This document shows, in pieces, positions 1-64,000 of a DNA stretch of 64,000 bases. Within the stretch, counting starts at the first letter, position 1, and every line of letters starts with the position of its first letter. Source of the stretch: Sedimentisphaerales bacterium (GTDB lineage Bacteria > Planctomycetota > Phycisphaerae > Sedimentisphaerales > Anaerobacaceae); contig JANQFY010000355.1 of assembly GCA_028277585.1 (NCBI GenBank), positions 1-64,000 on the forward strand, given 5' to 3'. Position numbers and translations under genes: made by a program. The notes under the pieces were generated by a model. It did no database searches and was not told where the DNA came from. It saw only the letters and a list, made by a program, of their open reading frames with translations.

Positions 1-732
1 ATCACCCAGCCGTTTGCCCTGAACGCCGAAACCGGGATCGTTCCCTCGATTCGTTCGCTTGAGGACCTCGTTGTGCAGCGCATGCCTGGCGCCTCCGACC
101 GCCCCGTGGAGGCCTCATCCGGTCATGGCAATTCACTGTTGGGTTTCGTCCGGCGGAGCATCGCTCGTGCTGACGAGGATAGCGCCCGCATCAAGTTGAT
201 CTCCGAAACGGCCCAGGGCAGCGGGGCGTACCCATCCTTCGGGCTCGCCCAGAGTCTCCACACCACGGCCCAACTCATCCGCGCCGATATTGGCGTTCGG
301 ATCTTCTTCGTCGAACTGGGCGGTGGTGGTATCGGCGGCTTCGACAACCACGCCAATCAGCTTGGCAATCATTGCGCCCTGTTGCACCAACTGGCCGAGT
401 CGGTGGCGGCGTTCATCTACGATCTCAAGCGTGACAACCTGTTGGATCGGGTTCTTCTGATGACGTTCTCCGAATTCGGTCGGACAGTACGCGAAAACGG
501 CCGGCGTGGCACGGGGCACGGGGTCGCCGGGCCCGTCTTTGTTGCTGGCGGGAAGGTCAAGGGAGGTCTGGTTGGTCCCCATCCGAGCCTTACCGACCTC
601 GACGACGGCGCCCTGAAGCATCACACCGACTTCCGCCAAGTGTATGCCACGGTATTGGATCGATGGCTCGGATACCACAGCCGCATGGCGCTGGGCAAAA
701 CGTTTCCGACGCTCGATATCCTGATGACCTAG
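1..732 (+). CDS. DUF1501 family protein, C-terminal part
   Basis: The reading frame is open from base 1, so the start lies outside the window; about 243 residues are visible. The stretch reading FFVELGGGGIGGFDNHANQLGNH, the conserved TFSEFGRTVRENGRRGTGHG segment and the end with DFRQVYATVLDRWLG match the C-terminal half of DUF1501 proteins. These are Tat-exported proteins of unknown activity that are very common in Planctomycetota and related to the alkaline phosphatase/sulfatase fold. The family is usually paired with a DUF1800 gene, which would lie upstream. A GTG at 73 is internal and not a real start. The family call is firm; the biochemical role is unknown. Confidence 0.9.
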   Translation: MTQPFALNAETGIVPSIRSLEDLVVQRMPGASDRPVEASSGHGNSLLGFVRRSIARADEDSARIKLISETAQGSGAYPSFGLAQSLHTTAQLIRADIGVRIFFVELGGGGIGGFDNHANQLGNHCALLHQLAESVAAFIYDLKRDNLLDRVLLMTFSEFGRTVRENGRRGTGHGVAGPVFVAGGKVKGGLVGPHPSLTDLDDGALKHHTDFRQVYATVLDRWLGYHSRMALGKTFPTLDILMT

Positions 733-1052
733 TTGAAGAACGCGCTGGGCAACGCCTTGCCGATAAAACCGCCCTTCTTGTTCGACTGAGAAGCCCCCCG
801 TGGTCCATGCGCCCTGCATACCGCTGCGCGTTTTGGGTAAGGACTCTGCACGTAATGGGATTGTCGGTGTCAAATCCAATTGATATTTTCAATATATAGA
901 CTGCTGAGGTAGATAATCGGCGCCGGTTCTCCGGCGCGCACGCCGCGGGAAGAAGGGAGCAAGGGTGACATCAGGGCGACGCTATAGAGGACAGAGACGA
1001 CTCATGTAGATTCCACCAACATACTGATCCGTTCATTGGAAGGAGGACCATC
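733..1052. other. 320-bp intergenic region with regulated promoter
   Basis: No gene is visible here. It holds the operator/promoter at 825-889 (separate entry) and then a leader of about 155 bases before the surface-protein gene at 1053. A good AAGGAGG ribosome binding site lies just upstream of that ATG. Confidence 0.7.
825..889 (+). promoter_or_regulatory. Tandem-repeat operator and promoter, site A
   Basis: Two direct half-sites, TGCGCGTTTTGGG (825-837) and TGCACGTAATGGG (847-859), start 22 bp apart. The second abuts a -35 box TTGTCG (861-866), and a 17-bp spacer leads to the -10 box TATTTT (884-889). The 38-bp core matches site B at 31 of 38 positions and site C at 28 of 38, counted by eye. 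It faces the surface-protein gene at 1053. The geometry (direct repeats two helical turns apart, touching -35) is that of an AraC-type class II activator site; the regulator at 4652 is the inferred ligand. Confidence 0.75.
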
Positions 1053-3341
1053 ATGTCTGGTAAGTCGATGTATTGGGTTCTGGGGGCCATCCTGATTCTG
1101 GCCGGGTGGGCGCACGCCGATCTTGTCCACCATTGGAAACTCGACGAGGACACCGCCGCGGGGGCGACCACTGTTGTCGATTCCGTCGGCGGCAAGGATG
1201 GGGCCATCCAGGGCGCCGTGAGTGTGCCCGGCGTGTATGGCAACGCCTTCTACTTTGACGGATCCACCACCATCGAGGTCACCGGTTTTTCCACCGATCA
1301 CATCAAGACCATGACGCTGGCCTTCTGGATGAACCCGGATGAAGGGTACGTCGTAAGCGCCGGCTGGAAACGCGTCATCTCCGCCAACGACGGCTGGGAA
1401 GCCATCTTGAACGCCGGTACGGGTCTGATTGGCAACAACCTCTATCGAACGGGGGCGACCTATGCCGCAAGCAGCGCGCCACCGCCCGAAGGCGAGTGGA
1501 CGCACGTCGCCATGACAGCCGACCTGGCTCCTCCCGGCAGCGGTCTTCAGGAGGTTTACGTCAACGGTGTCTTGGACGGCGAGATGGAGGACCAGGCGGT
1601 CAACGACTGGGGCGGCGGGACTTTCCTCATGGGCTACCGCGCCTCCGGAGGCGGCGAGCACTTCGAGGGCATGCTCGATGACGTTCGCATTTACGACACC
1701 GTCCTGACCGAAGCGGAGGTTATGGAAGCCATGCTGGCCAGCGCCGGCGCCGAACTGGCGAGCGAGCCCAGCCCGGCCGATGCGGCGCCCGACGTTGTGC
1801 GCGATGTGGTGCTGAGCTGGACACCCGGCGAGTTCGCCGCGACGCACGACATCTATCTGGGCGAGTCCTTCGACGACGTCAACGACGCGGCTCGGGACAA
1901 TGCACCGGATGTGTTGCTCGCTCAAGGTCAGGCTGACGCAGCTTATGAGGTCGGTCGTTTGGAGTTTGGCGCGACCTACTACTGGCGCGTGGACGAAGTC
2001 AACGCCGCGCCGGACAACACGATCTTCAAGGGGCTCGTCTGGAGCTTCACCGTCGAGCCGTTGGCCTATTCCGTCACCAACGTCACAGCGACCGCCTCCC
2101 ATTTCGAGGCCGGATCGGAGCCGCAGAACACGGCCGATGGATCGGGCATCGACGATCAGGACCAGCATTCGATCGACGCCCCCGATATGTGGCTCGCCTC
2201 GCCGGGTGGAGAACCGCTCTGGATTCAGTACGAATTCGATGGCGTCTACAAGCTTCACGAGATGCTGGCGTGGAACTACAACGTGGCGTTCGAACTGGTC
2301 CTCGGCTTCGGACTCAAGGACGTCACCATCGAGTATTCAGCGGACGGCGCCGCGTGGACGACGCTGGGTGACGTGCAGTTCGCTCAAGCCAGCGCCACCT
2401 CCACCTATACCGCCAATACAACGGTGGATATGCAAGGCGTCGCGGCCAAGTTCGTCCGGCTGAACGTCACCTCCGGCTGGGGCCCGATGGGGCAATTCGG
2501 GCTTAGTGAAGTGCGCTTTTCATCCATTCCTGTTCAGGCGAAGGAGCCGCATCCGGCGTCCGGAGCAAGCAGTGTGGATCCGGATGCTCTCCTCGCCTGG
2601 CGCGCCGGGCGCGAAGCGGACGCCCATGAGATCCATCTCAGCGCTGACGAAGACGCGGTAGCCGCCGGGAACGCCCTGGTCGATACGGTCTCTGTCAACA
2701 GCTACGATCTGGGCGCGCTGGATCTGGAATTGGATACGACATACTACTGGATGATCAATGAGGTCAACGACGCCGAGGCGATCACCTCCTGGGCCGGTGC
2801 GGTCTGGAACTTCTCCACCAAGGCCTTTCTGGTGGTCGAGGACTTCGAGAGCTACGACGACGAGGAGAACCGCATCTACCAGACTTGGGTCGACGGGTAC
2901 GAAATCGCCGGCAACGGGTCTCAGGTCGGCAATCTGGAGTCGCCGTTCGCCGAGCAGACGATCGTCAATGGGGGGCGGCAGTCCATGCCGCTGTTCTATG
3001 ATAACGCCGGCGGCGCCATCTCGGAGGCCGAGGTTACCTTCGCCAGTCCCCAGGACTGGACGCGCTCCGGCGCCGCCGTCCTGACGATCCACTTCCAAGG
3101 TGCGGCCGACAATGCCGGCCAACTCTACGCGAAGATCAACGGCGTGAAGGTTCTCTATGATGGCGACGCCGCCGATATCTCGGCCGCGGCCTGGACGCGC
3201 TGGGACATCGATCTGACCGCGCTCGGTACGAACCTGAACGCCGTCAGGACATTGACCATTGGCATTGAGGGCAGTGGATCGGGCGTTGTCTACGTCGATG
3301 ATATCCAACTGGCGCCCGCCGCAAATGCCGACGACATGTGA
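1053..3341 (+). CDS. Secreted LamG/discoidin modular surface protein
   Basis: 762 residues. An N-terminal signal peptide (about 1-22) is followed by a LamG/concanavalin-like domain (about 24-230, from LVHHWKLDED to DDVRIYDTVLTEAEV), a fibronectin-III-like module (about 235-335, with TYYWRVDEVNAAPDNT), a discoidin (F5/8 type C-like) domain (about 340-490), a second FN3-like module and a C-terminal beta-rich domain that opens with EDFESYDDEENRIYQTW. It is probably a cell-surface or extracellular carbohydrate-binding protein with no catalytic motif. Its central modules are closely related to those of the protein encoded at 24582-27344. AAGGAGG precedes the ATG, and operator site A lies upstream. 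No sorting tail is seen. Confidence 0.85.
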   Translation: MSGKSMYWVLGAILILAGWAHADLVHHWKLDEDTAAGATTVVDSVGGKDGAIQGAVSVPGVYGNAFYFDGSTTIEVTGFSTDHIKTMTLAFWMNPDEGYVVSAGWKRVISANDGWEAILNAGTGLIGNNLYRTGATYAASSAPPPEGEWTHVAMTADLAPPGSGLQEVYVNGVLDGEMEDQAVNDWGGGTFLMGYRASGGGEHFEGMLDDVRIYDTVLTEAEVMEAMLASAGAELASEPSPADAAPDVVRDVVLSWTPGEFAATHDIYLGESFDDVNDAARDNAPDVLLAQGQADAAYEVGRLEFGATYYWRVDEVNAAPDNTIFKGLVWSFTVEPLAYSVTNVTATASHFEAGSEPQNTADGSGIDDQDQHSIDAPDMWLASPGGEPLWIQYEFDGVYKLHEMLAWNYNVAFELVLGFGLKDVTIEYSADGAAWTTLGDVQFAQASATSTYTANTTVDMQGVAAKFVRLNVTSGWGPMGQFGLSEVRFSSIPVQAKEPHPASGASSVDPDALLAWRAGREADAHEIHLSADEDAVAAGNALVDTVSVNSYDLGALDLELDTTYYWMINEVNDAEAITSWAGAVWNFSTKAFLVVEDFESYDDEENRIYQTWVDGYEIAGNGSQVGNLESPFAEQTIVNGGRQSMPLFYDNAGGAISEAEVTFASPQDWTRSGAAVLTIHFQGAADNAGQLYAKINGVKVLYDGDAADISAAAWTRWDIDLTALGTNLNAVRTLTIGIEGSGSGVVYVDDIQLAPAANADDM

Positions 3342-3409
3342 TAGGAGCAGATGTACCGGGACCGTTCGCGATGGTGCGTATTGAAGTCCTCGGATTTCCG
3401 TTAGAGCAC

Positions 3410-3446
3410 ACCGGGTCCACACTTCGATGAGCAGTGTGGGCCCGGT
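3410..3446 (+). terminator. Hairpin after the LamG protein gene
   Basis: A 14-bp stem (3410-3423 pairing with 3433-3446, one G-T pair) with a 9-base loop lies about 70 bases after the stop codon at 3341 and just before operator site B. There is no clean T-run, so it may act as a factor-assisted terminator or an mRNA 3' end. Confidence 0.5.
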
Positions 3447-3465
3447 TCCATATCTTCACATGTCG

Positions 3466-3530
3466 CGTGCATTTTGGGTAGCGTTTCTGCGCGTAATGGG
3501 ATTGCCCGCTCCGCACGGAGTTCCTAGGCT
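3466..3530 (+). promoter_or_regulatory. Tandem-repeat operator and promoter, site B
   Basis: Half-sites CGTGCATTTTGGG (3466-3478) and TGCGCGTAATGGG (3488-3500) start 22 bp apart. A -35 box TTGCCC (3502-3507), a 17-bp spacer and a -10 box TAGGCT (3525-3530) follow. The architecture is identical to sites A and C. It faces the pseudopilin gene, whose start codon is about 55 bases downstream of the -10. Confidence 0.75.
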
Positions 3531-3585
3531 GTAAGGTGGTTGAATGTGACGGGCCCCTGTGACCATCGATACCACGAGGCGGACT

Positions 3586-4305
3586 ATGAGCGCAAAGAGG
3601 CACACGGTTGGATTCACCCTCATCGAATTGCTGGTCGTGATCGCGATCATCGCGCTGCTCATGGGCATTCTCATGCCGGCGTTGAGCAAGGCGAAGAAGC
3701 AAGCCCAGGCGGTCCGCTGTCTGAGCAACTTCAAACAGATCGGCCTGGCCGCGCACATGTACGCCCAGGACAACGACCTGAAGGTCCCCCGCGACGAGAC
3801 GGATGGGCTCTGGTCGGTGCTGTTCATGCCCTACATCGGGGGGCTCTCCGATAAGATCGACCACTATGCGGAGGTCCAGATCTTCGATTGCCCGAGCTAT
3901 CCCGAGAAGGAACAGACGGTGGACTACTGCATGAACGCCTGGGATATCGCGTCGGGCAACACCATGGGCCAGGAGCAGCGCGGCGCGACGAAGCTCGATG
4001 ATATCCCCCGTCACGCCCAGACCATCTACATGGCCGACTACGAGTACATCCCCGAGGCGCCTCACATCCAGATCGTCTACAAAGACGACGACGCGGCGAC
4101 GCTTCGCAATAAGCTGCGCTGGCTGGACGTGTACCATCGCGACCATCTACCGAACTCCGACATCCAGCGGCGCATCGCGCGAGAGCGGCACGGCAACAAA
4201 GTGAGTTGTCTCTTTGTCGATGGCCACGCCGACAAGAAGGACCCGATGGAGCTGTCGCCCTGGGACTTCGGCTTGCCCCGCGACGTCGTCGACCCGGGGC
4301 AGTAG
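3586..4305 (+). CDS. Type II secretion-like pseudopilin with H-X9-DG motif
   Basis: 239 residues. A short basic leader MSAKRHTVG is followed by [20 protein letters not shown], the class III prepilin cleavage/methylation segment: cut at G|F with Glu at mature position 5. Near the C-terminus [12 protein letters not shown] gives the H-X9-DG processing-associated motif of Planctomycetota/Verrucomicrobiota pseudopilins. I prefer ATG 3586 (GAGG six bases upstream) over an in-frame GTG at 3559, because it gives the normal short leader. These proteins are thought to assemble in type II secretion-like or surface pseudopili. It lies under operator site B beside the regulator gene, which suggests induction together with polysaccharide use. 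Confidence 0.9.
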
Positions 4306-4651
4306 TGCTGGGCATCTCATTGCGGATTGTGGATTGCGGATTGACGATTGGCGTCGCGGGGGAATCCGAAGCACTCGGAAGCGGTTGAACTCCATGTGTG
4401 GTGACAGTAATACGGCCCCAGGCTCTGTCATTCCCGCGCAGAGCCTGCCCTCGACATGATCGGGGGCGGGCTCTGCGCAGGAATGACAAGGTCGGCCTCA
4501 TGGGCTGTGATTCTCGCTTGGCGGGGATATGCCCACAGACACGAAGTCCACCCGACTGTATCTGTGCTAGTGCTTTACCCCCCGGACCATTGTCGTTACA
4601 ATGGCGCGAGACAGCAGACGCCGGACGAGTCTTGTGGGACGGAGTGGGTTT
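4306..4651. other. Intergenic region with palindromic repeat
   Basis: There is no gene in these 346 bases. They hold the large inverted repeat at 4426-4488 and an AT-poor leader before the regulator gene. I found no copy of the tandem operator motif here, so autoregulation through it is not evident. Confidence 0.6.
4426..4488. repeat. REP-like palindrome (TGTCATTCC/GGAATGACA ends)
   Basis: The long hairpin begins TGTCATTCC and ends GGAATGACA. The arms continue as GCGCAGAGCC and GGCTCTGCGC, with a loop of about 20 bases. Related ends occur at 27536-27655 and 46851-46874, so this is a dispersed intergenic repeat family. Confidence 0.75.
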
Positions 4652-5821
4652 GTGTTCAGAGCGCCGAAAGTCATTCTGTTAATCGCACCGACGAGGGCCT
4701 TCGATCGAGGTCTGCTCCAGGGGATCGCGCGGTACGCCAACGAGTGCGGGCCCTGGACGTTCTATCGGGAGCCGCCGCACTATCAGGCGATCGATTGGAA
4801 GAAGAAGGTCTCCGATCGGCTGGCTCAAGGGCAGGTCGACGCCATCATCATGCGGGAGCCCGAACGGATCGAGGAGATCATCGAGCAGGGGATCCCGGGG
4901 ATCTGCGCCCCCGTGACCAAGCGGACGATTCCGGGGTTCGTCAACATCACGATGGACAACGACGCCGTCGGTCGACTGGGCGCCGAGCATCTGCTTCACT
5001 GTGGGTTCCGCCATTTCGCCTATTGCGGCCTGGAGGGCATCTACTGGTCGAACAAGCGGGGGGAAGCCTTTCAGCGCCGCCTCCAGGAAGCGGGGTTCCC
5101 CTGTCATGTCTATGAGTTGCCCACCAGCGAGGGTACGCAGGCGCTGTGGGAGAAGGAAGAGCCGCACCTGGTCCACTGGCTGCAGTCGCTTCCGAAACCC
5201 GTGGGGATCATGACGTGCAACGACGATCGCGCTCAGAATGTACTCGACGCCTGTCACGCGGCGCCGATCCACGTCCCGAGCGAGGTGGCGATTGTCGGCG
5301 TGGACAATGACGAGTTCATCTGCCGGCTGGCCAATCCGCCTCTTTCCAGCGTCTTCCTGAACCCGCAGAAGCTGGGCTATCGCGCCGCCCAGTTGCTCGA
5401 TCGCATTATGAGCGGCGAGCGCTGCCCCGAGACCACCATCGTGGGCAGGCCCACTCACGTCCTGGCCCGCAGTTCCACCAACATTCTGCTGGTAGAGGAT
5501 CGAGACGTTTCCGACGCCATCCGGTTCATCCGCGAGAATGCGGATCGCCCCCTTCAGGTCGACGATGTCGCCGAGTCGGTGGCGATCTCCCGCCGTACCC
5601 TGCAACAGAAATTCGCCAAGGCGGTCGGCCGCTCCGTCCATTCGCAGATTCTGCGCGAACGCGTCAACCGGATCATTCCGCTGCTGGTCGAGACGGACCT
5701 GACAGTCACCCAAATTGCCCGGAAGCTGAATTTCTCCAGCGCCAAGCAGTTGGATCGGGTCTTCACAAAGCTTCAGGGTCTCACCCCGACGGCCTACCGG
5801 CTCCAGCATTGCGGTGCCTGA
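4652..5821 (+). CDS. XylR-type transcriptional regulator (LacI-like sensor + AraC HTH)
   Basis: 389 residues from GTG 4652, chosen for GGAG seven bases upstream; an in-frame ATG at 4601 has no ribosome binding site. The N-terminal ~270 residues form a LacI/periplasmic-binding-like sensor: VILLIAPTRAFDRGLLQGIARYA at the start, ITMDNDAVGRLGAEHLL, then VAIVGVDNDEFICRLANPPLSSV. The C-terminal ~105 residues form an AraC helix-turn-helix pair (ESVAISRRTLQQKFAKAVGRS and TVTQIARKLNFSSAKQLDRVF). This architecture defines the XylR group, which binds a sugar and activates from tandem direct repeats. It lies between operator sites B and C and is their likely ligand. The effector is unknown. Confidence 0.9.
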   Translation: MFRAPKVILLIAPTRAFDRGLLQGIARYANECGPWTFYREPPHYQAIDWKKKVSDRLAQGQVDAIIMREPERIEEIIEQGIPGICAPVTKRTIPGFVNITMDNDAVGRLGAEHLLHCGFRHFAYCGLEGIYWSNKRGEAFQRRLQEAGFPCHVYELPTSEGTQALWEKEEPHLVHWLQSLPKPVGIMTCNDDRAQNVLDACHAAPIHVPSEVAIVGVDNDEFICRLANPPLSSVFLNPQKLGYRAAQLLDRIMSGERCPETTIVGRPTHVLARSSTNILLVEDRDVSDAIRFIRENADRPLQVDDVAESVAISRRTLQQKFAKAVGRSVHSQILRERVNRIIPLLVETDLTVTQIARKLNFSSAKQLDRVFTKLQGLTPTAYRLQHCGA

Positions 5822-5851
5822 GACGGCCGCAAGATCGCTCTTCGCTGCTCG

Positions 5852-5916
5852 TGCGCATTTTGGGGTACGGGTCTGCACGATGTGGTATTGTGTCGGGCCC
5901 CGCACCTTGCGATAAT
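5852..5916 (+). promoter_or_regulatory. Tandem-repeat operator and promoter, site C
   Basis: Half-sites TGCGCATTTTGGG (5852-5864) and the more diverged TGCACGATGTGGT (5874-5886) start 22 bp apart. The -35 box TTGTGT (5888-5893), a 17-bp spacer and a strong -10 box GATAAT (5911-5916) follow. It drives the DUF5060 enzyme gene at 5976 and probably the downstream catabolic genes to 14420. Confidence 0.75.
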
Positions 5917-5975
5917 CAATCTCTGTGACGATGTACACCACTCTCAAGGGCGCTATTTGTGGAGGTTAAGAGATC

Positions 5976-8903
5976 GTGAAATCGCTAGCGCAGTATGTCA
6001 TTGTGAGTTTGGCTATCGCCCTGCTCTCCAGTTCCGTCTTCGGGGCCGGGCAAGTTTCTGGTGAATTGCGGACCTGGCACAAGGTCACGCTCACCTTCGA
6101 CGGCCCGGCGACCAGCGAAACGGCCAACCCCAATCCGTTCACTGACTATCGCCTGACGGTGGTCTTCTCCCAGGGCGCCAAGCGCTACGTTGTGCCGGGC
6201 TACTTCGCCGCCGATGGCGACGCGGCCAACACGAGCGCCAGCGCCGGGAACAAATGGCGCGTCCATTTCGCGCCGAGCGAGGAAGGACGCTGGACCTATC
6301 AGGTCTCCTTCCGAACGGGCAAGCACATCATCGCCAGCGACGATTCGCAGGCCGGCACCGGCGCCGGATACATGGATGGCGAGAAAGGTACCTTGACGAT
6401 CGAGCCGACGAACAAGCGGGGGCGTGACTTCCGCAGCAAGGGGCTGCTCCAGTACGTCGGCAAGCACCACCTGCGCTTCGCCGGGACGGGGGAGTACTTC
6501 CTCAAGGCCGGCGCCGACGCGCCGGAGAACTTCCTGGCCTACAAAGACTTCGATGGCGACTTCAAGAACGATGGACACAAGGACAACCTCGTCAAGGATT
6601 GGGCGCCCCACGTGAAGGACTGGCGGCCGGGCGATCCCACCTGGCAAGACGGCAAGGGCAAAGGCATCATCGGCGCAGTCAACTATCTGGCGTCGAAGGG
6701 CATGAACGTCTTCTCATTCCTGCCGATGAATATCGAAGGCGACGATCGCAACGTCTTCCCCTACACGTCGTACGACGAGCGGCTTCGTATGGATGTCTCC
6801 AAGCTCGACCAGTGGGAGATCGTCTTCGAGCACGGCACGAAGCTGGGCATGTACCTGCATTTCAAGACGCAGGAAGCGGAGAATGTGAATCTGCTCGATG
6901 GGGGTCACCTCGGACTCCAGCGCAAGCTGTACTATCGCGAGTTGATCGCTCGCTTCGCCCACCATTTGGCGCTCAACTGGAACCTCGGCGAAGAGGTTGG
7001 TTTGGGACACAAGGTGAGCACGAAGAAGAAGCAGGACTGGGCCGAGTACTTCTGGACGCACGACCCTTACCAGCATCACATTGTCATCCACAACGGGGAC
7101 AACCATTACGATCTGCTGGGCGACGCTTCGGCGCTGACCGGTTTCTCGCTGCAGACCAACAAGCCGGACTTCAGCCGGGTGCATAGCCAGGTGCTGAACT
7201 ACATCAATCGTTCGGTCGCGGCCGGCAAGCCCTGGGTGGTCGCGTGTGACGAGCCGGGCGACGCCAGCCACTCGTTGATCACCGACGCCGAGGACCCGAC
7301 CCGGGACAACCCGCGCAAGAACGCTCTCTGGGGCACCTTCATGGCCGGCGGCGCCGGGATCGAATGGTACTTTGGATACAAACATCCCCACAGCGATCTG
7401 ACGTGTCAGGACTATCGCACGCGGGACCGAATGTGGGACCAGTCGCGCTACGCTCTGCAGTTCTTCAAGGAGCGCGAGATTCCGTTCTGGGACATGAAGA
7501 ACGACAACAAGCTCACCCGCAACCCCAACGACTACTGCTTCGTCAAAGAGGGCGAACTCTATCTGATCTACTTCAAGAACGCCGGTGAGCTGAAGCTGTC
7601 GCTGACCAGCGGCGCGCTGACCTACGGATGGTACAATCCCCGCACCGGGGAGGGGCTGGAGACGCTCCTGGAGCCGGGTCGGATTCAGGGCGCCCAGCCG
7701 GTGACGCTCAAGACCCCGGGCAAGGGCGACTGGTTGCTCTGTCTCACGAAAACGGGCGACGCTCCGGTTGCATTCAAGGACCTGACCGAGATCGCGGCTG
7801 CCCCCCTGAGCCCTGCTGAGATGCCGGCCAGCCCCTACCGACTGGTGGCGGTGCGGGACTTCAAGAGTGTTGGCGGATCGGGATTCGTGCCGTTCTACAC
7901 CGATGACGGGCGCGGCGCGCTGGCGATCAATGCGGGTCGGCACAAGGACAAGTTCGCCGCGGGCCAGGCGAAGTTCCAGGGCCAGTCGGGTGTCTATGAC
8001 GTCACGATCACGACCATGACCGAGACCGATGGCGAGTCCACGTATCGACTGTCGGTCGGCGGCAAGAAGGTCGGTGCTTTCACCAACCCGGCTACCGCTC
8101 AGGATTATCGCAAAGCCCAGCACACCTGGCGTCAGGTCGCGATCAAGAAAGGCGCTGCGGTTCGGATCGAGTTCAACACCGCTTCGAACAAGAAGAAGCC
8201 CGAGGGCGACACGTTCGCTTACGCGCGGGGGCGCTGGACGCAGGTGGAACTGACCCCGGCCGGTCAGGCGGACATGGTCTTCGAAGAGCGGGGCGGTCTG
8301 GTCGCTGTCGAGGCCGAGATGTTCTCCAGGCAAACTGCTGTAGAGAAACGCCGCTGGTATGTCACGACGCCGGAGCACACACCGGGTATCAGGCCGGACG
8401 GCGACGAGAATCACGCCGTCACCGCCAGCGGTCGCGCCTATCTCGAGATCCTGCCCGACACGCGCCGCACCCATGGCGACAAGCTCACCCACGGCGAGAA
8501 CTTTTCGAACGAGCCGGGCCGGATGGCGATCCTCTCCTACCCCGTACAGTTCAAGACGCCGGGCCGCTACTATGTTTGGGTGCGAGCCCACTCGACGGGC
8601 AGCGAGGACAATGGGCTGCACGTCGGGCTCGACGGCGCCTGGCCCGAGTCGGGACGTCGGCTCCAGTGGTGCGAAGGCAAACGGACCTGGCGCTGGGAGA
8701 GCAAGCAGCGCACCGAGAAGCAGCACTGCGGCGAGCCGTACAAGATTTACCTGGACATCAAGGACGCGGGCCTGCATATAATCTCCTTCTCAATGCGAGA
8801 GGATGGGTTTGAGTTCGACAAGTGGCTGATGACCACCGATCGGGACATGGTGCGGCCGGACAACAGTGGTCCCGCCAGTCGCGTCCGCCAGGCCGGCGGC
8901 TAG
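5976..8903 (+). CDS. Secreted DUF5060 glycoside-hydrolase-like protein
   Basis: 975 residues, GTG start with GGAGG upstream and a signal peptide (about 1-23). An N-terminal DUF5060 beta-sandwich (about 30-130, with LTFDGPATSE and EEGRWTYQVSF) precedes a (beta/alpha)8-like catalytic region (about 140-510) containing NYLASKGMNVFSFLPMN, LNWNLGEEVG and VACDEPGD, whose acidic residues are candidate catalytic groups. A short beta domain and a C-terminal carbohydrate-binding-like region (about 760-960, from VAVEAEMFSRQ to GFEFDKWLM) follow. The family includes putative apiosidases and other debranching enzymes; the substrate cannot be read here. It sits directly behind operator site C and 44 bp before the dehydrogenase gene, so one transcript is likely. 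Confidence 0.8.
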   Translation: MKSLAQYVIVSLAIALLSSSVFGAGQVSGELRTWHKVTLTFDGPATSETANPNPFTDYRLTVVFSQGAKRYVVPGYFAADGDAANTSASAGNKWRVHFAPSEEGRWTYQVSFRTGKHIIASDDSQAGTGAGYMDGEKGTLTIEPTNKRGRDFRSKGLLQYVGKHHLRFAGTGEYFLKAGADAPENFLAYKDFDGDFKNDGHKDNLVKDWAPHVKDWRPGDPTWQDGKGKGIIGAVNYLASKGMNVFSFLPMNIEGDDRNVFPYTSYDERLRMDVSKLDQWEIVFEHGTKLGMYLHFKTQEAENVNLLDGGHLGLQRKLYYRELIARFAHHLALNWNLGEEVGLGHKVSTKKKQDWAEYFWTHDPYQHHIVIHNGDNHYDLLGDASALTGFSLQTNKPDFSRVHSQVLNYINRSVAAGKPWVVACDEPGDASHSLITDAEDPTRDNPRKNALWGTFMAGGAGIEWYFGYKHPHSDLTCQDYRTRDRMWDQSRYALQFFKEREIPFWDMKNDNKLTRNPNDYCFVKEGELYLIYFKNAGELKLSLTSGALTYGWYNPRTGEGLETLLEPGRIQGAQPVTLKTPGKGDWLLCLTKTGDAPVAFKDLTEIAAAPLSPAEMPASPYRLVAVRDFKSVGGSGFVPFYTDDGRGALAINAGRHKDKFAAGQAKFQGQSGVYDVTITTMTETDGESTYRLSVGGKKVGAFTNPATAQDYRKAQHTWRQVAIKKGAAVRIEFNTASNKKKPEGDTFAYARGRWTQVELTPAGQADMVFEERGGLVAVEAEMFSRQTAVEKRRWYVTTPEHTPGIRPDGDENHAVTASGRAYLEILPDTRRTHGDKLTHGENFSNEPGRMAILSYPVQFKTPGRYYVWVRAHSTGSEDNGLHVGLDGAWPESGRRLQWCEGKRTWRWESKQRTEKQHCGEPYKIYLDIKDAGLHIISFSMREDGFEFDKWLMTTDRDMVRPDNSGPASRVRQAGG

Positions 8904-8947
8904 AAGCACTCCCCGGTTCGAAGCAACAGAAAGAGAGTAATGCAGTT

Positions 8948-10012
8948 ATGACACGTCAGTACAAGATCGCCGTCGTCCCCGGTGACGGCATTGGTCACGA
9001 AATCGTCCCGGCCGGCGTCACGGTGCTGGAAGCGGCCGCCGAGACGTTCGGCTTCAGTCTGTCGTTTGAGGAGTTCCCCTACGGGGCGGGCCACTACCAG
9101 GAGACCGGCAGTTTCATGCCGGCCGACGCGCCGGAGAAACTGAGCAAGTTCGACGCCATCTATTTCGGCGCGGTGGGGTTGCCCGACGTGGACGACACCT
9201 TGCCCGCCCGGCTGTTCACCTTCGCGATCCGCAAGTGCTTCGATCAGTATGTGAACTTCCGACCCGCGCGGTTGCTTCCGGGTATCGAGAGTCCCCTACG
9301 GAACAAGACGGCCGATGAGATCGACTTCGTCGTGATCCGCGAGAACACCGAGGGCGAATTCGTTCAGGTCGGTGGTCTCGTTCAGCCCGACGAGGCGAAC
9401 GGCATGGCGATGGACACCAGCGTGTTCACGCGGGCCGGCATCGAGCGGATCGCCCACTACTCGTTCCGCCTGGCGCAGAAGCGCCGCAAGAAGGTGACCA
9501 ACATCACCAAGTCCAACACGCTGATCCATTCGCTGGCGTACTGGGACAGCGTGATCGAGCAGGTCAGCGAAGCCTATCCCGATGTCACGTACAACAAGAT
9601 GTACGTCGACAACGCCTCAGCCAATTTCGTGCTGCACCCCGAATGCTTCGACGTCATCGTGACCACCAACTTCATTGGCGATATCCTCAGCGACCTGGGC
9701 GGGGCGATCATGGGCAGCCTGGGGTTGGGGCCCAGCGGCAATATCAATCCCGAACGCGATTACCCATCGATGTTCGAGCCCATCCACGGCTCGGCGCCGG
9801 ACATTGCGGGGCGCAACATCGCCAACCCGATCGGCGCGATCTGGTCGGGCGCCTTGATGCTCGAACATCTGGGCGAGGCGCAGGCCGCCGAGGCGATCGT
9901 CCGCGCCGTCGAAGAGACCACCCGCCAGGGGCGACACACCAAAGACCTGGGCGGGAAGGCGACGACGACGGAGATCGCTGAGTCGATTGTGAAGAACCTC
10001 AAGACGCTTTGA
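8948..10012 (+). CDS. Tartrate/D-malate-type dehydrogenase
   Basis: 354 residues. ATG 8948 is chosen because the Rossmann-like start MTRQYKIAVVPGDGIGHEIVPAG begins there; the open frame extends upstream without homology. It is an isocitrate/isopropylmalate dehydrogenase-family enzyme: VIRENTEGEF, TKSNTLIHSLAYWD, SNFIGDILSDLGG-like and FEPIHGSAPDIAGRNIANPIGAIWSGALMLEHLG all align with E. coli DmlA (D-malate dehydrogenase) and tartrate dehydrogenase, better than with LeuB. It would oxidise and decarboxylate a 2-hydroxy diacid with NAD+. Its operon partners suggest a sugar-acid route, and the true substrate may be a larger hydroxy acid. Confidence 0.85.
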   Translation: MTRQYKIAVVPGDGIGHEIVPAGVTVLEAAAETFGFSLSFEEFPYGAGHYQETGSFMPADAPEKLSKFDAIYFGAVGLPDVDDTLPARLFTFAIRKCFDQYVNFRPARLLPGIESPLRNKTADEIDFVVIRENTEGEFVQVGGLVQPDEANGMAMDTSVFTRAGIERIAHYSFRLAQKRRKKVTNITKSNTLIHSLAYWDSVIEQVSEAYPDVTYNKMYVDNASANFVLHPECFDVIVTTNFIGDILSDLGGAIMGSLGLGPSGNINPERDYPSMFEPIHGSAPDIAGRNIANPIGAIWSGALMLEHLGEAQAAEAIVRAVEETTRQGRHTKDLGGKATTTEIAESIVKNLKTL

Positions 10013-10018
10013 GAGACC

Positions 10019-10651
10019 ATGTCACGAATCATTGATTTAACTGTGTCAGTCACCGATGGTCAGCGCGGCGTGGCCATCGAGTCGGCCCGCCGGATCGAAA
10101 CGGACGGCTGGAACGCGACGACGCTGCATTTGTATTCGCACAGCGGCACGCACATGGATGCGCCGAAGCACTTCGACGTCAGCGAGCAGACGATCGATAA
10201 GATTCCGCTTCAGCAGTGCATGGGACCGGCCTGGGTGGTAAACCTGGCGCCGATCGAGCCCAGGGCGTTGATCGGCGTCGATGACGTGGCGTCTGTCGCA
10301 GAGCGGATCCAGCCCGGCGATGGCTTGCTCCTGCGCACCGATTGGAGCGGGCGCATCGGCGATCCGTCCTATCGAAACTCATTGCCCCGCGTCAGTCTCG
10401 AACTGGCCCAATGGTGCGTCGAGAAGGGCGTGCGCACGCTCGGGGTCGAGCCTCCGTCGGTCGCCGACGTGAACAATCGCGAAGAATTGACCGCCGTGCA
10501 CCGGGCGCTGCTCGGCGCCGGGATCATCATCGTCGAGGGGCTGACGAACCTGGATCAGATTCGCAACGAGAAGGTGACTTTCATCGCACTGCCCTTGAAA
10601 GTGGCGCGGGGCGACGGCGCCCCGGCTCGCGCCCTGGCTGTCGAAGATTAG
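10019..10651 (+). CDS. Cyclase family metal hydrolase (kynurenine formamidase-like)
   Basis: 210 residues, ATG six bases after the preceding stop. The metal-binding signature H-S-G-T-H-M-D-A-P-K-H (residues 41-51) is the HxGTHxDxPxH motif of the cyclase/kynurenine formamidase family. GVEPPSVADVNN and IIVEGLTNLDQI follow the usual pattern. Members hydrolyse amide or lactone-like bonds using Zn or Mn. No tryptophan-catabolic genes are nearby, so lactone or sugar-acid hydrolysis is a better guess than formamidase activity. It is translationally close to the dehydrogenase, so probably the same transcript. Confidence 0.85.
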   Translation: MSRIIDLTVSVTDGQRGVAIESARRIETDGWNATTLHLYSHSGTHMDAPKHFDVSEQTIDKIPLQQCMGPAWVVNLAPIEPRALIGVDDVASVAERIQPGDGLLLRTDWSGRIGDPSYRNSLPRVSLELAQWCVEKGVRTLGVEPPSVADVNNREELTAVHRALLGAGIIIVEGLTNLDQIRNEKVTFIALPLKVARGDGAPARALAVED

Positions 10652-10833
10652 AAATGGGCTACCTGTCGGGTGAGTGGTGTGGCAGCGTCAAGCGGAGCTT
10701 GGCGATGGTGTCATGCCGGTGCCAAGAACTATCGCCAAGGCTTTCAGCCCGGACACTACCACCCGGCGGCGCTGCAGATTGTCACAACCTGAGTTGAACG
10801 ATGAGCAGGAATACCCGGGAAAGGAACTGACTC

Positions 10834-11889
10834 ATGAAGCAGGACTATTTCCATCGCGTCGCCGCGTTGACGCCCACGAAGATGTGGATCAACAACGTCA
10901 CTCCGAAGGAGGCGCAGATGGCGATCGCCGCCGGTGCGGTGGGGTGCACGCAGAACCCGTCCTATACCTGGAAGATGGTCAACCACGAGACGGGTAAGGA
11001 CCGCGCCCTGGCGCTGCTCGACGAGACACTGGCCGAGAGCGACGACGACAACCAGGTCGAGTGCATCCTGCAACGCAAGCTCGTCAAGGGGATCGCCGAG
11101 GAGTTCATGACCGTTTACGAACGGACGAACGGCGCGCACGGATATGTCAGCATTCAGGGCGATCCGATCCACGAGGAAGACCCGGACGTGATCATCGAGG
11201 AAGGGCGGCGCAATCGCGAGATGAGTCCGAACGTGATGATCAAGATCCCCGCCACCAAGGCGGGGCTGGCCGCGATGGAAACCCTGATAGCCGAGAACAC
11301 GCCGCTCAACGCGACGGAGGTCATGGGCCTGAGCCAGGTCATCGACGTGTGCGAAATGTACGAGAAGATCACCGCCAAGACCGGGACAAGACCCGTGATG
11401 TACTACTCGCTGATAACCGGGATCTACGATGAATGGCTTGCCAAGGAGGTCGCGGCCCAGGGGATCACGATCAGTCCCGACATCCTGTACCAGGCGGGCA
11501 TGGTCATCGCCAAGAAGGTCTATCGCTTCGTTCACGATCGCGGCTACCCGCTCGGCTTCATCGGGGGCGGTGTCCGGGGCCTGCAGCACTTCACCGAGAT
11601 GGTCGGGGGCGACGTGTGCATCACCATGAACTGGCAAGGGCACGCGGACACGCTGCTCGAACTGGACCAGCCGGTCGTGGCGCGTCTGTTCAATCCTGTC
11701 CAGGACCATGTGCTGGACGAGTTGCTGACCAAGGTCCCGGCCTTCCGACAGGCGTACATGGAGAACGGCTTGACGGTGGACGAGTACGAAGAATACGGGC
11801 CGGTCGAGTACTTCCGGGACATGTTCGTCAGCGCCTGGGAGAACACGCTGAAGCTGATCAAAGAACGCCGCGCCGCGCCGGCGTCCTGA
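10834..11889 (+). CDS. Transaldolase family protein
   Basis: 351 residues. The TIM-barrel transaldolase pattern is clear: TKMWINNVTPKEAQMAIAAG, CTQNPS, then NVMIKIPATKAG, whose lysine after MI is the expected Schiff-base residue, and PLNATEVMGLSQV in place of the usual NVTLIFS. At 351 residues it is longer than short TalC-type enzymes (~215). It may act as an aldolase on a keto sugar rather than in the pentose phosphate pathway, because no transketolase is present. A 182-bp gap separates it from the cyclase gene, but strand and context suggest the same unit. Confidence 0.75.
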   Translation: MKQDYFHRVAALTPTKMWINNVTPKEAQMAIAAGAVGCTQNPSYTWKMVNHETGKDRALALLDETLAESDDDNQVECILQRKLVKGIAEEFMTVYERTNGAHGYVSIQGDPIHEEDPDVIIEEGRRNREMSPNVMIKIPATKAGLAAMETLIAENTPLNATEVMGLSQVIDVCEMYEKITAKTGTRPVMYYSLITGIYDEWLAKEVAAQGITISPDILYQAGMVIAKKVYRFVHDRGYPLGFIGGGVRGLQHFTEMVGGDVCITMNWQGHADTLLELDQPVVARLFNPVQDHVLDELLTKVPAFRQAYMENGLTVDEYEEYGPVEYFRDMFVSAWENTLKLIKERRAAPAS

Positions 11890-11924
11890 GAAGCCATGGC
11901 CTCCGGGAAAAGGGGATTGACGAT

Positions 11925-13367
11925 ATGAGCGCAACGGGCCGCGGTATGACTCACCAACGCTTCATCCTCATCGGTATTCTGTTCTTCCACAGCGTCAACA
12001 CCTACATGGACCGCGCGTGCATCGCCTCGGCGGTTGACTACATCAAGAAGGACCTCTCCATCTCCGGCGAAGTGATGGGGCTGGTGCTGGGCATTTTCGC
12101 GGTGGGCTACGCGTTGTTCCAGGTCCCTTCGGGCTGGATCGCCGACAAGCTCGGGCCGCGAAAGGCCCTGACGATTGTCGTCTCTGTCTGGAGTTGCTTC
12201 ACTGCTTTGACGGGCGCCGCCCGCAATGCGGCTCAGATGCTGATCTTGAGATTCCTCTTCGGGGTCGGCGAAGCCGGCGCGTTTCCCGGTGCGACGCAGG
12301 CGTTCTTCCGGTGGTTGCCCGTCAAGGACCGGGGTCTCGCCCACGGGATCAACTTCTCAGGCTCGCGCCTGGGCGCCGCGTTCTCGCTCTTCTTGATGCC
12401 CTGGCTGATCGTGCAGATCGGGTGGCGCTGGACGTTCGCGGTCAACGGGTTGATCGGGATCATCTGGGCGACGGTCTGGCTGCTCTGGTTCCGCGACAAT
12501 CCGAAGGACAATCCCAAGGTCAGCGAGGCCGAACTCGACTACATCGAGAGAGGGCGCGCCAGCGAGTTCACCGCGACGGTGAAAGCCTCGTTCGCCGAGG
12601 TGTTCACCTCGCTGAATATGTCGCTGGCGATGGTGCAGTACTTCGCGAGCAACGTGACGTTCTTCATCAGCCTGACCTGGCTGCCTTCCTACCTGAAGGA
12701 CCAATGGCCCGACGATCCGCGCGCGGTCTACTTCTCCGCGGCGCCGCTGATCTTCGCCGCGTTCGCCAATTGGGTCGCCGGGACGATGGTGACGCAGTTG
12801 TTCCAAAGAGGCTACCACGTTGGCTCACGCCGAGTCACCGCTATCGTAGGCTTCTCGCTGGGCGTCGTCGGTCTGCTCCTGGCGACCCAGACGGAGAATC
12901 TCTATTTGTTCGTTCTGTGGTTCAGTGTCGCGACCTTCGGGGTCGATATGACGTTGAGCCCCAGTTGGGCGTTCTGCAACGATATCGGCGGGGCGAACTC
13001 CGGCGCGGTCTCCGGCTCGATGAACATGGTGGGCAATATCGGCGCGGCGCTGAGCGCTATCTTGTTCCCGTTCTTCCAGGATGATGTGACGGGCAGCGCC
13101 AATTCGTTCTTCCTGCTGGCGGCCGGGCTGAACTTCGGCGCGATCGTCATGTGGTGCTTCATGAATCCGAATCGTCTCTCGGATAAGCAGCTCTCCCCGG
13201 CGGCGATTCGCCAGCGGTTCATCGCCATGCTGACGGGGCTGATCATCCTGACGCTGGGCGCGGTGGGTCTGAAGATCTATCTGGGCCAGCGGAAGGCCCG
13301 GCTCAAGGCGCAGGCCGAGGCTGTTCAGGTCGATCCCAACGCTCCGACCGATCCGAATCAACTCTAG
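11925..13367 (+). CDS. MFS transporter, anion:cation symporter (sugar-acid) type
   Basis: 480 residues from ATG 11925, with GGGAAAAGGGG upstream; the frame is open much further 5' but without coding character. The start FILIGILFFHSVNTYMDRACIASA, the GWIADKLGPRKALT loop-2/3 signature and RFLFGVGEAGAFPGATQAFFRWLP match the ACS family, which includes hexuronate, glucarate and galactarate carriers. Twelve membrane segments are expected; a hydrophilic tail follows the last helix (about residue 455). It lies 35 bp after the transaldolase gene and 18 bp before a Gfo/Idh/MocA gene. It is the likely importer of the sugar acid handled by this operon. Confidence 0.9.
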   Translation: MSATGRGMTHQRFILIGILFFHSVNTYMDRACIASAVDYIKKDLSISGEVMGLVLGIFAVGYALFQVPSGWIADKLGPRKALTIVVSVWSCFTALTGAARNAAQMLILRFLFGVGEAGAFPGATQAFFRWLPVKDRGLAHGINFSGSRLGAAFSLFLMPWLIVQIGWRWTFAVNGLIGIIWATVWLLWFRDNPKDNPKVSEAELDYIERGRASEFTATVKASFAEVFTSLNMSLAMVQYFASNVTFFISLTWLPSYLKDQWPDDPRAVYFSAAPLIFAAFANWVAGTMVTQLFQRGYHVGSRRVTAIVGFSLGVVGLLLATQTENLYLFVLWFSVATFGVDMTLSPSWAFCNDIGGANSGAVSGSMNMVGNIGAALSAILFPFFQDDVTGSANSFFLLAAGLNFGAIVMWCFMNPNRLSDKQLSPAAIRQRFIAMLTGLIILTLGAVGLKIYLGQRKARLKAQAEAVQVDPNAPTDPNQL

Positions 13368-13385
13368 CAAGACCGAGGAACACCG

Positions 13386-14420
13386 ATGGCACAATTCAAA
13401 GGCGTATGCGTCGGAGCCGGGTACTTCAGTCACTTCCAGTACGAGGCCTGGCAGCGCATCGATGAGGTGACGATCACCGCGATGTGCAATCGCAATCCCG
13501 AGCGGGCGCGGAAGATCATGGATCAGTACGACGTGCCCGCGCACTACACCGATTACCGCGAGATGCTGGAGAAGGAGAAGCCGGACTTCGTCGACATCAT
13601 CACGCCGCCCGCGACGCATCTGGAGATGTGCCAGGTCGCGGCCGATTTGGGGATCCACGTGATCTGTCAGAAGCCCTTGGCGCCGACCTTCGACGAGGCC
13701 AAACAGATCGTCGCGGCCACCGAGCGGGCGGGCGTTCGCTTCATGGTGCACGAAAACTGGCGGTTCCAGCCCTGGTACCGCGAGATCAAGCGCCTACTCG
13801 ACGACGGCGCGATCGGCGAGAAGATCCACGTCATGAGCTTTCGCTCGCGGATGGGCGATGGCTGGGGCCAGGATGCTTATCTCGGACGCCAGCCCTATTT
13901 TCGCGAGTACCCCCATCTGCTCGTCTATGAGAACGGGGTGCACTTCATCGACACGTACCGCTACCTGGCGGGCGAGGTCAAGAGCGTCTATGCGGTGCTC
14001 AAGAAGCTCAATCCCGTCATCGCGGGCGAAGACTTCGGGGTGGTGGTCTTCAACTTCGCCTCCGGCGCGACGGGGCTGTGGGACGCCAACCGCTATAACG
14101 AGAGCAATTTCGCGAATCCGCGCTACACGTTCGGGGAGTTCCTCGTCGATGGGGATGGCGGTTCGATCCGGCTCTACAGCGATGGGCGTCTGACGATACA
14201 GAAGCTGGGGCAGTGCGAGACTGAGCACGAGTACCCGCATGAGAACCGCAACTTCTCAGGGGACTGCTGCTACACGACCCAGCGTCATTTCATCGATCGG
14301 ATGCTCGACGGCGCGCCGTTCGAGACGCATGGCCCCGACTACCTGCGGACGCTGGCCGTTCAGGATGCGGTCTACCGTTCAGCCGAGGCGGGGACACCGG
14401 TGGCAATCGAGGTATCGTAG
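13386..14420 (+). CDS. Gfo/Idh/MocA family oxidoreductase (cytoplasmic)
   Basis: 344 residues. The N-terminal Rossmann fold begins FKGVCVGAGYFSHFQYEAWQR. PDFVDIITPPATH and HVICQKPLAPTFDEAKQIV give the family's (E/Q)KP motif, here QKP instead of the usual EKP, with the conserved catalytic lysine. The C-terminal beta-sheet domain is complete. The protein probably oxidises a sugar or sugar-acid hydroxyl with NAD(P). It is the last gene of the co-directional run; the next gene converges from the other strand 41 bp away. Confidence 0.88.
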   Translation: MAQFKGVCVGAGYFSHFQYEAWQRIDEVTITAMCNRNPERARKIMDQYDVPAHYTDYREMLEKEKPDFVDIITPPATHLEMCQVAADLGIHVICQKPLAPTFDEAKQIVAATERAGVRFMVHENWRFQPWYREIKRLLDDGAIGEKIHVMSFRSRMGDGWGQDAYLGRQPYFREYPHLLVYENGVHFIDTYRYLAGEVKSVYAVLKKLNPVIAGEDFGVVVFNFASGATGLWDANRYNESNFANPRYTFGEFLVDGDGGSIRLYSDGRLTIQKLGQCETEHEYPHENRNFSGDCCYTTQRHFIDRMLDGAPFETHGPDYLRTLAVQDAVYRSAEAGTPVAIEVS

Positions 14421-14460
14421 TCGCCCGGCCCGACTCGGGGCCGATCCCCTCTGACTGCGG

Positions 14461-15342
14461 TCAATCCGCCTGCCGGTGTCCGAAGACGGCGTGGCGGTTC
14501 CTCAGGATGTAGAGGATGACATCGGCGCGACTGACGACACCCACCACACGCCCGTCGCGCAAGATCGGGACTCGGCGGAAGGGGCTGTGAGCGAGGCACT
14601 CGCAGATCGTCGGTACGGTGGTGTCGTGGTCGAGACTGACGACGTCCCGGGTCATGTAGTCCTCGACCTTCCCCGGCTCGATCGCGGCGTCGTGGAGGAG
14701 TCTGAGCACGTCCTTTTCCGAGATGATGCCCTGGAGCGTCATGGAGCGGTCCACGACGGGTAATCCGGTGATGCTGCGCGTCGCGAGGATGTGCATCGCG
14801 TCGTATACGGGTGTCTCGGGTTGGACGGTCAGCAGACCACAGGCCATGATATCGGAGGCGATGGGGATCTTCGGATATCCCGCCATCGCTTCGGGTCGGA
14901 ATCGGTCCTGGTAGGCGCGAATGAAGTCCGCGCGGCTGATAGCGCCCGCCAGACGACCCTCGTAGAGGATCGGTGCGCTGCGGAAATCGTTCTGCACGAG
15001 GCAATCGCTGATATCGGTCAGCTCGTCTTCGACGTCGAAGCAGATGATGTCCCTGGTCATGTAATCCTCGACCAGGCCGGGCAGGAATTGTCGGGCGCTC
15101 AGCAGGCGGAGGATGTCTTTCTCGGCGACCATGCCCACCACGTTTTTATCGCGGACGACGGGCAGACAATTGACCTTCTCCTGGACCAGGATGCGGATGG
15201 CCTCGTACACCGGTTGCGACGGCGCAACGGTGGCGACGCCGAACCGGGCGATGTCGCGGGCCTTGCGGGGTGCATCGGCCTCCAGGACGGCGGCGGCCGA
15301 TCGGCCTTGCCCCTGCGATTCCGGGAAGTCTTTCTTCACCAT
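14461..15342 (-). CDS. Protein with four CBS domains
   Basis: 293 residues made almost entirely of two Bateman modules. The repeated patterns are VYEAIRILVQEKVNCLPVV, VGMVAEKDILRLL and VEDYMTRDII, followed by VYDAMHILATRSITGLPVV, GIISEKDVLRLL and VEDYMTRDVV. No catalytic or membrane domain is attached, so it is probably a free-standing adenosine-nucleotide sensor. It resembles the two-CBS protein at 46352-46738 (shared EKDVLRLL, YMT, RRVPILRDG) and both may descend from one duplicated unit. The response-regulator gene lies 92 bp upstream on the same strand. Confidence 0.9.
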   Translation of the reverse strand: MVKKDFPESQGQGRSAAAVLEADAPRKARDIARFGVATVAPSQPVYEAIRILVQEKVNCLPVVRDKNVVGMVAEKDILRLLSARQFLPGLVEDYMTRDIICFDVEDELTDISDCLVQNDFRSAPILYEGRLAGAISRADFIRAYQDRFRPEAMAGYPKIPIASDIMACGLLTVQPETPVYDAMHILATRSITGLPVVDRSMTLQGIISEKDVLRLLHDAAIEPGKVEDYMTRDVVSLDHDTTVPTICECLAHSPFRRVPILRDGRVVGVVSRADVILYILRNRHAVFGHRQAD

Positions 15343-15434
15343 GACGCTGCTCCCAAATCTCTTCCTGCCGACGCTTGCCTCTGACGGTGCGCCGGCCTGG
15401 TCTCTCCGACCAGACGCCTTTCGGCTCCTGGCGA

Positions 15435-15836
15435 TCAGTTATCCAGCACCTGTCTGATTCGTGTCCCAAGCTCTGCGAGATTGAAGGGCTTGGTGATATA
15501 GTCGCTGACGTTGTAGGCGGAGGCCTTGAGGACGTCGTCGGCCTCCGAGCATCCGGTGCACATGATCACGGGAATGTCCTTCGTCTCGGGCGTCTTCCTG
15601 AGCTCCGCGAGCATTTCGTGGCCGTCCATGACGGGCATCATCGTGTCGAGCAGGATCAGGTCGGGTTGCTCCTGGAGCGCCTTGTCCAGCCCTTCCTGGC
15701 CGTTGTTGGCGGCCAGGATCTCCCACCCGCTGGCTCCCAGCCGATGTCGAATGATCTCGATCATCTCACGTTGATCGTCGACGACAAGTATGCGGGCACG
15801 CTTGGTCTTCGTCTTCGGTTTGCTCAGTCCCAGCAT
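15435..15836 (-). CDS. Single-domain response regulator (CheY-like)
   Basis: 133 residues with only a receiver domain. ILVVDDQ gives the acidic pocket, LILLDTMMPVMDG holds the phospho-acceptor Asp, and the Thr/Ser position and YITKPF supply the switch and conserved lysine. A basic tail (KPKTKTKRA) precedes the domain. There is no output domain, so it must signal by protein contact. The nearest histidine kinase is 7 kb away (22733) and no pairing can be inferred. It is followed on the same strand by the four-CBS gene. Confidence 0.9.
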   Translation of the reverse strand: MLGLSKPKTKTKRARILVVDDQREMIEIIRHRLGASGWEILAANNGQEGLDKALQEQPDLILLDTMMPVMDGHEMLAELRKTPETKDIPVIMCTGCSEADDVLKASAYNVSDYITKPFNLAELGTRIRQVLDN

Positions 15837-16140
15837 CGTGCGTACCTTTCCAGACTCGGCAACAGCTTGTCAGACGCCCAGGTTCGTCCGCCGTTCGTGC
15901 TATGGGATGGCACTTGCTGACATCACCCCCCGGCCCGGCGGAGGCAGGCGTATGAGTTGCCGTTCCAGCCCCAATTGTTCTCGATATCGGCCGGTGCACG
16001 CCGCGTCATAGACAAATTCCCCAAGATGAATAGGAAACGGCTCTGACAGTGGAAACAGGGGTGACTGTCTTTGTGGGAACCGAGGAGGGGTCCCATAAGA
16101 AATCACTGAGGCCTTCGGCGTGTCACGCGGGCCGCGGTCC
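15837..16140. other. Intergenic region, nothing recognisable
   Basis: These 304 bases lie between the response-regulator gene and a lipoprotein gene, both on the minus strand. I see no supported gene, strong promoter or repeat in them. Confidence 0.5.
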
Positions 16141-16953
16141 CTACGGGGTCATGGGCAGGTTGACGCGGACCTTGACGGTGACAACGTCGTTGACGACGAC
16201 GACCTGGATGCGCCCCTGATCGAGGCTGATGTGGTCGAAGGGCGCGCCGCGGGGGTCGGTGAGGTCACGGGCCAGGCCGGGGGAGCGGCGCAGGGCCGTC
16301 AGGACGCCCTCGAAGGTCTGGTTCATCATCCATCCGGCCAGCGTTACCAGTTCGTCGGCGTGGACGGATTGGTCCTCGTTGTGGGTCAGGTCCCGCACGT
16401 CTTGCTGGAACCGCCCGGCGAGCCACTGGACAATCGCGATCTGGCGAGCCTCCTCGGTGGCGTAGGGGGTGGTCCGGATCGCCTGGTCCAGAACGAGCTG
16501 TGCGTCGAAGTACAGTCCTTTGCGGCGGTCGAACAGATGCAGGACCGCGTCGATGGCCCCGTTGGCTGCGTTCTCGTCGCTGTAGAAGAAGTATTTGCGC
16601 CCCGCGGCCATGCGGCGTTCGTCGAACGCGATCAGGTTGACCCAGGTCTTGAGCTTGTCGGCGCTGCGGCCGGAGAGGGCGACCATCCGGTCGCTCTGGC
16701 TGAGCAGTTGCATGTCGATGGCTTCGGGGGCGAACTGATACTCGGGCGATTCGGTCAGCGCCAGGACGTCGAGTGTGTTGCTGCCCATCAGGTGACTCTG
16801 GCGGTAGGGGGTGGCCAGGCGGGTCGCCGAGAAGTCCTCGCCCAGGCCCGCACAACCGGTGAAAGAAAAAAGGCCGGCCAGAGCCAGAAGACAGAGCGGC
16901 GCAAGCCTGGTCGAACTCGTGCTCTCTGCCATCAGCCGTCTTCTGGCTCTCAT
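16141..16953 (-). CDS. Predicted lipoprotein of unknown function
   Basis: 270 residues. An N-terminal basic stretch, a hydrophobic segment and the lipobox LFSFTGCAG mark a type II signal peptide. The mature part is soluble and mixed alpha/beta, with no family I recognise. An alternative start is ATG 16932 (MAESTSS), seven codons in; I keep the first ATG because GGAG lies nine bases upstream. It lies downstream of ilvC on the same strand (57 bp apart) and could be cotranscribed, though no functional link is evident. Confidence 0.7.
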   Translation of the reverse strand: MRARRRLMAESTSSTRLAPLCLLALAGLFSFTGCAGLGEDFSATRLATPYRQSHLMGSNTLDVLALTESPEYQFAPEAIDMQLLSQSDRMVALSGRSADKLKTWVNLIAFDERRMAAGRKYFFYSDENAANGAIDAVLHLFDRRKGLYFDAQLVLDQAIRTTPYATEEARQIAIVQWLAGRFQQDVRDLTHNEDQSVHADELVTLAGWMMNQTFEGVLTALRRSPGLARDLTDPRGAPFDHISLDQGRIQVVVVNDVVTVKVRVNLPMTP

Positions 16954-17010
16954 GCCGGCGCTCCAACTGCGTTCGTTAAGGGACAGGCAGTTGGCGGGGC
17001 GTCGACTGGA

Positions 17011-18015
17011 TCAGACTTCCTTGGAATCGATCCACTTCATCATTTTTCGCAGCGTGCGACCCACGTCTTCCAACTGGCTGCCATGGTCTTTGTCGTACAA
17101 TTCGTTGAACTTCTTGAGTCCGCCCTGGAACTCACCGACCCATTCCTTGGCGAATTCGCCCGCGGTGATCTCGTCGAGGATCTTCTTCATCTCGGCCTTG
17201 GTCTCGTCGGTGATGATCCGCGGCCCGCGGCTCAGATCGCCGTACTCGGCCGTGTTGCTGATGCTGTACCGCATGTAGCTCAGGCCGCCCTCGTACATCA
17301 GGTCCACGATCAGTTTGACCTCATGCATACACTCAAAATAGGCGATTTCCGGCTGGTACCCGGCGGCGACGAGGGTCTCGAAGCCGGCCTTGATCAGGGC
17401 CGAGAGGCCGCCGCAGAGAACGACCTGCTCGCCGAAGAGGTCCGTCTCGGTCTCCTCTTTATAGGTCGTTTCGATGATGCCCGCGCGGGCCCCGCCGATG
17501 CCGTTGGCCCAGGCCAGGGCGGTCTGCTTGGCGTCGCCGGTCGCGTCGCGCTCGACGGCGATCAGGCAGGGCACGCCGCCGCCCTTAACGTATTCGCTGC
17601 GGACCAGATGGCCCGGCCCCTTGGGAGCGATCATGACGATATTGCAGTCCTCCGGCGGGACGATGTACTTGAAGTGGATGTTGAACCCGTGGCAAAAGCC
17701 CAGCGTCTGGCCCGCCTTGAGGTTCGGCGCGATCTGGCTCTCGTAGACCTTCGCCTGGATCTCGTCGGGCAGCGTTACGATGATCAGCGTCGCCCCGTCA
17801 ATGGCCGTGGCGATATCGCTCGGCGCGAACCCGTGCTCGGTCGCCAGCTTGAAGTTGTCGGTCCCTTCCAGCTCGGCGACCGCCACCTCGACACCGCTGT
17901 CCCGCAGATTCTGGCTGTGGGCGTGGCCCTGGCTGCCGTAACCGACGACCGCCACCTTCTTGCCCTGCAGCGGCGTGATCGGAGCGTCCTGTTCGTAATA
18001 GATCGTTGCTGCCAT
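17011..18015 (-). CDS. ilvC: Ketol-acid reductoisomerase
   Basis: 334 residues, the usual length of class I enzymes. It converts acetolactate or acetohydroxybutyrate to the dihydroxy acid with NADPH and Mg2+ in branched-chain amino acid synthesis. Visible landmarks are the Rossmann motif [35 protein letters not shown], the metal-site segment [10 protein letters not shown] and the helix [27 protein letters not shown] lies upstream of the ATG and a near-consensus promoter at 18089-18117. No ilvB, ilvN, ilvD or leu gene is adjacent, so this gene stands apart from the rest of its pathway. Confidence 0.97.
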
Positions 18016-18088
18016 TGTGTTGTTCTCCTTCCTATATCAAATAGGCATCGAATGCGAATGCCGGAATCTCACCGACCTAAACCGGGCA

Positions 18089-18117
18089 ATTATACCGACC
18101 AAACCCCAGTTTTACAA
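18089..18117 (-). promoter_or_regulatory. Sigma-70-type promoter of ilvC
   Basis: On the minus strand TTGTAA (18112-18117), a 17-bp spacer and TATAAT (18089-18094) give a near-consensus vegetative promoter about 75 bases before the ilvC start codon. Confidence 0.8.
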
Positions 18118-18340
18118 TTCCCAGTTTGCCAGCCGGGCCAGGTTTCTGAGTCCCCCGTTTCCCGGCTCCCGGCCGCGCCGACGCTTGACAGACCGCCCGC
18201 ACCCGGTCAGAATCGACTCAGAACGAGCCCGCGGGTCGCCGGCGCAAGAGGATGGAGAGGCGCCGCTGTGGCTTACCGCGGGGCGAAATGACGGGGAACG
18301 GACGTGATCCTTGCGGGCCATCCGAGCCGGGAGAATCCAC

Positions 18341-19432
18341 ATGGGAAGCGAGCGGGGAAAGTGGGTATGGCGCAGATTGCCAATCACTCTGGTTTCTTTG
18401 CTGGGGTTGACGTGTCTTTGGATTCTTGTCGGGCCGAGTGTCCGAAGCTGGCAGGTCGAGCGAGAGATCGGGCGTTTCGAGCGAAATCCCTCGCAGGCGC
18501 GAGCCGATTCACTGGTTGGGCTGCTCGAGCAACACACCGCGACTGACGAACAGGGCCCGCGCATCCTCACGCTGCTGCGCCGGCCCATGGTCACCAAACG
18601 TCCCGCCTACCCGGCCGGACTTCCCGTGGTGGTTTCAGTCGAGCATCCCTTTGATCTGGATTTCCGCGATACAGGGACGCGCGAAGAGAAGATTTGGGTT
18701 GTTGGAGGAGGCTATCTACGCGAAACTTCCGGGCGGCGTGTGACCTCCGAGAGGGCGCGGACTCTGCTTGTGCCCGCACCGCTCGCTCCTCGGGCTGAAC
18801 CGGGGACTCACCAGTTCACCATTCAGGGTACATACAGTGTGGAGATCCCGCGTGACAGTGCAGCGGCCAACATAGGAGACCGCATTTGTGGGTTACTCGC
18901 AGCATTCAGAGTGTCATCGGCCGGACCTCCCTGACGGTTACGGACTTACGAATGCGCATACGAAGTGCCCGTGGAGGTCACCATTGTTTCCAAGGAGGAG
19001 GCCAAGGCCATCGAACTTCTCTCGTCTCCGGAGCTGGATCAGGCTATGCAGGCTGCCTTTCGTATGCGAAAGCACCCTCGCGTCGGGGGTGGTCTCAGGA
19101 CCTCAACTCCAGGCGGAATCAGTAGACAGAAGGCGATCTACTATCGCGACCTGCCTGTCTCGACCGCATTTCGACTGACGGTTCATCTGTCCGGCAGGTG
19201 GGGACAGGTGACCTCGCTGGAATCCCCCGACCCCCTGGTGGCCAGGGCCGGGACCTCCGGATGGCACCACTTCTATTGCCGGTTCAAAGAGCCCGGCAAG
19301 TACAGGGGCACCGTCGTCCTGAGCGCAGACCCAAACCATGCGTACGAAGACCCAGCGATCGAAACCATCTGGGACGGAGAAATCGAGCTGCCGGTCCTGT
19401 TCAGCGTTCCGGATCCTCAGGGCTCGAACTGA
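18341..19432 (+). pseudogene. Secreted/anchored protein gene interrupted by an in-frame TGA
   Basis: An open frame from ATG 18341 (GGGAG upstream) encodes an N-terminal membrane anchor (ITLVSLLGLTCLWILVG) and a beta-rich domain. It stops at TGA 18932-18934 and then continues in the same frame to 19432 with plausible sequence (YEVPVEVTIVSKEEAKAIE and a second beta domain, HHFYCRFKEPGKYRGTVVLSADP). The downstream part alone lacks a good start (a possible ATG at 18965). The simplest reading is one gene of about 363 codons broken by a nonsense change or sequencing error. Two separate genes are possible. The family is not recognised. Confidence 0.55.
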
Positions 19433-19435
19433 ACC

Positions 19436-19457
19436 GGGGGCGCATCTTAAATATTAA
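19436..19457 (+). repeat. Solitary left end of the MITE-like element
   Basis: This repeats the left terminus of the element at 19470 (GGGGGCGCATCTTAA then ATATTAAG) and stops after about 22 bases. It looks like a tandem remnant of an earlier insertion or an aborted copy. Confidence 0.6.
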
Positions 19458-19469
19458 GCGAACTGAACC

Positions 19470-19655
19470 GGGGTCGCATCTTAAATATTAAGTATAGGCA
19501 GTGCGAGGAAAGGCGCCATCGTACGGCAGGGCCAAGCCGTCGCCAAGCGAGACCCGCACGTTCAGAAACGTCTGGCCAAGGACGGCAAGCAGACCAGAGA
19601 CATTGCCCGGATACGACGAGCTTTGCCAAATAATGAATAATTAAGATGCGACCCC
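19470..19655 (+). mobile_element. MITE-like element, copy 1 (186 bp)
   Basis: Perfect 15-bp terminal inverted repeats, GGGGTCGCATCTTAA (19470-19484) and TTAAGATGCGACCCC (19641-19655), bound 186 bp. Inside is the end of a reading frame (AVAKRDPHVQKRLAKDGKQ then TRDIARIRRALPNNE and a stop), which looks like a decayed protein tail. No target-site duplication is obvious. Copies 2 and 3 follow in the same orientation. Confidence 0.85.
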
Positions 19656-19687
19656 AATAGCCTCGATCCCACGCTGCGGTTTTGTCC

Positions 19688-19716
19688 TTGACAAGCGTGG
19701 CAAGATGTGGTACAGA
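19688..19716 (+). promoter_or_regulatory. Possible promoter for the 19896 gene
   Basis: TTGACA (19688-19693), a 17-bp spacer and a weak TACAGA (19711-19716). The -35 is consensus and the -10 is poor, so the assignment is tentative. Confidence 0.4.
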
Positions 19717-19895
19717 GATGTCCATTATCAGGTCGACCCTGATAGACGGTGCAGGGGACATGCAGGGATGCGAAATACCTCACGCTGGCGCGCGCTCAGG
19801 CGAGTGCCCATTCCTAACGTCCGTACTGCGAACCCAGCCTCTCGCAAAGAGAGGGCGGATGATACAAGTCTGTACACACACGGAGGTGAAGTACG

Positions 19896-20483
19896 ATGAA
19901 GAAATGCGCACTTTTCATGGCCCTGGTGCTGGCCGGCGAGGCGATGGCCTATGACGTCGTCTACCCGGTCCAAACCGCCACGGTTGTCCCTAGTCAGATC
20001 AGCGGTTTGCCCGCCGCGAATACTTTCGGTGCCTTCAGCCTGCCCGATTTCGCCCTTCTTCAGCAACCGGCCGACACGTCTGGATCCGTGGGCCTGCCCG
20101 GCACCCTGGAACGGCCCGGACTGCTGGGCCCGCCCATAGCGGTCGTCCCAACGACACAAACGACTGCGCCGGCGCCCGCGACGGGCCTGGACCCGGTCGG
20201 TTCCCCGATGACGGGTCTCCCAGGGCAGCTCGGCATGCCGTCGGGATGGGCCGTCTCGTCGGGCCTCGGCACGGGCGACCTCCTTGGACCGGTGGGTTTG
20301 GGTTCGTCCAACATCAGCATCCCGCAGGAGCCGGTGACGTCCGCCGAGTCGATCACAGGCCTGGGGCTGATCACAGTGCCCGGGCACACCGAAGTGTATG
20401 ACCAGTTTGCTGCTTCGGACCCCGGCGCGGGCGAGATCCCCGGCCCCCTGGGATTGGGATCGCCCAATGGGAGCACTCCCTAA
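19896..20483 (+). CDS. Small secreted Pro/Gly-rich protein, unknown
   Basis: 195 residues with GGAGGTG upstream of ATG 19896. A short signal peptide (MKKCALFMALVLAGEAMA) precedes a low-complexity mature region rich in Gly, Pro, Leu and Ser. It has a loosely repeated GL-PG/GLG pattern, for example GLPGTLERPGLLGPP, GLPGQLGMPSG, GPVGLGSSN and GPLGLGSPN. No enzyme motif and no cysteine in the mature part. It lies between two copies of the MITE-like element. The coding signal is good (signal peptide, ribosome binding site); function is unknown, perhaps a structural surface protein. Confidence 0.7.
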   Translation: MKKCALFMALVLAGEAMAYDVVYPVQTATVVPSQISGLPAANTFGAFSLPDFALLQQPADTSGSVGLPGTLERPGLLGPPIAVVPTTQTTAPAPATGLDPVGSPMTGLPGQLGMPSGWAVSSGLGTGDLLGPVGLGSSNISIPQEPVTSAESITGLGLITVPGHTEVYDQFAASDPGAGEIPGPLGLGSPNGSTP

Positions 20484-20542
20484 GTGAACTACTGATCCAG
20501 TGATCTTGTTCCAGAGCAGTAGTGCCGAATCGGGACCGAATT

Positions 20543-20728
20543 GGGGTCGCATCTTAAATATTAAGTATAGGCAGTGCGACAGAAGGCGCCGTCGGGCGGT
20601 AGGGCCAAGCCGTCGCCAAGCGAAACCCGCACGTTCAGAAACGTCTGGCCAAGGACGGCAAATAGGCCAAAGACGTCGCCCTGATACGACGAGCTTCGCC
20701 AAATAATGAATAATTAAGATGCGACCCC
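20543..20728 (+). mobile_element. MITE-like element, copy 2 (186 bp)
   Basis: It has the same length and the same perfect 15-bp inverted ends (20543-20557 and 20714-20728) as copy 1. The internal frame has a stop (DGK*AKDVALIRRASPNNE), so substitutions are not conserving a protein. It lies 59 bp after the 19896 gene and 38 bp beyond the stop of the convergent 20767-21363 gene. Confidence 0.85.
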
Positions 20729-20766
20729 GCGTGGGCCCGGCAGCGGCGTGCTTCTGGAGCAGCCTG

Positions 20767-21363
20767 CTAGCGTGAGTGCCCGTATACGCTGTACAGTTTC
20801 CATCCTTTAGCGGTTTCATGGAAGAAGAGGTCATTGCCACTGGTGCGAACAAGCATCATGGTTCCCTCGAGGTCAATTCCAGATTGGCTCTTGAGACTCT
20901 CCGCCTTGCTGGTATCGAGGGTGATCGATTCGATCGTCAGATTGACAAACCTCTGCAGACGTTCCGGTTTCTCCATCACGGCTTCGCGCCGACGGGCCCG
21001 TCTCTGATCGAGGGTCAGATCGCGTCCATCGGTAGCCATCTTGGTTTGATCATCCCAAGAAGCGACGTATTTATCGATGTCATTCGCCTTGCAGGCCTCT
21101 TGCAGAGATATGAAGGCCTGGCGGACTTCTTCTCGCTGCTTCCGTAGTTTGTCGTCGGCAGTTTCTGCATCCTCGCGAACGCTTGGGGCGGATCTCTCCT
21201 CTGTCACCACTTCAGATTCGTCAGCCTGACGACCCATGGCCGACGATTGACTGCTTGTTTCTGGGTTGGTGTCAGATTCCTCGTCCTGCTTGGCACATCC
21301 ACACGCCAAGGCGGCCAGTAGTGATAGGACAAGCACATAGTTCACCATCTTGCCAATACTCAT
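20767..21363 (-). CDS. Predicted lipoprotein, unknown function
   Basis: 198 residues from the ATG at 21363 (GGGAG upstream). MSIGKMVNYVLVLSLLAALACGCAK gives a signal peptide with lipobox LACGC. A Ser/Glu-rich linker follows, then a helical stretch (DDKLRKQREEVRQAFISLQEACKAND) and a domain ending in LVRTSGNDLFFHETAKGWKLYSVYG. The pattern of a helix with 'DIDKYVASWDD' and a final beta-sheet resembles small SnoaL/NTF2-like folds, but this is only a guess. It is flanked by MITE copies 2 and 3. Confidence 0.75.
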   Translation of the reverse strand: MSIGKMVNYVLVLSLLAALACGCAKQDEESDTNPETSSQSSAMGRQADESEVVTEERSAPSVREDAETADDKLRKQREEVRQAFISLQEACKANDIDKYVASWDDQTKMATDGRDLTLDQRRARRREAVMEKPERLQRFVNLTIESITLDTSKAESLKSQSGIDLEGTMMLVRTSGNDLFFHETAKGWKLYSVYGHSR

Positions 21364-21823
21364 GTGAGGCTCCCTTCGCTTTGAATAAGATGTCACTTCG
21401 TTGGGCCGATCGTGCAACCGGCGCGCAGCATCATAACTGGGCCGACACTTGTTCTCACTCCCGCTGAGATTCATCGCCAACTACGCACCGCTGGTTTCCG
21501 CACCATACCGATAGTCTCTGTCTGGATAGGTCGGGTGCGTTATACCCTCGGCGACGGAACGGGTCAATTGCGGTTGGCCTGCTCCCGAAAACAGGGGGGC
21601 ATCTTGAACATTGGCTATTGGCGGTGCGAGGGTAGGTGCCATGGTGGGGCACGGCCAGGCCGTCGCCATGCGATATCAGTACGTTTAGAGATGTCCCGGC
21701 CAAGGACGGCAGGTAGACCGCATACACCGCCCGGATACGAAAGGCCGCGCCGAATAATGAGCAGTTAGGGTGTGACCCCAAGCCGCGCAACGGCTTCTGT
21801 GGCTAAACCGACTTGGGGCGCGA
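21364..21823. other. Intergenic region with MITE copy 3
   Basis: No gene supported in these 460 bases. It contains the degraded third element at 21593-21779; the rest is the upstream region of the lipoprotein gene, in which I see no strong promoter. Confidence 0.5.
21593..21779 (+). mobile_element. MITE-like element, copy 3, degraded (187 bp)
   Basis: It aligns along its full length with copies 1 and 2 but has many substitutions. The ends are AGGGGGGCATCTTGA (21593-21607) and TTAGGGTGTGACCCC (21765-21779), no longer perfectly complementary. The internal frame is destroyed. It is an older insertion of the same family. Confidence 0.75.
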
Positions 21824-22699
21824 TCAATGCTCCAGGATGATTCTGGCGAAGAGGCCCCAGTCGTAGGCGTCGTCGGTCAGTCCGATGGGAAGGCCCAGGC
21901 CGATCTCGACGTCGTCGTCCAGTGCGTAGCGGAAGCCCGGCGTCAGATACACTTCGGTCTCATGCTCGGTCCCGTCATCGCCGCGTTCCGTCTCGAATTC
22001 CGCGGTCAGTTCCAGAATGGATTCGAGGGTGTCCGTGGTGCGATGCACCAGGGCGGCGCCACAGGCGAACTCCTCCAGATCGGAGGTCTCCGCGTTATCG
22101 GGATCGTCACCGATCTCGACCTCTTTGGCGTCGTTGACCCATTCCATGCCGGCGCCCAGGTGGATGACCACGTCGTCGAGACACTTGCTGGCCGCTATCG
22201 CCAATCCCCAACCGGTCCGGTCGGCGCCCAGGCCCTTTCGGTAATCGCCCGTGGGGATCATGGCTTCCACAGAGACACTGACGGTCGCGTCCCACCAGGC
22301 GGCGCCTTCTCGGTGCAGCAATGCCGAGACGCCGATCTCGCTGTCGCCCCATCCGGTTTCGCTCTGTTCGTCGCCGTCGTCGTCGACCCGCCGGTGCAAG
22401 TACGGCGCCTCGAACTCGATCTGGAGCCAGTCGGTCAAGCCGTATTCGATCTCCGCGCCGGCTACCCATCGGGAGTAGCTCTCGGACTCGCCCGGCGCCT
22501 GTTGTTCGTCCTGGAAGTAGGAGAACAGACTGATCTGCACCTCCTGGGCTTCCTGGGTATAGGCCTCCTCCATGAAGAACAGGAATTGTTGCTCGGACGC
22601 TTCATCCTCGTCGTGGGCCGGTTCGGCCTGTACGCCGACTGGGCCGGGCTGAAGCACCAAGATTGCGATCGTCAACAAGAACCAATAGAGTCGAGCCAT
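21824..22699 (-). CDS. Outer-membrane beta-barrel protein (phenol-MetA-like)
   Basis: 291 residues. A signal peptide (to about 25) is followed by an acidic linker (EPAHDEDEASEQQ) and alternating strands typical of a 10-14-strand barrel: VAGAEIEYGLTDWLQIEFEAPY, WWDATVSVSVEAMIPTGDY, WGLAIAASKCLDD, VYLTPGFRYALDDDVEIGLGLPIG, and an aromatic-poor C-terminal strand FARIILEH. The layout fits the 'MetA-pathway of phenol degradation' type outer-membrane family; the substrate is unknown. It lies 33 bp downstream of the histidine kinase gene on the same strand, probably in one operon. Confidence 0.7.
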   Translation of the reverse strand: MARLYWFLLTIAILVLQPGPVGVQAEPAHDEDEASEQQFLFFMEEAYTQEAQEVQISLFSYFQDEQQAPGESESYSRWVAGAEIEYGLTDWLQIEFEAPYLHRRVDDDGDEQSETGWGDSEIGVSALLHREGAAWWDATVSVSVEAMIPTGDYRKGLGADRTGWGLAIAASKCLDDVVIHLGAGMEWVNDAKEVEIGDDPDNAETSDLEEFACGAALVHRTTDTLESILELTAEFETERGDDGTEHETEVYLTPGFRYALDDDVEIGLGLPIGLTDDAYDWGLFARIILEH

Positions 22700-22732
22700 A
22701 CCGTATGTCCCCCTAGATTGAGCCGCAAGCCC

Positions 22733-24310
22733 CTAGACTGGGCCGCGGCGATTTTGCTCGTCCGATGTCAGTGAAGCCTCCTGCGCCGAGGCCGCCGCAG
22801 CGTAAGGATTCTCGGAGCGATCCTGAGGATAGGTGAAGCAGAAGGTGCATCCCCGTCCCGCTTCGGATTCGATCCAGATGCGTCCGCCGTGGTTCTGGAT
22901 GATCTTCTTGACCACGGACAAACCGATGCCGGTGCTCTCGAATGGGTCCTTGGCCGAGAGGGTCTGGAAGATGCGGAAGACCTTCTCGTGAAACTCCGGC
23001 GCGATGCCCGGCCCGTTGTCGGTGATGTGGAATCGCCAGAACCCGTCCTGGGCCGTGCAGCCAATTCGGATGTTTCCTTGGGGTTTGTCCATGTATTTGA
23101 TCGCGTTGCTCAACAGGTTCTGAAAGACCTGTGAGATGCGGGTCGGATTGCCCTGCAGGGTCGGCATCGTGTCTTCGATGGCGACCTGGATATGCGCCGG
23201 CGGGGCCAGGGAATCGATGATCCCGGGCAACAGATCGTCCAGATCGATCGCCACCTCGTCGCCGGACCAGCGCCCTGCACGCGAATACTGCAGGATGCCC
23301 TCGATCAGGTCGTGCATGCGCTGGACGCGGGAGTCCAGCAGCGTCATCTGCTCCTGGCCGTCCTCATCCAGTTTGTCGGCGTAGTCGCTGATAATCCAAT
23401 CGACCAGATTCCGGATGCCTCGCAACGGGGCCTTGAGGTCATGGGACACGACGTAAGCGAACTGCTCGAGTTCTGCGTTGAGGGTGCGAAGATGGGATTC
23501 GACCTTCTCTCGTTCCTGCATCTCGGATCGAAGGTCATTGACACGATCCTGGATCGACCGGGCCAGTTCTCCGATCTCATCCCGGGATTCGATCGTCGAG
23601 AGCGCGTCCCAGTCGCCCTGTTTGACGCATTCGGTGGCGTGACTGAGCCGTCCGAGCGGGCCGATGATCCGACGCGCCACGTTCGCCAGAAGCAGCACCA
23701 TCGAGACGAATCCCAGCCCCACCAGGCTAACCGAGATCCATCTCAAGGCGACGTACTGACGGTTCGTCCGGCTCAGAACCTCGTTGACCTCGTCCTCTTC
23801 ATCGGCAATCTGTTCCCGAAGCGTCTCTTGAAATGAGTCACCGGGCCCATCGTGGGCGGTGCGTAGAAACATCTCGACAGCCTGGCCCTCGCGACCGCTC
23901 GAATGCAGCTCGAGGATCGTTTTCGCATCGGCGAGCATAACCTCGTACTGGTCTTCCAGGGTCTCTATGACGTCGAACTCGCAGTCCTCATCCTCATCGT
24001 CGAAGTCCTCGACCTCCGTGTTGACACTGTCACGCCATTGCTCAAAGGCTTCCAAGACAGTTGCTTGCATGGCCAGGAACTTCTCCAGGTTGGCCTGGTC
24101 TCCGGAGAGCAGGTAGTCACCCAGTCTACTGACTTGACGTGTCACGAGGAGATTCAAACGTTCCATCTGGAGTTGTTGCCCGAAGCTCTCTTCGCGCCGC
24201 TGCATCGCCTCGTTCGACAGGCGCCCGGTCCCCAGCAATAGCGTTGCCAGCACCATCATCAGGGCGAACATGAACCCGAAGCCTATTCTCAGTCGTGTCT
24301 GTATCTTCAT
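22733..24310 (-). CDS. Membrane sensor histidine kinase
   Basis: 525 residues. TM1 (about 8-28), a periplasmic helical sensor (about 30-195) with a strongly acidic patch VEDFDDEDEDCEFD, TM2 (about 196-218), a HAMP linker (RRIIGPLGRLSHATECVKQGDW), HisKA with YVVSHDLKAPLRG (phospho-acceptor His) and HATPase with N box NLLSNAIKY, G1 DNGPGI and G2 GIGLSVVKKI. It belongs to the CHASE3/phytochrome-like group of kinases. No partner response regulator is adjacent. The barrel gene follows on the same strand. The acidic patch might bind cations, which is speculation. Confidence 0.93.
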   Translation of the reverse strand: MKIQTRLRIGFGFMFALMMVLATLLLGTGRLSNEAMQRREESFGQQLQMERLNLLVTRQVSRLGDYLLSGDQANLEKFLAMQATVLEAFEQWRDSVNTEVEDFDDEDEDCEFDVIETLEDQYEVMLADAKTILELHSSGREGQAVEMFLRTAHDGPGDSFQETLREQIADEEDEVNEVLSRTNRQYVALRWISVSLVGLGFVSMVLLLANVARRIIGPLGRLSHATECVKQGDWDALSTIESRDEIGELARSIQDRVNDLRSEMQEREKVESHLRTLNAELEQFAYVVSHDLKAPLRGIRNLVDWIISDYADKLDEDGQEQMTLLDSRVQRMHDLIEGILQYSRAGRWSGDEVAIDLDDLLPGIIDSLAPPAHIQVAIEDTMPTLQGNPTRISQVFQNLLSNAIKYMDKPQGNIRIGCTAQDGFWRFHITDNGPGIAPEFHEKVFRIFQTLSAKDPFESTGIGLSVVKKIIQNHGGRIWIESEAGRGCTFCFTYPQDRSENPYAAAASAQEASLTSDEQNRRGPV

Positions 24311-24470
24311 GGGGCGCCTTCAACACGAGGTCACTGAGCTTCTGCCCGATAACCTTGGTCGTGTTGCCAATCCTGATTCTATTGCCCCACATCGACCGAT
24401 TGAGTGCCGCCCTTGAGAACGGATCGTTACCGTCTTGCGAAGAGCCGCACGAGAGCGTCCCGTGGAAGGG

Positions 24471-24510
24471 AAAAAGCAAGAGCAGGGCAACACCGTGTTG
24501 CCCTGCTCTT
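24471..24510 (-). terminator. Intrinsic terminator of the 24582-27344 gene
   Basis: A perfect 15-bp stem (24478-24492 with 24496-24510) and CCG loop lies about 70 bases past the minus-strand stop at 24582. On the minus strand it is followed by GCTTTTTCCC. It separates this gene from the histidine kinase operon. Confidence 0.9.
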
Positions 24511-24581
24511 TGTTCGCACGTGAGCGGCCGCCGTCCGAAGGGCCCCGTCAGGGGCGATGGTTAGCGCCGGTTCTGATTCGG

Positions 24582-27344
24582 TCAATTCCCGGCGGTCGAG
24601 GCGGGACGACCAAAACCGATGTCGTCGATGAAGATCAGGCCGCTGCCGGAGCCGCCGCCGTTGGAATTGCCCACGCCGATAGTCATCGACGCGATGCTGT
24701 TGAGGTTGACGCCCGTCAGGTCGCCGTACGGGATGAGCCATTCGTTCCAACCCGCCAGCGCGGTCGCAGCCGCGTTCGGATGCGTCACGGAGACGGTCTG
24801 GCCTGCACTGTCTTCGAGGGTCACGTAGAGCGGCTGCGGCTCGTTGCCCGTTGTCGGCTGCGCGACACCGATCTCCGCGACCTGCCAGGCGCCGGCGACA
24901 TTGCCCGTGACGCTGACGTTCGAGAAGGCGGCGCTGGTTGCCTGGTTGGCGTTATGACTGGTCAGCGCCAGGCCGATCAGAACCGGATCAGCCATGCTAA
25001 CAGTGACGGTCTCGGCCGCCTGGGTCCAGGTCTCGCCGTCGGGCGAGATGAACGCCGAGAAGGTGCTGCCTTCGCGATCGAGGCGGATCCAGTACGGCGG
25101 GGCAAAGGGATTGCCCGGATACGTGTGTTCCGAGACGGACTCGCCGTCGGCGGCGACCCGCTGCTGGAACGTGGCGCCGCCGCCGCTGCCGCCGGTCATC
25201 GCGATGAACGCGTTGATGGCGCCGGCTTCGGTGTCCTGACGGATCATGATGCCGCCCTTGGCCCAACTGTTCGGGCTGCCGTCGAGCGCATCGACGCGGG
25301 CGATCATGGACCCGTCGCCGGTCAGGTTCTTATAGGCGTAGCGGAACTGGTCGGCGTTGTCCCAGATGTCGTTGCCGATCCCGTTCATGACGATCGATCC
25401 GTCGGACGCTTCGAAGAAGGCCGGCGCTGAGCCCGAAACGAAGAGGCGCAAGTATTCGGCGCCGTTGGTGTCCATGTCCAGTGCGCCGAGGTCACGCGTG
25501 GCTTCGGAGACATTGGCGCCGCCGGTGTTCGCATACGCCAGCGGCATGGACTGGCTGCCGCTGTTGACGATGGTCTTCTCGGCGAACGGCGATTCCAGGT
25601 AACCGACGGTCGAGCCGTTGCTGCTGACACCGTAGCCGTCGATCCAGGTCTGGTAGATGCGGTTCTCCTCGTCATCGTAGCTCTCGAACCCTTCGATGAG
25701 CACATACTCCTCGGTCGAGAAGCTCCAGACGGGACCTTCCCAGGATTCGGTTTCCTGGTTCTCGTCAATCCGCCAGGCGTAGGTCGTGCCGAAGTTCAGG
25801 GCGTCCGGCGAGTAGCTGGTGGTCTCGACCGTCTCGGCCAGGGGCAGCGCCTCGGCGTCGGCGCCGAGATAGACGTCGTGCGTGATCGCGTCGCGGCCGG
25901 CTCGCCAGGCGAGCATCGTCTCGACCGTCACATCGACCGCGCCGTCGGCCGGCTCCGGTTCACGGGCGACCGCCGGAATCTGCATGAAGCGGACCTCACT
26001 GAGTCCGAACTGGCCGATGAGACCATGACCACTGACGATTGTCAGTCGAACGAACCTGGCGGGCACGCCGTCGAACGCGATGGCGGTGTTGGCCGTGTAG
26101 CTCGGTAGCGAGGTTGCCTTATTGAAGACGACGTCGCCCAGAACGGTCCACTCAGCCCCGTCGGCGGAATACTCAACCGTTACGTCCTTGAGGCCGAAGC
26201 CCAGCACCTGTTCGAACTGAACGTTGTAGTTCCACACCAGCATCTCATGGAGCTTGTAGAGGCGGTCGAATTCGTACTGAATCCAGATCGGCTCGGCGGC
26301 GCCGGCGGTGAGCCACATGTCACCGGCCTCGACGGAGTGTTCGTCCTGCTCGTTGAGTCCGGAGCCGTTGATCGTGTTCTCGGGGCCCTCGCTGTCGGTC
26401 GAACTACCATTGCTGCTGGCCGTGATGTTCTCGATCGGGTAGGCAAACGGTTCGGTCGTGAAGCTCCAGACCTTGCCCTGGTAGATCGTGTTGTCCGGGG
26501 CGGCGTTGACTTCATCGATACGCCAGTAATAGGTCTGGCCGAACTCCAATTGACCCGGGTCGAAAACGGTCGCGGTCTGGCCGGGGCTGACGAGAACACC
26601 CAGAGTGTTGTCCGCACTGGCCGCGTTGACGTCATCCCACACCGTGCCGAAGTAGACGTCGTGTGTTTGGGCGAACTCGCCGGGCGTCCAGCTCAGGTCC
26701 ACGTCGCGCAGCACGTCCATCGATTCCGAGGCCGGGCTCGGATCACGCGCCAGTACCTGGGCCGACATTCCGGTGGGGAGAATGCCCTCCACATACGGGC
26801 CTTCGTAGACATGAAAGAAATCCAGCCACATGGGGATCTCGGTGCCGCCGCAATGAATCTCAACCTTGACGTTGTTGTTGTTCATGGCTTCGGCCGTAAT
26901 GGCATACTCCGTCCACTCGGGCGTCAAATCGAAGGTCATGTTGCCCCACGTGGTCGAATTGTCCATGGATTTGAATTGCATGCCGAAGGTGCGTGCTTCT
27001 TCCGCCCGGGCCCAGACGCTGGCGGTATACTCCTGGCCGCTCGTCATGGGGATCGCGGCGTAGATCACTTGGAAATGCCAGCCAACCGTACCGGTCGCAT
27101 TCACTCTGAGGCTCAGCGACTCATCGATGAACTCCGTGTCATCGTACTCAATCGTGCTGCCGTTGCCTTCGGTGGGATTCCAGGTGACCCAGCCTCCTCC
27201 CCAGCCCCCGTTGAAGAAGTCAACCTCCTCTTCGAAGCCGTTGTTCTGGTCCGCCAGATTGGTAACCTGCGCGAGAGACACCGGTGCGGTTGCGGCCAAA
27301 CACAGCGCAACAACTGCCACCGACCACACTGCTTTCTTATACAT
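24582..27344 (-). CDS. Secreted modular surface protein with discoidin domain
   Basis: 920 residues from the ATG at 27344, preceded by GGAGGAGAAG. After a signal peptide (about 1-25) comes a CBM4/9-like beta-sandwich (about 30-190, NGFEEEVDFFNGGWGGGW onward), an FN3-like module (TYYWRIDEVNAAPDNT), a discoidin domain (about 300-455), a second FN3-like module, the EGFESYDDEENRIYQTW domain and a C-terminal concanavalin-like region (about 640-800), then a final beta domain ending in FIDDIGFG. The middle modules parallel those of the protein at 1053-3341 while both ends differ. It probably binds polysaccharide at the surface. It has its own terminator and no operator-motif copy that I can defend. 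Confidence 0.85.
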   Translation of the reverse strand: MYKKAVWSVAVVALCLAATAPVSLAQVTNLADQNNGFEEEVDFFNGGWGGGWVTWNPTEGNGSTIEYDDTEFIDESLSLRVNATGTVGWHFQVIYAAIPMTSGQEYTASVWARAEEARTFGMQFKSMDNSTTWGNMTFDLTPEWTEYAITAEAMNNNNVKVEIHCGGTEIPMWLDFFHVYEGPYVEGILPTGMSAQVLARDPSPASESMDVLRDVDLSWTPGEFAQTHDVYFGTVWDDVNAASADNTLGVLVSPGQTATVFDPGQLEFGQTYYWRIDEVNAAPDNTIYQGKVWSFTTEPFAYPIENITASSNGSSTDSEGPENTINGSGLNEQDEHSVEAGDMWLTAGAAEPIWIQYEFDRLYKLHEMLVWNYNVQFEQVLGFGLKDVTVEYSADGAEWTVLGDVVFNKATSLPSYTANTAIAFDGVPARFVRLTIVSGHGLIGQFGLSEVRFMQIPAVAREPEPADGAVDVTVETMLAWRAGRDAITHDVYLGADAEALPLAETVETTSYSPDALNFGTTYAWRIDENQETESWEGPVWSFSTEEYVLIEGFESYDDEENRIYQTWIDGYGVSSNGSTVGYLESPFAEKTIVNSGSQSMPLAYANTGGANVSEATRDLGALDMDTNGAEYLRLFVSGSAPAFFEASDGSIVMNGIGNDIWDNADQFRYAYKNLTGDGSMIARVDALDGSPNSWAKGGIMIRQDTEAGAINAFIAMTGGSGGGATFQQRVAADGESVSEHTYPGNPFAPPYWIRLDREGSTFSAFISPDGETWTQAAETVTVSMADPVLIGLALTSHNANQATSAAFSNVSVTGNVAGAWQVAEIGVAQPTTGNEPQPLYVTLEDSAGQTVSVTHPNAAATALAGWNEWLIPYGDLTGVNLNSIASMTIGVGNSNGGGSGSGLIFIDDIGFGRPASTAGN

Positions 27345-27915
27345 GACACTTCTCCTCCAATGAATGACCAGGCCAGAGTTCTCCACTGAACGGAACTCAA
27401 TAGTGGACGCAACTATAGACCTCAATACTACCACAATACGTGGCTCGATTTCAACGCTCCCGGTCGTCAATATGTCCGCAAGCGTGCACTTTGTGTTCGT
27501 AGGGTGGATGGCTCCTCCGTACCCACGCTCGCCTTTGTCATTCCTGCGCAGGCAGGAATCCAGAGAGCCGTGACCAGCATAAGCCCAAGGCCAATACGAC
27601 CCAAAACCGGAAGAGCACCTCCAACCTCTGGATTCCCGCCTGCGCGGGAATGACAGAGTCCATGGCCGCAATCCCAGCCACAGACGTGAAATGCACCCTG
27701 CCCGGAAGCCTCTCTGGAGGCCCCCAGATAGGCTACTCCGCTGGCTGTCATGCTGGCTTCGCCAGTTCCAGGTTGGCGATCCGATCGCTTGGGCGAGGGA
27801 GGGCGGCTCGCCATGTTGATCCGCTGTCGCGCCGAAGCTATAATCGCAACGAGACATTCCTGCAACGGTTGCGGGTTTAGTGCGTAATTTGGATAGGCGC
27901 AGTCTGGATCGAACG
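27345..27915. other. 571-bp intergenic region with palindromic repeat
   Basis: No gene supported. It holds the upstream region of the minus-strand surface-protein gene (a weak candidate promoter TTGAGG-N17-TATTGA near 27400-27440) and the long inverted repeat 27536-27655. Confidence 0.5.
27536..27655. repeat. REP-like long inverted repeat
   Basis: The left arm 27536-27567 (TGTCATTCCTGCGCAGG onward) pairs with the right arm 27626-27655 (ending GCGGGAATGACA); each arm has its own small palindrome and a spacer of about 58 bases separates them. The ends are the same as in the repeat at 4426-4488. Confidence 0.75.
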
Positions 27916-28752
27916 ATGATGATTCTTCACAACGTGGTCTTCGGAACTGCCAACGATCATCCAAGGGAAGATCAGGAGAGGGTGATTCAGGAGTATCTGG
28001 GGGCGCTGTTCCATGCCGGGCAGGCCTGTGGAGAGTACTTCTTCACCTGGATAGACGGGCGGCTCAACGCGCACATCCTCCTGGCCGGGCACAACGCCCG
28101 CGCACGACGCTACCACTCCAAGTGGGGAAAGGAAGCACTGCGGGAGGTTGTCCGGGTCTTCGGGCAGGAGCCGGTGTGGCGCGTCATCGATGACGACGCA
28201 CCGAAGCGTAATACAACCTGGCGTGGTGCGCCTTTCCTGTTCCTGGCGACTGATGCCTTCGACTGGGATTCTCCTGTGTGTCGAGGTGACACCGGCAGGG
28301 CGATTCCCCTCTATACGCTTCCGATTGACTTCCTGCAGAAGGAGTTCTTGTATTTTTGGCAGGGAGCCTATCGAGACCACGACAATCTCTGGTTTGGGTG
28401 CGGAGCCCTGGAGATCCCCGTGTACAAGCAACTGGCTTTGCCGGACAGCGAGCTATCCCAGCAGGGCCGAGATTTCTGCAAGCACATCGAGGCCGCTACC
28501 GGAGTCGAGACCTACTACTATCTCATGCGCTACTGGGGCAGACGCAAGGGCGATGAGAAGCGCCGCTGCCCTGGCTGTGGAGGCGCCTGGTCCCGTCCGG
28601 TGACAGAGGGCGACAGTTTCCGGTTCTTCGATTTCCCATTCATGTGTAAGAAATGCCGGTTGGTTTCCCACGCTGCGTCCTGCAACGATGATGAGCGGTA
28701 CGCCCACATCGGCGAATATCGCAGCGCCAAGAGGAAACGGACCAGAAGATAG
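27916..28752 (+). CDS. Zn-ribbon protein, DUF2310-like
   Basis: 278 residues from ATG 27916; the start is uncertain because no clear ribosome binding site is visible and the frame is open to 27880. The C-terminus carries a zinc ribbon, CPGCGGAW...FMCKKCRLVSH, which with YYYLMRYWGRRKGDEKRRCPGCGG resembles the 'Zn-ribbon-containing, possibly nucleic-acid-binding' DUF2310 family. The N-terminal domain is mixed alpha/beta without a known motif. A lysine/arginine-rich tail (SAKRKRTRR) could contact nucleic acid. It is 11 bp upstream of the GH117 gene, but a functional link is not obvious. Confidence 0.6.
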   Translation: MMILHNVVFGTANDHPREDQERVIQEYLGALFHAGQACGEYFFTWIDGRLNAHILLAGHNARARRYHSKWGKEALREVVRVFGQEPVWRVIDDDAPKRNTTWRGAPFLFLATDAFDWDSPVCRGDTGRAIPLYTLPIDFLQKEFLYFWQGAYRDHDNLWFGCGALEIPVYKQLALPDSELSQQGRDFCKHIEAATGVETYYYLMRYWGRRKGDEKRRCPGCGGAWSRPVTEGDSFRFFDFPFMCKKCRLVSHAASCNDDERYAHIGEYRSAKRKRTRR

Positions 28753-28763
28753 GAAGAGGACGA

Positions 28764-30020
28764 ATGAAGGCAATACATGTTCTCGTTTTGTGTGTGGTCT
28801 GCGTCCTGACTTCTCTGGCTGTCGGTTCATGCGCTACCCGAGAATCTAAGGGTGACTTCCCGTGGGACATTCCTCAGAGCATGCCTGTCCGCCCACTGAG
28901 CGAGGCCATGCAGCGCTTGTATACGGATTATCGTACGCCGCGACCCGAAGACAATGAGTTGTTCTCGAGCTTCGCATATACGCCGTTGAAGGGTCTTGAC
29001 TATCAGGGTGGTGACGGAACCGTCTCGCGGCGCGATCCTTCGAAAGTCCTCGTCGAAGACGGGACGTACTATGTCTGGTATACGAAACGACACACTTCGG
29101 TATCTCCCCAGGGAGCGGCCAACTGCACCGATACCATCCCATCGACCGATTGGGACCTCTCTGAGATCTGGTACGCGACCAGCGAAGATGGTTTCACCTG
29201 GGAGGAACAAGGCGTCGCGGTGCCGCGCCCGCCCAAGCCCCACGTGGGCTGGCGCTCGGTTTCGACCCCGGATGTTCTGAAATTCAACGGCAAGTACTAT
29301 CTGTACTATCAGGGATTCCTGGAGGCCAGCGGCACCAAGGGAGACCACTGTCCCGTGACGGCCTCGTATGCCGATTCGCCCGATGGGCCCTGGACGCCCT
29401 GTAACGAAATCATAATCGAGAACGGTGCGCCGGGGACGTGGGACCAGTACTCGATTCACGACCCCTACCCACTGGTCTACCAGGGCAAGATATACCTGTA
29501 CTACAAAGCCGCCTTCGGTGATCGACCGGAGTATCTCGTGGCGCAGGGTCTGGCGGTCGCGGACAATCCCCTGGGGCCGTTCGAGAAGCACTCTTTGAAT
29601 CCGGTCCTGAATTCAGGGCACGAGACCGCGTATTTCCCTTTCGAGGGGGGGGTCGCAACGCTCGTCATCCGCAACGGAAACGAGAGCAATACGATCCAAT
29701 ACGCGCCGGACGGCGTGAACTTCAGCATCGCCTCGGTCTCGGCGCTGCTGCCCATCGCCGCCGGACCCTGTGTCCCCGACGCCTTCACCAGCAACGGCAA
29801 CGGGCGCGGGATTACCTGGGGGTTGTGTCATTTCACCAACGCCGCCAACAATTGGCGCAAGAACCATAGCATCCTGGCGCGTTTCGACTGCGACCTGAGC
29901 CTGGACCTGCACGACCCGGAACTCAAACGAACCCAGACCAGACTGCGTCCTGAAGTGTATTTTTCCAAGGGCTTGACCAGGAAGCAGATGAAGCGCATCA
30001 CCGAGAAGAAGGAACCATAG
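28764..30020 (+). CDS. GH117 family 3,6-anhydro-L-galactosidase homologue (1)
   Basis: 418 residues with a lipoprotein-type signal (LAVGSCAT). The five-bladed propeller of GH117 is recognisable: VSRRDPSKV (Asp91), YVWYTKRH, IWYATSEDGFTWEEQG, SYADSPDGPWT, SIHDPYPLVY (Asp233), IYLYYKA and NPVLNSGHETAYFPFEGG (His286, Glu287), with GITWGLCHF near the end. These match the catalytic Asp, Asp and His-Glu landmarks of alpha-neoagarooligosaccharide hydrolases, which remove 3,6-anhydro-L-galactose from agar oligosaccharides. The gene is followed 20 bp later by a sulfatase gene. A close paralogue lies at 43895-45166. Confidence 0.9.
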   Translation: MKAIHVLVLCVVCVLTSLAVGSCATRESKGDFPWDIPQSMPVRPLSEAMQRLYTDYRTPRPEDNELFSSFAYTPLKGLDYQGGDGTVSRRDPSKVLVEDGTYYVWYTKRHTSVSPQGAANCTDTIPSTDWDLSEIWYATSEDGFTWEEQGVAVPRPPKPHVGWRSVSTPDVLKFNGKYYLYYQGFLEASGTKGDHCPVTASYADSPDGPWTPCNEIIIENGAPGTWDQYSIHDPYPLVYQGKIYLYYKAAFGDRPEYLVAQGLAVADNPLGPFEKHSLNPVLNSGHETAYFPFEGGVATLVIRNGNESNTIQYAPDGVNFSIASVSALLPIAAGPCVPDAFTSNGNGRGITWGLCHFTNAANNWRKNHSILARFDCDLSLDLHDPELKRTQTRLRPEVYFSKGLTRKQMKRITEKKEP

Positions 30021-30040
30021 TGCTCAGGAAGGACGATCGA

Positions 30041-32020
30041 ATGAAGAACTCGACGGGTGGGCCCACACGCCAAGACATGCCGTTTTCACGTAGAGGGTTC
30101 CTCAAAGCCGCGGCGTTGACTACTGCCTGGACAGTGGGGCGGCGGGTCGATGTTGCGTCGGCGGGGGACGCCAAGAAGAAGCCCAACATCGTCTACATCA
30201 TGTCCGACGAGTTGGCGTACTACGAGCTGTCGCACATGGGCAACCGGCAGATCCATACGCCGCGGATCGATCGGATGGCGACCGAGGGGCTTCGTTTCAC
30301 CCGGGCGCTGGCCGGTGCGCCGGTCTGCGCGCCGCTGCGATGCGCTCTGATGACGGGCAAGCACATGGGCCATGCGTCGGTGCGCGCCAACGACGGCGGG
30401 ACTCCCTTGCGAGCCGAGGAAGAGACGATCGCTTCGATCCTCAAGGACATCGGCTACGCCACCGGCGGGTTTGGCAAGTGGGGCTGCGGGGGACGCGACT
30501 CGACCGGCGTGCCTGAGAAGCACGGTTTCGACGTCTTCTTCGGATACTACGACCAGGTGCACGCCCATTCGTTCTATCCGCCGTACCTGATCCGCAACAG
30601 TGAGGAGGTTCCGCTGGAGGGCAATAAGGGCGGCCGGAGCGGGCAGACCTATTCGCACTACGCCATCATGGACGAGGCGCTGAAGTTCATTCGCGCGAAC
30701 AAGGAAAGGCCCTTCTTCTGCTACCTGCCGATCACGCCGCCGCACGGGATGTACGACATCCCCGCCGATGACCCAGCCTGGAAGCTGTACCGCGACGACG
30801 CGTGGGTCAAGGACGCCGATGTCCCCCAGGATGCGAAGAACTACGCGGCGATGGTCACGATGGTGGACCACAACGTGGGGCAGGTCCTCGATCTGCTGCG
30901 CGAACTTGATCTCGAGGACAACACGATCGTCTTCTTCACGGGCGACAACGGGGGTCAGGACCGCTTCAAGAGCAAGCGACACCGGCGGGGCTACTTCGGG
31001 CCCAACGTCGATCCGAATACGGGCGTCGAATTCAGGGGCGGCAAGGGCAATCTCTACGAGGGTGGATTGCGGATCCCGTTCCTCGTCCGCTGGCCGGGCA
31101 AGATCGCGGCCGGCCGCGTGAGCGACCTGCTGTTCTATCAGCCTGACGTCCTGCCCACGCTGGCCGAACTGACCGGCGCCCAACCGCCTGCCGAGATCGA
31201 TGGATTGTCCATCCTCCCGGAACTGCTCGGCGCCCGTGCGGTCGGCCGGCAGCAAGAGCAGCATGAGTTTCTCTACTGGGAACATCGACAACAGGTGGCG
31301 GTCCGCCAGGGCAACTGGAAAGCCATCAAGCCCAAGAACAACGCGCCTTGGGAACTGTACGACCTGAGCGTCGATCCCAGCGAGAAGAACGACATCGCCG
31401 CCAAACACCCCGAGCGGGTCGCGCGCATGAAAGCACTCGCCGCCCAATCGCACGTCCCCGTCCGCCCCGGGACATTCACCGACCGAACCCGCCACGAACG
31501 CGATCGAAAAGCCAAATGGGGAACCACCCGCCCCCAGGCTGGTAACGCTAGGGTCAAGGTCTATCGAATTGACGATGATGACCTGATCCCGGCCGCTGGG
31601 ATCAAGGTGGTTCGCTACAGCAGTGAGAATCTCGCGAACGATCGCCGGGCAGCCTATGCGGTGGACGGCAATCCACGCACGGTCTGGCACTCCCAGTTCT
31701 CGGGCGGGTTGGCCAGGCACCCCCACGAACTCGTGATCGATCTCGGTGCGATTTGCCAGATACGCGGATTTCGCTATCTGGCGAGACAGGACAGCGGCTG
31801 GAACGGCGCGTTTGCCAAGACGGAGTTCTGCGTCAGTAATTCCCTCGATGGCTTCGGGGTGCCGGCTGTGCGGGCCACCTTCAAGAAGGTGCGCAAGCCG
31901 CAGATGGCGGACTGCGCAAAGCCCATTCACGCGCGCTACGTCCTCGTCCGCGTCCTGTCCGAAGTCAACGACAACCCCTGGGCGTCCGCAGCCGAAATCG
32001 GCGTCATCGGAGTGAAATGA
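30041..32020 (+). CDS. Tat-exported sulfatase with C-terminal discoidin-like domain
   Basis: 659 residues from ATG 30041 (AGGAAGGA upstream). A Tat signal (SRRGFLKAAALTTAW) precedes the S1 sulfatase domain (about 45-480): PNIVYIMSDELAYYELS metal site, C96-A-P-L-R100 as the formylglycine site (C-x-P-x-R, with Leu where Ser is usual), GKHMGH, TGDNGGQD and GGLRIPFLVRWPG. The last ~130 residues form a galactose-binding/discoidin-like domain (IKVVRYSSENLANDRRAAYAVDGNPRTVWHSQ). It follows a GH117 gene with no real gap, so it may desulfate galactan oligosaccharides. The exact substrate is not readable. Confidence 0.92.
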   Translation: MKNSTGGPTRQDMPFSRRGFLKAAALTTAWTVGRRVDVASAGDAKKKPNIVYIMSDELAYYELSHMGNRQIHTPRIDRMATEGLRFTRALAGAPVCAPLRCALMTGKHMGHASVRANDGGTPLRAEEETIASILKDIGYATGGFGKWGCGGRDSTGVPEKHGFDVFFGYYDQVHAHSFYPPYLIRNSEEVPLEGNKGGRSGQTYSHYAIMDEALKFIRANKERPFFCYLPITPPHGMYDIPADDPAWKLYRDDAWVKDADVPQDAKNYAAMVTMVDHNVGQVLDLLRELDLEDNTIVFFTGDNGGQDRFKSKRHRRGYFGPNVDPNTGVEFRGGKGNLYEGGLRIPFLVRWPGKIAAGRVSDLLFYQPDVLPTLAELTGAQPPAEIDGLSILPELLGARAVGRQQEQHEFLYWEHRQQVAVRQGNWKAIKPKNNAPWELYDLSVDPSEKNDIAAKHPERVARMKALAAQSHVPVRPGTFTDRTRHERDRKAKWGTTRPQAGNARVKVYRIDDDDLIPAAGIKVVRYSSENLANDRRAAYAVDGNPRTVWHSQFSGGLARHPHELVIDLGAICQIRGFRYLARQDSGWNGAFAKTEFCVSNSLDGFGVPAVRATFKKVRKPQMADCAKPIHARYVLVRVLSEVNDNPWASAAEIGVIGVK

Positions 32021-32036
32021 GTCGAGGAGATGTTTC

Positions 32037-32102
32037 GTAGGGCGTGCACTGCACGCCGGCTCCTTGCGGGTCGAGGCAATGGTGTGCATTGCACACCCTA
32101 CG
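32037..32102. repeat. Intergenic double-hairpin repeat (TAGGG-type)
   Basis: GTAGGGCGTGCACTGCACGCC at the left and GGTGTGCATTGCACACCCTAC at the right are each self-complementary and also pair end to end. It lies between two convergent genes and may end both transcripts. It is structurally similar to the repeats at 59226, 63641 and 58650. Confidence 0.6.
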
Positions 32103-32110
32103 TCGCTGGC

Positions 32111-34357
32111 TCACCTTTGTTGCGACATGAGGATCTCTATTTCGCCGAGGCCCATTCTTTGCCAGTGGGTGGCGCGGGTGATGACTACGCGGATCGCGTC
32201 GGTGGTGACCTCGTCGAACGGGTGCCCGACCCAGCCGATTCGGGGATTGTCTTTGACGGTGACGACGGGTGTCCACTTGCCATCGCGGCGGACGCTGACG
32301 ATGTAATCCAGCGAGCGTGAGTATCGGCGATCGATCTGGTGGAAGATGGCGACGCGATTGATCTTTGTGGGTTTGGCCAGTTGCAGTTCGAGCCATTCGG
32401 TGCGGGGCTGGTTCGCCTGATCGGGCGTGATTGCCTGCGTGAGCCAGCAGCCCTTGGGTTCGTCAGTGCGGCCGTCGATGGCGTTGCCGGCGAGGTACCC
32501 GCGCTTCTCGTCTTCATCGCTGGCTGCGACCGAGACGACGGGAATCTTGCGCCCGGCTCGCGCCATGGGACCCTCATACCGTTCTTCCAGCGCGTCGTGC
32601 GTATGCTGCAGGTTGTCGATCAGCTTGTCCCAGCGTTCGTAGCCCGCGGGGGCAGACAGCGCGCGAGCCGCCTGGGCCATCCGGATCGCCTGAGCCATAT
32701 TGTTCGCGTCACTGCGCAGGTTTCTTGTACGGATCATGGGGATCAGTTTCGTCAATTCGCGTGCGGCGGTTGCACCGCCGTAGAGTCTTGCCACGTACCC
32801 CTCGGCGAACTGGTCCATGGTCATTTCCGGCTGCCAGAGGAAGGCCTCCCAGGCGAGGTAGGCCAGTTCGACGTTGAGACGGTCGGCGCCCAGTTCGCCG
32901 TAGGTGTCGATCCCTTCGAGCCCGGCCGCGGCGGCTTTGCGGCAGACGTCCCGAATTCGCTGCACGTAGAAGTCGTCCTCGGTCTGCGTCGAGCGGTTGC
33001 ACCAGTGCAGATAGCCTATGTTGTGTTTGGCTGTGGGCCGGGCTTCCGCGGGCCAGTTCCTCGCCATGCCGGTGAGCGTCCATTGGCAGATCGAACTGTC
33101 GGGGATCATGGCAAGAAACGCCGGCGGCGCCGTCTCCATCTGCTTCGTATAGCCCGTGTAGGTGGCGTAGCTGAGCCACGCGTGCGGCGCCAGCCGGCGC
33201 ATCTTCTCGAGCGTGACGCTGTGCGACAGCGCCATGTCCTTGTAGTAGTCGGGCTCGGACGATCGGATCGCGGCGCGGGCTTCGCGACAGTCCTGACAAT
33301 AGCAGACCAGGAAGTCGCCCATTTCGAGATTGACCCCGCCGATCTCGAGATTCTCGAACAGCCATTCGGCGCCGTCGTCGAGCCAACGCATGTTGGCCGG
33401 GTTCGAAGGGCACAGGGCGCCGTAGGGCGTGCCGTCTTCCTTCACGGCCCGCAGATGCGGATTCTGCGCGAGCCAGTGATCGATATTGAAGCAGTTCTTG
33501 CCCTCGTAGTAATAGCCGTTGTATCCGCTGGTGCCCACGCCGGGCAGAATCCGTACGCCGCGCCGGGTGGCATAGCGACACACTTCTTGCGCCGCCTTGA
33601 GACCGCCGTGCGAGTCGCGCAGGAGACCCCAAACGATCAGACCGTTGAACTTGTGGTCGGCCATGTAGTCGATGCTTCGTTTGCAGTCGGTCAGAAACGC
33701 GGCGGTCGATTTCGTCGAGGTCGAGCCGCCTTCGACGCTGGCCGGCACGGAGACGACTGATCCGCCTCCGCCCCATTCCATGCGGTTGTCCCAGTTCCAG
33801 AACCAGCGGTACTTGAAGCGCGGGATCTGACGCGTGCTCAACGTGTCGATCCAGACGTCCCCATCCGCGGCGTTCAGATGTAGATTCATCAGGTCGGCGA
33901 CGGCGTGGATCACTCCGTCGCGACCGCCGCCGGCCAGGAGGAGCCACTGACGACCATCGAGTTCGGCGCGATGCGCCACGTACCCTTGTTCGGTCAGGTC
34001 GGACGGGTCCAGGTTCAGCCCGAGCCGTTGGCCGAACTCGGCGACCAAGGGGTTCGAGGCGGCGCTGCCCAGCAGGATGGTGGTCCCAGTCGTCGGGATA
34101 CGGGCCGGGTCGGCCGGCGCCGTGTCGAGCGTGACATTGGCTTGCTCAGGGAACCAACGCTGCAATCGCTCGACGGCGTATTCGTCTTGTCCACTCCCGA
34201 CAAGGGTGGCGCACGCTTTGCCGTCCCTGGCCAGCCACAATCTTTCCTCGGCCCGAGCAGCTGCGTCAGGAACGAGCAGCAGTATCCCTAAGATGATCCA
34301 ACGAGAAAGACACAACGTACGCGCGATCACCGATGAGTATCTTGGTTCTTCAATCAT
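32111..34357 (-). CDS. GH20-N/DUF4838-like glycoside hydrolase-type protein with discoidin domain
   Basis: 748 residues from the ATG at 34357; a signal peptide (about 12-36, WIILGILLLVPDAAARA) follows a short N-terminal extension. Residues ~40-170 look like the GH20 'domain 2' fold (TTILLGSAASNPLV, GYVAHRAELDGRQWLLLAGGGRDGVIHAVADLM). A TIM-barrel-like region (about 190-590) has WNWDNRMEWGG, NLEMGDFLVCYCQDCREAR and GIDTYGELGADRLN, as in DUF4838 proteins of polysaccharide degraders. The end is a discoidin domain (about 610-745). Candidate acidic residues are in NLEMGD and YGELGAD. The substrate is unknown; uronic or amino sugar linkages are plausible. Confidence 0.75.
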   Translation of the reverse strand: MIEEPRYSSVIARTLCLSRWIILGILLLVPDAAARAEERLWLARDGKACATLVGSGQDEYAVERLQRWFPEQANVTLDTAPADPARIPTTGTTILLGSAASNPLVAEFGQRLGLNLDPSDLTEQGYVAHRAELDGRQWLLLAGGGRDGVIHAVADLMNLHLNAADGDVWIDTLSTRQIPRFKYRWFWNWDNRMEWGGGGSVVSVPASVEGGSTSTKSTAAFLTDCKRSIDYMADHKFNGLIVWGLLRDSHGGLKAAQEVCRYATRRGVRILPGVGTSGYNGYYYEGKNCFNIDHWLAQNPHLRAVKEDGTPYGALCPSNPANMRWLDDGAEWLFENLEIGGVNLEMGDFLVCYCQDCREARAAIRSSEPDYYKDMALSHSVTLEKMRRLAPHAWLSYATYTGYTKQMETAPPAFLAMIPDSSICQWTLTGMARNWPAEARPTAKHNIGYLHWCNRSTQTEDDFYVQRIRDVCRKAAAAGLEGIDTYGELGADRLNVELAYLAWEAFLWQPEMTMDQFAEGYVARLYGGATAARELTKLIPMIRTRNLRSDANNMAQAIRMAQAARALSAPAGYERWDKLIDNLQHTHDALEERYEGPMARAGRKIPVVSVAASDEDEKRGYLAGNAIDGRTDEPKGCWLTQAITPDQANQPRTEWLELQLAKPTKINRVAIFHQIDRRYSRSLDYIVSVRRDGKWTPVVTVKDNPRIGWVGHPFDEVTTDAIRVVITRATHWQRMGLGEIEILMSQQR

Positions 34358-34363
34358 GGGAGC

Positions 34364-34370
34364 GATTATA
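34364..34370 (-). promoter_or_regulatory. TATAAT box close to the 34357 start codon
   Basis: On the minus strand a perfect TATAAT lies only about eight bases before the ATG, and no ribosome binding site intervenes. If used, the transcript would be almost leaderless. The -35 is poor (TTCTCT-like at 18 bp). Confidence 0.4.
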
Positions 34371-34410
34371 GGCTGGGGCTTGAGAGAACTGAAGGGGGCT
34401 CCCAGGAATG

Positions 34411-34444
34411 AAAAAAGCCGCCCCGACGTGGTTGTCGGAGCGGC
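34411..34444 (-). terminator. Intrinsic terminator of the Gfo/Idh/MocA gene
   Basis: An 11-bp GC-rich stem with one mismatch (34417-34427 with 34434-34444) is followed on the minus strand by six T residues (34411-34416). It lies 31 bases after the stop at 34475. Confidence 0.9.
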
Positions 34445-34474
34445 CGCTGTTGCCTTACGGGTCACGAGTCACGA

Positions 34475-35800
34475 TCAGACGAACTCGGTTCTCCCCGGTC
34501 GCGCCATGGGGCGGATGGGGAAGTCCATGTCCCAGGTCACCTCGTCCGGGACGAGTTTGAGCTTCGAGTTCAGCGCCTGCTCCCAGGTGACGGACTGCCC
34601 GGTGTAGGCGGCCATGCGTCCCATGATCGCCATCAGGGTGCTGTGGGCCATCCAGACGCCGTCGTTCATGGGCTTGCCCTTGCGGATCGAATCGAACAAC
34701 TCATCGTGCTCGATCTGGTACATGCTGGCTTTCGGCCCGCGATAGCGCCACTTCTTCTTGCCCTTGATGACCGGATCGTTCCAGCCTTTGATGGTGCCGA
34801 TGCCGTCGGCGCCCATGAGGTAGTCGGAGTTCTCGCCGTAGCAGCCGACGATCTGGCGCTGGGCCATGAAGGCGCGGGCGCCGTTCGGGAACTCATAGAA
34901 GACGTCGATATGGTCGAAGATGTTGCCCTCATGGTTGGGGAACTGACGACCGCCGTTGCCGACAGCCTTGACGGGCAGGACCCCGTTGAAGGCCCAGGCG
35001 ATCTTGTCGACGCTGTGGCACGCCTGCTCGACGAGCCCGTCGCCGGAGAGCCAGACGAAGTTGTACCAGTTGCGGAGCTGCCATTCCACGTCGCTCATGC
35101 CGGCCGGACGCTTGTCGGGCGGGAGCATCGGCTTGACCGGGCCGGTCAGGTAGGTCGCGTAGACGGCGCGGAGTTCGCCGATCGCGCCGTTGTGGATCTG
35201 CTCGTAGAAGGCGCGGCGGGCGTAGTCATAACGCCAGCAGAAGCCGGCGACCAGGGACAGGCCCTTTTCCTTGGCCTTGGCGGCCGACTCGAGAACCGAG
35301 CGGACGCCCGGGCCGTCGGTGGCCATGGGCTTCTCGCAGAAGACATGCTTGTCCGCCTCGATGGCAGCCTTGAGATGCTGGGGCCGGAAGCCGGGCGGGG
35401 TGCCCAGGACCACGACGTCGACATCGCTGTCGATCACCTTCTGGTAGGCGTCGAGGCCCACGAAGCAGGTATCGTCCGAGACCTTGACGCGTGAGCCGAA
35501 CTTCTCGTTGGTGCTGAGGCTCTTGCGGCTGCGCTGCACGCGATCCTCGAAGACGTCGCCCAGGGCGGTCAAGACCACGTCTTTGCCGGTCGTCAGCGCC
35601 TGAGCGGCCGCCCCGGTGCCGCGTCCGCCGCAGCCGATGAGTCCAACCTTGAGCGTATTGCTCGAGGACGGCGCCGCCGAGGCCTTCCGGGCAAAGGCCA
35701 GGGGACTGGCGATCGCGCCGGTGAGCGCTGCCGCGCCGGAGGTTTTGAGGAATTGTCTGCGGGACGAACTGTGAGTAGATTGTGCCTGTGTCTTTTCCAT
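34475..35800 (-). CDS. Tat-exported Gfo/Idh/MocA family oxidoreductase
   Basis: 441 residues from the ATG at 35800. The twin-arginine signal SRRQFLKTSGAAALTGAIA is followed by the Rossmann motif VGLIGCGGRGTGAA, VVVLGTPPGFRPQH, HVFCEKPMATDG (EKP motif) and a C-terminal sheet domain. This exported GGRG(T)-type subfamily is abundant in Planctomycetota. Periplasmic NAD(P) use is puzzling; related exported members may keep a tightly bound cofactor and act as glycosidases or oxidoreductases. A terminator follows. It lies between the GH20-N-like and deacetylase genes, all on one strand. Confidence 0.92.
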   Translation of the reverse strand: MEKTQAQSTHSSSRRQFLKTSGAAALTGAIASPLAFARKASAAPSSSNTLKVGLIGCGGRGTGAAAQALTTGKDVVLTALGDVFEDRVQRSRKSLSTNEKFGSRVKVSDDTCFVGLDAYQKVIDSDVDVVVLGTPPGFRPQHLKAAIEADKHVFCEKPMATDGPGVRSVLESAAKAKEKGLSLVAGFCWRYDYARRAFYEQIHNGAIGELRAVYATYLTGPVKPMLPPDKRPAGMSDVEWQLRNWYNFVWLSGDGLVEQACHSVDKIAWAFNGVLPVKAVGNGGRQFPNHEGNIFDHIDVFYEFPNGARAFMAQRQIVGCYGENSDYLMGADGIGTIKGWNDPVIKGKKKWRYRGPKASMYQIEHDELFDSIRKGKPMNDGVWMAHSTLMAIMGRMAAYTGQSVTWEQALNSKLKLVPDEVTWDMDFPIRPMARPGRTEFV

Positions 35801-35957
35801 GAGCAAGTCAGTACCAATAAGCAACTTATCGATTAAGAGCAGAACCAACGGCGGTTCCCGCTCTTGCGGGCGGACCTATTGGGCCGGTCGGCTAGTGAGG
35901 GCGCCGGCCCGGCAACAGGCCCCCAATATAACATTCAGGACGGGCAAAATCAAAACG

Positions 35958-36839
35958 CTATTTCCCGGCCGGCCAGACGTCGGCGTAGCTGGCCAGTTGA
36001 ATGCCCCGCTTCTTGATGACGGCCTTGACCTTGTCGCTGGTGAAGGCCTTGGTGACCGCATCGCGATGGGCCGCGACGTTCCAGTAGCCTTTGTGTCCGA
36101 TCGCCCGCATCTCCTCGGTGTCCAGGCCCGGGTGCTCGACCAGAATCCAGATCCCCGGCTCCAGCGTCTCCAGCGCCTTGACCAGCGCCGCGATTCGTTG
36201 CTGGGCGGTTGCCTTGCTGTCGACTCCCCAGCGCAATCCCCTGGCGCCGGGGGTGGCGAGTGTCAGCTTGTACTCGGCCGCGAGTTTCTCGACCAGCGCC
36301 CTGAGCTTCGGGTGGCTGGTCGGCGTTCCCATATGGCTGCTCAAATGCGAGACCTGCGGGATCTCCCTAAGCGCCAGTTCGATCTGGGCCCGCAGTTCCT
36401 TCTCGACCTCGTCGATCTTCCAGCCGCACTGGAGGAACCCCGTGTTCGGCGGGAAGTTCGAGCGCTGGCTCGTCGTCGGGAAGAAGTTCCCCTGCGCGTC
36501 GACCAGACTGGGCGCCGCCGTCATCGGACCCCACTTCATGGTCTCCCATTCGCTGGTCAGCGTCAGGTGGACGCCCACGTCGTAGCCCGGGTTCTCGCGC
36601 AGCATCCGGGCCGCCTCGTTGAACCAGGGACAGGGGACCATCACCTCGACGCTCCGCGCGATCCCGTCGCGGTAGCTCTGGATGCAGGCAACGTTGGCGG
36701 CGTGCGACGAGCCGATATCGTCGGCCCGCACGATCAGCTTGATCGCCCCGTCCGAGCCGGCTCCCGAAGCAACCCCCAGAGAACCCGCCAGCATCGCCGC
36801 CGGCACGACCGACCTACAAAACACCCGTCGATTCATCAT
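35958..36839 (-). CDS. ChbG/YdjC-type carbohydrate deacetylase
   Basis: 293 residues with an N-terminal Tat-like or Sec signal (MMNRRVFCRSVVPAAMLAGSLG). The YdjC fold landmarks are visible: IKLIVRADDIGSSHAAN (catalytic Asp and metal Asp), YDVGVHLTLTSEW (metal His) and VSHLSSHMGT (metal His). These enzymes remove acetyl groups from chito- or other acetylated oligosaccharides. Export suggests a role on extracellular glycan. It is separated by about 160 bp from the Gfo/Idh/MocA gene downstream on the same strand. Confidence 0.9.
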   Translation of the reverse strand: MMNRRVFCRSVVPAAMLAGSLGVASGAGSDGAIKLIVRADDIGSSHAANVACIQSYRDGIARSVEVMVPCPWFNEAARMLRENPGYDVGVHLTLTSEWETMKWGPMTAAPSLVDAQGNFFPTTSQRSNFPPNTGFLQCGWKIDEVEKELRAQIELALREIPQVSHLSSHMGTPTSHPKLRALVEKLAAEYKLTLATPGARGLRWGVDSKATAQQRIAALVKALETLEPGIWILVEHPGLDTEEMRAIGHKGYWNVAAHRDAVTKAFTSDKVKAVIKKRGIQLASYADVWPAGK

Positions 36840-36954
36840 AAATCCACCTCACAGAAGCGTTTCGGTATCCCCTCTAATCCGTCGCAACGACAACCCCAGG
36901 ATCTGAGCGGCGCGCTTGCAGACCGGGAGAATGACGAGGGTGTATTTCTTGTTC

Positions 36955-37266
36955 TCAGGCTGCATAGATCTGCCGGCGCTGTTTCTCAATGGACTCCAGA
37001 AGATAGGGGTTGGTTACGGCCTTGGTTTCGAGCAGGTCGATCCGCCGACCGAACAGGTCCTGCAGTGCCGCGAGAAGCCCGAAATAGGACTTCGCGTGAC
37101 GAACGGGGTCCATCGGCTCGAACTCAACGAGCAGGTCGATGTCGCTCCGCTCGGGATCGAAGCGCTCCACGCCCGCCGCCGAGCCAGAGGCATCCAGACG
37201 TGCAACGCCGAAGGCCCGACAGAGCTCCAGCAATTCCTCTCTGCGATCTTCAAGTGGTCCAGTCAT
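36955..37266 (-). CDS. MNT-type nucleotidyltransferase (MntA-like), orphan
   Basis: 103 residues from the ATG at 37266. The minimal nucleotidyltransferase signature G-S-A-A-G...R-S-D-I-D-L-L-V-E-F is intact. Such proteins normally form a type VII toxin-antitoxin pair with a HEPN toxin, which they inactivate by AMPylation. No HEPN gene is found on either side: 115 bp of non-coding DNA then the deacetylase downstream, and a divergent Zn-ribbon gene upstream. It is either a remnant of a lost pair or a solo enzyme. Confidence 0.85.
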   Translation of the reverse strand: MTGPLEDRREELLELCRAFGVARLDASGSAAGVERFDPERSDIDLLVEFEPMDPVRHAKSYFGLLAALQDLFGRRIDLLETKAVTNPYLLESIEKQRRQIYAA

Positions 37267-37452
37267 ATCTCTGTGCCGGTCATTATAGGCAAGAACGATT
37301 TGCAAGTAAACAGCCTGCCGACTTGGCGGTGTCTGAACAGATACCCTCGGTTCAGCCGGACAATTGAGGCTAAAGTCCGGCCCGTTTCCGGTCGATTGTC
37401 GTTAAGGATATTGGCGGAAACGCCGTGAATTCGGCTGAGAGTGAGAGGGACC

Positions 37453-38376
37453 ATGAGACAGTGCCAGTGTGAGCAATGCGCGGGACAATTCCCCATGAAC
37501 GACACGCTGCGGGTGGGCGAGCGCATCCTGTGTGACGCCTGTTGCGAGCAAGCCTTACCCCAGTCCGACGACGCCGGCGCGCCGGAGGTGGACCTGGAGC
37601 GCCAGATCGATCCGACCGTCTGCGCGAATTGCGGGAAGGACCACGGGGCGGAGGAATTGGCGCTGCTGGCCGAATTGCCCGTCTGCCCGACATGTAAGGA
37701 CTTCTTCCAGAACCGTCCGTTCCCCGCGTGGATCAAGATCGCCCTGGTGGCGGTCATTGTCCTCGTGGCGGTCTCTCTGGTCTGGAACCTTCGCTTCTTC
37801 CGAGCGTACGGCGCCCTGCGTCGTTCATGGACATGCTTCGCGGAGGGCCAGGCCGAGGCGGCGGCGACCTACATGGCCAGTGCGGCCGACAATGTCCCGG
37901 AATGTGGGGACATTCGCGTCATAAGCGTCTATATGGAGGGCGTGGCCCTGCTCTATCAGGACCGTTACGCCGAGGCGGCGGACAAGCTGAGCTGGTGCCA
38001 GGACAGACTGCCCGCTGACTACGATGTGGGGGGGCTACTGGCTCAGGCCCAGGCGGGTGTGGCCTTCGATAATGAGGATTATGACGGTTTTCTGGCGGCC
38101 GCGCGGATGGTGGATCAGAAGAGCCCCGATTCCTACATGGGCAAAGCCATGATGGCTTCAGCCTGGGCGTGCAAGTTCGCCCAGACCGGTGAGGGCGGCT
38201 GTCGCGACTATGCGCTCGAGTGCCTCAAGCAGGCGGAGGATCTGGCCCAGGGCGATCCGGGGTTCGCCGAGTATGAGAATCGTATTCTGCATCGCCTCCA
38301 CTCGCGCGAGATCATCAGACGCGACGAGTATTACCAACGGTTTCCCGAGGGCTGGAGCCCACAGAAGGAGGATTAG
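37453..38376 (+). CDS. Zn-ribbon membrane protein with TPR-like cytosolic or periplasmic domain
   Basis: 307 residues. Two small zinc ribbons lie at the N-terminus (CQCEQCAGQF...LCDACC and CANCGKDHG...CPTCKDFF), then a single membrane helix (about 95-115, WIKIALVAVIVLVAVSLVW) and an all-helical region that reads like tetratricopeptide hairpins (YMEGVALLYQDRYAEAADKLSWC, GVAFDNEDYDGFLAAARMV). ATG 37453 has GAGAGGG upstream. The stop is three bases before the GTG of the metalloprotease gene, so the pair is almost certainly cotranscribed. It may be a partner or regulator of that protease. Confidence 0.75.
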   Translation: MRQCQCEQCAGQFPMNDTLRVGERILCDACCEQALPQSDDAGAPEVDLERQIDPTVCANCGKDHGAEELALLAELPVCPTCKDFFQNRPFPAWIKIALVAVIVLVAVSLVWNLRFFRAYGALRRSWTCFAEGQAEAAATYMASAADNVPECGDIRVISVYMEGVALLYQDRYAEAADKLSWCQDRLPADYDVGGLLAQAQAGVAFDNEDYDGFLAAARMVDQKSPDSYMGKAMMASAWACKFAQTGEGGCRDYALECLKQAEDLAQGDPGFAEYENRILHRLHSREIIRRDEYYQRFPEGWSPQKED

Positions 38377-38379
38377 GCT

Positions 38380-38901
38380 GTGATCATTCCAGGCCAACTC
38401 ATATCGCTTGTCACGTTCCCGGGCGTCATCGTCCACGAAGCAGCGCACATGTTCTTCTGCAAGCTGCGCAACGTGGCGGTGCTCGACGTCTGCTTCTTTC
38501 GGTTGGGCAACCCGGCCGGCTATGTCGCCCACGAACCGACCGACAACTTCACGACAGCGTTCCTGATCTCTATGGGCCCGTTCTTCGTCAATTCTCTGCT
38601 CTGCATACTGATCTGCTTTCCCGCCTTTCTGCCCGTACGCTTCTTTGGGATTCAGCACCCGTTGTCGTACGTTCTGCTCTGGCTGGGCGTGTCCATCGGT
38701 ATGCACGCGTTCCCGTCGATCGGAGACGCCTACCTCCTGCTCCAGCAGGCCAGGAAGGAGGTCTCCTCCTTCAATCCTCTGGCGATCCTGAGCTTTCCCC
38801 TGGTCTGGATCATCTACCTGGCCAACATCCTGCGCTTCTTCTGGCTGGACTATCTCTATGGGATCGGTATCGGCCTGGGCCTGCCCGCCCTCGTTTTTTA
38901 G
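38380..38901 (+). CDS. Membrane-embedded HExxH metalloprotease-like protein
   Basis: 173 residues, GTG start with AAGGAGG inside the end of the previous gene. FPGVIVHEAAHMFFCKL carries the HExxH zinc motif at the start of the first membrane helix. FFVNSLLCILICF, YVLLWLGVSIGMHAFPSIGDAYLL and VWIIYLANILRFFW give about four further membrane segments, and the Asp in SIGDA could be the third zinc ligand, as in M50 (site-2) proteases. It lacks a PDZ domain and is small. Coupling to the Zn-ribbon/TPR gene suggests regulated proteolysis of a membrane substrate. Confidence 0.7.
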   Translation: MIIPGQLISLVTFPGVIVHEAAHMFFCKLRNVAVLDVCFFRLGNPAGYVAHEPTDNFTTAFLISMGPFFVNSLLCILICFPAFLPVRFFGIQHPLSYVLLWLGVSIGMHAFPSIGDAYLLLQQARKEVSSFNPLAILSFPLVWIIYLANILRFFWLDYLYGIGIGLGLPALVF

Positions 38902-38930
38902 GCAAGAGGGCTGTTTCTTCCGTTTTCTGG

Positions 38931-38964
38931 TTGACAGACGGCTTGGTTGTGTATATTATACAAC
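38931..38964 (+). promoter_or_regulatory. Strong promoter with overlapping palindrome
   Basis: TTGACA (38931-38936), a 17-bp spacer and TATTAT (38954-38959) form a near-consensus promoter. A dyad GTTGT...ACAAC (38946-38964, GTTGTGTATATTATACAAC) covers the -10 box and looks like a repressor site. The first supported downstream gene is the HNH endonuclease at 39068. Confidence 0.75.
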
Positions 38965-39067
38965 TAACCTCATGCGAGGTGGGTCTGGTGTCGCTTCGGC
39001 GCCGGGCCGGCGAGATGGGGTCGTCGAGACAGGCCCTGGACGCATTGAAGGAGACGGAAGGAGAGCC

Positions 39068-39772
39068 ATGCCCGTGCGAACGTGCACCACTTGTGTCTAT
39101 TCCCGTTGCGACGCCGAACGCTGGCTGACCTGGGCGCATTCGGGTCAGCCGCTGCTGGTTCGCTGCGCCAATCACCCCCTCTGGCCCGGCGAGTTGCGCG
39201 AGGTCCCGGGGGTCGCCTGTGAGAACCACCAGCCCAGACCCGTCGAACCGCCCGGTCAGGTCCGGCACATCCCGCTCGAAGACGGCCTCTACGCCCTGGT
39301 TGACGCGGCCGACTACGACTGGCTCAGCCAGTACTGTTGGCATTCGTGCAGCGGCGGATACGCCGCTCGGAGCGAGAAGGGCAAGCGAATCCTCATGCAT
39401 CGCCAGATCATGCGGCCGGCCGAAGGGATGGTCGTGGACCATATTGACGGTCAGCGGGCGAACAACTGCCGGTCCAATCTGCGTGTCTGCACCCGCGCCG
39501 AGAACCAGCGCAACCAACGCAAGAAACGCGGCTCTTCATCGAAGTTCAAAGGGGTCGGCTACTCGAGGCAGAGCGATCGGTGTCATGCCAAACTTGTTTT
39601 CGAGGGCAAGACCATCTGGTTGGGCCATTTCGATCGTGAAGTTGATGCCGCCCGCGCTTACGACCGCGCCGCCGTCGAGCACCAGGGCGAATTCGCCCAC
39701 CTGAACTTCCCCGAAGAATGGCCCGAAGAGCGCAGAGAGAAGCTCCGCGCCGGTCGTTCCGAACAGCGATAG
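39068..39772 (+). CDS. HNH endonuclease with AP2/ERF DNA-binding domain
   Basis: 234 residues from ATG 39068 (AAGGAG upstream). An N-terminal cysteine/histidine region (CTTCVYSRCDAERWLTWAH...CANHPLWPG...ACENH) could bind zinc. The HNH core is LMHRQIMRPAEGMVVDHIDGQRANNCRSNLRVCTRAENQRN, and the AP2-like domain SKFKGVGYSRQ...WLGHFDREVDAARAYDRAAVEHQGEFAHLNFP follows. This combination is typical of free-standing homing endonucleases of phages and mobile elements, which cut DNA and copy themselves by repair. No intron or prophage genes adjoin it. The extra N-terminal Cys/His region is unusual. Confidence 0.88.
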   Translation: MPVRTCTTCVYSRCDAERWLTWAHSGQPLLVRCANHPLWPGELREVPGVACENHQPRPVEPPGQVRHIPLEDGLYALVDAADYDWLSQYCWHSCSGGYAARSEKGKRILMHRQIMRPAEGMVVDHIDGQRANNCRSNLRVCTRAENQRNQRKKRGSSSKFKGVGYSRQSDRCHAKLVFEGKTIWLGHFDREVDAARAYDRAAVEHQGEFAHLNFPEEWPEERREKLRAGRSEQR

Positions 39773-39873
39773 CTTCTTGTCGGCTGAGCCATGGAGTGAC
39801 CCGGCTCTTCCAGGTCTTGACAGGCTTCCGGCTGATGGGGACAATATGTCTATGGCCAAGTGAGGAACCATGC

Positions 39874-40356
39874 ATGAAACCCAAAGTCTATATTGAGACG
39901 AGCGTCATCAGCTATTACACGGCCCGGCCGAGCAGGGATTTGATTGTCGCCGGGCATCAGCAGATCACTCAGGATTGGTGGATCCACCGGCTGCCTTTGC
40001 TCGACCCTCATGTGTCTGCCATCGTCCTCGAGGAAATCGCGCAGGGCGATCCGGAGGCGGCTCGCATGAGGGGGGGCGTCGTTGACGGGTTTCCTTTGCT
40101 GGCCGTTACGCCGGATGTTGTCAAACTGGCCCGTGTGTACTTCGACGCCCTGTCTCTGCCTGGCAAGGCCAGACTCGATGCGGTCCACCTTGCTTTGGCC
40201 GTCCAGCACGGGATGGACTATCTGGTGAGTTGGAACTTCACCCATATCGCCGGGGCTCGCCCCCGAGCGATCATACAAACGTTGAATTATCAGCAGGGCA
40301 TCGATACGCCGGTGATATGCACGCCGGAGGAGTTGCTCGAGGAAGGTTCACCATGA
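39874..40356 (+). CDS. PIN-domain ribonuclease toxin
   Basis: 160 residues from ATG 39874 (GAGG upstream). KVYIETSVISYYTARPSRD opens with the first acidic residue of the PIN fold, SAIVLEEIAQGD supplies the second, and RLDAVHLALAVQHGMDYLVSWNFTHIA the last acidic group. PIN toxins cleave RNA using Mg2+. The stop codon overlaps the start of the small downstream gene by four bases (ATGA), so the two are translationally coupled. Order is toxin first, the reverse of most vapBC pairs. Confidence 0.85.
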   Translation: MKPKVYIETSVISYYTARPSRDLIVAGHQQITQDWWIHRLPLLDPHVSAIVLEEIAQGDPEAARMRGGVVDGFPLLAVTPDVVKLARVYFDALSLPGKARLDAVHLALAVQHGMDYLVSWNFTHIAGARPRAIIQTLNYQQGIDTPVICTPEELLEEGSP

Positions 40357-40523
40357 AAGATCCCATCGTCGAAGAGGTGCGTCGGGTACGCAAGAAGATC
40401 GAGTCCGATCTTGGCAACGATTGGGACACGCTCACCCGTCACCTGATCGACCGACAGAAGAGCCTGTCGCCGAAGGTGGTCTCCTACGCGCCGAAGCCAT
40501 TACCTGATCGGGATGTCGCCTGA
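40353..40523 (+). CDS. Small antitoxin-like protein partner of the PIN toxin
   Basis: 56 residues. It starts MKDPIVEEVRRVRKKIESDLGND, a pattern seen in short proteins encoded directly after PIN-domain genes. It is predicted to be largely helical with a conserved RHLIDRQ stretch. No DNA-binding ribbon is recognisable. It overlaps the toxin gene by four bases. Its role as antitoxin is inferred from position and size. Confidence 0.7.
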   Translation: MKDPIVEEVRRVRKKIESDLGNDWDTLTRHLIDRQKSLSPKVVSYAPKPLPDRDVA

Positions 40524-40665
40524 GCGTATCGGCCGTTTCGAATGAGGCCGTGTCCGTCGCCTTCGGGGCCATTCGCAGAAGGAGGGCCCCGACGCCTCAA
40601 CTCGACGAATAGCGCGTGACAAACAGGCGGGGATTCGGTCGTATGGGGGGCAGTCGATCCGGCCG

Positions 40666-41208
40666 ATGGGGTCGGTTGCGATGGTGATGGCCTTGGTGAT
40701 GGAGCACGTGGCGATGGACCGAATGCGCGGCTGGATGGGGTTCGTGACGGCGGTGGTGATGAGCGGCTTGGCGGTTCTGGCCGGTTCCTGTCAGAGTCCT
40801 TATGGTGGGGGCTATGGCGGCTCATCGGGCACAGCGGGACGGACCATGCCGATCATGGGGCGCGGCGCAGCGAGCGTGCCCCAACTGGCGTCGTTTCTGC
40901 TCGACGCCAACCCACAGGCGGATGCCAAGGAAGTCCTGACGCTGGCGGAGGTCTACGTCGAAGAGGGGCGGATCGAGGGCCTCAACGAAAGTGTGAACTT
41001 CTACGATTCACCCATGACCTGGTGGCAGAGAGTACGGACCAACAACCCGCTCGAACGCTTCATCCGAACCCTGCGGTTGCGACTGAGGCCCATGGGAGGC
41101 TTCCACGACGAACCGGCCATCGAGAGCCGTCTCCGGGCAACCCTGGGAAGGGACAGAATCGAACTTACAGACAATGCCCGATACTATCAAACTGAAGTTC
41201 GGTCTTGA
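40666..41208 (+). pseudogene. Chimeric glucosaminidase fragment with transposase tail
   Basis: An open frame of 180 codons whose start is uncertain (a lipobox LAGSC sits near residue 42). Residues ~63-112 (MGRGAASVPQLASFLLDANPQA then EVLTLAEVYVEEGRIEGLNE) are nearly identical in DNA and protein to the glucosaminidase encoded at 42140. After NESVNFYDS the sequence changes to WWQRVRTNNPLERFIRTLRLRLRPMGGFHDEPAIES, which looks like a transposase C-terminus. The catalytic part of the glucosaminidase is lost. It is most likely a duplicated gene truncated by an insertion sequence that has since decayed. Confidence 0.7.
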
Positions 41209-41305
41209 TTTAGTGGTTGTTATCGGGCATAATAGTGGATCCCAGCATTTCGTGGTGCGGTGTTCAGCGTGACGCGTTCAAGTTCGTGGAGGAGGAGAAA
41301 CTACC

Positions 41306-42007
41306 ATGAAGTCGATGTCTGGTTGTGCAGTTGCTGTGGTTCTGTCCCTTTGTCTTGTCCCGGTGTCCCCGGCCGTTGCCGATATGGTCACCGTGGATCT
41401 CACCGGTCGCGTCACCAGCTCGGGGTTTGGCACGATTGGTGTCGATTCGCTCGTCACCGGGTACTACCGTTACGACGCCGCGACGCCGGACGCGGCTGCG
41501 AACCCCTATTATGGGATGTATCGACCCGCTACGTTCAGCCTGGGCTTTGTGGATGGCTCGACGATCCGTACGGATGCGGCCACGATAACGGTCAACAACA
41601 ACAGCTCCGGAATCGGCACGATCGACGAGTACGTTGTGAGGTTCGAGGTCGGCGCCCCCAGCATGCCGAGCGACATTGCGCTGACCGGATCGTTTGCCGG
41701 GCTGGGACTACACTCGGGGCGGATCTACCGTAACAACACCGCCGGCGATGCCTGGGACAGCGACGCGCTGCCCGACCCGGAATCCGTGCTGGCGGCCTTG
41801 CCCTACGGCGACAGCGACTTGAGATTCGGGATCATCGATGTGGACAGCGACATCATCGCGGCGCCCTACAGCACGATCGAATTCGAGCTCACCGACCTCT
41901 CGATCGCTCCGGTCCCCGTCCCCGTTCCCGGCGCGGTTCTACTGGCCGGCTTTGGCCTCGGTTCAGCCGGCCACCTCCTGCGCCGACGGCGCACGCCCAG
42001 GCAATGA
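41306..42007 (+). CDS. Secreted protein with VPxPG-type C-terminal sorting signal
   Basis: 233 residues with GGAGGAGGAG upstream. A signal peptide (about 1-25, ending VADM) precedes a beta-rich domain (VTVDLTGRVTSSGFGTIGVDS, TFSLGFVDGSTIRTDAATITV). The C-terminus VPVPVPGAVLLAGFGLGSAGHLLRRRR combines a Pro-rich motif, a hydrophobic helix and an Arg cluster, the layout of PEP-CTERM/VPLPA-CTERM proteins handled by exosortase or archaeosortase-like enzymes. No such enzyme is in this window. It lies between the chimeric and the intact glucosaminidase genes. Confidence 0.8.
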   Translation: MKSMSGCAVAVVLSLCLVPVSPAVADMVTVDLTGRVTSSGFGTIGVDSLVTGYYRYDAATPDAAANPYYGMYRPATFSLGFVDGSTIRTDAATITVNNNSSGIGTIDEYVVRFEVGAPSMPSDIALTGSFAGLGLHSGRIYRNNTAGDAWDSDALPDPESVLAALPYGDSDLRFGIIDVDSDIIAAPYSTIEFELTDLSIAPVPVPVPGAVLLAGFGLGSAGHLLRRRRTPRQ

Positions 42008-42139
42008 TAGCCGACGGGCAGATAACGCGTGACAACGGCGCCGTGATCTGCTTGGATACCATGCAGTCGGGCCAGGTACACTCTGGTGCGGTGTGTGGGC
42101 CGACCTCAGATAGGACGCTGATTCTTGTTGGTGGTGGCC

Positions 42140-42769
42140 ATGGTGGGCATGACGCGAAGGCGTAGTGGGCGTGGGGCGGCGCTCGGATTGTGGTTGAGTG
42201 CGGTGGTGGTCGTGACGGCCTCGTGCCAAGGCCCGGGCGGGGGCGGGCGCGCCGCTGTCTATCCTCCTCCGACCGGCACGGTGCGGATCATGGGGCGCGG
42301 CGCAGCGAGCGTGCCCCAACTGGCGTCGTTTCTGCTCGACGCCAACCCACAGGCGAACGCCAAGGAAGTCCTGATGCTGGCGGAGATCTACGTCGAGGAG
42401 GCGCGGATCGAGGGCGTCAATCACGACGTCGCGTTTTGTCAGATGTGCCATGAAACGGATTACCTGCGCTTCGGGGCCGACGTTCATCCTTCGCAGAACA
42501 ACTTCGCCGGGATCGGTACGACCGGCGGCGGCGTGCCGGGCCATTCGTTTCCCACCGCCCGGATCGGCGTCCGCGCCCAGATCCAGCATCTCAAGGGCTA
42601 CGCCACCACCAAGCGGCTGCGCCGCAAGCTCGTCGACCCCCGCTTTCACAAGGTCCCGCGCGGCAGCGCCCCGTACGTCGAGAACCTCACGGGCAGATGG
42701 GCGACCGACCCGAACTACGACGTTAAGATCAAGGCGATGCTGCAAGCCCTGGCTCAGCAGTCGCGCTGA
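42140..42769 (+). CDS. Glucosaminidase-domain lipoprotein
   Basis: 209 residues from ATG 42140 (an ATG at 42149 is also possible). The lipobox VVTASC marks membrane anchoring. The domain reads IMGRGAASVPQLASFLLDANP, YVEEARIEGVNHDVAFCQMCHETDYLRFGADVHPSQNNFAGIGTTGGG, HSFPTARIGVRAQIQHLKGYA and PYVENLTGRWATDPNYDVKIKAM. This is the peptidoglycan glucosaminidase fold, with the catalytic Glu in CHET. It probably trims peptidoglycan or cell-wall glycan in the periplasm. A truncated, transposase-tailed copy lies 1.4 kb upstream. Confidence 0.85.
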   Translation: MVGMTRRRSGRGAALGLWLSAVVVVTASCQGPGGGGRAAVYPPPTGTVRIMGRGAASVPQLASFLLDANPQANAKEVLMLAEIYVEEARIEGVNHDVAFCQMCHETDYLRFGADVHPSQNNFAGIGTTGGGVPGHSFPTARIGVRAQIQHLKGYATTKRLRRKLVDPRFHKVPRGSAPYVENLTGRWATDPNYDVKIKAMLQALAQQSR

Positions 42770-42901
42770 CCGGGGGCGGGGGTGCTGACAGGTGCGAAGG
42801 GTGTGAAGGGCAGGGGGCGGAGGCGAGGATCGGGCTGACACATGCCGGCTCAGGGCTTCTGATGATGGGCGCTGACAACGAACGCTGGAAATGGAGAACC
42901 T

Positions 42902-43861
42902 ATGAAGACAATATCCGCTTCTCTGGCCCTGTGCGTCCTGTGTGCCGTGCTTGGAGGACGCACCCTCGCTCGAACGGATAACGGGCGGGAATTCCGTTTG
43001 GCCATCGAGCATGTCCACACCTTGCCCAAGCCCCCGGCGGGGTTCAAGTGGGCGGTGAACCCGGATTTCACGGACGAGTTCGAGGGCGAAGAACTCGACC
43101 CCGCAAAGTGGTACGACAAGAGTCCCTACTGGAAGAACGGACGCCCGCCGGCGACGTTCAAGGCCTACAACGTCAGTGTCGAGAAAGGCTGCTTGCGCAT
43201 CAAGAACAGCCGGCTCGATCCGACGGAAGGCAACGACGGCAAGCCCGGCACGAAGTACTCTCTGGCCGGTGGGGCGGTGGCGTCGAAGAGCGACCAGGCC
43301 TGGTATGGGTACTATGAGGTCCGCATGAAGGCGTCGCCCACACCCATGTCGTCGACGTTCTGGCTCAAGAATCTGCCCAAGGAGATTCGCTACGTGGACG
43401 AAGACGGCAAGCTGGTGACCGAGACCCATCGCCAGGAGCTGGACATCATCGAGACGATGGGCGCGCCGACGCGTTATCCCAATTGGGGCCGGCAGTTCAA
43501 TGCCAACACGCATTACGGCCTGCGGGTCAAGGGCAAGCCGAGCCCGCCCAATGCCAGTGCGGGCAGCCCCCGGGACGGACGCAACGCGATCGCGCCTTCG
43601 TCCGAGGCGTTTCACACCTATGGACTGTGGTGGGTCGACGCCAACACCATGCACTTCTATTACGATGGCAAGTTCCTGTTCACTGTCCATCCGAGCGCGA
43701 AGTACAACCCTCAGCCCTTCGCTCGGCCCATGTATATGCATATGGTGACCGAGACCTATAGCTGGGAGCCGAGTCTGCCTACCGATGAGATGCTGAACGA
43801 TGAAACCAAGAACAGCACTTATTACGACTGGGTGCGGTCCTACGTCTTGGTCAGAGAATAG
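42902..43861 (+). CDS. GH16 family beta-agarase/porphyranase-like enzyme
   Basis: 319 residues, signal peptide about 1-23, ATG with GGAG upstream. The GH16 jelly-roll is complete: DEFEGEELDPAKWY, YGYYEVRMKASPTPMSSTFWLKN, the catalytic motif E179-L-D-I-I-E184 (nucleophile E179, assisting D181, acid/base E184) and YGLWWVDANTMHFYYDGKFLF. The extended loops and FWLKN segment fit marine galactanases (beta-agarase or beta-porphyranase) better than laminarinases. It would cut beta-1,4 linkages in agar or porphyran outside the cell. It is followed 33 bp later by the second GH117 gene, a coherent agar-degradation pair. Confidence 0.88.
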   Translation: MKTISASLALCVLCAVLGGRTLARTDNGREFRLAIEHVHTLPKPPAGFKWAVNPDFTDEFEGEELDPAKWYDKSPYWKNGRPPATFKAYNVSVEKGCLRIKNSRLDPTEGNDGKPGTKYSLAGGAVASKSDQAWYGYYEVRMKASPTPMSSTFWLKNLPKEIRYVDEDGKLVTETHRQELDIIETMGAPTRYPNWGRQFNANTHYGLRVKGKPSPPNASAGSPRDGRNAIAPSSEAFHTYGLWWVDANTMHFYYDGKFLFTVHPSAKYNPQPFARPMYMHMVTETYSWEPSLPTDEMLNDETKNSTYYDWVRSYVLVRE

Positions 43862-43894
43862 GGCGATTGGCGGTTCCATGAAACGAAAGGACAC

Positions 43895-45166
43895 ATGATG
43901 AGATCGGTGGTATTGTCACTTGGCATCTTCGTGGTGGGCGTGTCGTCGCTGTTTCCCTTGGCCTGTTGTCATGCGGAGGACCCGCAACCGAAGGGATTCC
44001 CGTTCAAGCTTCCCAAAGAGAAGCCGGACCGCGAATTGAGCGCCGCCATGGAGCGCAACTACAGCGCCTACTTGGCGCCGCGCCCGGAAGACAACGAACT
44101 CTATTCCCTGTTCAAGTACACCCCGCTCAAGGGCTTCGATTACAACAATCACGACGGCACGATCTCGCGCCGCGATCCGTCGAAGGTGATCTTCGCCAAC
44201 GGCAAGTATTACGTATGGTATACCCATCGCCACACACCCACCTCCCCCAAGGGGGCCAAGAACTGTACGGACACCATCCCCTCCAGCGATTGGGACCTGG
44301 CTGATATCTGGTACGCCACCAGCGAGGACGGCTTTGCCTGGACCGAACAAGGGGTGGCGGTGCCGCGCCCGCCGAAGCCGCAGGTGGGCTGGCGCTCCGT
44401 GACCACGACTGATATCCTCCTCTGGAAGGGCAAGTACTACTTGTACTATCAGGGTTTCATGGAGGCCAGCGGCACCCGCGGCGACGACTGCCCGGTCGCG
44501 GTGTCTTACGCAGATTCGCCGGACGGCCCCTGGACACCTCATCACAAGATCGTTATTCCCAACGGCGCCCCGGGCGAATGGGACCAGTATTCGATCCACG
44601 ATCCCTATCCTTTGGTCTATAAGGGTAAGATCTACCTCTATTACAAATCCGATTTCGATGGCGACCCGCGCCTCGTGCGGATGCAGGGCTTGGCTATCGC
44701 GGATCATCCTCTGGGCCCCTTCAAGAAGCACCTCCTGAACCCGGTGGTCAATTCAGGACACGAAACCACGCTCTTTCCCTTCAAAGGTGGGATCGCCGCT
44801 TTGGTTCACGGCGACGGCAACGAGCACAATACGGTCCAGTTCGCCGAAGACGGCGTCAATTTCGAGATCGCGTCTATTGTCTCGTTGATGCCAATCGCCG
44901 CCGGCCCCTTCATTCCCGATGCCTTCACGAACACCCAAGACGGGCGCGGCATTACCTGGGGTTTGTCGCACTTCACGAACTACACGAACTGGAGTCAAAA
45001 CCACGCTATCCTGATGCGCTTCGACTGCGATCTGAGCCTGGATCTGAACGATCCCGAAATGAAGCGCCACCGTCCCTACGTTCGGCCCGATCAGTACTTC
45101 AAGCAGGGCCTGAATGGGAAACAGCGTCAACGCATAAACGAAGCCAATCGCGCGCTGAGGAAGTAG
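43895..45166 (+). CDS. GH117 family 3,6-anhydro-L-galactosidase homologue (2)
   Basis: 423 residues with a signal peptide (about 1-26). The GH117 landmarks are all present: ISRRDPSKV, YVWYTHRH, SYADSPDGPWT, SIHDPYPLVY, IYLYYKSDFDGD, NPVVNSGHETTLFPF and GITWGLSHF. It is a close paralogue of the enzyme at 28764, with the same length and C-terminal extension (DLSLDLNDPEMKRHRPYVRPDQYF), so the window has two copies with different neighbours. It would release anhydro-galactose from the non-reducing end of oligosaccharides made by the adjacent GH16 enzyme. Confidence 0.9.
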   Translation: MMRSVVLSLGIFVVGVSSLFPLACCHAEDPQPKGFPFKLPKEKPDRELSAAMERNYSAYLAPRPEDNELYSLFKYTPLKGFDYNNHDGTISRRDPSKVIFANGKYYVWYTHRHTPTSPKGAKNCTDTIPSSDWDLADIWYATSEDGFAWTEQGVAVPRPPKPQVGWRSVTTTDILLWKGKYYLYYQGFMEASGTRGDDCPVAVSYADSPDGPWTPHHKIVIPNGAPGEWDQYSIHDPYPLVYKGKIYLYYKSDFDGDPRLVRMQGLAIADHPLGPFKKHLLNPVVNSGHETTLFPFKGGIAALVHGDGNEHNTVQFAEDGVNFEIASIVSLMPIAAGPFIPDAFTNTQDGRGITWGLSHFTNYTNWSQNHAILMRFDCDLSLDLNDPEMKRHRPYVRPDQYFKQGLNGKQRQRINEANRALRK

Positions 45167-45239
45167 CCCCGCGCGAACTGAGGGAGTATTAGGGACGGGT
45201 CCTGGTTGATGCACTCTTCTTGCGAAAGGTGGTGACGCC

Positions 45240-46178
45240 ATGCGGCTTAGCTCGCTTCTGATGATCGTTGTTCTGCTCGCAATAATGCAGGGTTGCTCTT
45301 CACACAGGGAAGGGCGGAACCAGCCCCGGAACGACGCCGGCACACCCGATCCTCCAGCCGAGAGGTTACTGGTGCAAAGCCTCAAGGAGGAGTTGAGGTC
45401 GAGCCAAGAGATGGAGGCGGAACTGGCGGATCTGGTCGAGGCCATCCGAGGTTCTCAGAACCAGGAGGTCGATCTGCTGGGTCTGCTCGGCGAACGGCTG
45501 GATGGGACGGATGTACTGATTTCGTGCCTGCGCTCCATCGACCAGGCGCTCGACGTGGCGATCGAGAACGTCAGCAACGCTCAAACTTACGGCTACAAGA
45601 GGATCGACGTCATCTTTGACGGAGAAACGATCGGGCACACTCGTCGCATCGTCACGCAAGGCGATCTACGTCGAACGGATGCGCCGCTCGACCTGGCCGT
45701 CCAAGGCCGCGGCTTCCTGCAAATCGAGATGCCCAACGGCGAGATCGCGTATACGCGCCACGGCCACTTCTGCAGAAACGCACAGGGTCGCATTACGACC
45801 AACTCCGGCTATGAACTGCTCGATAGCGTCACCGTGTCCCATGATGGCTCGATGCTGAAGATCTCCGAGGATGGTGCTGTCAGCATCGTCAGGCCCGATG
45901 GCGTCATAGCCGGCCAGGCGAGGATTCGACTGGCCCTCTTCCCCCATGCGGAGGGACTTCGATCGGCGGGCAATACGCTCTTCACAGCGACCGAATCTTC
46001 CGGCGTGCCGATCATCGCGCCTCCGGGCACGCACGGGGCGGGCACGCTTCGACAGGGATTTCTGGAGAGATCCAATGTGAATCTGATGGAAGAACTGCAC
46101 AATCTGCACACGCTGCAGAGGTGGAAGAGAGGCCTGGAAGAAGCGATGCTGGCGATCCACAGGCGCAAGAGCCGATGA
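45240..46178 (+). CDS. Lipoprotein with flagellar-rod (FlgG-like) fold
   Basis: 312 residues. A lipoprotein signal (LLAIMQGCSS) and a ~80-residue charged, helical stretch (SSQEMEAELADLVEAIRGS...) precede a sequence that follows the FlgG/FlgF pattern: SIDQALDVAIENVSNAQTYGYKRIDV, LDLAVQGRGFLQIEMPNGEIAYTRHGHFCRNAQGRITTNSGYEL and GTLRQGFLERSNVNLMEELHNL. Rod and hook proteins are normally exported by the flagellar type III system without a Sec signal. Here a lipobox replaces that, and no other flagellar gene is nearby. The fold call is good; the role (an exapted surface fibre or scaffold?) is unknown. Confidence 0.75.
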   Translation: MRLSSLLMIVVLLAIMQGCSSHREGRNQPRNDAGTPDPPAERLLVQSLKEELRSSQEMEAELADLVEAIRGSQNQEVDLLGLLGERLDGTDVLISCLRSIDQALDVAIENVSNAQTYGYKRIDVIFDGETIGHTRRIVTQGDLRRTDAPLDLAVQGRGFLQIEMPNGEIAYTRHGHFCRNAQGRITTNSGYELLDSVTVSHDGSMLKISEDGAVSIVRPDGVIAGQARIRLALFPHAEGLRSAGNTLFTATESSGVPIIAPPGTHGAGTLRQGFLERSNVNLMEELHNLHTLQRWKRGLEEAMLAIHRRKSR

Positions 46179-46239
46179 TCCCTGCGTCATGCGCGAATCG
46201 CCGACTCCACGCTCCACTCTACAAGTCGAACTTGTGGAG

Positions 46240-46268
46240 TTGACCTGGTCGGGCCGATTCGCTAGGCT
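46240..46268 (+). promoter_or_regulatory. Promoter of the two-CBS gene
   Basis: TTGACC (46240-46245), a 17-bp spacer and TAGGCT (46263-46268) lie about 85 bases before the ATG at 46352. The -10 equals that of operator site B. Confidence 0.6.
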
Positions 46269-46351
46269 AACGGTAGATAAACACCTGGGCTGGTCCCGGA
46301 GCATTGGGACCTGGGGCCGACGATGGATTGTCATTCAATGGAGAGCCAAGG

Positions 46352-46738
46352 ATGTTTCCCGCCAAGAAGGTCATGAGTTCCGACGTGGTGAGCGTTTCGC
46401 GCGACACCGACATCTACGAAGCCATCGCCACGATGGTCAACGCCAACGTCACCGGCCTGCCCGTGGTGAACGCCGACGGGACGCTGGCCGGGATCCTCTC
46501 GGAGAAGGACGTATTGCGCCTCCTGTGCGATGCCGAGGACCATGCCGGTAAGGTCGAGGGCTATATGACCGACGAGATCGTCACCTTTGGCGAAGACGAC
46601 AGTCTGATCGATATCTCCGACTGCCTCATGAAGCACAACTTTCGCCGCGTCCCCATCCTGCGCGACGGCAAGATCGTCGGCATTGTCTCCCGCCGCGACG
46701 TGGTGCGCTTCATCCTCTCGCTGCGCCACACGAAGTAG
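46352..46738 (+). CDS. Two-CBS-domain protein
   Basis: 128 residues from ATG 46352 (GGAG upstream). A single Bateman pair: IYEAIATMVNANVTGLPVVN, LAGILSEKDVLRLLCDAEDHAGKVEGYMTDEIVTF and LMKHNFRRVPILRDGKIVGIVSRRDVVRFIL. It is likely an adenosine-ligand sensor without its own output domain. It is closely related to each half of the four-CBS protein at 14461-15342. No partner enzyme or channel adjoins it. Confidence 0.9.
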   Translation: MFPAKKVMSSDVVSVSRDTDIYEAIATMVNANVTGLPVVNADGTLAGILSEKDVLRLLCDAEDHAGKVEGYMTDEIVTFGEDDSLIDISDCLMKHNFRRVPILRDGKIVGIVSRRDVVRFILSLRHTK

Positions 46739-47040
46739 CGCCGCCGATCGAAGCGGTGTACAAGTCGCGCCCCGGCGAGAACGGCGCCGAAATCTGACCG
46801 GACCTGGTCTCGGTGGTGCACTCAATGTTTGTAGGTACGACCATAGATGCTGCCATTCCCGCGCAGGAATGACAAGCGCGGGCGCAGAGGAGTCCGTTGC
46901 CCACAAACACGAACCGCACTCCAGCCTTGCTGTATCTGAGTTTCCCCTTGGCCCCAGCGGCGGCGCGGTATAGAATCACCGTGCAGGGGGCCTTGGTAGG
47001 TCTTCTTGTTGAAGCGGGTTTGTGCGGGAGGAAATGGCAG
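46739..47040. other. Intergenic region with partial REP-like repeat
   Basis: No gene in these ~300 bases. A short palindrome TGCCATTCCC/GCGCAGGAATGACA (46851-46874) is a truncated copy of the repeats at 4426 and 27536. GGGAGG just upstream of 47041 serves the next gene. Confidence 0.6.
46851..46874. repeat. REP-like palindrome, truncated copy
   Basis: TGCCATTCCCGCGC followed by AGGAATGACA, the same end motif as the longer repeats at 4426-4488 and 27536-27655 but without the extended arms. Confidence 0.6.
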
Positions 47041-48066
47041 ATGAAGTTCTTTAGCGGGATGACATTGGTTGTGGTGGGTGCATTCGGCGCTGGGTCCGTA
47101 GCGGCTGAACGGATGGAGCCTTTGCGTATTCTACAGGAGTACACGAAAACCAGAGAAGCGACGCGGAGGCACATCATTGAGTCAGAGGAACTGCGCGAGA
47201 ATTCCGACACGGCCTCTGGCGCGGCCCCCAGATGGGAACGCAATCGATTCACGCTGATGACCGATGGTGACCGGGTCGATCTGACCACAGATACCGAGGA
47301 TATGGAGCGTGACCAGGATGGCGCCATGCACGTGCTGGGAGACCCAGTCAGGCGAAGCGCCATCTGGGATGGAACAACCTGGAGCGCGTATACAAGCGTG
47401 GGTGGGGGCAGCGCCTCCATGTCGAATCATGCTAGGAAGAAGGATCACTACGTAGCCGGAAGTTACGGAGGGGCCTGTTTGGACGGCATTCTTCCAGGGG
47501 ATATGCGTCCCGTGGACACGATCCTGAAGGACGCGGACAGCATCAGCGCTCGCGAGCAACTGGAGCCCGTGAATGGGATTCCCTGCCACGTGATAGTGGC
47601 CACTACCACCAGCGGCAGGTACACGCTCTGGATCGATCCCGAGCACGGGTACAATATCTCCCGAGCGGAGTTGACGAAGAAAGGAAATGACCGATACCTT
47701 GGCGAACCGACGGAACGCGTTTTCAAGAGTCTGCCCCCGGGAGTAAGTCCAGGCACGTCCGGCAGAAGACCGAAGACACGAGAGGAGATCTCCGTCGTTC
47801 TTGATGATGTCAGATTCAAGAAAATCGACGGTCTCTGGGTGCCCATCGAGGCTCACAGCCTGATGACCGTGAAGCTCGACGGGGGCAAGCGGAAGACAGT
47901 GTCCCGCAGGCACGTCAAGCGTACCCGCATCGACCTTGATCCTGATTTCGCCGCCGCCAAGGCGTTCGTCCCTGATTTCCCGGATGGTACGGCGATCTAC
48001 ATAGAAGAATCGCGAGGCATGCGCTATAGATGGAAGGATGGAAAGCCTGAGCCCGTAGTCCGGTAG
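47041..48066 (+). CDS. Secreted protein of unknown function, LolA/LolB-like candidate
   Basis: 341 residues from ATG 47041 (GGGAGG upstream), signal peptide about 1-22. The mature part has many beta-strand-like stretches (NRFTLMTDGDRVDLTTD, SAIWDGTTWSAYTS, IPCHVIVATTTSGRYTLWIDPEHGYNISRAEL, ISVVLDDVRFKKIDGLWVPIEAHS). The phrase 'YTLWIDPEHGYNISRAEL' recalls the half-barrel of outer-membrane lipoprotein-sorting proteins, which are common in Planctomycetota. No catalytic signature. The last codons overlap the start of a dispersed repeat (48055-48125). Confidence 0.65.
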   Translation: MKFFSGMTLVVVGAFGAGSVAAERMEPLRILQEYTKTREATRRHIIESEELRENSDTASGAAPRWERNRFTLMTDGDRVDLTTDTEDMERDQDGAMHVLGDPVRRSAIWDGTTWSAYTSVGGGSASMSNHARKKDHYVAGSYGGACLDGILPGDMRPVDTILKDADSISAREQLEPVNGIPCHVIVATTTSGRYTLWIDPEHGYNISRAELTKKGNDRYLGEPTERVFKSLPPGVSPGTSGRRPKTREEISVVLDDVRFKKIDGLWVPIEAHSLMTVKLDGGKRKTVSRRHVKRTRIDLDPDFAAAKAFVPDFPDGTAIYIEESRGMRYRWKDGKPEPVVR

Positions 48067-48125
48067 TGTGGGACTTGCCCCACCGCAATGGGGCTCGGTT
48101 GTGCGTTGCCATAGAGGCAGAGAAC
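48055..48125. repeat. TAGGGTGGGG-type repeat, diverged copy
   Basis: GTAGTCCGGTAG followed by GTGGGACTTGCCCCACCGCA and a diverged remainder ending near AGAGGCAGAGAA. It corresponds to the left and middle of the 85-bp repeats at 59226 and 63641; the right arm is missing. It overlaps the stop codon of the preceding gene. Confidence 0.6.
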
Positions 48126-48206
48126 TGGGTATAGAATCACTGTACGGTGATTCCAGGAGACGACCATGAGCGACATCCACGTGTGGGGTCGCAGAGAGGG
48201 GACACG

Positions 48207-49775
48207 ATGAACCGAAGAGATTTCCTGGCCGCTGCGACTGCGTTTGCCTGTTCTTCGCTGACGCGCCGTTGTTTGGCGAGCAATCGCAAGACGCGCCGAC
48301 CCAACATCGTCCTGATCAACGCGGACGACCTCGGTTTCGGAGACCTGAGCTGCTACGGCGCTACCAAGGTCAAGACGCCCAACATCGACCGACTCGCCCA
48401 ACAGGGGCGACGCTTCACGGACGCGCACTCGGCCTCGGCGGTCTGCACGCCGTCGCGCTACGCCTTGCTGACGGGCGAGTATCCCTATCGGAAGAAGAGC
48501 CTCTGGGGGCCCGTCATGCTCAAGAGTCCGCTGGTGGTCGACCCGGACCAATTCACGCTGGGCCACCTGATGAAAGAGGCGGGCTATTCGACGGCCTGCA
48601 TCGGCAAGTGGCATCTCGGATTCGGAAGTGCGAGTCCGACCGATTGGAATAGGCCGCTCAAGCCTGGGCCGCTCGAGTTGGGATTCGACTACTACTTCGG
48701 CGTCCCGGTCGTGAACAGCCATCCGCCGTTCGTCTATGTGGAGAACCACCAGGTTGTCGGACTCGTGCCCGAAGACCCGATGGTCTACAACGCCAAAGCG
48801 CACACCAAAGCGTATCCCGAGAAGATGGGACTCAATTGGATCGGCGGAGCCAAAGCGGCCCATGCGCTCTACGAGGACGACAAAGTTGGGACGGTCCTTA
48901 CCGACAAAGCCGTCAAGTGGATCAAGGGCAAGAGCGGCGATACGGATCCTTTCTTCCTCTATCTCGCGACCACGAACATTCATCACCCGTTCACACCCGC
49001 GCCGCGCTTCGTCGGCGCCAGCCAGTGCGGGCGCTACGGCGACTTCATCCACGAACTCGACTGGATCGTCGGTCAGGTCCTCGCGGCTCTCGACGAGACC
49101 GACGCGGCCGACAACACGCTGGTCATCTTCACCAGCGACAACGGCGGCATGCTCAACCAGGGCGGCCAGGATGCCTGGAAGGCCGGGCACCGCATGAACG
49201 ACGGTCTCCTGGGATTCAAGTTCGACGCTTGGGAAGGGGGGCACCGCGTCCCGTTCATCGCCCGCTGGCCGGGGCGGATTCCCAAGAACACGACGTCGGA
49301 TCAGTTGATCTGCAACGTCGATCTGTTGGCGACTCTGGCGGCTGTGGTTGATCGACCCCTGAAGGCGAACGAAGGACGTGACAGTTGGAATATGTTGCCC
49401 GCATTGACCGGCACGCCTGCGAAAGCGATTCGCGATCATCTGGTGCTTTGCCCCCGAAGCGAGAAGCACGTGGCGCTGCGCCAGGGCAGATGGGTCTACA
49501 TCTCGGCCCAGGGAAACGGAGGGTTCACCGCCAGGAAGATCGGTCAGCACCTCCTGGGAGGCCCGGCCGCCCATCGACTGACCCACCAGGTCAATAGCGA
49601 TATCGCCGACGGGAAACTCAAACCCGATGCGCCGCCCGCCCAGCTCTACGATCTGCAGGCCGATCGCGCCCAAACGCAGAACCTGTATCGGGAGAAGCCG
49701 GAGACCGTCAGGCAGATGAAGGCGTTTCTGGATCGATGTCGCACAGCCGAGCGAACGGCGCCGGCGCGACAATGA
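48207..49775 (+). CDS. Exported sulfatase, arylsulfatase A-like
   Basis: 522 residues from ATG 48207 (GAGAGGGG upstream). A Tat-like signal MNRRDFLAAATAFACSS leads into the S1 domain: PNIVLINADDLGFGDLSCYG metal residues, C80-T-P-S-R84 formylglycine site, GKWHLGFG, SDNGGMLNQGGQD and GHRVPFIARWPGR. The end is LYDLQADRAQTQNLYREKPE. All core residues are present, so activity is likely after maturation by a formylglycine-generating enzyme not seen here. It is the first of three sulfatases in this part of the window. Confidence 0.93.
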   Translation: MNRRDFLAAATAFACSSLTRRCLASNRKTRRPNIVLINADDLGFGDLSCYGATKVKTPNIDRLAQQGRRFTDAHSASAVCTPSRYALLTGEYPYRKKSLWGPVMLKSPLVVDPDQFTLGHLMKEAGYSTACIGKWHLGFGSASPTDWNRPLKPGPLELGFDYYFGVPVVNSHPPFVYVENHQVVGLVPEDPMVYNAKAHTKAYPEKMGLNWIGGAKAAHALYEDDKVGTVLTDKAVKWIKGKSGDTDPFFLYLATTNIHHPFTPAPRFVGASQCGRYGDFIHELDWIVGQVLAALDETDAADNTLVIFTSDNGGMLNQGGQDAWKAGHRMNDGLLGFKFDAWEGGHRVPFIARWPGRIPKNTTSDQLICNVDLLATLAAVVDRPLKANEGRDSWNMLPALTGTPAKAIRDHLVLCPRSEKHVALRQGRWVYISAQGNGGFTARKIGQHLLGGPAAHRLTHQVNSDIADGKLKPDAPPAQLYDLQADRAQTQNLYREKPETVRQMKAFLDRCRTAERTAPARQ

Positions 49776-49867
49776 CAGGCCCTGTCGAGGACCGTTGCTG
49801 GAATCGAGACGCGGCAACTCTGAGAGACAACCGTGGCGGCTGAGACACGTTACGGGAAGGGGACACG

Positions 49868-50296
49868 ATGCCTTACGATCGAATCATCAGCAAGGACCGC
49901 CAGCCGACGGACGCCGAGATACTCGAGACGATCGGCAATGCGAAGCACTGGCTCGACTTGCGGGACTACCTCGAATCGGCCTATGGCTTCGCCCCTGAAC
50001 TGTTCAACGGCGGCAAGCACGGGTGGGCCCTCAGGTACCGCAAGAGCGGCAAGACGCTCTGCAACCTCATCCCGGAGAAGGGCGCGTTTACGGTCCTGAT
50101 CGTTCTGGGCAAGAAGGAAGTCGAAAAGGCGCTGTCGATAACCGACAAGCTCAACGCCAACGTCCGCCAACTGCTCGAAGATACCGAACAACTCCATGAT
50201 GGTCGATGGCTGTGGATCCGCGTGCGCCGACAAGGGGACATCAAGAGCATCAAAGAGCTGCTCAAGGCCAAACGCAAGCCTTTGTCCGGACCGTAG
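49868..50296 (+). CDS. DUF3788 family protein
   Basis: 142 residues. AELFNGGKHGWALRYRKSGKTLCNLIPEKGAFTVLIVLGKKE-type sequence (here from APELFNGGKHGW) is the hallmark of DUF3788, small cytosolic proteins of unknown function. The start is preceded by GGAAGGGGACACG, the same leader as the sulfatase gene at 48207. No partner is evident. Confidence 0.85.
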   Translation: MPYDRIISKDRQPTDAEILETIGNAKHWLDLRDYLESAYGFAPELFNGGKHGWALRYRKSGKTLCNLIPEKGAFTVLIVLGKKEVEKALSITDKLNANVRQLLEDTEQLHDGRWLWIRVRRQGDIKSIKELLKAKRKPLSGP

Positions 50297-50377
50297 AGGA
50301 ACCGGTGGGGCGGACCCCACCTTGCGGCCTGCGGGCCGCCGCATATTCGCCGTGTTTGCTAGAAGGGAGACTGACAC

Positions 50378-51346
50378 ATGGCTACCATTCATGACGACCC
50401 ACCTGCCGCCGTACGAGCCGATCTCAACTCATTGCGTGCCGCCCTGGATGCGGACATCCCAGCCAAAGCGGCTGACAATCTCCTGATTGCCAGTTGGAAC
50501 ATCCGATCATTCAGCTCGCTGACGCGCAAGTGGACCGCGTCCGGCTCGGACAGTCCCAAGCGTGACCTGCGCGGCCTAAGAGCGATCATCGATATCCTCT
50601 CACGGTTCGACGTGATCGCGCTACAGGAGGTCAAGGGCAATCTTCGCGCGCTGCGGGACACGCTGAGTTTTCTGGGCGACGATTGGGCGTTCCTGATGAC
50701 GGACGTGAACATCGGTGATGCGGGCGTTAGCGAACGGCTCGCCTTCTTGTTCCAGCGTTCCCGCGTGCGTGCGTCCGGGCTGGCGGCCGAGATCGTCATC
50801 CCGCCGGAACAACTGGGCGCCTCGAGTCCCAACGTACTCCGCGAGCAATTCGTGCGGACGCCGTACGCGGCCAGTTTCCAGCGGGGGGACGCCACCTTCA
50901 TCCTGGTCACCCTTCACGTGCTCTACGGCGGTGACGAGGCCGATCGGCTGCCCGAGCTGCGGGGCGTCGCCGACTGGATGGCCGATTGGGCGCGTCGGTC
51001 GAACCGGTTTCATCACAATCTGCTGACCCTGGGCGATTTCAACATCGATCGCGAGGGCAGCCCCGGGCACGACGCGTTTACCTCCACCGGCCTGACGGTG
51101 CCGGATGTCCTGGTGAACCGGCCCAGGACGATCTTCGACGATCCCGACGATCTGGATGACGACAAGTTCTACGATCAGATCGCGTGGTTCACCACGGGAC
51201 GTCGTGCGCTGATCGATATGGATCTGCGACGGGGCGGCCATTTCGATTTCATGCCGCACGTCTACTCGGGGCTGAACTTGAGCCGGACGTCCATTTCTTT
51301 CCGAGTGTCAGACCACTATCCCCTCTGGGTCGAATTCGGGATCTGA
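50378..51346 (+). CDS. Endonuclease/exonuclease/phosphatase family protein
   Basis: 322 residues without a signal peptide. The EEP fold landmarks are in order: LLIASWNIRSFSS (Asn), DVIALQEVKGN (metal Glu), FILVTLHVLYGG (His), LTLGDFNIDREG (Asp and Asn) and SDHYPLWVEF (catalytic Asp-His). These enzymes hydrolyse phosphodiester bonds in nucleic acids, phospholipids or inositides. The lack of a signal points to DNA or RNA as substrate. It resembles DNase I-like proteins found alone in bacterial genomes. Confidence 0.88.
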   Translation: MATIHDDPPAAVRADLNSLRAALDADIPAKAADNLLIASWNIRSFSSLTRKWTASGSDSPKRDLRGLRAIIDILSRFDVIALQEVKGNLRALRDTLSFLGDDWAFLMTDVNIGDAGVSERLAFLFQRSRVRASGLAAEIVIPPEQLGASSPNVLREQFVRTPYAASFQRGDATFILVTLHVLYGGDEADRLPELRGVADWMADWARRSNRFHHNLLTLGDFNIDREGSPGHDAFTSTGLTVPDVLVNRPRTIFDDPDDLDDDKFYDQIAWFTTGRRALIDMDLRRGGHFDFMPHVYSGLNLSRTSISFRVSDHYPLWVEFGI

Positions 51347-51397
51347 GCGTAGCGATGCGGCCGTCTCGCAGCTTGTGCCGGGCCATCCTACAGAGCT

Positions 51398-53011
51398 TCA
51401 GGGAGCGGTTCGCTCTGCTGCGGCCAGAACGACGGCGGATTCCTGTGACATAGCGTTGTAGTAGTTGACGAAGCGCTCGATCTCTGCCGCGTCTTGTTGC
51501 TTGAGATTGTGCGCCCAGCGGTAGGCGATGGGCTGGTAGTAGAGTTCGGCGCGGATGCCGAACGGGCCCTGCGCGTCGGCTACGTCGAGTCGATAAACGA
51601 CGCTGTCCTGGGCGGCCTTGAAGTCGTCGTCGTCCGCGGCCCGGCCGTGGACGGCGACGTCGTTCGGGACCTGCGCCTTGTCGAAACCTCTCGGCAAGAG
51701 GCGGTTGTCCTTGGCGTAACGAATGGCGGCCAGCAGGCTGGTCGTGACACGATCCTGAGGATCGACCATAATGGCTTCGTAGATCTGCACCTGCTCGCTG
51801 CTGGTGATCTCCTGATAGTGCGGCTCGAAACGTGTAGCGTCCTCGTCGTTGTCGTTGCCCGTGATGGATCCATCAGCTTGCAGGGCGCCCGACGCAAAGA
51901 CGGTGCGACCACGAGCGTCCGTGACGCGCAGGGCGATCCAGGCGCGGCGGGAGGGGTAGGCGGTGGGCAATTTATGGCCGGCGAGATTCGTCAGGTCGAT
52001 CTGGACGGTCAGCGTCTCGCCCTCGCGCCGGGCGGCCTGAATCGCGATCCGCGCCGACTTGGACATAAGGTGGTCTTTGGTCGCTCGGGACGTCCGATCC
52101 AAGTCCTGGGGCAATGCCTGGACGCCGAGTTCGGCTCGGTAGCGGCTGAGGATCTTGGGCATGAAGAAGTTGCCGCCTCGGAACGCGTGCTGTGAGAAGT
52201 TCTCGCGCGCCTGCCCAAGGACGGAACTGACGGGGGTCGGGTCGGGCAACTCGGGCATGTGACAGTCCTGACAGTGCTGGGTGTCGTTGTACGCGCTGTG
52301 TTGCCACTCGAGATAAGGAACCTGTTCGGGAAGCTGACCGACGGCTTCACCCTGTTCGTCCAACGTATGGGTGTAGAGCGTGTGACACGAGGCGCAGAGG
52401 GCCGAATCCTGGACATGCGTCGTCTCGGTCGGCACGAAGAGCGAGGACGACTGCATGACGCGCGTGCGCCCCTTGTCGACATCGAACGGCCCATAGGCGG
52501 CCCGCTCACCCAGCGGCTTCTCAAGGTCGATGACGAACCCCGCCGTGAAGCTCTCCTTCTCGCCCATGTGTTCAGGGGTGATCTGGTGGCAAAGCGTGCA
52601 GGAAACCGCGTCGGCCGCCATGTGGTCGGCCGGCGTTTGGGCGCGGGCGATCGGCAAGTGGTCGAACACCACGCCGAGCTTCCCGTTGGCCTTGGCGTGG
52701 TAACGGCTCATGGGCATGTGACACGCCGAACATTCGTTCTGGATCGCCGCGGCGGCGGTGGGGTGTTCGAGGCACTCCCGACGCACGGCGGCTTGCCAAT
52801 AAGGGTCGCGCGAGGCGTGCGCCATCATGGAGGCCTGCCAGTTGGCGCCGATGGACACGTCATGGCCGGCCGCGCTGATGATTCCGTTGTGACAGGCCAG
52901 ACACCGATCCGAGGTCATGAACAATTCGCCGACGGGCTCGCGGGCCGCCTGCGTCGGTGACGTTGGACTCACATTCAGGGCCAGAATCGCGAGTGCAAAC
53001 CACTGTACCAT
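51398..53011 (-). CDS. Periplasmic pentaheme cytochrome c
   Basis: 537 residues with a signal peptide (about 1-22). Five CxxCH heme sites: CLACH 37-41, CSACH 94-98, CTLCH 138-142, CASCH 206-210 and CQDCH 247-251. The C-terminal ~280 residues are a beta-rich domain (TLTVQIDLTNLAGHKLPTAYPSRRAWIALRVTD) as seen in several large multiheme cytochromes, and the GHKLPTAYPSRRAW motif is conserved in them. It lies four bases after the stop of the cytochrome-barrel fusion gene, so the two are coupled. It probably carries electrons between periplasm and the outer-membrane partner. Confidence 0.88.
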   Translation of the reverse strand: MVQWFALAILALNVSPTSPTQAAREPVGELFMTSDRCLACHNGIISAAGHDVSIGANWQASMMAHASRDPYWQAAVRRECLEHPTAAAAIQNECSACHMPMSRYHAKANGKLGVVFDHLPIARAQTPADHMAADAVSCTLCHQITPEHMGEKESFTAGFVIDLEKPLGERAAYGPFDVDKGRTRVMQSSSLFVPTETTHVQDSALCASCHTLYTHTLDEQGEAVGQLPEQVPYLEWQHSAYNDTQHCQDCHMPELPDPTPVSSVLGQARENFSQHAFRGGNFFMPKILSRYRAELGVQALPQDLDRTSRATKDHLMSKSARIAIQAARREGETLTVQIDLTNLAGHKLPTAYPSRRAWIALRVTDARGRTVFASGALQADGSITGNDNDEDATRFEPHYQEITSSEQVQIYEAIMVDPQDRVTTSLLAAIRYAKDNRLLPRGFDKAQVPNDVAVHGRAADDDDFKAAQDSVVYRLDVADAQGPFGIRAELYYQPIAYRWAHNLKQQDAAEIERFVNYYNAMSQESAVVLAAAERTAP

Positions 53012-53015
53012 GGGG

Positions 53016-54164
53016 CTACCATCCTTCGAAAAAGCCGCCGTCGAACCAGTCCCAGAGGAGATAGACGATGTATTCCGGCTTGCGGGTATCCTTGTCGTTG
53101 AGGGGAATGCGGGCCCCGACGCCGAGGCGGACGTGTTGCCGCGTGTTCAGGTTGATCTGTATCTGAGGCACGATGTCCCACTGCGTTCGCACGCGGGAGG
53201 TGAACTTCTTGGAGCCGAGGATTTCGACCATCGGGGACCAGGCGCGCTCGTAGGCGCCGGTGAAGAACGAATGGCCCAGTACCCCGCGCCAGAAGACCTC
53301 GTCTTCCCTCTCCTGGGAATCGCAGGGCACGATGAAGCCGGTCTGGGCCTGGAAGAAGCACTCGAGGGGCAAGAGTTGCCCATAGGCAAGGTACGGCTCG
53401 AAGACCGTCGTGTCCGAGCCAAAGCGGCGGTCCTTGTCGCCCGTGGGGGCAAAGACCTCGGCGCCCAGCGAGACGATCGAGCCGGTCTCCAGGCTGTGGA
53501 ACATCACGCGCTTGAATGCGAGTCCCACGTCGCCAATACTGGACTGCCAGTCCGTGTCGTTCGTGGCGGCCGACGACTGATCGGCCCAGCCGAAGGGGAC
53601 GATCAGTTCGACCTGATTGTGGGGTCCGAGCCGCCTTTCATAAATGACTTTGTTAGAGAGCTTGCCGGGGTCCTCATGGCGATAGCCCGTGCTGAGGACG
53701 AGTTCGTCTTCGGGGAAGGCCTTGGTGGTCACCAGAGCGCGGGGCAGGTTCAACTCGCCGCGGGCCCAGCGCTTGTCGGTGTAGAACGTGTGAACGTAGT
53801 TGACGATGGCGAGCAGTTCCGTTTCGGTGAGGGCGTCGCCGAAAGCGGGCATGATCTCCGAGAACCCACGGGCCGGACCACCCTCGCGCGCCACGACGAC
53901 CCAGTCGCCAGCCGTCTCACGCGAGGCGAACGACGAATCGGTGAAGTCGGGTAAGGGGACGTCGAAGCCGACCATGCTGGCGGGCGCTCCGGTGCCGTCG
54001 ACGCCGTGACAGGCCATGCAGTTCTGTCGGTATAGGTCCCTGCCCGAGGGCGTCTCCGCCGCGGCCGGGCAAAGGTTCGCCCCGCCAAGGAGAAACACTA
54101 GTAAGGCGGGCAGGATTCTTGAAGTTCGCAAGGCGGCCTGGTTCGCTTCATCGTGCCGGATCAT
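53016..54164 (-). CDS. Cytochrome c fused to an outer-membrane-barrel-like domain
   Basis: 382 residues. A signal peptide (to about 36) is followed by a class I cytochrome c domain (about 40-130: GRDLYRQNCMACHGVDGTG heme site, MPAFGDALTETELLAIVNYVHTFY with the axial Met). The remaining ~245 residues alternate polar and hydrophobic strands typical of a beta-barrel (VELIVPFGWADQS, SLGAEVFAPTGD, FEPYLAYGQLLPLECFFQAQTGF, HVRLGVGARIPLND) and end in Trp-rich FEGW. Fusing a soluble c-type heme domain to an outer-membrane barrel is unusual and suggests an electron conduit with the downstream pentaheme protein. It is first in the two-gene operon. Confidence 0.75.
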   Translation of the reverse strand: MIRHDEANQAALRTSRILPALLVFLLGGANLCPAAAETPSGRDLYRQNCMACHGVDGTGAPASMVGFDVPLPDFTDSSFASRETAGDWVVVAREGGPARGFSEIMPAFGDALTETELLAIVNYVHTFYTDKRWARGELNLPRALVTTKAFPEDELVLSTGYRHEDPGKLSNKVIYERRLGPHNQVELIVPFGWADQSSAATNDTDWQSSIGDVGLAFKRVMFHSLETGSIVSLGAEVFAPTGDKDRRFGSDTTVFEPYLAYGQLLPLECFFQAQTGFIVPCDSQEREDEVFWRGVLGHSFFTGAYERAWSPMVEILGSKKFTSRVRTQWDIVPQIQINLNTRQHVRLGVGARIPLNDKDTRKPEYIVYLLWDWFDGGFFEGW

Positions 54165-54301
54165 GGTCCATCAGTCCCCTAAACACGTCGGTCAGTACAA
54201 CAGCCAATCATCGGATCTCTCGCGTTCGACGTCAAGTATAACTATCAATTGTCGTCCCTGTTTCGCGACAGCTCCCTCGCCGTCGCGATGGTCTCGCAAG
54301 A

Positions 54302-54490
54302 TGGGCAGAATCTGCCCATGCGGCGCCTGAATCGTTGACACGCGCTTTGCCGTCAGTCACAATCCTGGGGGCCGGGACATGCCGGAAGCCCGAGTACAGG
54401 CGTTTGACCCGATGGGAGAAGCGATATGCAGGTAACGAGGCGTGCGTTTCTGACGGCTTCGGCCGCGGCGGCAGTATGGCCCTACCGGGC
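54302..54490 (+). repeat. Duplicated leader and Tat-signal coding DNA, copy A
   Basis: This segment runs from a small hairpin (TGGGCAGAATCTGCCCA, 54302-54318) through the leader (AATCCTGGGGGCCGGGACAT at 54361) into codons 1-22 of the 54426 sulfatase. It matches the segment beginning at 56940, interrupted there by about 40-60 extra bases. The start codon context and the signal peptide DNA are nearly the same. Confidence 0.7.
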
Positions 54491-55817
54491 CCGCGGTCGG
54501 GCGGCTGAGCGTCGTCCCAATATCATCTTCATCATGGCTGACGATCTGGGCTACGGCGATCTGGGCTGCTATGGACAGACGCTGATCGGGACACCGAACA
54601 TCGATCGCTTGGCGGCCGAAGGGTTGCGGTTCACCCAGGCCTACGCCGGCGCCCCCGTCTGCGCGCCGTCCCGAGCGGTGCTGATGACCGGCTTGCACAA
54701 CGGTCACGCACCGGCCCGAGATAACGTGCCGCACTATGCGACCTATCTGCAGGACCGGGACGTCACGGTGGCGGAGGTCCTCAAGCAGGCGGGCTACCGC
54801 ACCGGCGGGGTCGGCAAATGGTCGCTCGGTGACGCCGGCACGGTCGGCCGCGCGACGAATCAGGGGTTCGACATGTGGTTGGGCTATCTCAACCAGGACC
54901 ACGCGCATTACTACTTCACCGAGTACCTCGACGACGGGGAGGGGCGACTGGAACTGCGGGGCAACAGTCGGTCGCGCAAGCACTACAGCCACGATCTGCT
55001 GACCGAGCGGGCGCTGCAGTTCATCGACGATTGTCGGAACGATGAGCGACCGTTCTTCCTCTATGTCGCCTACACCTTGCCGCATTTTTCGTCAAGAGAT
55101 GAGGACCCGGACGGCCTGGCGGTCCCTACCACGGAGCCGTACACCGATCGTGATTGGGATGAACGGTCGAAGAAGTACGCCGCCATGATCGGCATGCTGG
55201 ACCGTGACGTTGGGCGGATCACTCGGCTGGTGGATGACAACGGATTGAGCCGCGAGACGCTCATCATCTTCACGAGCGATAATGGCGCACACGCCACGGT
55301 GGCGCCGCGCTTCAATACCAGTGGCCCGTTGCGCGGCTTCAAACGTCACCTCACCGAAGGGGGTCTCCGCGTGCCGTTCATCGCCCGCTGGCCGGGGACG
55401 GTTTCAGCCGGTCAGAGCAGTGACGAAGTCATCGCCTTTCAGGACATGCTGCCCACCTTCGCCGAACTGGCCGGCGCCGCGGCGCCGGAAGAGATCGACG
55501 GCGTCTCAATTGTGACGGCGCTGAAGGGCGGCAAGCTCGACGCCTCGCGCGAGTACCTGTACTGGGATTATGGGCACTGTCGTGCCCGCTACGACCAGGC
55601 CGTTCGCTGGAAGAACTGGAAGGGCATTCGCCTCGGGCGTCGCGGCAAGATCCAGCTCTACAACCTCGACACCGACATCAGCGAATCGAAAGACGTCGCC
55701 GAGGAGCATCCTGACGTGGTGCGCCGCATCGCGCATCTGATGGCCACGGCCGCCACGCCCAGTGACAGATACCCCATTGGCAAGATCTATCAAGGAAAGC
55801 CGCTCTGGACCAGATAG
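54426..55817 (+). CDS. Tat-exported sulfatase
   Basis: 463 residues. The Tat signal MQVTRRAFLTASAAAAVWPY is almost identical in protein and DNA to that of the sulfatase at 57159. The S1 domain has PNIIFIMADDLGYGDLGCYG, C79-A-P-S-R83 (formylglycine site), GVGKWSLG, TSDNGAHATVAPRF and GGLRVPFIARWPGT, and the end QLYNLDTDISESKDVAEEHPD. It belongs to the compact arylsulfatase A type. Its own body differs clearly from the 57159 enzyme. Confidence 0.93.
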   Translation: MQVTRRAFLTASAAAAVWPYRARGRAAERRPNIIFIMADDLGYGDLGCYGQTLIGTPNIDRLAAEGLRFTQAYAGAPVCAPSRAVLMTGLHNGHAPARDNVPHYATYLQDRDVTVAEVLKQAGYRTGGVGKWSLGDAGTVGRATNQGFDMWLGYLNQDHAHYYFTEYLDDGEGRLELRGNSRSRKHYSHDLLTERALQFIDDCRNDERPFFLYVAYTLPHFSSRDEDPDGLAVPTTEPYTDRDWDERSKKYAAMIGMLDRDVGRITRLVDDNGLSRETLIIFTSDNGAHATVAPRFNTSGPLRGFKRHLTEGGLRVPFIARWPGTVSAGQSSDEVIAFQDMLPTFAELAGAAAPEEIDGVSIVTALKGGKLDASREYLYWDYGHCRARYDQAVRWKNWKGIRLGRRGKIQLYNLDTDISESKDVAEEHPDVVRRIAHLMATAATPSDRYPIGKIYQGKPLWTR

Positions 55818-56025
55818 CAGATCCAGCGACGTCATCTTCGCGCCGAAGAGTTGACACCGGCTTGCTTGAATGGGCCAAACTCTGAGATTCTGTGTGACTT
55901 GACGCTAAGCCGTTGCCTTGTTACTTTGGTGGTAGCGTTGACTGCCGAGAGAGCCCCTCTGCCAACGTGCGCGGGGGGACAGTGCGTAGGGAAGATTGGC
56001 GAGAAAGTGACGGAGGGACAGAAGA

Positions 56026-56928
56026 ATGAGCATTCACCACGTTCAGGCGAAGTCGGTTCACACCAGGTCAGATACCTCTCATGCGGGTCTTCCTGCAAGG
56101 GTCCTGTTGATGGCGAGTTTGGCGATACTCTGTGCGGGCATTTGCCCGGCGCTGGCGTTGGATCGCATGGGATCGGCCACGGAGTATCTGGGCGCCGGGC
56201 AGATCAGCGTCGGTCTCGATTACGTCTGGAGTCAGACCGATCTGAAGGCCGGCGGGAGCAGCCTTTATACATTCTCTGAAATATTGGGCGGCGGCTGGAT
56301 CGTTGACCAGGACTACCGGAAACACGAATTCACCATGAAGAACGTCGATGTGCATCGGTTTTACGCAACCATCGGATACGGACTTGGCGAGCGGTCCGAC
56401 CTATTCCTCCGCGTGGGGGCGGCACGGGTCGACTGGAACGGCGAGGACGGAACGCGCCCGGCATTCGGCGCGGGCATTCGCACGACGTTCCACGAATCCG
56501 GCCCCTGGCGAATCGGCGGACTGGCCCAGATCGGCAGGACCGAAGCCCGATTTGATGACGTGGTCGTCCCACGCGCCTGGACGGGCTCAGCTTCTATGCC
56601 GATGGATGCGGAACTGTCCCTGTGGGAAGTTCAACTGGCCGCGACGGCAAGCTACCAGCTCTCGACGCATCTTCGCGTCTACGGCGGACCATTTCTCTAT
56701 TTCGCGACTGGAGAATTCGATGCCGAGACCACGAACGGCCTGACACCCACCATACCGGAACTCAGGGGCATCTCGCTGGAGAATACGTACGACATCGAGG
56801 AGACCGCCCGCCTCGGCGGGCACATCGGTCTCAACGCCGAGATTACGGAACGAATCACCCTCGGCTTGGAATATCAGCACACCGCCGACGCCGACGCCGT
56901 CACCGTCGGGCTGCTGTGCCGGCTGTGA
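56026..56928 (+). CDS. Predicted outer-membrane beta-barrel protein, unknown
   Basis: 300 residues. A long N-terminal region (to about 45) holds the signal peptide (VLLMASLAILCAGICPALA). The rest alternates amphipathic strands: AGQISVGLDYVWSQTDL, RFYATIGYGLGERSDLFLRVGAARVDW, GAGIRTTFHESGPWRIGGLAQIG, AATASYQLSTHLRVYGGPFLYFATGEF and ITERITLGLEYQHTADADAVTVGLLCRL. The pattern is that of an 8-12-strand porin-like barrel. No family is recognised. It lies between the two related sulfatase genes and could take up or release desulfated sugars. Confidence 0.65.
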   Translation: MSIHHVQAKSVHTRSDTSHAGLPARVLLMASLAILCAGICPALALDRMGSATEYLGAGQISVGLDYVWSQTDLKAGGSSLYTFSEILGGGWIVDQDYRKHEFTMKNVDVHRFYATIGYGLGERSDLFLRVGAARVDWNGEDGTRPAFGAGIRTTFHESGPWRIGGLAQIGRTEARFDDVVVPRAWTGSASMPMDAELSLWEVQLAATASYQLSTHLRVYGGPFLYFATGEFDAETTNGLTPTIPELRGISLENTYDIEETARLGGHIGLNAEITERITLGLEYQHTADADAVTVGLLCRL

Positions 56929-56939
56929 GCTTGCAGGGT

Positions 56940-57224
56940 GGGCGGATTCCGCCTATGCGGCTGCTTCGGGAGTGTCACTGGTTCGCCTTGGCCGCGGGGC
57001 GTTTCTCTTGCGTCTGAGCATGTACCATTGACGCGCGTCTTCCGATGGGAGAAAATCCTGGGGGCCGGGACATGCCGGAAGCCCGATCCGCCCGGGCCAC
57101 GGCAGTGGCCCATCCTACAAGACTGAGCACAGGCGTTTGACCTGATAGGGGAAGCAACATGCAGGTAACGAGACGTGCGTTTATGGCGGCTTCGGCCGCG
57201 ACGGCGGTATGGCCCTATCGAGCC
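56940..57224 (+). repeat. Duplicated leader and Tat-signal coding DNA, copy B
   Basis: This matches copy A at 54302-54490: the hairpin (TGGGCGGATTCCGCC), a stretch with CATTGACGCGCG, AATCCTGGGGGCCGGGACAT (57055-57074) and the Tat-signal codons of the 57159 sulfatase. An extra segment including GGCAGTGGCCCATCCTACAAG separates the two halves. Confidence 0.7.
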
Positions 57225-58646
57225 CGCGGCCAGGCCACCCAGCGCGCCCCCAACATCATCTTTCTCATGGACGACCAGCACCGGTGGGACGCGCTGGGCG
57301 TCATCAATCCAGCCGTGAAGACGCCCAACCTCGATCGACTGGCGCGAGCGGGCGTCCTCTATGACCAAGCCGTCTGTCAGGCGCCGATGTGCATTCCGAG
57401 CCGCAACTCCATGATGTTCGGGCTCTACCCGAATCAGGTTGGCGTTCTCCGTAATGGGCGGGGCGTTCCCGACGACGAGCTGCCCGCTCAACCCTTGCCC
57501 GAGCTGCTCAGACAGGCGGGATACCAGACGGCGGGGTTTGGCAAGACGCACTGGGGCCTGGTCTGTTCGACGCGCGGCTTCGAGACCCGCTGCGCCGCCG
57601 AGTGCGTCGAAACCGGGGCGGTGATGATGAAGGATGATGTGCCCGAGGATAAGAAACTGTACGACGCCGAGGGCCGAACCATGGGCGGGGGCGAGGAGAA
57701 CAATCGCGGCTACCTTGGATTCACCAGCGAGGTCCCGGAGGAGAAGCATCGCGACGGCTGGGTCACCCGGAAATGCCTGGACTTCATCGCGCACGGCATC
57801 GATCCGGATCGCCCGCTGTTTCTCTATCTCTCCTTCCTCAAGCCGCACGCCGGGCACAACGTGCCGGCCGGATATGAGCAGCGGTACGATGTGGACAAGG
57901 TCGAATACGCGAAACAGCCGCCCTGGGAGGAGGACGACTCGCCGCACGCCCTGGGCGTTAATCGTCGCAAGATGTATGTCGACTACTGGAGCAAAGCGAG
58001 CGACGAACAGTGGCGCCTGATGACCATGCGGTACCGGGCCAACTGTACCTGGATCGACGACATGTTCGGCCGGGCGCTAAAGGCGCTCGAACGCCAGGGG
58101 GTCCTGGCCAACGCCCTGATTGTCTACTGCGCCGACCACGGGGAGATGCTGGGCGAGCGCTTCTATCGTTTCAACAAGTACTGTCTCTATGAATCGAGCG
58201 TACGCGTCCCCATGATCCTCTCGGGCTCCGCGCTGCCGGGGAGAAGGCGCGGCGAGACCGATCACCGGCCCGCGGAGCTGGTTGACCTCTACCCGACCGT
58301 CCTCAAAGCGGCCGGGCTGAAGGTCCCTCGCGCTTGCGTTGGTCTGGATCTCCTGGGCGACCGGAATCGCCCGGCTTCATTCTGTGCGCTGCACGAGCGC
58401 AAGACGGAGGCCGCGTTCATGTGGCGCACGCGCCGCCACAAGCTCATCCTGCGCATGAAGCGGAAGGCCGATGCTAGCCAATACACGGCCGCTGACATCA
58501 TCGGGGGCGAATTCTACGATCTGCAGGCCGATCCCCAGGAATGGAACGATCTGTACGATCAACCCCAGACGCAGGCGGGCACGCGCAAGAAGATGACCGA
58601 GGAATTGCTGGCGCGCCTTCGCAAGCTGGCCCCGGCCCGGCCTTAG
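57159..58646 (+). CDS. Tat-exported sulfatase, second type
   Basis: 495 residues. Signal MQVTRRAFMAASAATAVWPY matches that of the 54426 enzyme. The sulfatase body has PNIIFLMDDQHRWDALGV, C78-I-P-S-R82 (formylglycine site), AGFGKTHWGLV, YLSFLKPHAGH, YCADHGEMLGERF and SVRVPMILSG. The metal-binding DDQHRWD and DHGEMLG signatures are of the longer choline-sulfatase/heparan-type S1 group, different from the 54426 enzyme. A GEENN loop and KRKADASQY tail are unusual. Both enzymes are exported and may act on different sulfate positions. Confidence 0.93.
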   Translation: MQVTRRAFMAASAATAVWPYRARGQATQRAPNIIFLMDDQHRWDALGVINPAVKTPNLDRLARAGVLYDQAVCQAPMCIPSRNSMMFGLYPNQVGVLRNGRGVPDDELPAQPLPELLRQAGYQTAGFGKTHWGLVCSTRGFETRCAAECVETGAVMMKDDVPEDKKLYDAEGRTMGGGEENNRGYLGFTSEVPEEKHRDGWVTRKCLDFIAHGIDPDRPLFLYLSFLKPHAGHNVPAGYEQRYDVDKVEYAKQPPWEEDDSPHALGVNRRKMYVDYWSKASDEQWRLMTMRYRANCTWIDDMFGRALKALERQGVLANALIVYCADHGEMLGERFYRFNKYCLYESSVRVPMILSGSALPGRRRGETDHRPAELVDLYPTVLKAAGLKVPRACVGLDLLGDRNRPASFCALHERKTEAAFMWRTRRHKLILRMKRKADASQYTAADIIGGEFYDLQADPQEWNDLYDQPQTQAGTRKKMTEELLARLRKLAPARP

Positions 58647-58649
58647 GGA

Positions 58650-58722
58650 AGGCGGTGTGCGGTGCACACCCTACGGGGCACGCCCATTGCTCTGGGTCGT
58701 GTAGGATGGGCTTTAGCCCATG
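58650..58722. repeat. TAGGG-type intergenic hairpin repeat
   Basis: GGTGTGCGGTGCACACCCTAC is followed by GTAGGATGGGCTTTAGCCCATGCGG; both parts form hairpins. The structure and ends resemble the repeats at 32037, 59226 and 63641. It lies between the sulfatase and the small lipoprotein gene. Confidence 0.55.
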
Positions 58723-58755
58723 CGGGTGTTTCGGTTTGAAGAAAGGAATGTTCTG

Positions 58756-59187
58756 GTGTGTATCGATCGCAAACGAATGGCTGGGCTGGTGTTGTTCAGT
58801 TCGTTGTTCCTGTTCGGCTGCTCGAGTTCGGATCATCCGATGACCCAGATGATTCGCATGCAGCGTGACATGATGCAGGAATTGGCGGACGTCTTGCATC
58901 GGGTTGAGGATGTCACCGACATCGAGCCGGCCACCCGGCAGGTGGAGAATCTGGCCGACCAGATGGAGCGCCGTATGGCGCAAGTGGGCAATAGCATGGG
59001 CAGAGACGCCGTGCCTGCCAGCCGGGCCGAGGTCAAACGGCTGCAGTCGGCCATGCAACGCGAAATGAGGAAGCTCGAGCCGGTCATGAAACAGATCGAA
59101 AACGAGATGGACCGTCTGGCAGGGCAAGACTGGTCCACGCCTCTGCTCGAAGCCGCCAAGCAATACAAGTTCGAAGCCGAAATCTAG
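58756..59187 (+). CDS. Small helical lipoprotein, unknown function
   Basis: 143 residues from GTG 58756 (AGGA upstream); the next in-frame ATG at 58777 is an alternative. LVLFSSLFLFGCSSS gives the lipobox. The mature part is charged and almost wholly helical (MTQMIRMQRDMMQELADVLHRVEDVTD, RQVENLADQMERRMAQVGNSMG, AEVKRLQSAMQREMRKLEPVMKQIENEMDRLAG), a likely coiled coil. It has no known family. It could be a small scaffold at the envelope. Confidence 0.7.
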   Translation: MCIDRKRMAGLVLFSSLFLFGCSSSDHPMTQMIRMQRDMMQELADVLHRVEDVTDIEPATRQVENLADQMERRMAQVGNSMGRDAVPASRAEVKRLQSAMQREMRKLEPVMKQIENEMDRLAGQDWSTPLLEAAKQYKFEAEI

Positions 59188-59225
59188 TCGTAGCGCCGGT
59201 TCGAATGGGCCCTGTCACAGTCTGG

Positions 59226-59310
59226 TAGGGTGGGGCTTGCCCCGCCGCAGCGCCGATTCGATTGGGCATCGTCACAGAGACAAGGAATTGGTGGGGTGAA
59301 CCCCACCCTA
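59226..59310. repeat. TAGGGTGGGG-type repeat, 85-bp copy
   Basis: It begins TAGGGTGGGGCTTGCCCCACC, has a middle containing GGGCATCGTCACAGAGACAAG, and ends GGTGGGGTGAACCCCACCCTA. Left and right arms are each hairpins and complement each other. It has the same length and layout as the copy at 63641-63725. Confidence 0.8.
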
Positions 59311-59355
59311 CAAGTGTTCTGCGAAGTTCAATCCTTGGAGAGCAGGAGGATATGT

Positions 59356-61047
59356 ATGAACCGAGTGACAGGACTCTTTGTTATTGCACTGTTTGTGACC
59401 AACGGCTTCGCTGGGACGCCGACTGAGCATGAAGGGAACGGGCTCTATTACTACCGACACGCCGAGCCCGGGGAGCCCAGGTTGATTGAGTGCGACGTGG
59501 CGGTCTATGGCGGCACGCCGGGCGGCGTCACAGCGGCGGTCCAGGCGGCGCGCCTGGGGAAGAAGACCGTGCTGCTATCCTTCAATCGGCACGTGGGAGG
59601 ACTGACCTCCGGTGGCTTGACCGCAACGGACATCGGATACAAGGAGTCTGTCGGCGGTCTGGCGCTTGAGTTCTACACGCGGATCGATCGGATCCGGGGC
59701 TTTCGTCCTTCGCAAGCCGAATCGCTCTTCCTGACGATGCTCCGGGAGGAGGGCGTGCAGGTTCTCTTGGGGCGCTGTTTGGGATCCGCAGAGATGGAGA
59801 ACGGCCGAGTTGTTTCCGTAACCATGGAGACCGCCGAGACCATCAAGGCTGACATGTTCATCGACGCCACCTACGAGGGTGACCTCCTGGCGGCCGCGAA
59901 CGTTTCGTACCGTGTCGGGCGCGAACCCGCCAACGCCTATGGCGAGTCGCTGGCCGGCCAATGGCAGAAGATCTCCTGGAAGAACGTCTACCAGTTCTGT
60001 AGATTGCCTGTGAGTCCCTACGTGCAGCCGGGTCGACCCGAAAGCGGCCTGCTCCCGGAGATCGCTTCGGAGGCCCCCGGAAAGCCGGGCGAGGGCGACT
60101 TCAAGGTGCAGAGCTACAATTTCCGGGTGTTTCTGTCGGACCAGGCGGGCAAGGTCCCGTTCCCGAAACCGCACGGCTACGATCCCGGCCGCTACGCACT
60201 GCTGGCCCGTTTCCTGAATTTCGATCCGAACATTCAGTGGACCCTCAACTACACGACGCGTCCCATGACCGACGGCCCGGTCCAGATGAGGAAGGGCGAT
60301 TCCAACAATGCCGGGAGTTTCTCGTCGGACTACGTCGGCGGCAATTATCGCTGGCCGGACGGAACTTACAAACCAGGGTCATTCTCAAAGCTCCCCCCAG
60401 CCCGGCGAGGACTGCCCATGCCTTTCCGCGAACTCTACGAATTGCGGGAGCGCATCTTCCAGGATCATGTCAGCTATCAGCAGGGGCTCATGTACTTCCT
60501 CGCCAACGACTCGCGCGTGCCGGAAGCATTGCAGAAGAGGGTGAACCGGTTCGGGCTCGACCCGCACGAGTTTGAGGCGTCGGGATTCTGGCCCCATCAG
60601 CTCTATGTGCGGGAGGGCCGACGCATGGTCTCCTCTTACGTGATGACCCAGGCGAACTGCGAATCGAGAGTCACGGCGAACGATTCCGTGGGACTCGCGT
60701 CCTACTCGATGGATTCGCACTTCTGCCAGCGGGTGGTGGTGGAAGAGGACGGCAAACTAACGGTGCGCAACGAGGGTGGCTTTGGTCACGGCTGCCCCAA
60801 GCCCTATCCGGTCTCCTATCGTTCGCTGGTTCCGAAGAGGGACGAATGCACAAATCTGCTCGTGCCCGTTTGCCTCTCCGCAACCCACGCCGCCTACGGC
60901 TCGATCCGGATGGAGCCGGTCTTCATGATCCTGGGCCAAAGCGCCGGAGCGGCCGCCTGCATCGCCATCGATGACGACGTATCCGTCCAGGACCTCGACT
61001 ATGCCAAGCTGAGGACACAGTTACTCGCCGACAAGCAGCGCCTATAG
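59356..61047 (+). CDS. Secreted FAD-dependent oxidoreductase
   Basis: 563 residues from ATG 59356 (AGGAGG six bases upstream); signal peptide about 1-20. The dinucleotide motif IECDVAVYGGTPGGVTAAVQAARLGKKTVLL and the following HVGGLTSGGLTATDIGYKESVGG define the FAD_oxidored family (PF12831-like), as does the C-terminal CLSATHAAYGSIRMEPVFMILGQSAGAAA. Family members are exported in Planctomycetota and Bacteroidetes, often with polysaccharide enzymes; the substrate is unknown. It is flanked by the 59226 repeat and an S9 peptidase gene about 150 bp downstream. Confidence 0.9.
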   Translation: MNRVTGLFVIALFVTNGFAGTPTEHEGNGLYYYRHAEPGEPRLIECDVAVYGGTPGGVTAAVQAARLGKKTVLLSFNRHVGGLTSGGLTATDIGYKESVGGLALEFYTRIDRIRGFRPSQAESLFLTMLREEGVQVLLGRCLGSAEMENGRVVSVTMETAETIKADMFIDATYEGDLLAAANVSYRVGREPANAYGESLAGQWQKISWKNVYQFCRLPVSPYVQPGRPESGLLPEIASEAPGKPGEGDFKVQSYNFRVFLSDQAGKVPFPKPHGYDPGRYALLARFLNFDPNIQWTLNYTTRPMTDGPVQMRKGDSNNAGSFSSDYVGGNYRWPDGTYKPGSFSKLPPARRGLPMPFRELYELRERIFQDHVSYQQGLMYFLANDSRVPEALQKRVNRFGLDPHEFEASGFWPHQLYVREGRRMVSSYVMTQANCESRVTANDSVGLASYSMDSHFCQRVVVEEDGKLTVRNEGGFGHGCPKPYPVSYRSLVPKRDECTNLLVPVCLSATHAAYGSIRMEPVFMILGQSAGAAACIAIDDDVSVQDLDYAKLRTQLLADKQRL

Positions 61048-61201
61048 TCTTGCAGGATGGGCCTAAGCGGCGAAGATGCAGCTTTGGCGGATTGACAGGG
61101 ACGCGTTGATGTCGGTAGTCTGTGGGCATCGTGTGGACGACAGGTCGTGTTGCCCGCTTGTTAGTGGAGTGCATCGCGTTGCGGTTTGGGAGGTCAGGAC
61201 C

Positions 61202-63271
61202 ATGAGACGAACGGCATTGATTGCAGTAATCGCCAGTGTGATGGCCAGCGTGATATCCGGCTGCGCCCAGCCGGACCAGCCCGGGCCGATCATCGCGCGG
61301 GACGTGTTGTTCGGCAATCCGGACAAAGCCTCGCTGAAGGTCAGCCCCGACGGGACGAAGATCAGCTATCGCGCGCCGCGCGACGGGGTGATGAACGTCT
61401 GGGTCGCACCGGCCGACGACCCCTCGGCCGCGGTCTGTGTCACCGACGACCGGCTGCGCGGGATTCGCATCTACTTCTGGGCGTACACCAGCGAGCACAT
61501 CATCTACCTGCAGGACGTCGGCGGTGACGAGAATTGGCAGGTCCACGCGGTCAACGTCGCGACCAAGGAGGACAGGAACCTGACGCCCTTCGACGAGATC
61601 GTTGGGCCGGATGGTGAGCCGATGGCCGGGCCGGACGGCAAGAAGCTCAAGCCTCGGGCCCAGGTCCAGGAGGTGAGCCATAAGTTCCGCGACGAGATCC
61701 TGATCGGCCTGAACAATCGTAGCCCGCAGTTCCACGACATCCATCGGCTCAACATCCTGACGGGTGACATGACGCTCGTCCAGAAGAACGACCAGTTCGC
61801 GGGCTTCCAGACCGACGACGATTATCAGGTCCGTTACGCGATGAAGATGACTCCTGATGGGGGCAGCGAACTGTTCACGCCCGACGGTGACGGGTGGAAG
61901 TCCTTCGACAAGATCCCGGCCGCAGACATGTTAACCACCGGCCCCATCGCGTTCGACAAGACGGGTCAGGTCCTGTACATGATCGACAGTCGAGGGCGCG
62001 ACACGGCCGCGCTGACGTCGACCGATTTGCAGACGAGCGGCAAGGAGGTGCTCTACGCCAACCCGCGCGCCGACGTCAGTCGCATCATGATGCACCCGAC
62101 GGAGAAGACCATCCAGGCGGTCGCCAGCGAGTACATGCGGGTCGACTGGAAGATCCTCGACGCGTCGATCCAGTCCGACATCGACTACCTCGAGACCGTC
62201 GCGGATGGGGACATGGACGTGGTCGGTCGCTCGCTCGACGACACAACCTGGACTGTCCAGTACGTGATGGACGACGGGCCCGTCCGGTACTATCTGTACG
62301 ACCGGCCCGCGAAGAAGGCGCGCTTCATGTTCACCAACCGCAGGGCGTTGGAGGAACTCAAGCTCTCGAAGATGCACCCCGTGTCGGTGGAAGCGCGTGA
62401 CGGCAAGACCCTGATCTGCTACCTGACGCTTCCCTACTGGACGGATCCCGACGGCGACGGGCGTCCGGCCGAGCCGTTGCCGATGGTGCTCTGGGTTCAT
62501 GGTGGGCCGTGGGCGCGCGATGCGTGGGGCTATAACCCGTACCATCAGTGGATGGCGAATCGCGGGTACGCCATGCTGAGCGTCAACTTCCGCGGCTCGA
62601 CCGGGTTCGGCAAGAGCTTCACCAACGCGGGCAACCTCGAATGGGCGGGCAAGATGCACGACGACCTGATCGACGCGGTCCGCTGGGCCGTCGACAGCGG
62701 GATTGCCAAAGAAGACAAGGTCGCTATCGGCGGGGGTAGTTACGGGGGCTACGCCACCTTGGTCGGCCTGACGTTCACGCCTGGCGTTTTCGCGTGCGGC
62801 GTCGACATCGTCGGCCCCTCCAGCCTACAGACGTTGCTCGAAACCATCCCGCCCTATTGGGCGCCGGTCCTGACGTTGTTCACCACGCGTGTGGGCGACC
62901 ATCGCACCGAAGAGGGCCGCAAGTTCCTCGCGTCCCGCTCGCCCCTGACGTACGTGGACCGGATCACCAAGCCGCTGCTGATCGGCCAGGGCGCCAACGA
63001 TCCGCGCGTCAAGCAGAGCGAGGCCGACCAGATCGTCGAGGCAATGCAGGCCAAGAGCATCCCCGTGACATACGTTCTGTACCCGGACGAGGGACATGGG
63101 TTCGCCCGGCCGGAGAATCGCCTGTCGTTCAACGCCGTCGTGGACCTGTTCCTGGCCGAACACCTCGGGGGACGCTCCGAACCGATCGGCAGCGACTTCG
63201 AAGGCTCCAGCATCACCGTCCCGACCGGCGCCGAACAGATCCCCACCCTCAAAGATGTCCTGGGCGACTGA
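61202..63271 (+). CDS. S9 family prolyl oligopeptidase-like lipoprotein
   Basis: 689 residues from ATG 61202 (GGGAGG upstream). Lipobox ASVISGC is followed by a beta-propeller (DKASLKVSPDGTKISYRAPRDGVMNVWVAP repeated pattern) and an alpha/beta-hydrolase domain. GGGSYGGYATLVGL carries the nucleophile Ser, QGANDPRVKQSEA the Asp and DEGHGFARPENR the His. VLWVHGGPWARD gives the oxyanion region and SVNFRGSTGFGK is typical of S9C-type acylaminoacyl peptidases. It would cleave peptides at the cell surface or in the periplasm. It is not obviously part of the galactan pathway. Confidence 0.93.
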   Translation: MRRTALIAVIASVMASVISGCAQPDQPGPIIARDVLFGNPDKASLKVSPDGTKISYRAPRDGVMNVWVAPADDPSAAVCVTDDRLRGIRIYFWAYTSEHIIYLQDVGGDENWQVHAVNVATKEDRNLTPFDEIVGPDGEPMAGPDGKKLKPRAQVQEVSHKFRDEILIGLNNRSPQFHDIHRLNILTGDMTLVQKNDQFAGFQTDDDYQVRYAMKMTPDGGSELFTPDGDGWKSFDKIPAADMLTTGPIAFDKTGQVLYMIDSRGRDTAALTSTDLQTSGKEVLYANPRADVSRIMMHPTEKTIQAVASEYMRVDWKILDASIQSDIDYLETVADGDMDVVGRSLDDTTWTVQYVMDDGPVRYYLYDRPAKKARFMFTNRRALEELKLSKMHPVSVEARDGKTLICYLTLPYWTDPDGDGRPAEPLPMVLWVHGGPWARDAWGYNPYHQWMANRGYAMLSVNFRGSTGFGKSFTNAGNLEWAGKMHDDLIDAVRWAVDSGIAKEDKVAIGGGSYGGYATLVGLTFTPGVFACGVDIVGPSSLQTLLETIPPYWAPVLTLFTTRVGDHRTEEGRKFLASRSPLTYVDRITKPLLIGQGANDPRVKQSEADQIVEAMQAKSIPVTYVLYPDEGHGFARPENRLSFNAVVDLFLAEHLGGRSEPIGSDFEGSSITVPTGAEQIPTLKDVLGD

Positions 63272-63289
63272 CGGCCCCGTACAGTCCGG

Positions 63290-63353
63290 TAGGGTAGGCC
63301 CTGGCTCACAGCTGTGAGTGTCTGACTGGGCATCGTCGCAGAGACAAGGAATT
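63290..63353. repeat. TAGGGTGGGG-type repeat, truncated copy
   Basis: The left part (TAGGGTAGGCCCTGGCTCAC) and the middle GGGCATCGTCGCAGAGACAAG are present; the right arm is absent. It precedes the small membrane protein gene. Confidence 0.6.
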
Positions 63354-63416
63354 CCAAGAGTCGCTGTCGGAGCAATCACTCCGCACTGTATTTTCAATGT
63401 TATCAGGGAAGCGAAC

Positions 63417-63620
63417 ATGAATGAATGGCCCAAAGCCGTAACGACAGCATCAATCTGGCTCTCAATCGGATTCTCATTAGGGTTCGGATTGTTCAGAATG
63501 AATTTCAGTGGCGGCAATGCGGCTGCGCTGCTATTAACCTTGACGGGAGTGATTCTCGCGGTTGGCCTTATCGCTACCGTCGTCGTCTGGCGGACGAAGC
63601 CGCCACAGAGTCATTCATGA
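63417..63620 (+). CDS. Small membrane protein, unknown
   Basis: 67 residues, ATG 63417 with AGGGAA eight bases upstream. Two predicted membrane segments (SIWLSIGFSLGFGLFRM and ALLLTLTGVILAVGLIATVVVW) and a short polar tail (RTKPPQSHS). No family recognised. It is bracketed by two copies of the TAGGG-type repeat. Confidence 0.6.
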   Translation: MNEWPKAVTTASIWLSIGFSLGFGLFRMNFSGGNAAALLLTLTGVILAVGLIATVVVWRTKPPQSHS

Positions 63621-63640
63621 GGCGCAGTCTCGTAGTCCGG

Positions 63641-63725
63641 TAGGGTCGGGCTTGCCCCACCGCAGCCCCGGTTCGATCGGGCATTGTCACAGAGACAAGC
63701 AACCGGTGGGGTGAACCCCACCCTA
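63641..63725. repeat. TAGGGTGGGG-type repeat, 85-bp copy
   Basis: TAGGGTCGGGCTTGCCCCACC at the left, GGGCATTGTCACAGAGACAAG in the middle and GGTGGGGTGAACCCCACCCTA at the right; 85 bp, nearly identical to 59226-59310. Confidence 0.8.
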
Positions 63726-63797
63726 GAACTATTGACCGATGCAGGATCGACCGTCCCGAACCATGAAGACGTTGGAAGAACGAAAGTAGAGTGAATC

Positions 63798-64000
63798 ATG
63801 CACATACTCTGGGGAAGCTTGATGATTGCCGCAGGTTTGTGGATGCTCGTCTGTGCAAGCTTGAAGAGTCAGTTTGTTATCTATCGGCTGATAGTGGCTC
63901 GCTCGAAAATGCTGTGGGGCGACAATGTGTATCGCTTCCACCAGATCTCAGGGGTGCTTGTCATTGTCTTCGGGATACTGGTGGCCCTCGGGATCGTCTG
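63798..64000 (+). CDS. Small membrane protein, 3' end outside window
   Basis: It runs off the window; 67 codons are visible from ATG 63798. Two hydrophobic segments (LWGSLMIAAGLWMLVCASL and ISGVLVIVFGILVALGIV) flank a basic loop (KSQFVIYRLIVARSKMLWGDNVYRF). It is similar in size and style to the neighbouring 63417 protein but not clearly homologous. The ribosome binding site is weak. Confidence 0.6.
   Translation, partial: MHILWGSLMIAAGLWMLVCASLKSQFVIYRLIVARSKMLWGDNVYRFHQISGVLVIVFGILVALGIV

Follow-up and report, generated by a model that had tools for sequence, protein, structure and literature searches.

A FlgG-type rod fold on a predicted, stalked lipoprotein recurs in Planctomycetota

Axial flagellar proteins are type III substrates without Sec signals. 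In the window (the whole 64,000-nucleotide stretch of DNA from a Sedimentisphaerales bacterium that was analyzed), a gene at 45240..46178 (+) encodes a 312-residue protein that is FlgG-like by its Pfam and NCBIfam matches and fold, yet begins with a signal peptide and lipobox. What would a protein with the fold of the distal rod do at a membrane, and does it still serve the flagellum?

The order of features along the protein, all encoded on the forward strand, is that of a lipoprotein followed by a rod-type region. A strong Shine-Dalgarno sequence (AAAGGTGGTGA, 45225..45235) lies just before the ATG. The first 19 codons (45240..45296) specify a hydrophobic signal stretch and the lipobox cysteine of a bacterial lipoprotein, in the form IVVLLAIMQGC-SSH, with Cys19 (codon 45294-45296) predicted to be lipidated. 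This lipobox is unusual at -3/-2 but fits a broad PS00013-type pattern that was applied to the window protein and its family alike. A low-confidence linker (residues 20-39, 45297..45356; AlphaFold2 pLDDT) leads to a charged helical stalk (residues 40-86, 45357..45497). The FlgG-like region consists of an N-terminal D0-like helix with the motif NxxNAQTYGYKR (residues 90-139, 45507..45656), a D1 domain delimited by Pfam, AlphaFold2, and Foldseek (residues 140-268, 45657..46043), and a C-terminal D0-like helix (residues 269-312, 46044..46175) in which a family motif, L..L..W+..I/L..A, replaces the QRAYE.NS of FlgG. The sequence pattern suggests that the protein is lipidated and located at a membrane.

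The resemblance to FlgG is far above chance. The window protein exceeds the cut-offs of PF22692 (E 1e-19), PF06429 (E 4e-6), and TIGR03506 (E 4e-48; 164.9 bits against a cut-off of 70.25), the last being the FlgEFG subfamily model that it shares with FlgF and FlgE. Its best solved relative is Salmonella FlgG (E 3e-32), of which residues 47-75, the L-stretch region, are unmatched in the alignment. The AlphaFold2 model (48 rows; mean pLDDT 85.8) has helices at residues 40-86, 90-112, and 282-311 and a beta D1 with pLDDT > 90, and a Foldseek search of the PDB puts rod-assembled FlgG chains at the top (E 3.7e-22, target TM 0.82). A second prediction, for a relative in genome G867, places stalk helices, a D0-like helix, D1, and a C-terminal helix in the same order (mean pLDDT 81.8). 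The preliminary description had proposed, from the letters of the DNA, a FlgG-like C-terminal part behind a lipobox and a charged helical stalk, to be checked by structure prediction and comparison with FlgG; this architecture is borne out. Against the FlgG equivalog model TIGR02488, the protein scores 159.4 bits, under the cut-off of 252.75, and the lipoprotein relatives tested score 143-173 bits. The reading that holds up is a FlgG-like fold turned into a stalked lipoprotein, separate from the rod protein of the cell.

The cell has its own flagellar genes. In the source genome (7.2 Mb in 532 contigs; completeness 80%), contig C15 carries FlgF, FlgG, FlgA, FlgH, FlgI, a single-domain FlgJ, FlgK, and FlgL together, with FlgA, FlgH, FlgI, FlgK, and FlgL assigned by reading translations. 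FlgE is on contig C8 and a single FlhA is on contig C371; a search of the genome for a second FlhA found none. The FlgG of C15 scores 326.8 bits against TIGR02488. Because this separate, above-cut-off FlgG sits with FlgF, FlgH, and FlgI elsewhere, the window protein is not this cell's rod, and the ground for rejection named in the preliminary description, a flagellar cluster employing it as such, does not apply. Very unlikely, too, is a genuine rod protein that leaves the cell through the flagellar export machinery and serves this flagellum or another system. Such a subunit would share the fold and both motifs, TxGYK and ExSNV, but the signal peptide and lipobox, the separate FlgG, the lone FlhA, and the missing L-stretch region and D0 core residues are at odds with it. 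The FlgJ of this genome (L008:7457-7843, -) is the single-domain form without the muramidase part.

Lipoprotein FlgG copies are recurrent in Planctomycetota, not a one-off. A search for the same architecture, with profiles run over several hundred Planctomycetota genomes followed by locus reading, recovered 21 loci in 19 genomes. The stalk-only profile A2 caught only the two closest members and one divergent member, and the whole-protein profiles A4 and A5 caught the rest. The single scan of genome contigs relied on exact 8-mer patterns and therefore touched phyla other than Planctomycetota very little. The loci are distributed among the window's family (G000, G425, G404, G250, and a remnant in G426), family f13 of the same class (G213, G192, G164, G202, G103, and G154), another class (G761), and genus g418 of family f56 (G595, G760, G635, G870, G872, and two loci each in G867 and G871). 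The lipobox pattern is present in 18 of 19 intact N-termini of the family, whereas none of 81 FlgG-like reading frames has it. Homologues lacking the lipobox had been proposed as grounds against the lipoprotein reading; a single locus answers to this, in G250, where the N-terminus is TM-like and the cysteine is replaced by tryptophan. The other two N-termini are a truncated remnant and one cut by a contig end.

The closest relative, L011:7911-8822 in a Phycisphaerae MAG (apparently G425), is 49% identical over the full length and has the lipobox VVSGC and the same stalk. Identity is 63% in the stalk, 50% in the N-terminal part of D0, 45% in D1, and 59% in the C-terminal part of D0; the lipoprotein-specific ends are thus better conserved than D1. 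The relatives already refute an artefact, whether a chance lipobox due to a mistaken start codon or an error in contig assembly. The atypical -3/-2 residues of the window lipobox could have hinted at one, but L011 combines a canonical lipobox with the same stalk, the single-contig assemblies G867 and G103 carry such genes, and four genomes of one genus agree.

Variants of the architecture occur. Two related FlgG-like proteins, L085:868-1674 (-) in G404 with lipobox IVGC and L152:4854-5660 (+) in G250 with tryptophan for cysteine, form a pair in which an uncleaved helix appears to have taken over from the lipid as anchor. In G426, the sister species of G425, L164:5777-6163 (+) is a truncated remnant with the end of D1 and the C-terminal helix only. 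Four FlgF/FlgG-like genes of other Planctomycetota have neither the L-stretch region nor a lipobox and were kept apart from the 21 loci: L128:2288-3202 (-) in G700, L129:3664-4401 (-) in G497, L130:2006-2755 (+) in G526, and L151:4664-5620 (-) in G761. In G497 and G761, these genes are on contigs other than that of the FlgG match.

The residues that were kept and lost bear on whether the protein can polymerize. Across 42 FlgG rows, Q100-Q101 (window numbering), Q293, R294, E297, N299, S300, and D307 are near-invariant. At these D0 positions, which include the AQQ near the N-terminus and the QRxYExNS and D..L near the C-terminus of FlgG, both lipoprotein groups mostly carry other residues, each group its own; in the window's group, all 11 have I100 and 9 of the 11 have W295. 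Conversely, N110, N113, K120, E276, N279, and V280 are kept in all or nearly all lipoproteins, and E285 in most, such that most of the N..N..TxGYK and ExSNV motifs is retained. The L-stretch between D0 and D1 is a gap in all lipoproteins. In Salmonella FlgG it is a long beta-hairpin that renders the rod straight and rigid (PMC8298488). D0 builds the core of the rod and hook, and since its residues are replaced, FlgG-like polymerization of the lipoprotein is unlikely. The surface tube suggested in the preliminary description is not supported, for the same reason.

The D1 domain has a different history from the ends. In two separate lineages the lipoprotein is, by sequence comparison, a mosaic in which the stalk and D0 ends are lipoprotein-like and D1 is like that of the same cell's FlgG. 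In G595, G760, G635, and G870, D1 shares 77-91% of its residues with a flagellar FlgG from that genome or a sister genome, and the N- and C-terminal parts of D0 are 17-30% identical. In G213, which belongs to another class than these four, D1 is 81% identical to its own FlgG and D0 31-39%. Informative columns of the four g418 genomes side with lipoproteins 22:2 in the ends and with FlgG 10:1 in D1 (Fisher p 4e-6), and those of G213 do so 13:4 and 17:3, respectively (Fisher p 2e-4); these p-values are guides, since the counts rest on a consensus for each group and the columns partly depend on one another. Recent duplication alone was rejected for G595, G760, G635, and G870, whose stalk and D0 ends are common to the lipoproteins of G867, G871, and G872, in which D1 is older. 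D1 dS in G595/G760 pairs is 0.35-0.48, against 0.41 between the FlgG genes of these two genomes, which fits one overwriting of D1 in or near their ancestor. At L153 and L162 in G213, and at L142 and L124 in G595, FlgG D1 evolves faster than D0 across species and matches the lipoprotein of the same cell.

Elsewhere the correspondence varies. The cell's own FlgG is the best D1 match in G425 (45%), G761 (50%), G192 (59%), and G872 (56%). The window D1 is 35% identical to its own FlgG, which ranks 37 of 42, and own FlgG ranks 27 in G103 and 17 in G250. Trees, which cover the family before the f13 members were added, place the lipoproteins with FlgG rather than FlgF. When every column is used, the lipoproteins split into two groups, one beside FlgG as a whole and the other inside the FlgG of g418, and a single clade is rejected (AU p 0.005). 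A tree of the D0 ends only, with few columns and long branches, unites them in one group (support 88). One ancient origin with an overwritten D1 and two origins are both possible from these alignments.

Overwriting could also be neutral. The lipoprotein gene may be a weakly constrained paralogue that undergoes gene conversion with a similar gene of the same cell, for which sequence similarity suffices, and that is being lost, consistent with its patchy distribution, the remnant in G426, and the Cys-to-Trp form in G250. We consider this unlikely. Within genus g418, dN/dS is 0.2-0.45 for the stalk and FlgG part, and the stalk and lipobox are retained among distant relatives. The D1 domains of the G213 lipoprotein and FlgG differ by dN 0.10 at dS 1.10, compared with dN 0.42 at dS 1.26 for the FlgG orthologues of G213 and G192, both dS values being near saturation.

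Genomic context gives little guidance toward a flagellar role. The window gene is preceded on its strand by GH16 and GH43-like genes; the gaps measure 33 and 73 bp, and its cotranscription with them is possible. The lipoprotein loci of relatives, with neighboring genes named by our own reading, have no conserved neighbors; because neighbors differ from locus to locus, the agarase neighbors in the window look incidental. The gene had been described as standing alone next to agar-degradation genes, which is accurate for the window, but a link to agar degradation is not supported, since no neighbor is shared with relatives. Sigma-28 and sigma-54 sites are not enriched upstream, and a scan for sigma-70 promoters and terminators yielded nothing above shuffles. 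Carriers in the samples fall among genomes with flagellar FlgEFG matches, an association that falls short of significance (class sample, P 0.11; phylum sample, P 0.10). The gene is absent from most flagellate relatives and is thus dispensable. G202, a genome 65% complete, yielded the lipoprotein only.

A rival reading is exaptation away from the flagellum, with the FlgG fold reused in a lipoprotein scaffold, adhesin, or surface protein. We regard this as a real possibility, though short of probable: the genes are outside flagellar clusters with different neighbors each time, the window gene is placed closely behind GH16 and GH43-like genes, and its D1 has drifted from that of its own FlgG. However, the overwriting of D1 by the cell's own FlgG in two lineages would be odd if D1 had no flagellar partners, and the D0 core residues that a tube would need have been lost. 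The likelihood of a flagellar role is no lower.

Our preferred reading, held tentatively and at somewhat less than an even chance, is that of a flagellar accessory: a membrane-anchored, probably nonpolymerizing mimic of the rod, with a D1 that would bind what rod D1 binds. The gene would derive from that of the distal-rod protein FlgG, and its product would be exported by Sec and lipidated. Under the +2 residue sorting rule, which comes from Escherichia coli, the serine at +2 in the window protein suggests that the lipid anchor is most likely in the outer membrane and faces the periplasm. The stalk is modeled as holding out a rod-type D1, and the D0 helices, without the rod-packing residues of FlgG, would probably not polymerize. 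D1 may contact the rod itself or FlgI/FlgH of the LP ring; we infer such partners because D1 has been overwritten and because residues on the outer surface of FlgG (Asp-109, Asp-154, and Glu-203) lie near lysines of FlgI in the LP ring (PMC8298488). The protein could then, for example, guide or brace the rod and the LP ring at the level of the outer membrane. A bolder version, which is possible but doubtful, is a flagellar basal-body component of planctomycetes that has so far gone undescribed: a mimic of the rod, tethered to the outer membrane, that reaches the LP ring or the rod from that side with a D1 kept rod-matched by repeated overwriting. Against a flagellar accessory are the D1 domains of the window, G103, and G250, which are not closest to their own FlgG, the lack of conserved neighborhood and promoter enrichment, the nonsignificant co-occurrence, the many flagellate relatives without the gene, the lone lipoprotein of G202, and the chance that D1 homogenization is neutral gene conversion. 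Function is uncertain because the window copy has no close D1 match to its own FlgG and co-occurrence with flagella is not significant.

Comparison with known systems sets the family apart. It shares with FlgG (TIGR02488; PDB 7cbm, 6jzr) the D1 fold, the N..N..TxGYK and ExSNV motifs, and, in relatives of the window protein, a D1 sequence up to 91% identical, but adds a Sec/lipoprotein signal and stalk, lacks the L-stretch region, has D0 core residues replaced, scores under the equivalog cut-off, and is encoded outside flagellar clusters. FlgH of the L ring would be a lipoprotein at the same junction of rod and outer membrane, if the proposed site is right, but its fold is unrelated and it is encoded separately in the source genome. 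FlgP and similar outer-membrane-associated accessory proteins (basal disk) are envelope-associated in some motors (PMC12222027) and are at most alike in the way they work, whereas FlgP has an SHS2-like fold, forms rings, and has no sequence or fold kinship with lipoprotein FlgG. The literature searched, which took in few subscription journals, contained no paper on a lipoprotein FlgG. The recurrent, putatively lipid-anchored lineage represents a rod fold moved onto another export route, and in some species this copy keeps pace with the rod. Should it prove to be linked to the motor, a phylum with little-studied motors would gain a new basal-body part, and the mutual recognition of a rotating rod and its bushing could be studied in a natural system.

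Upstream in the window, 42125-42769 (+) encodes a probable lipoprotein with a glucosaminidase domain (PF01832), whose best NCBIfam match, TftA, is under cut-off. It was considered as a flagellar muramidase and set aside, as nearness alone speaks for it. A truncated lipoprotein-like copy of its N-terminal half (IMGRGAASVPQLASFLLDANPQA), followed by a transposase-like tail, is at 40666-41208 (+).
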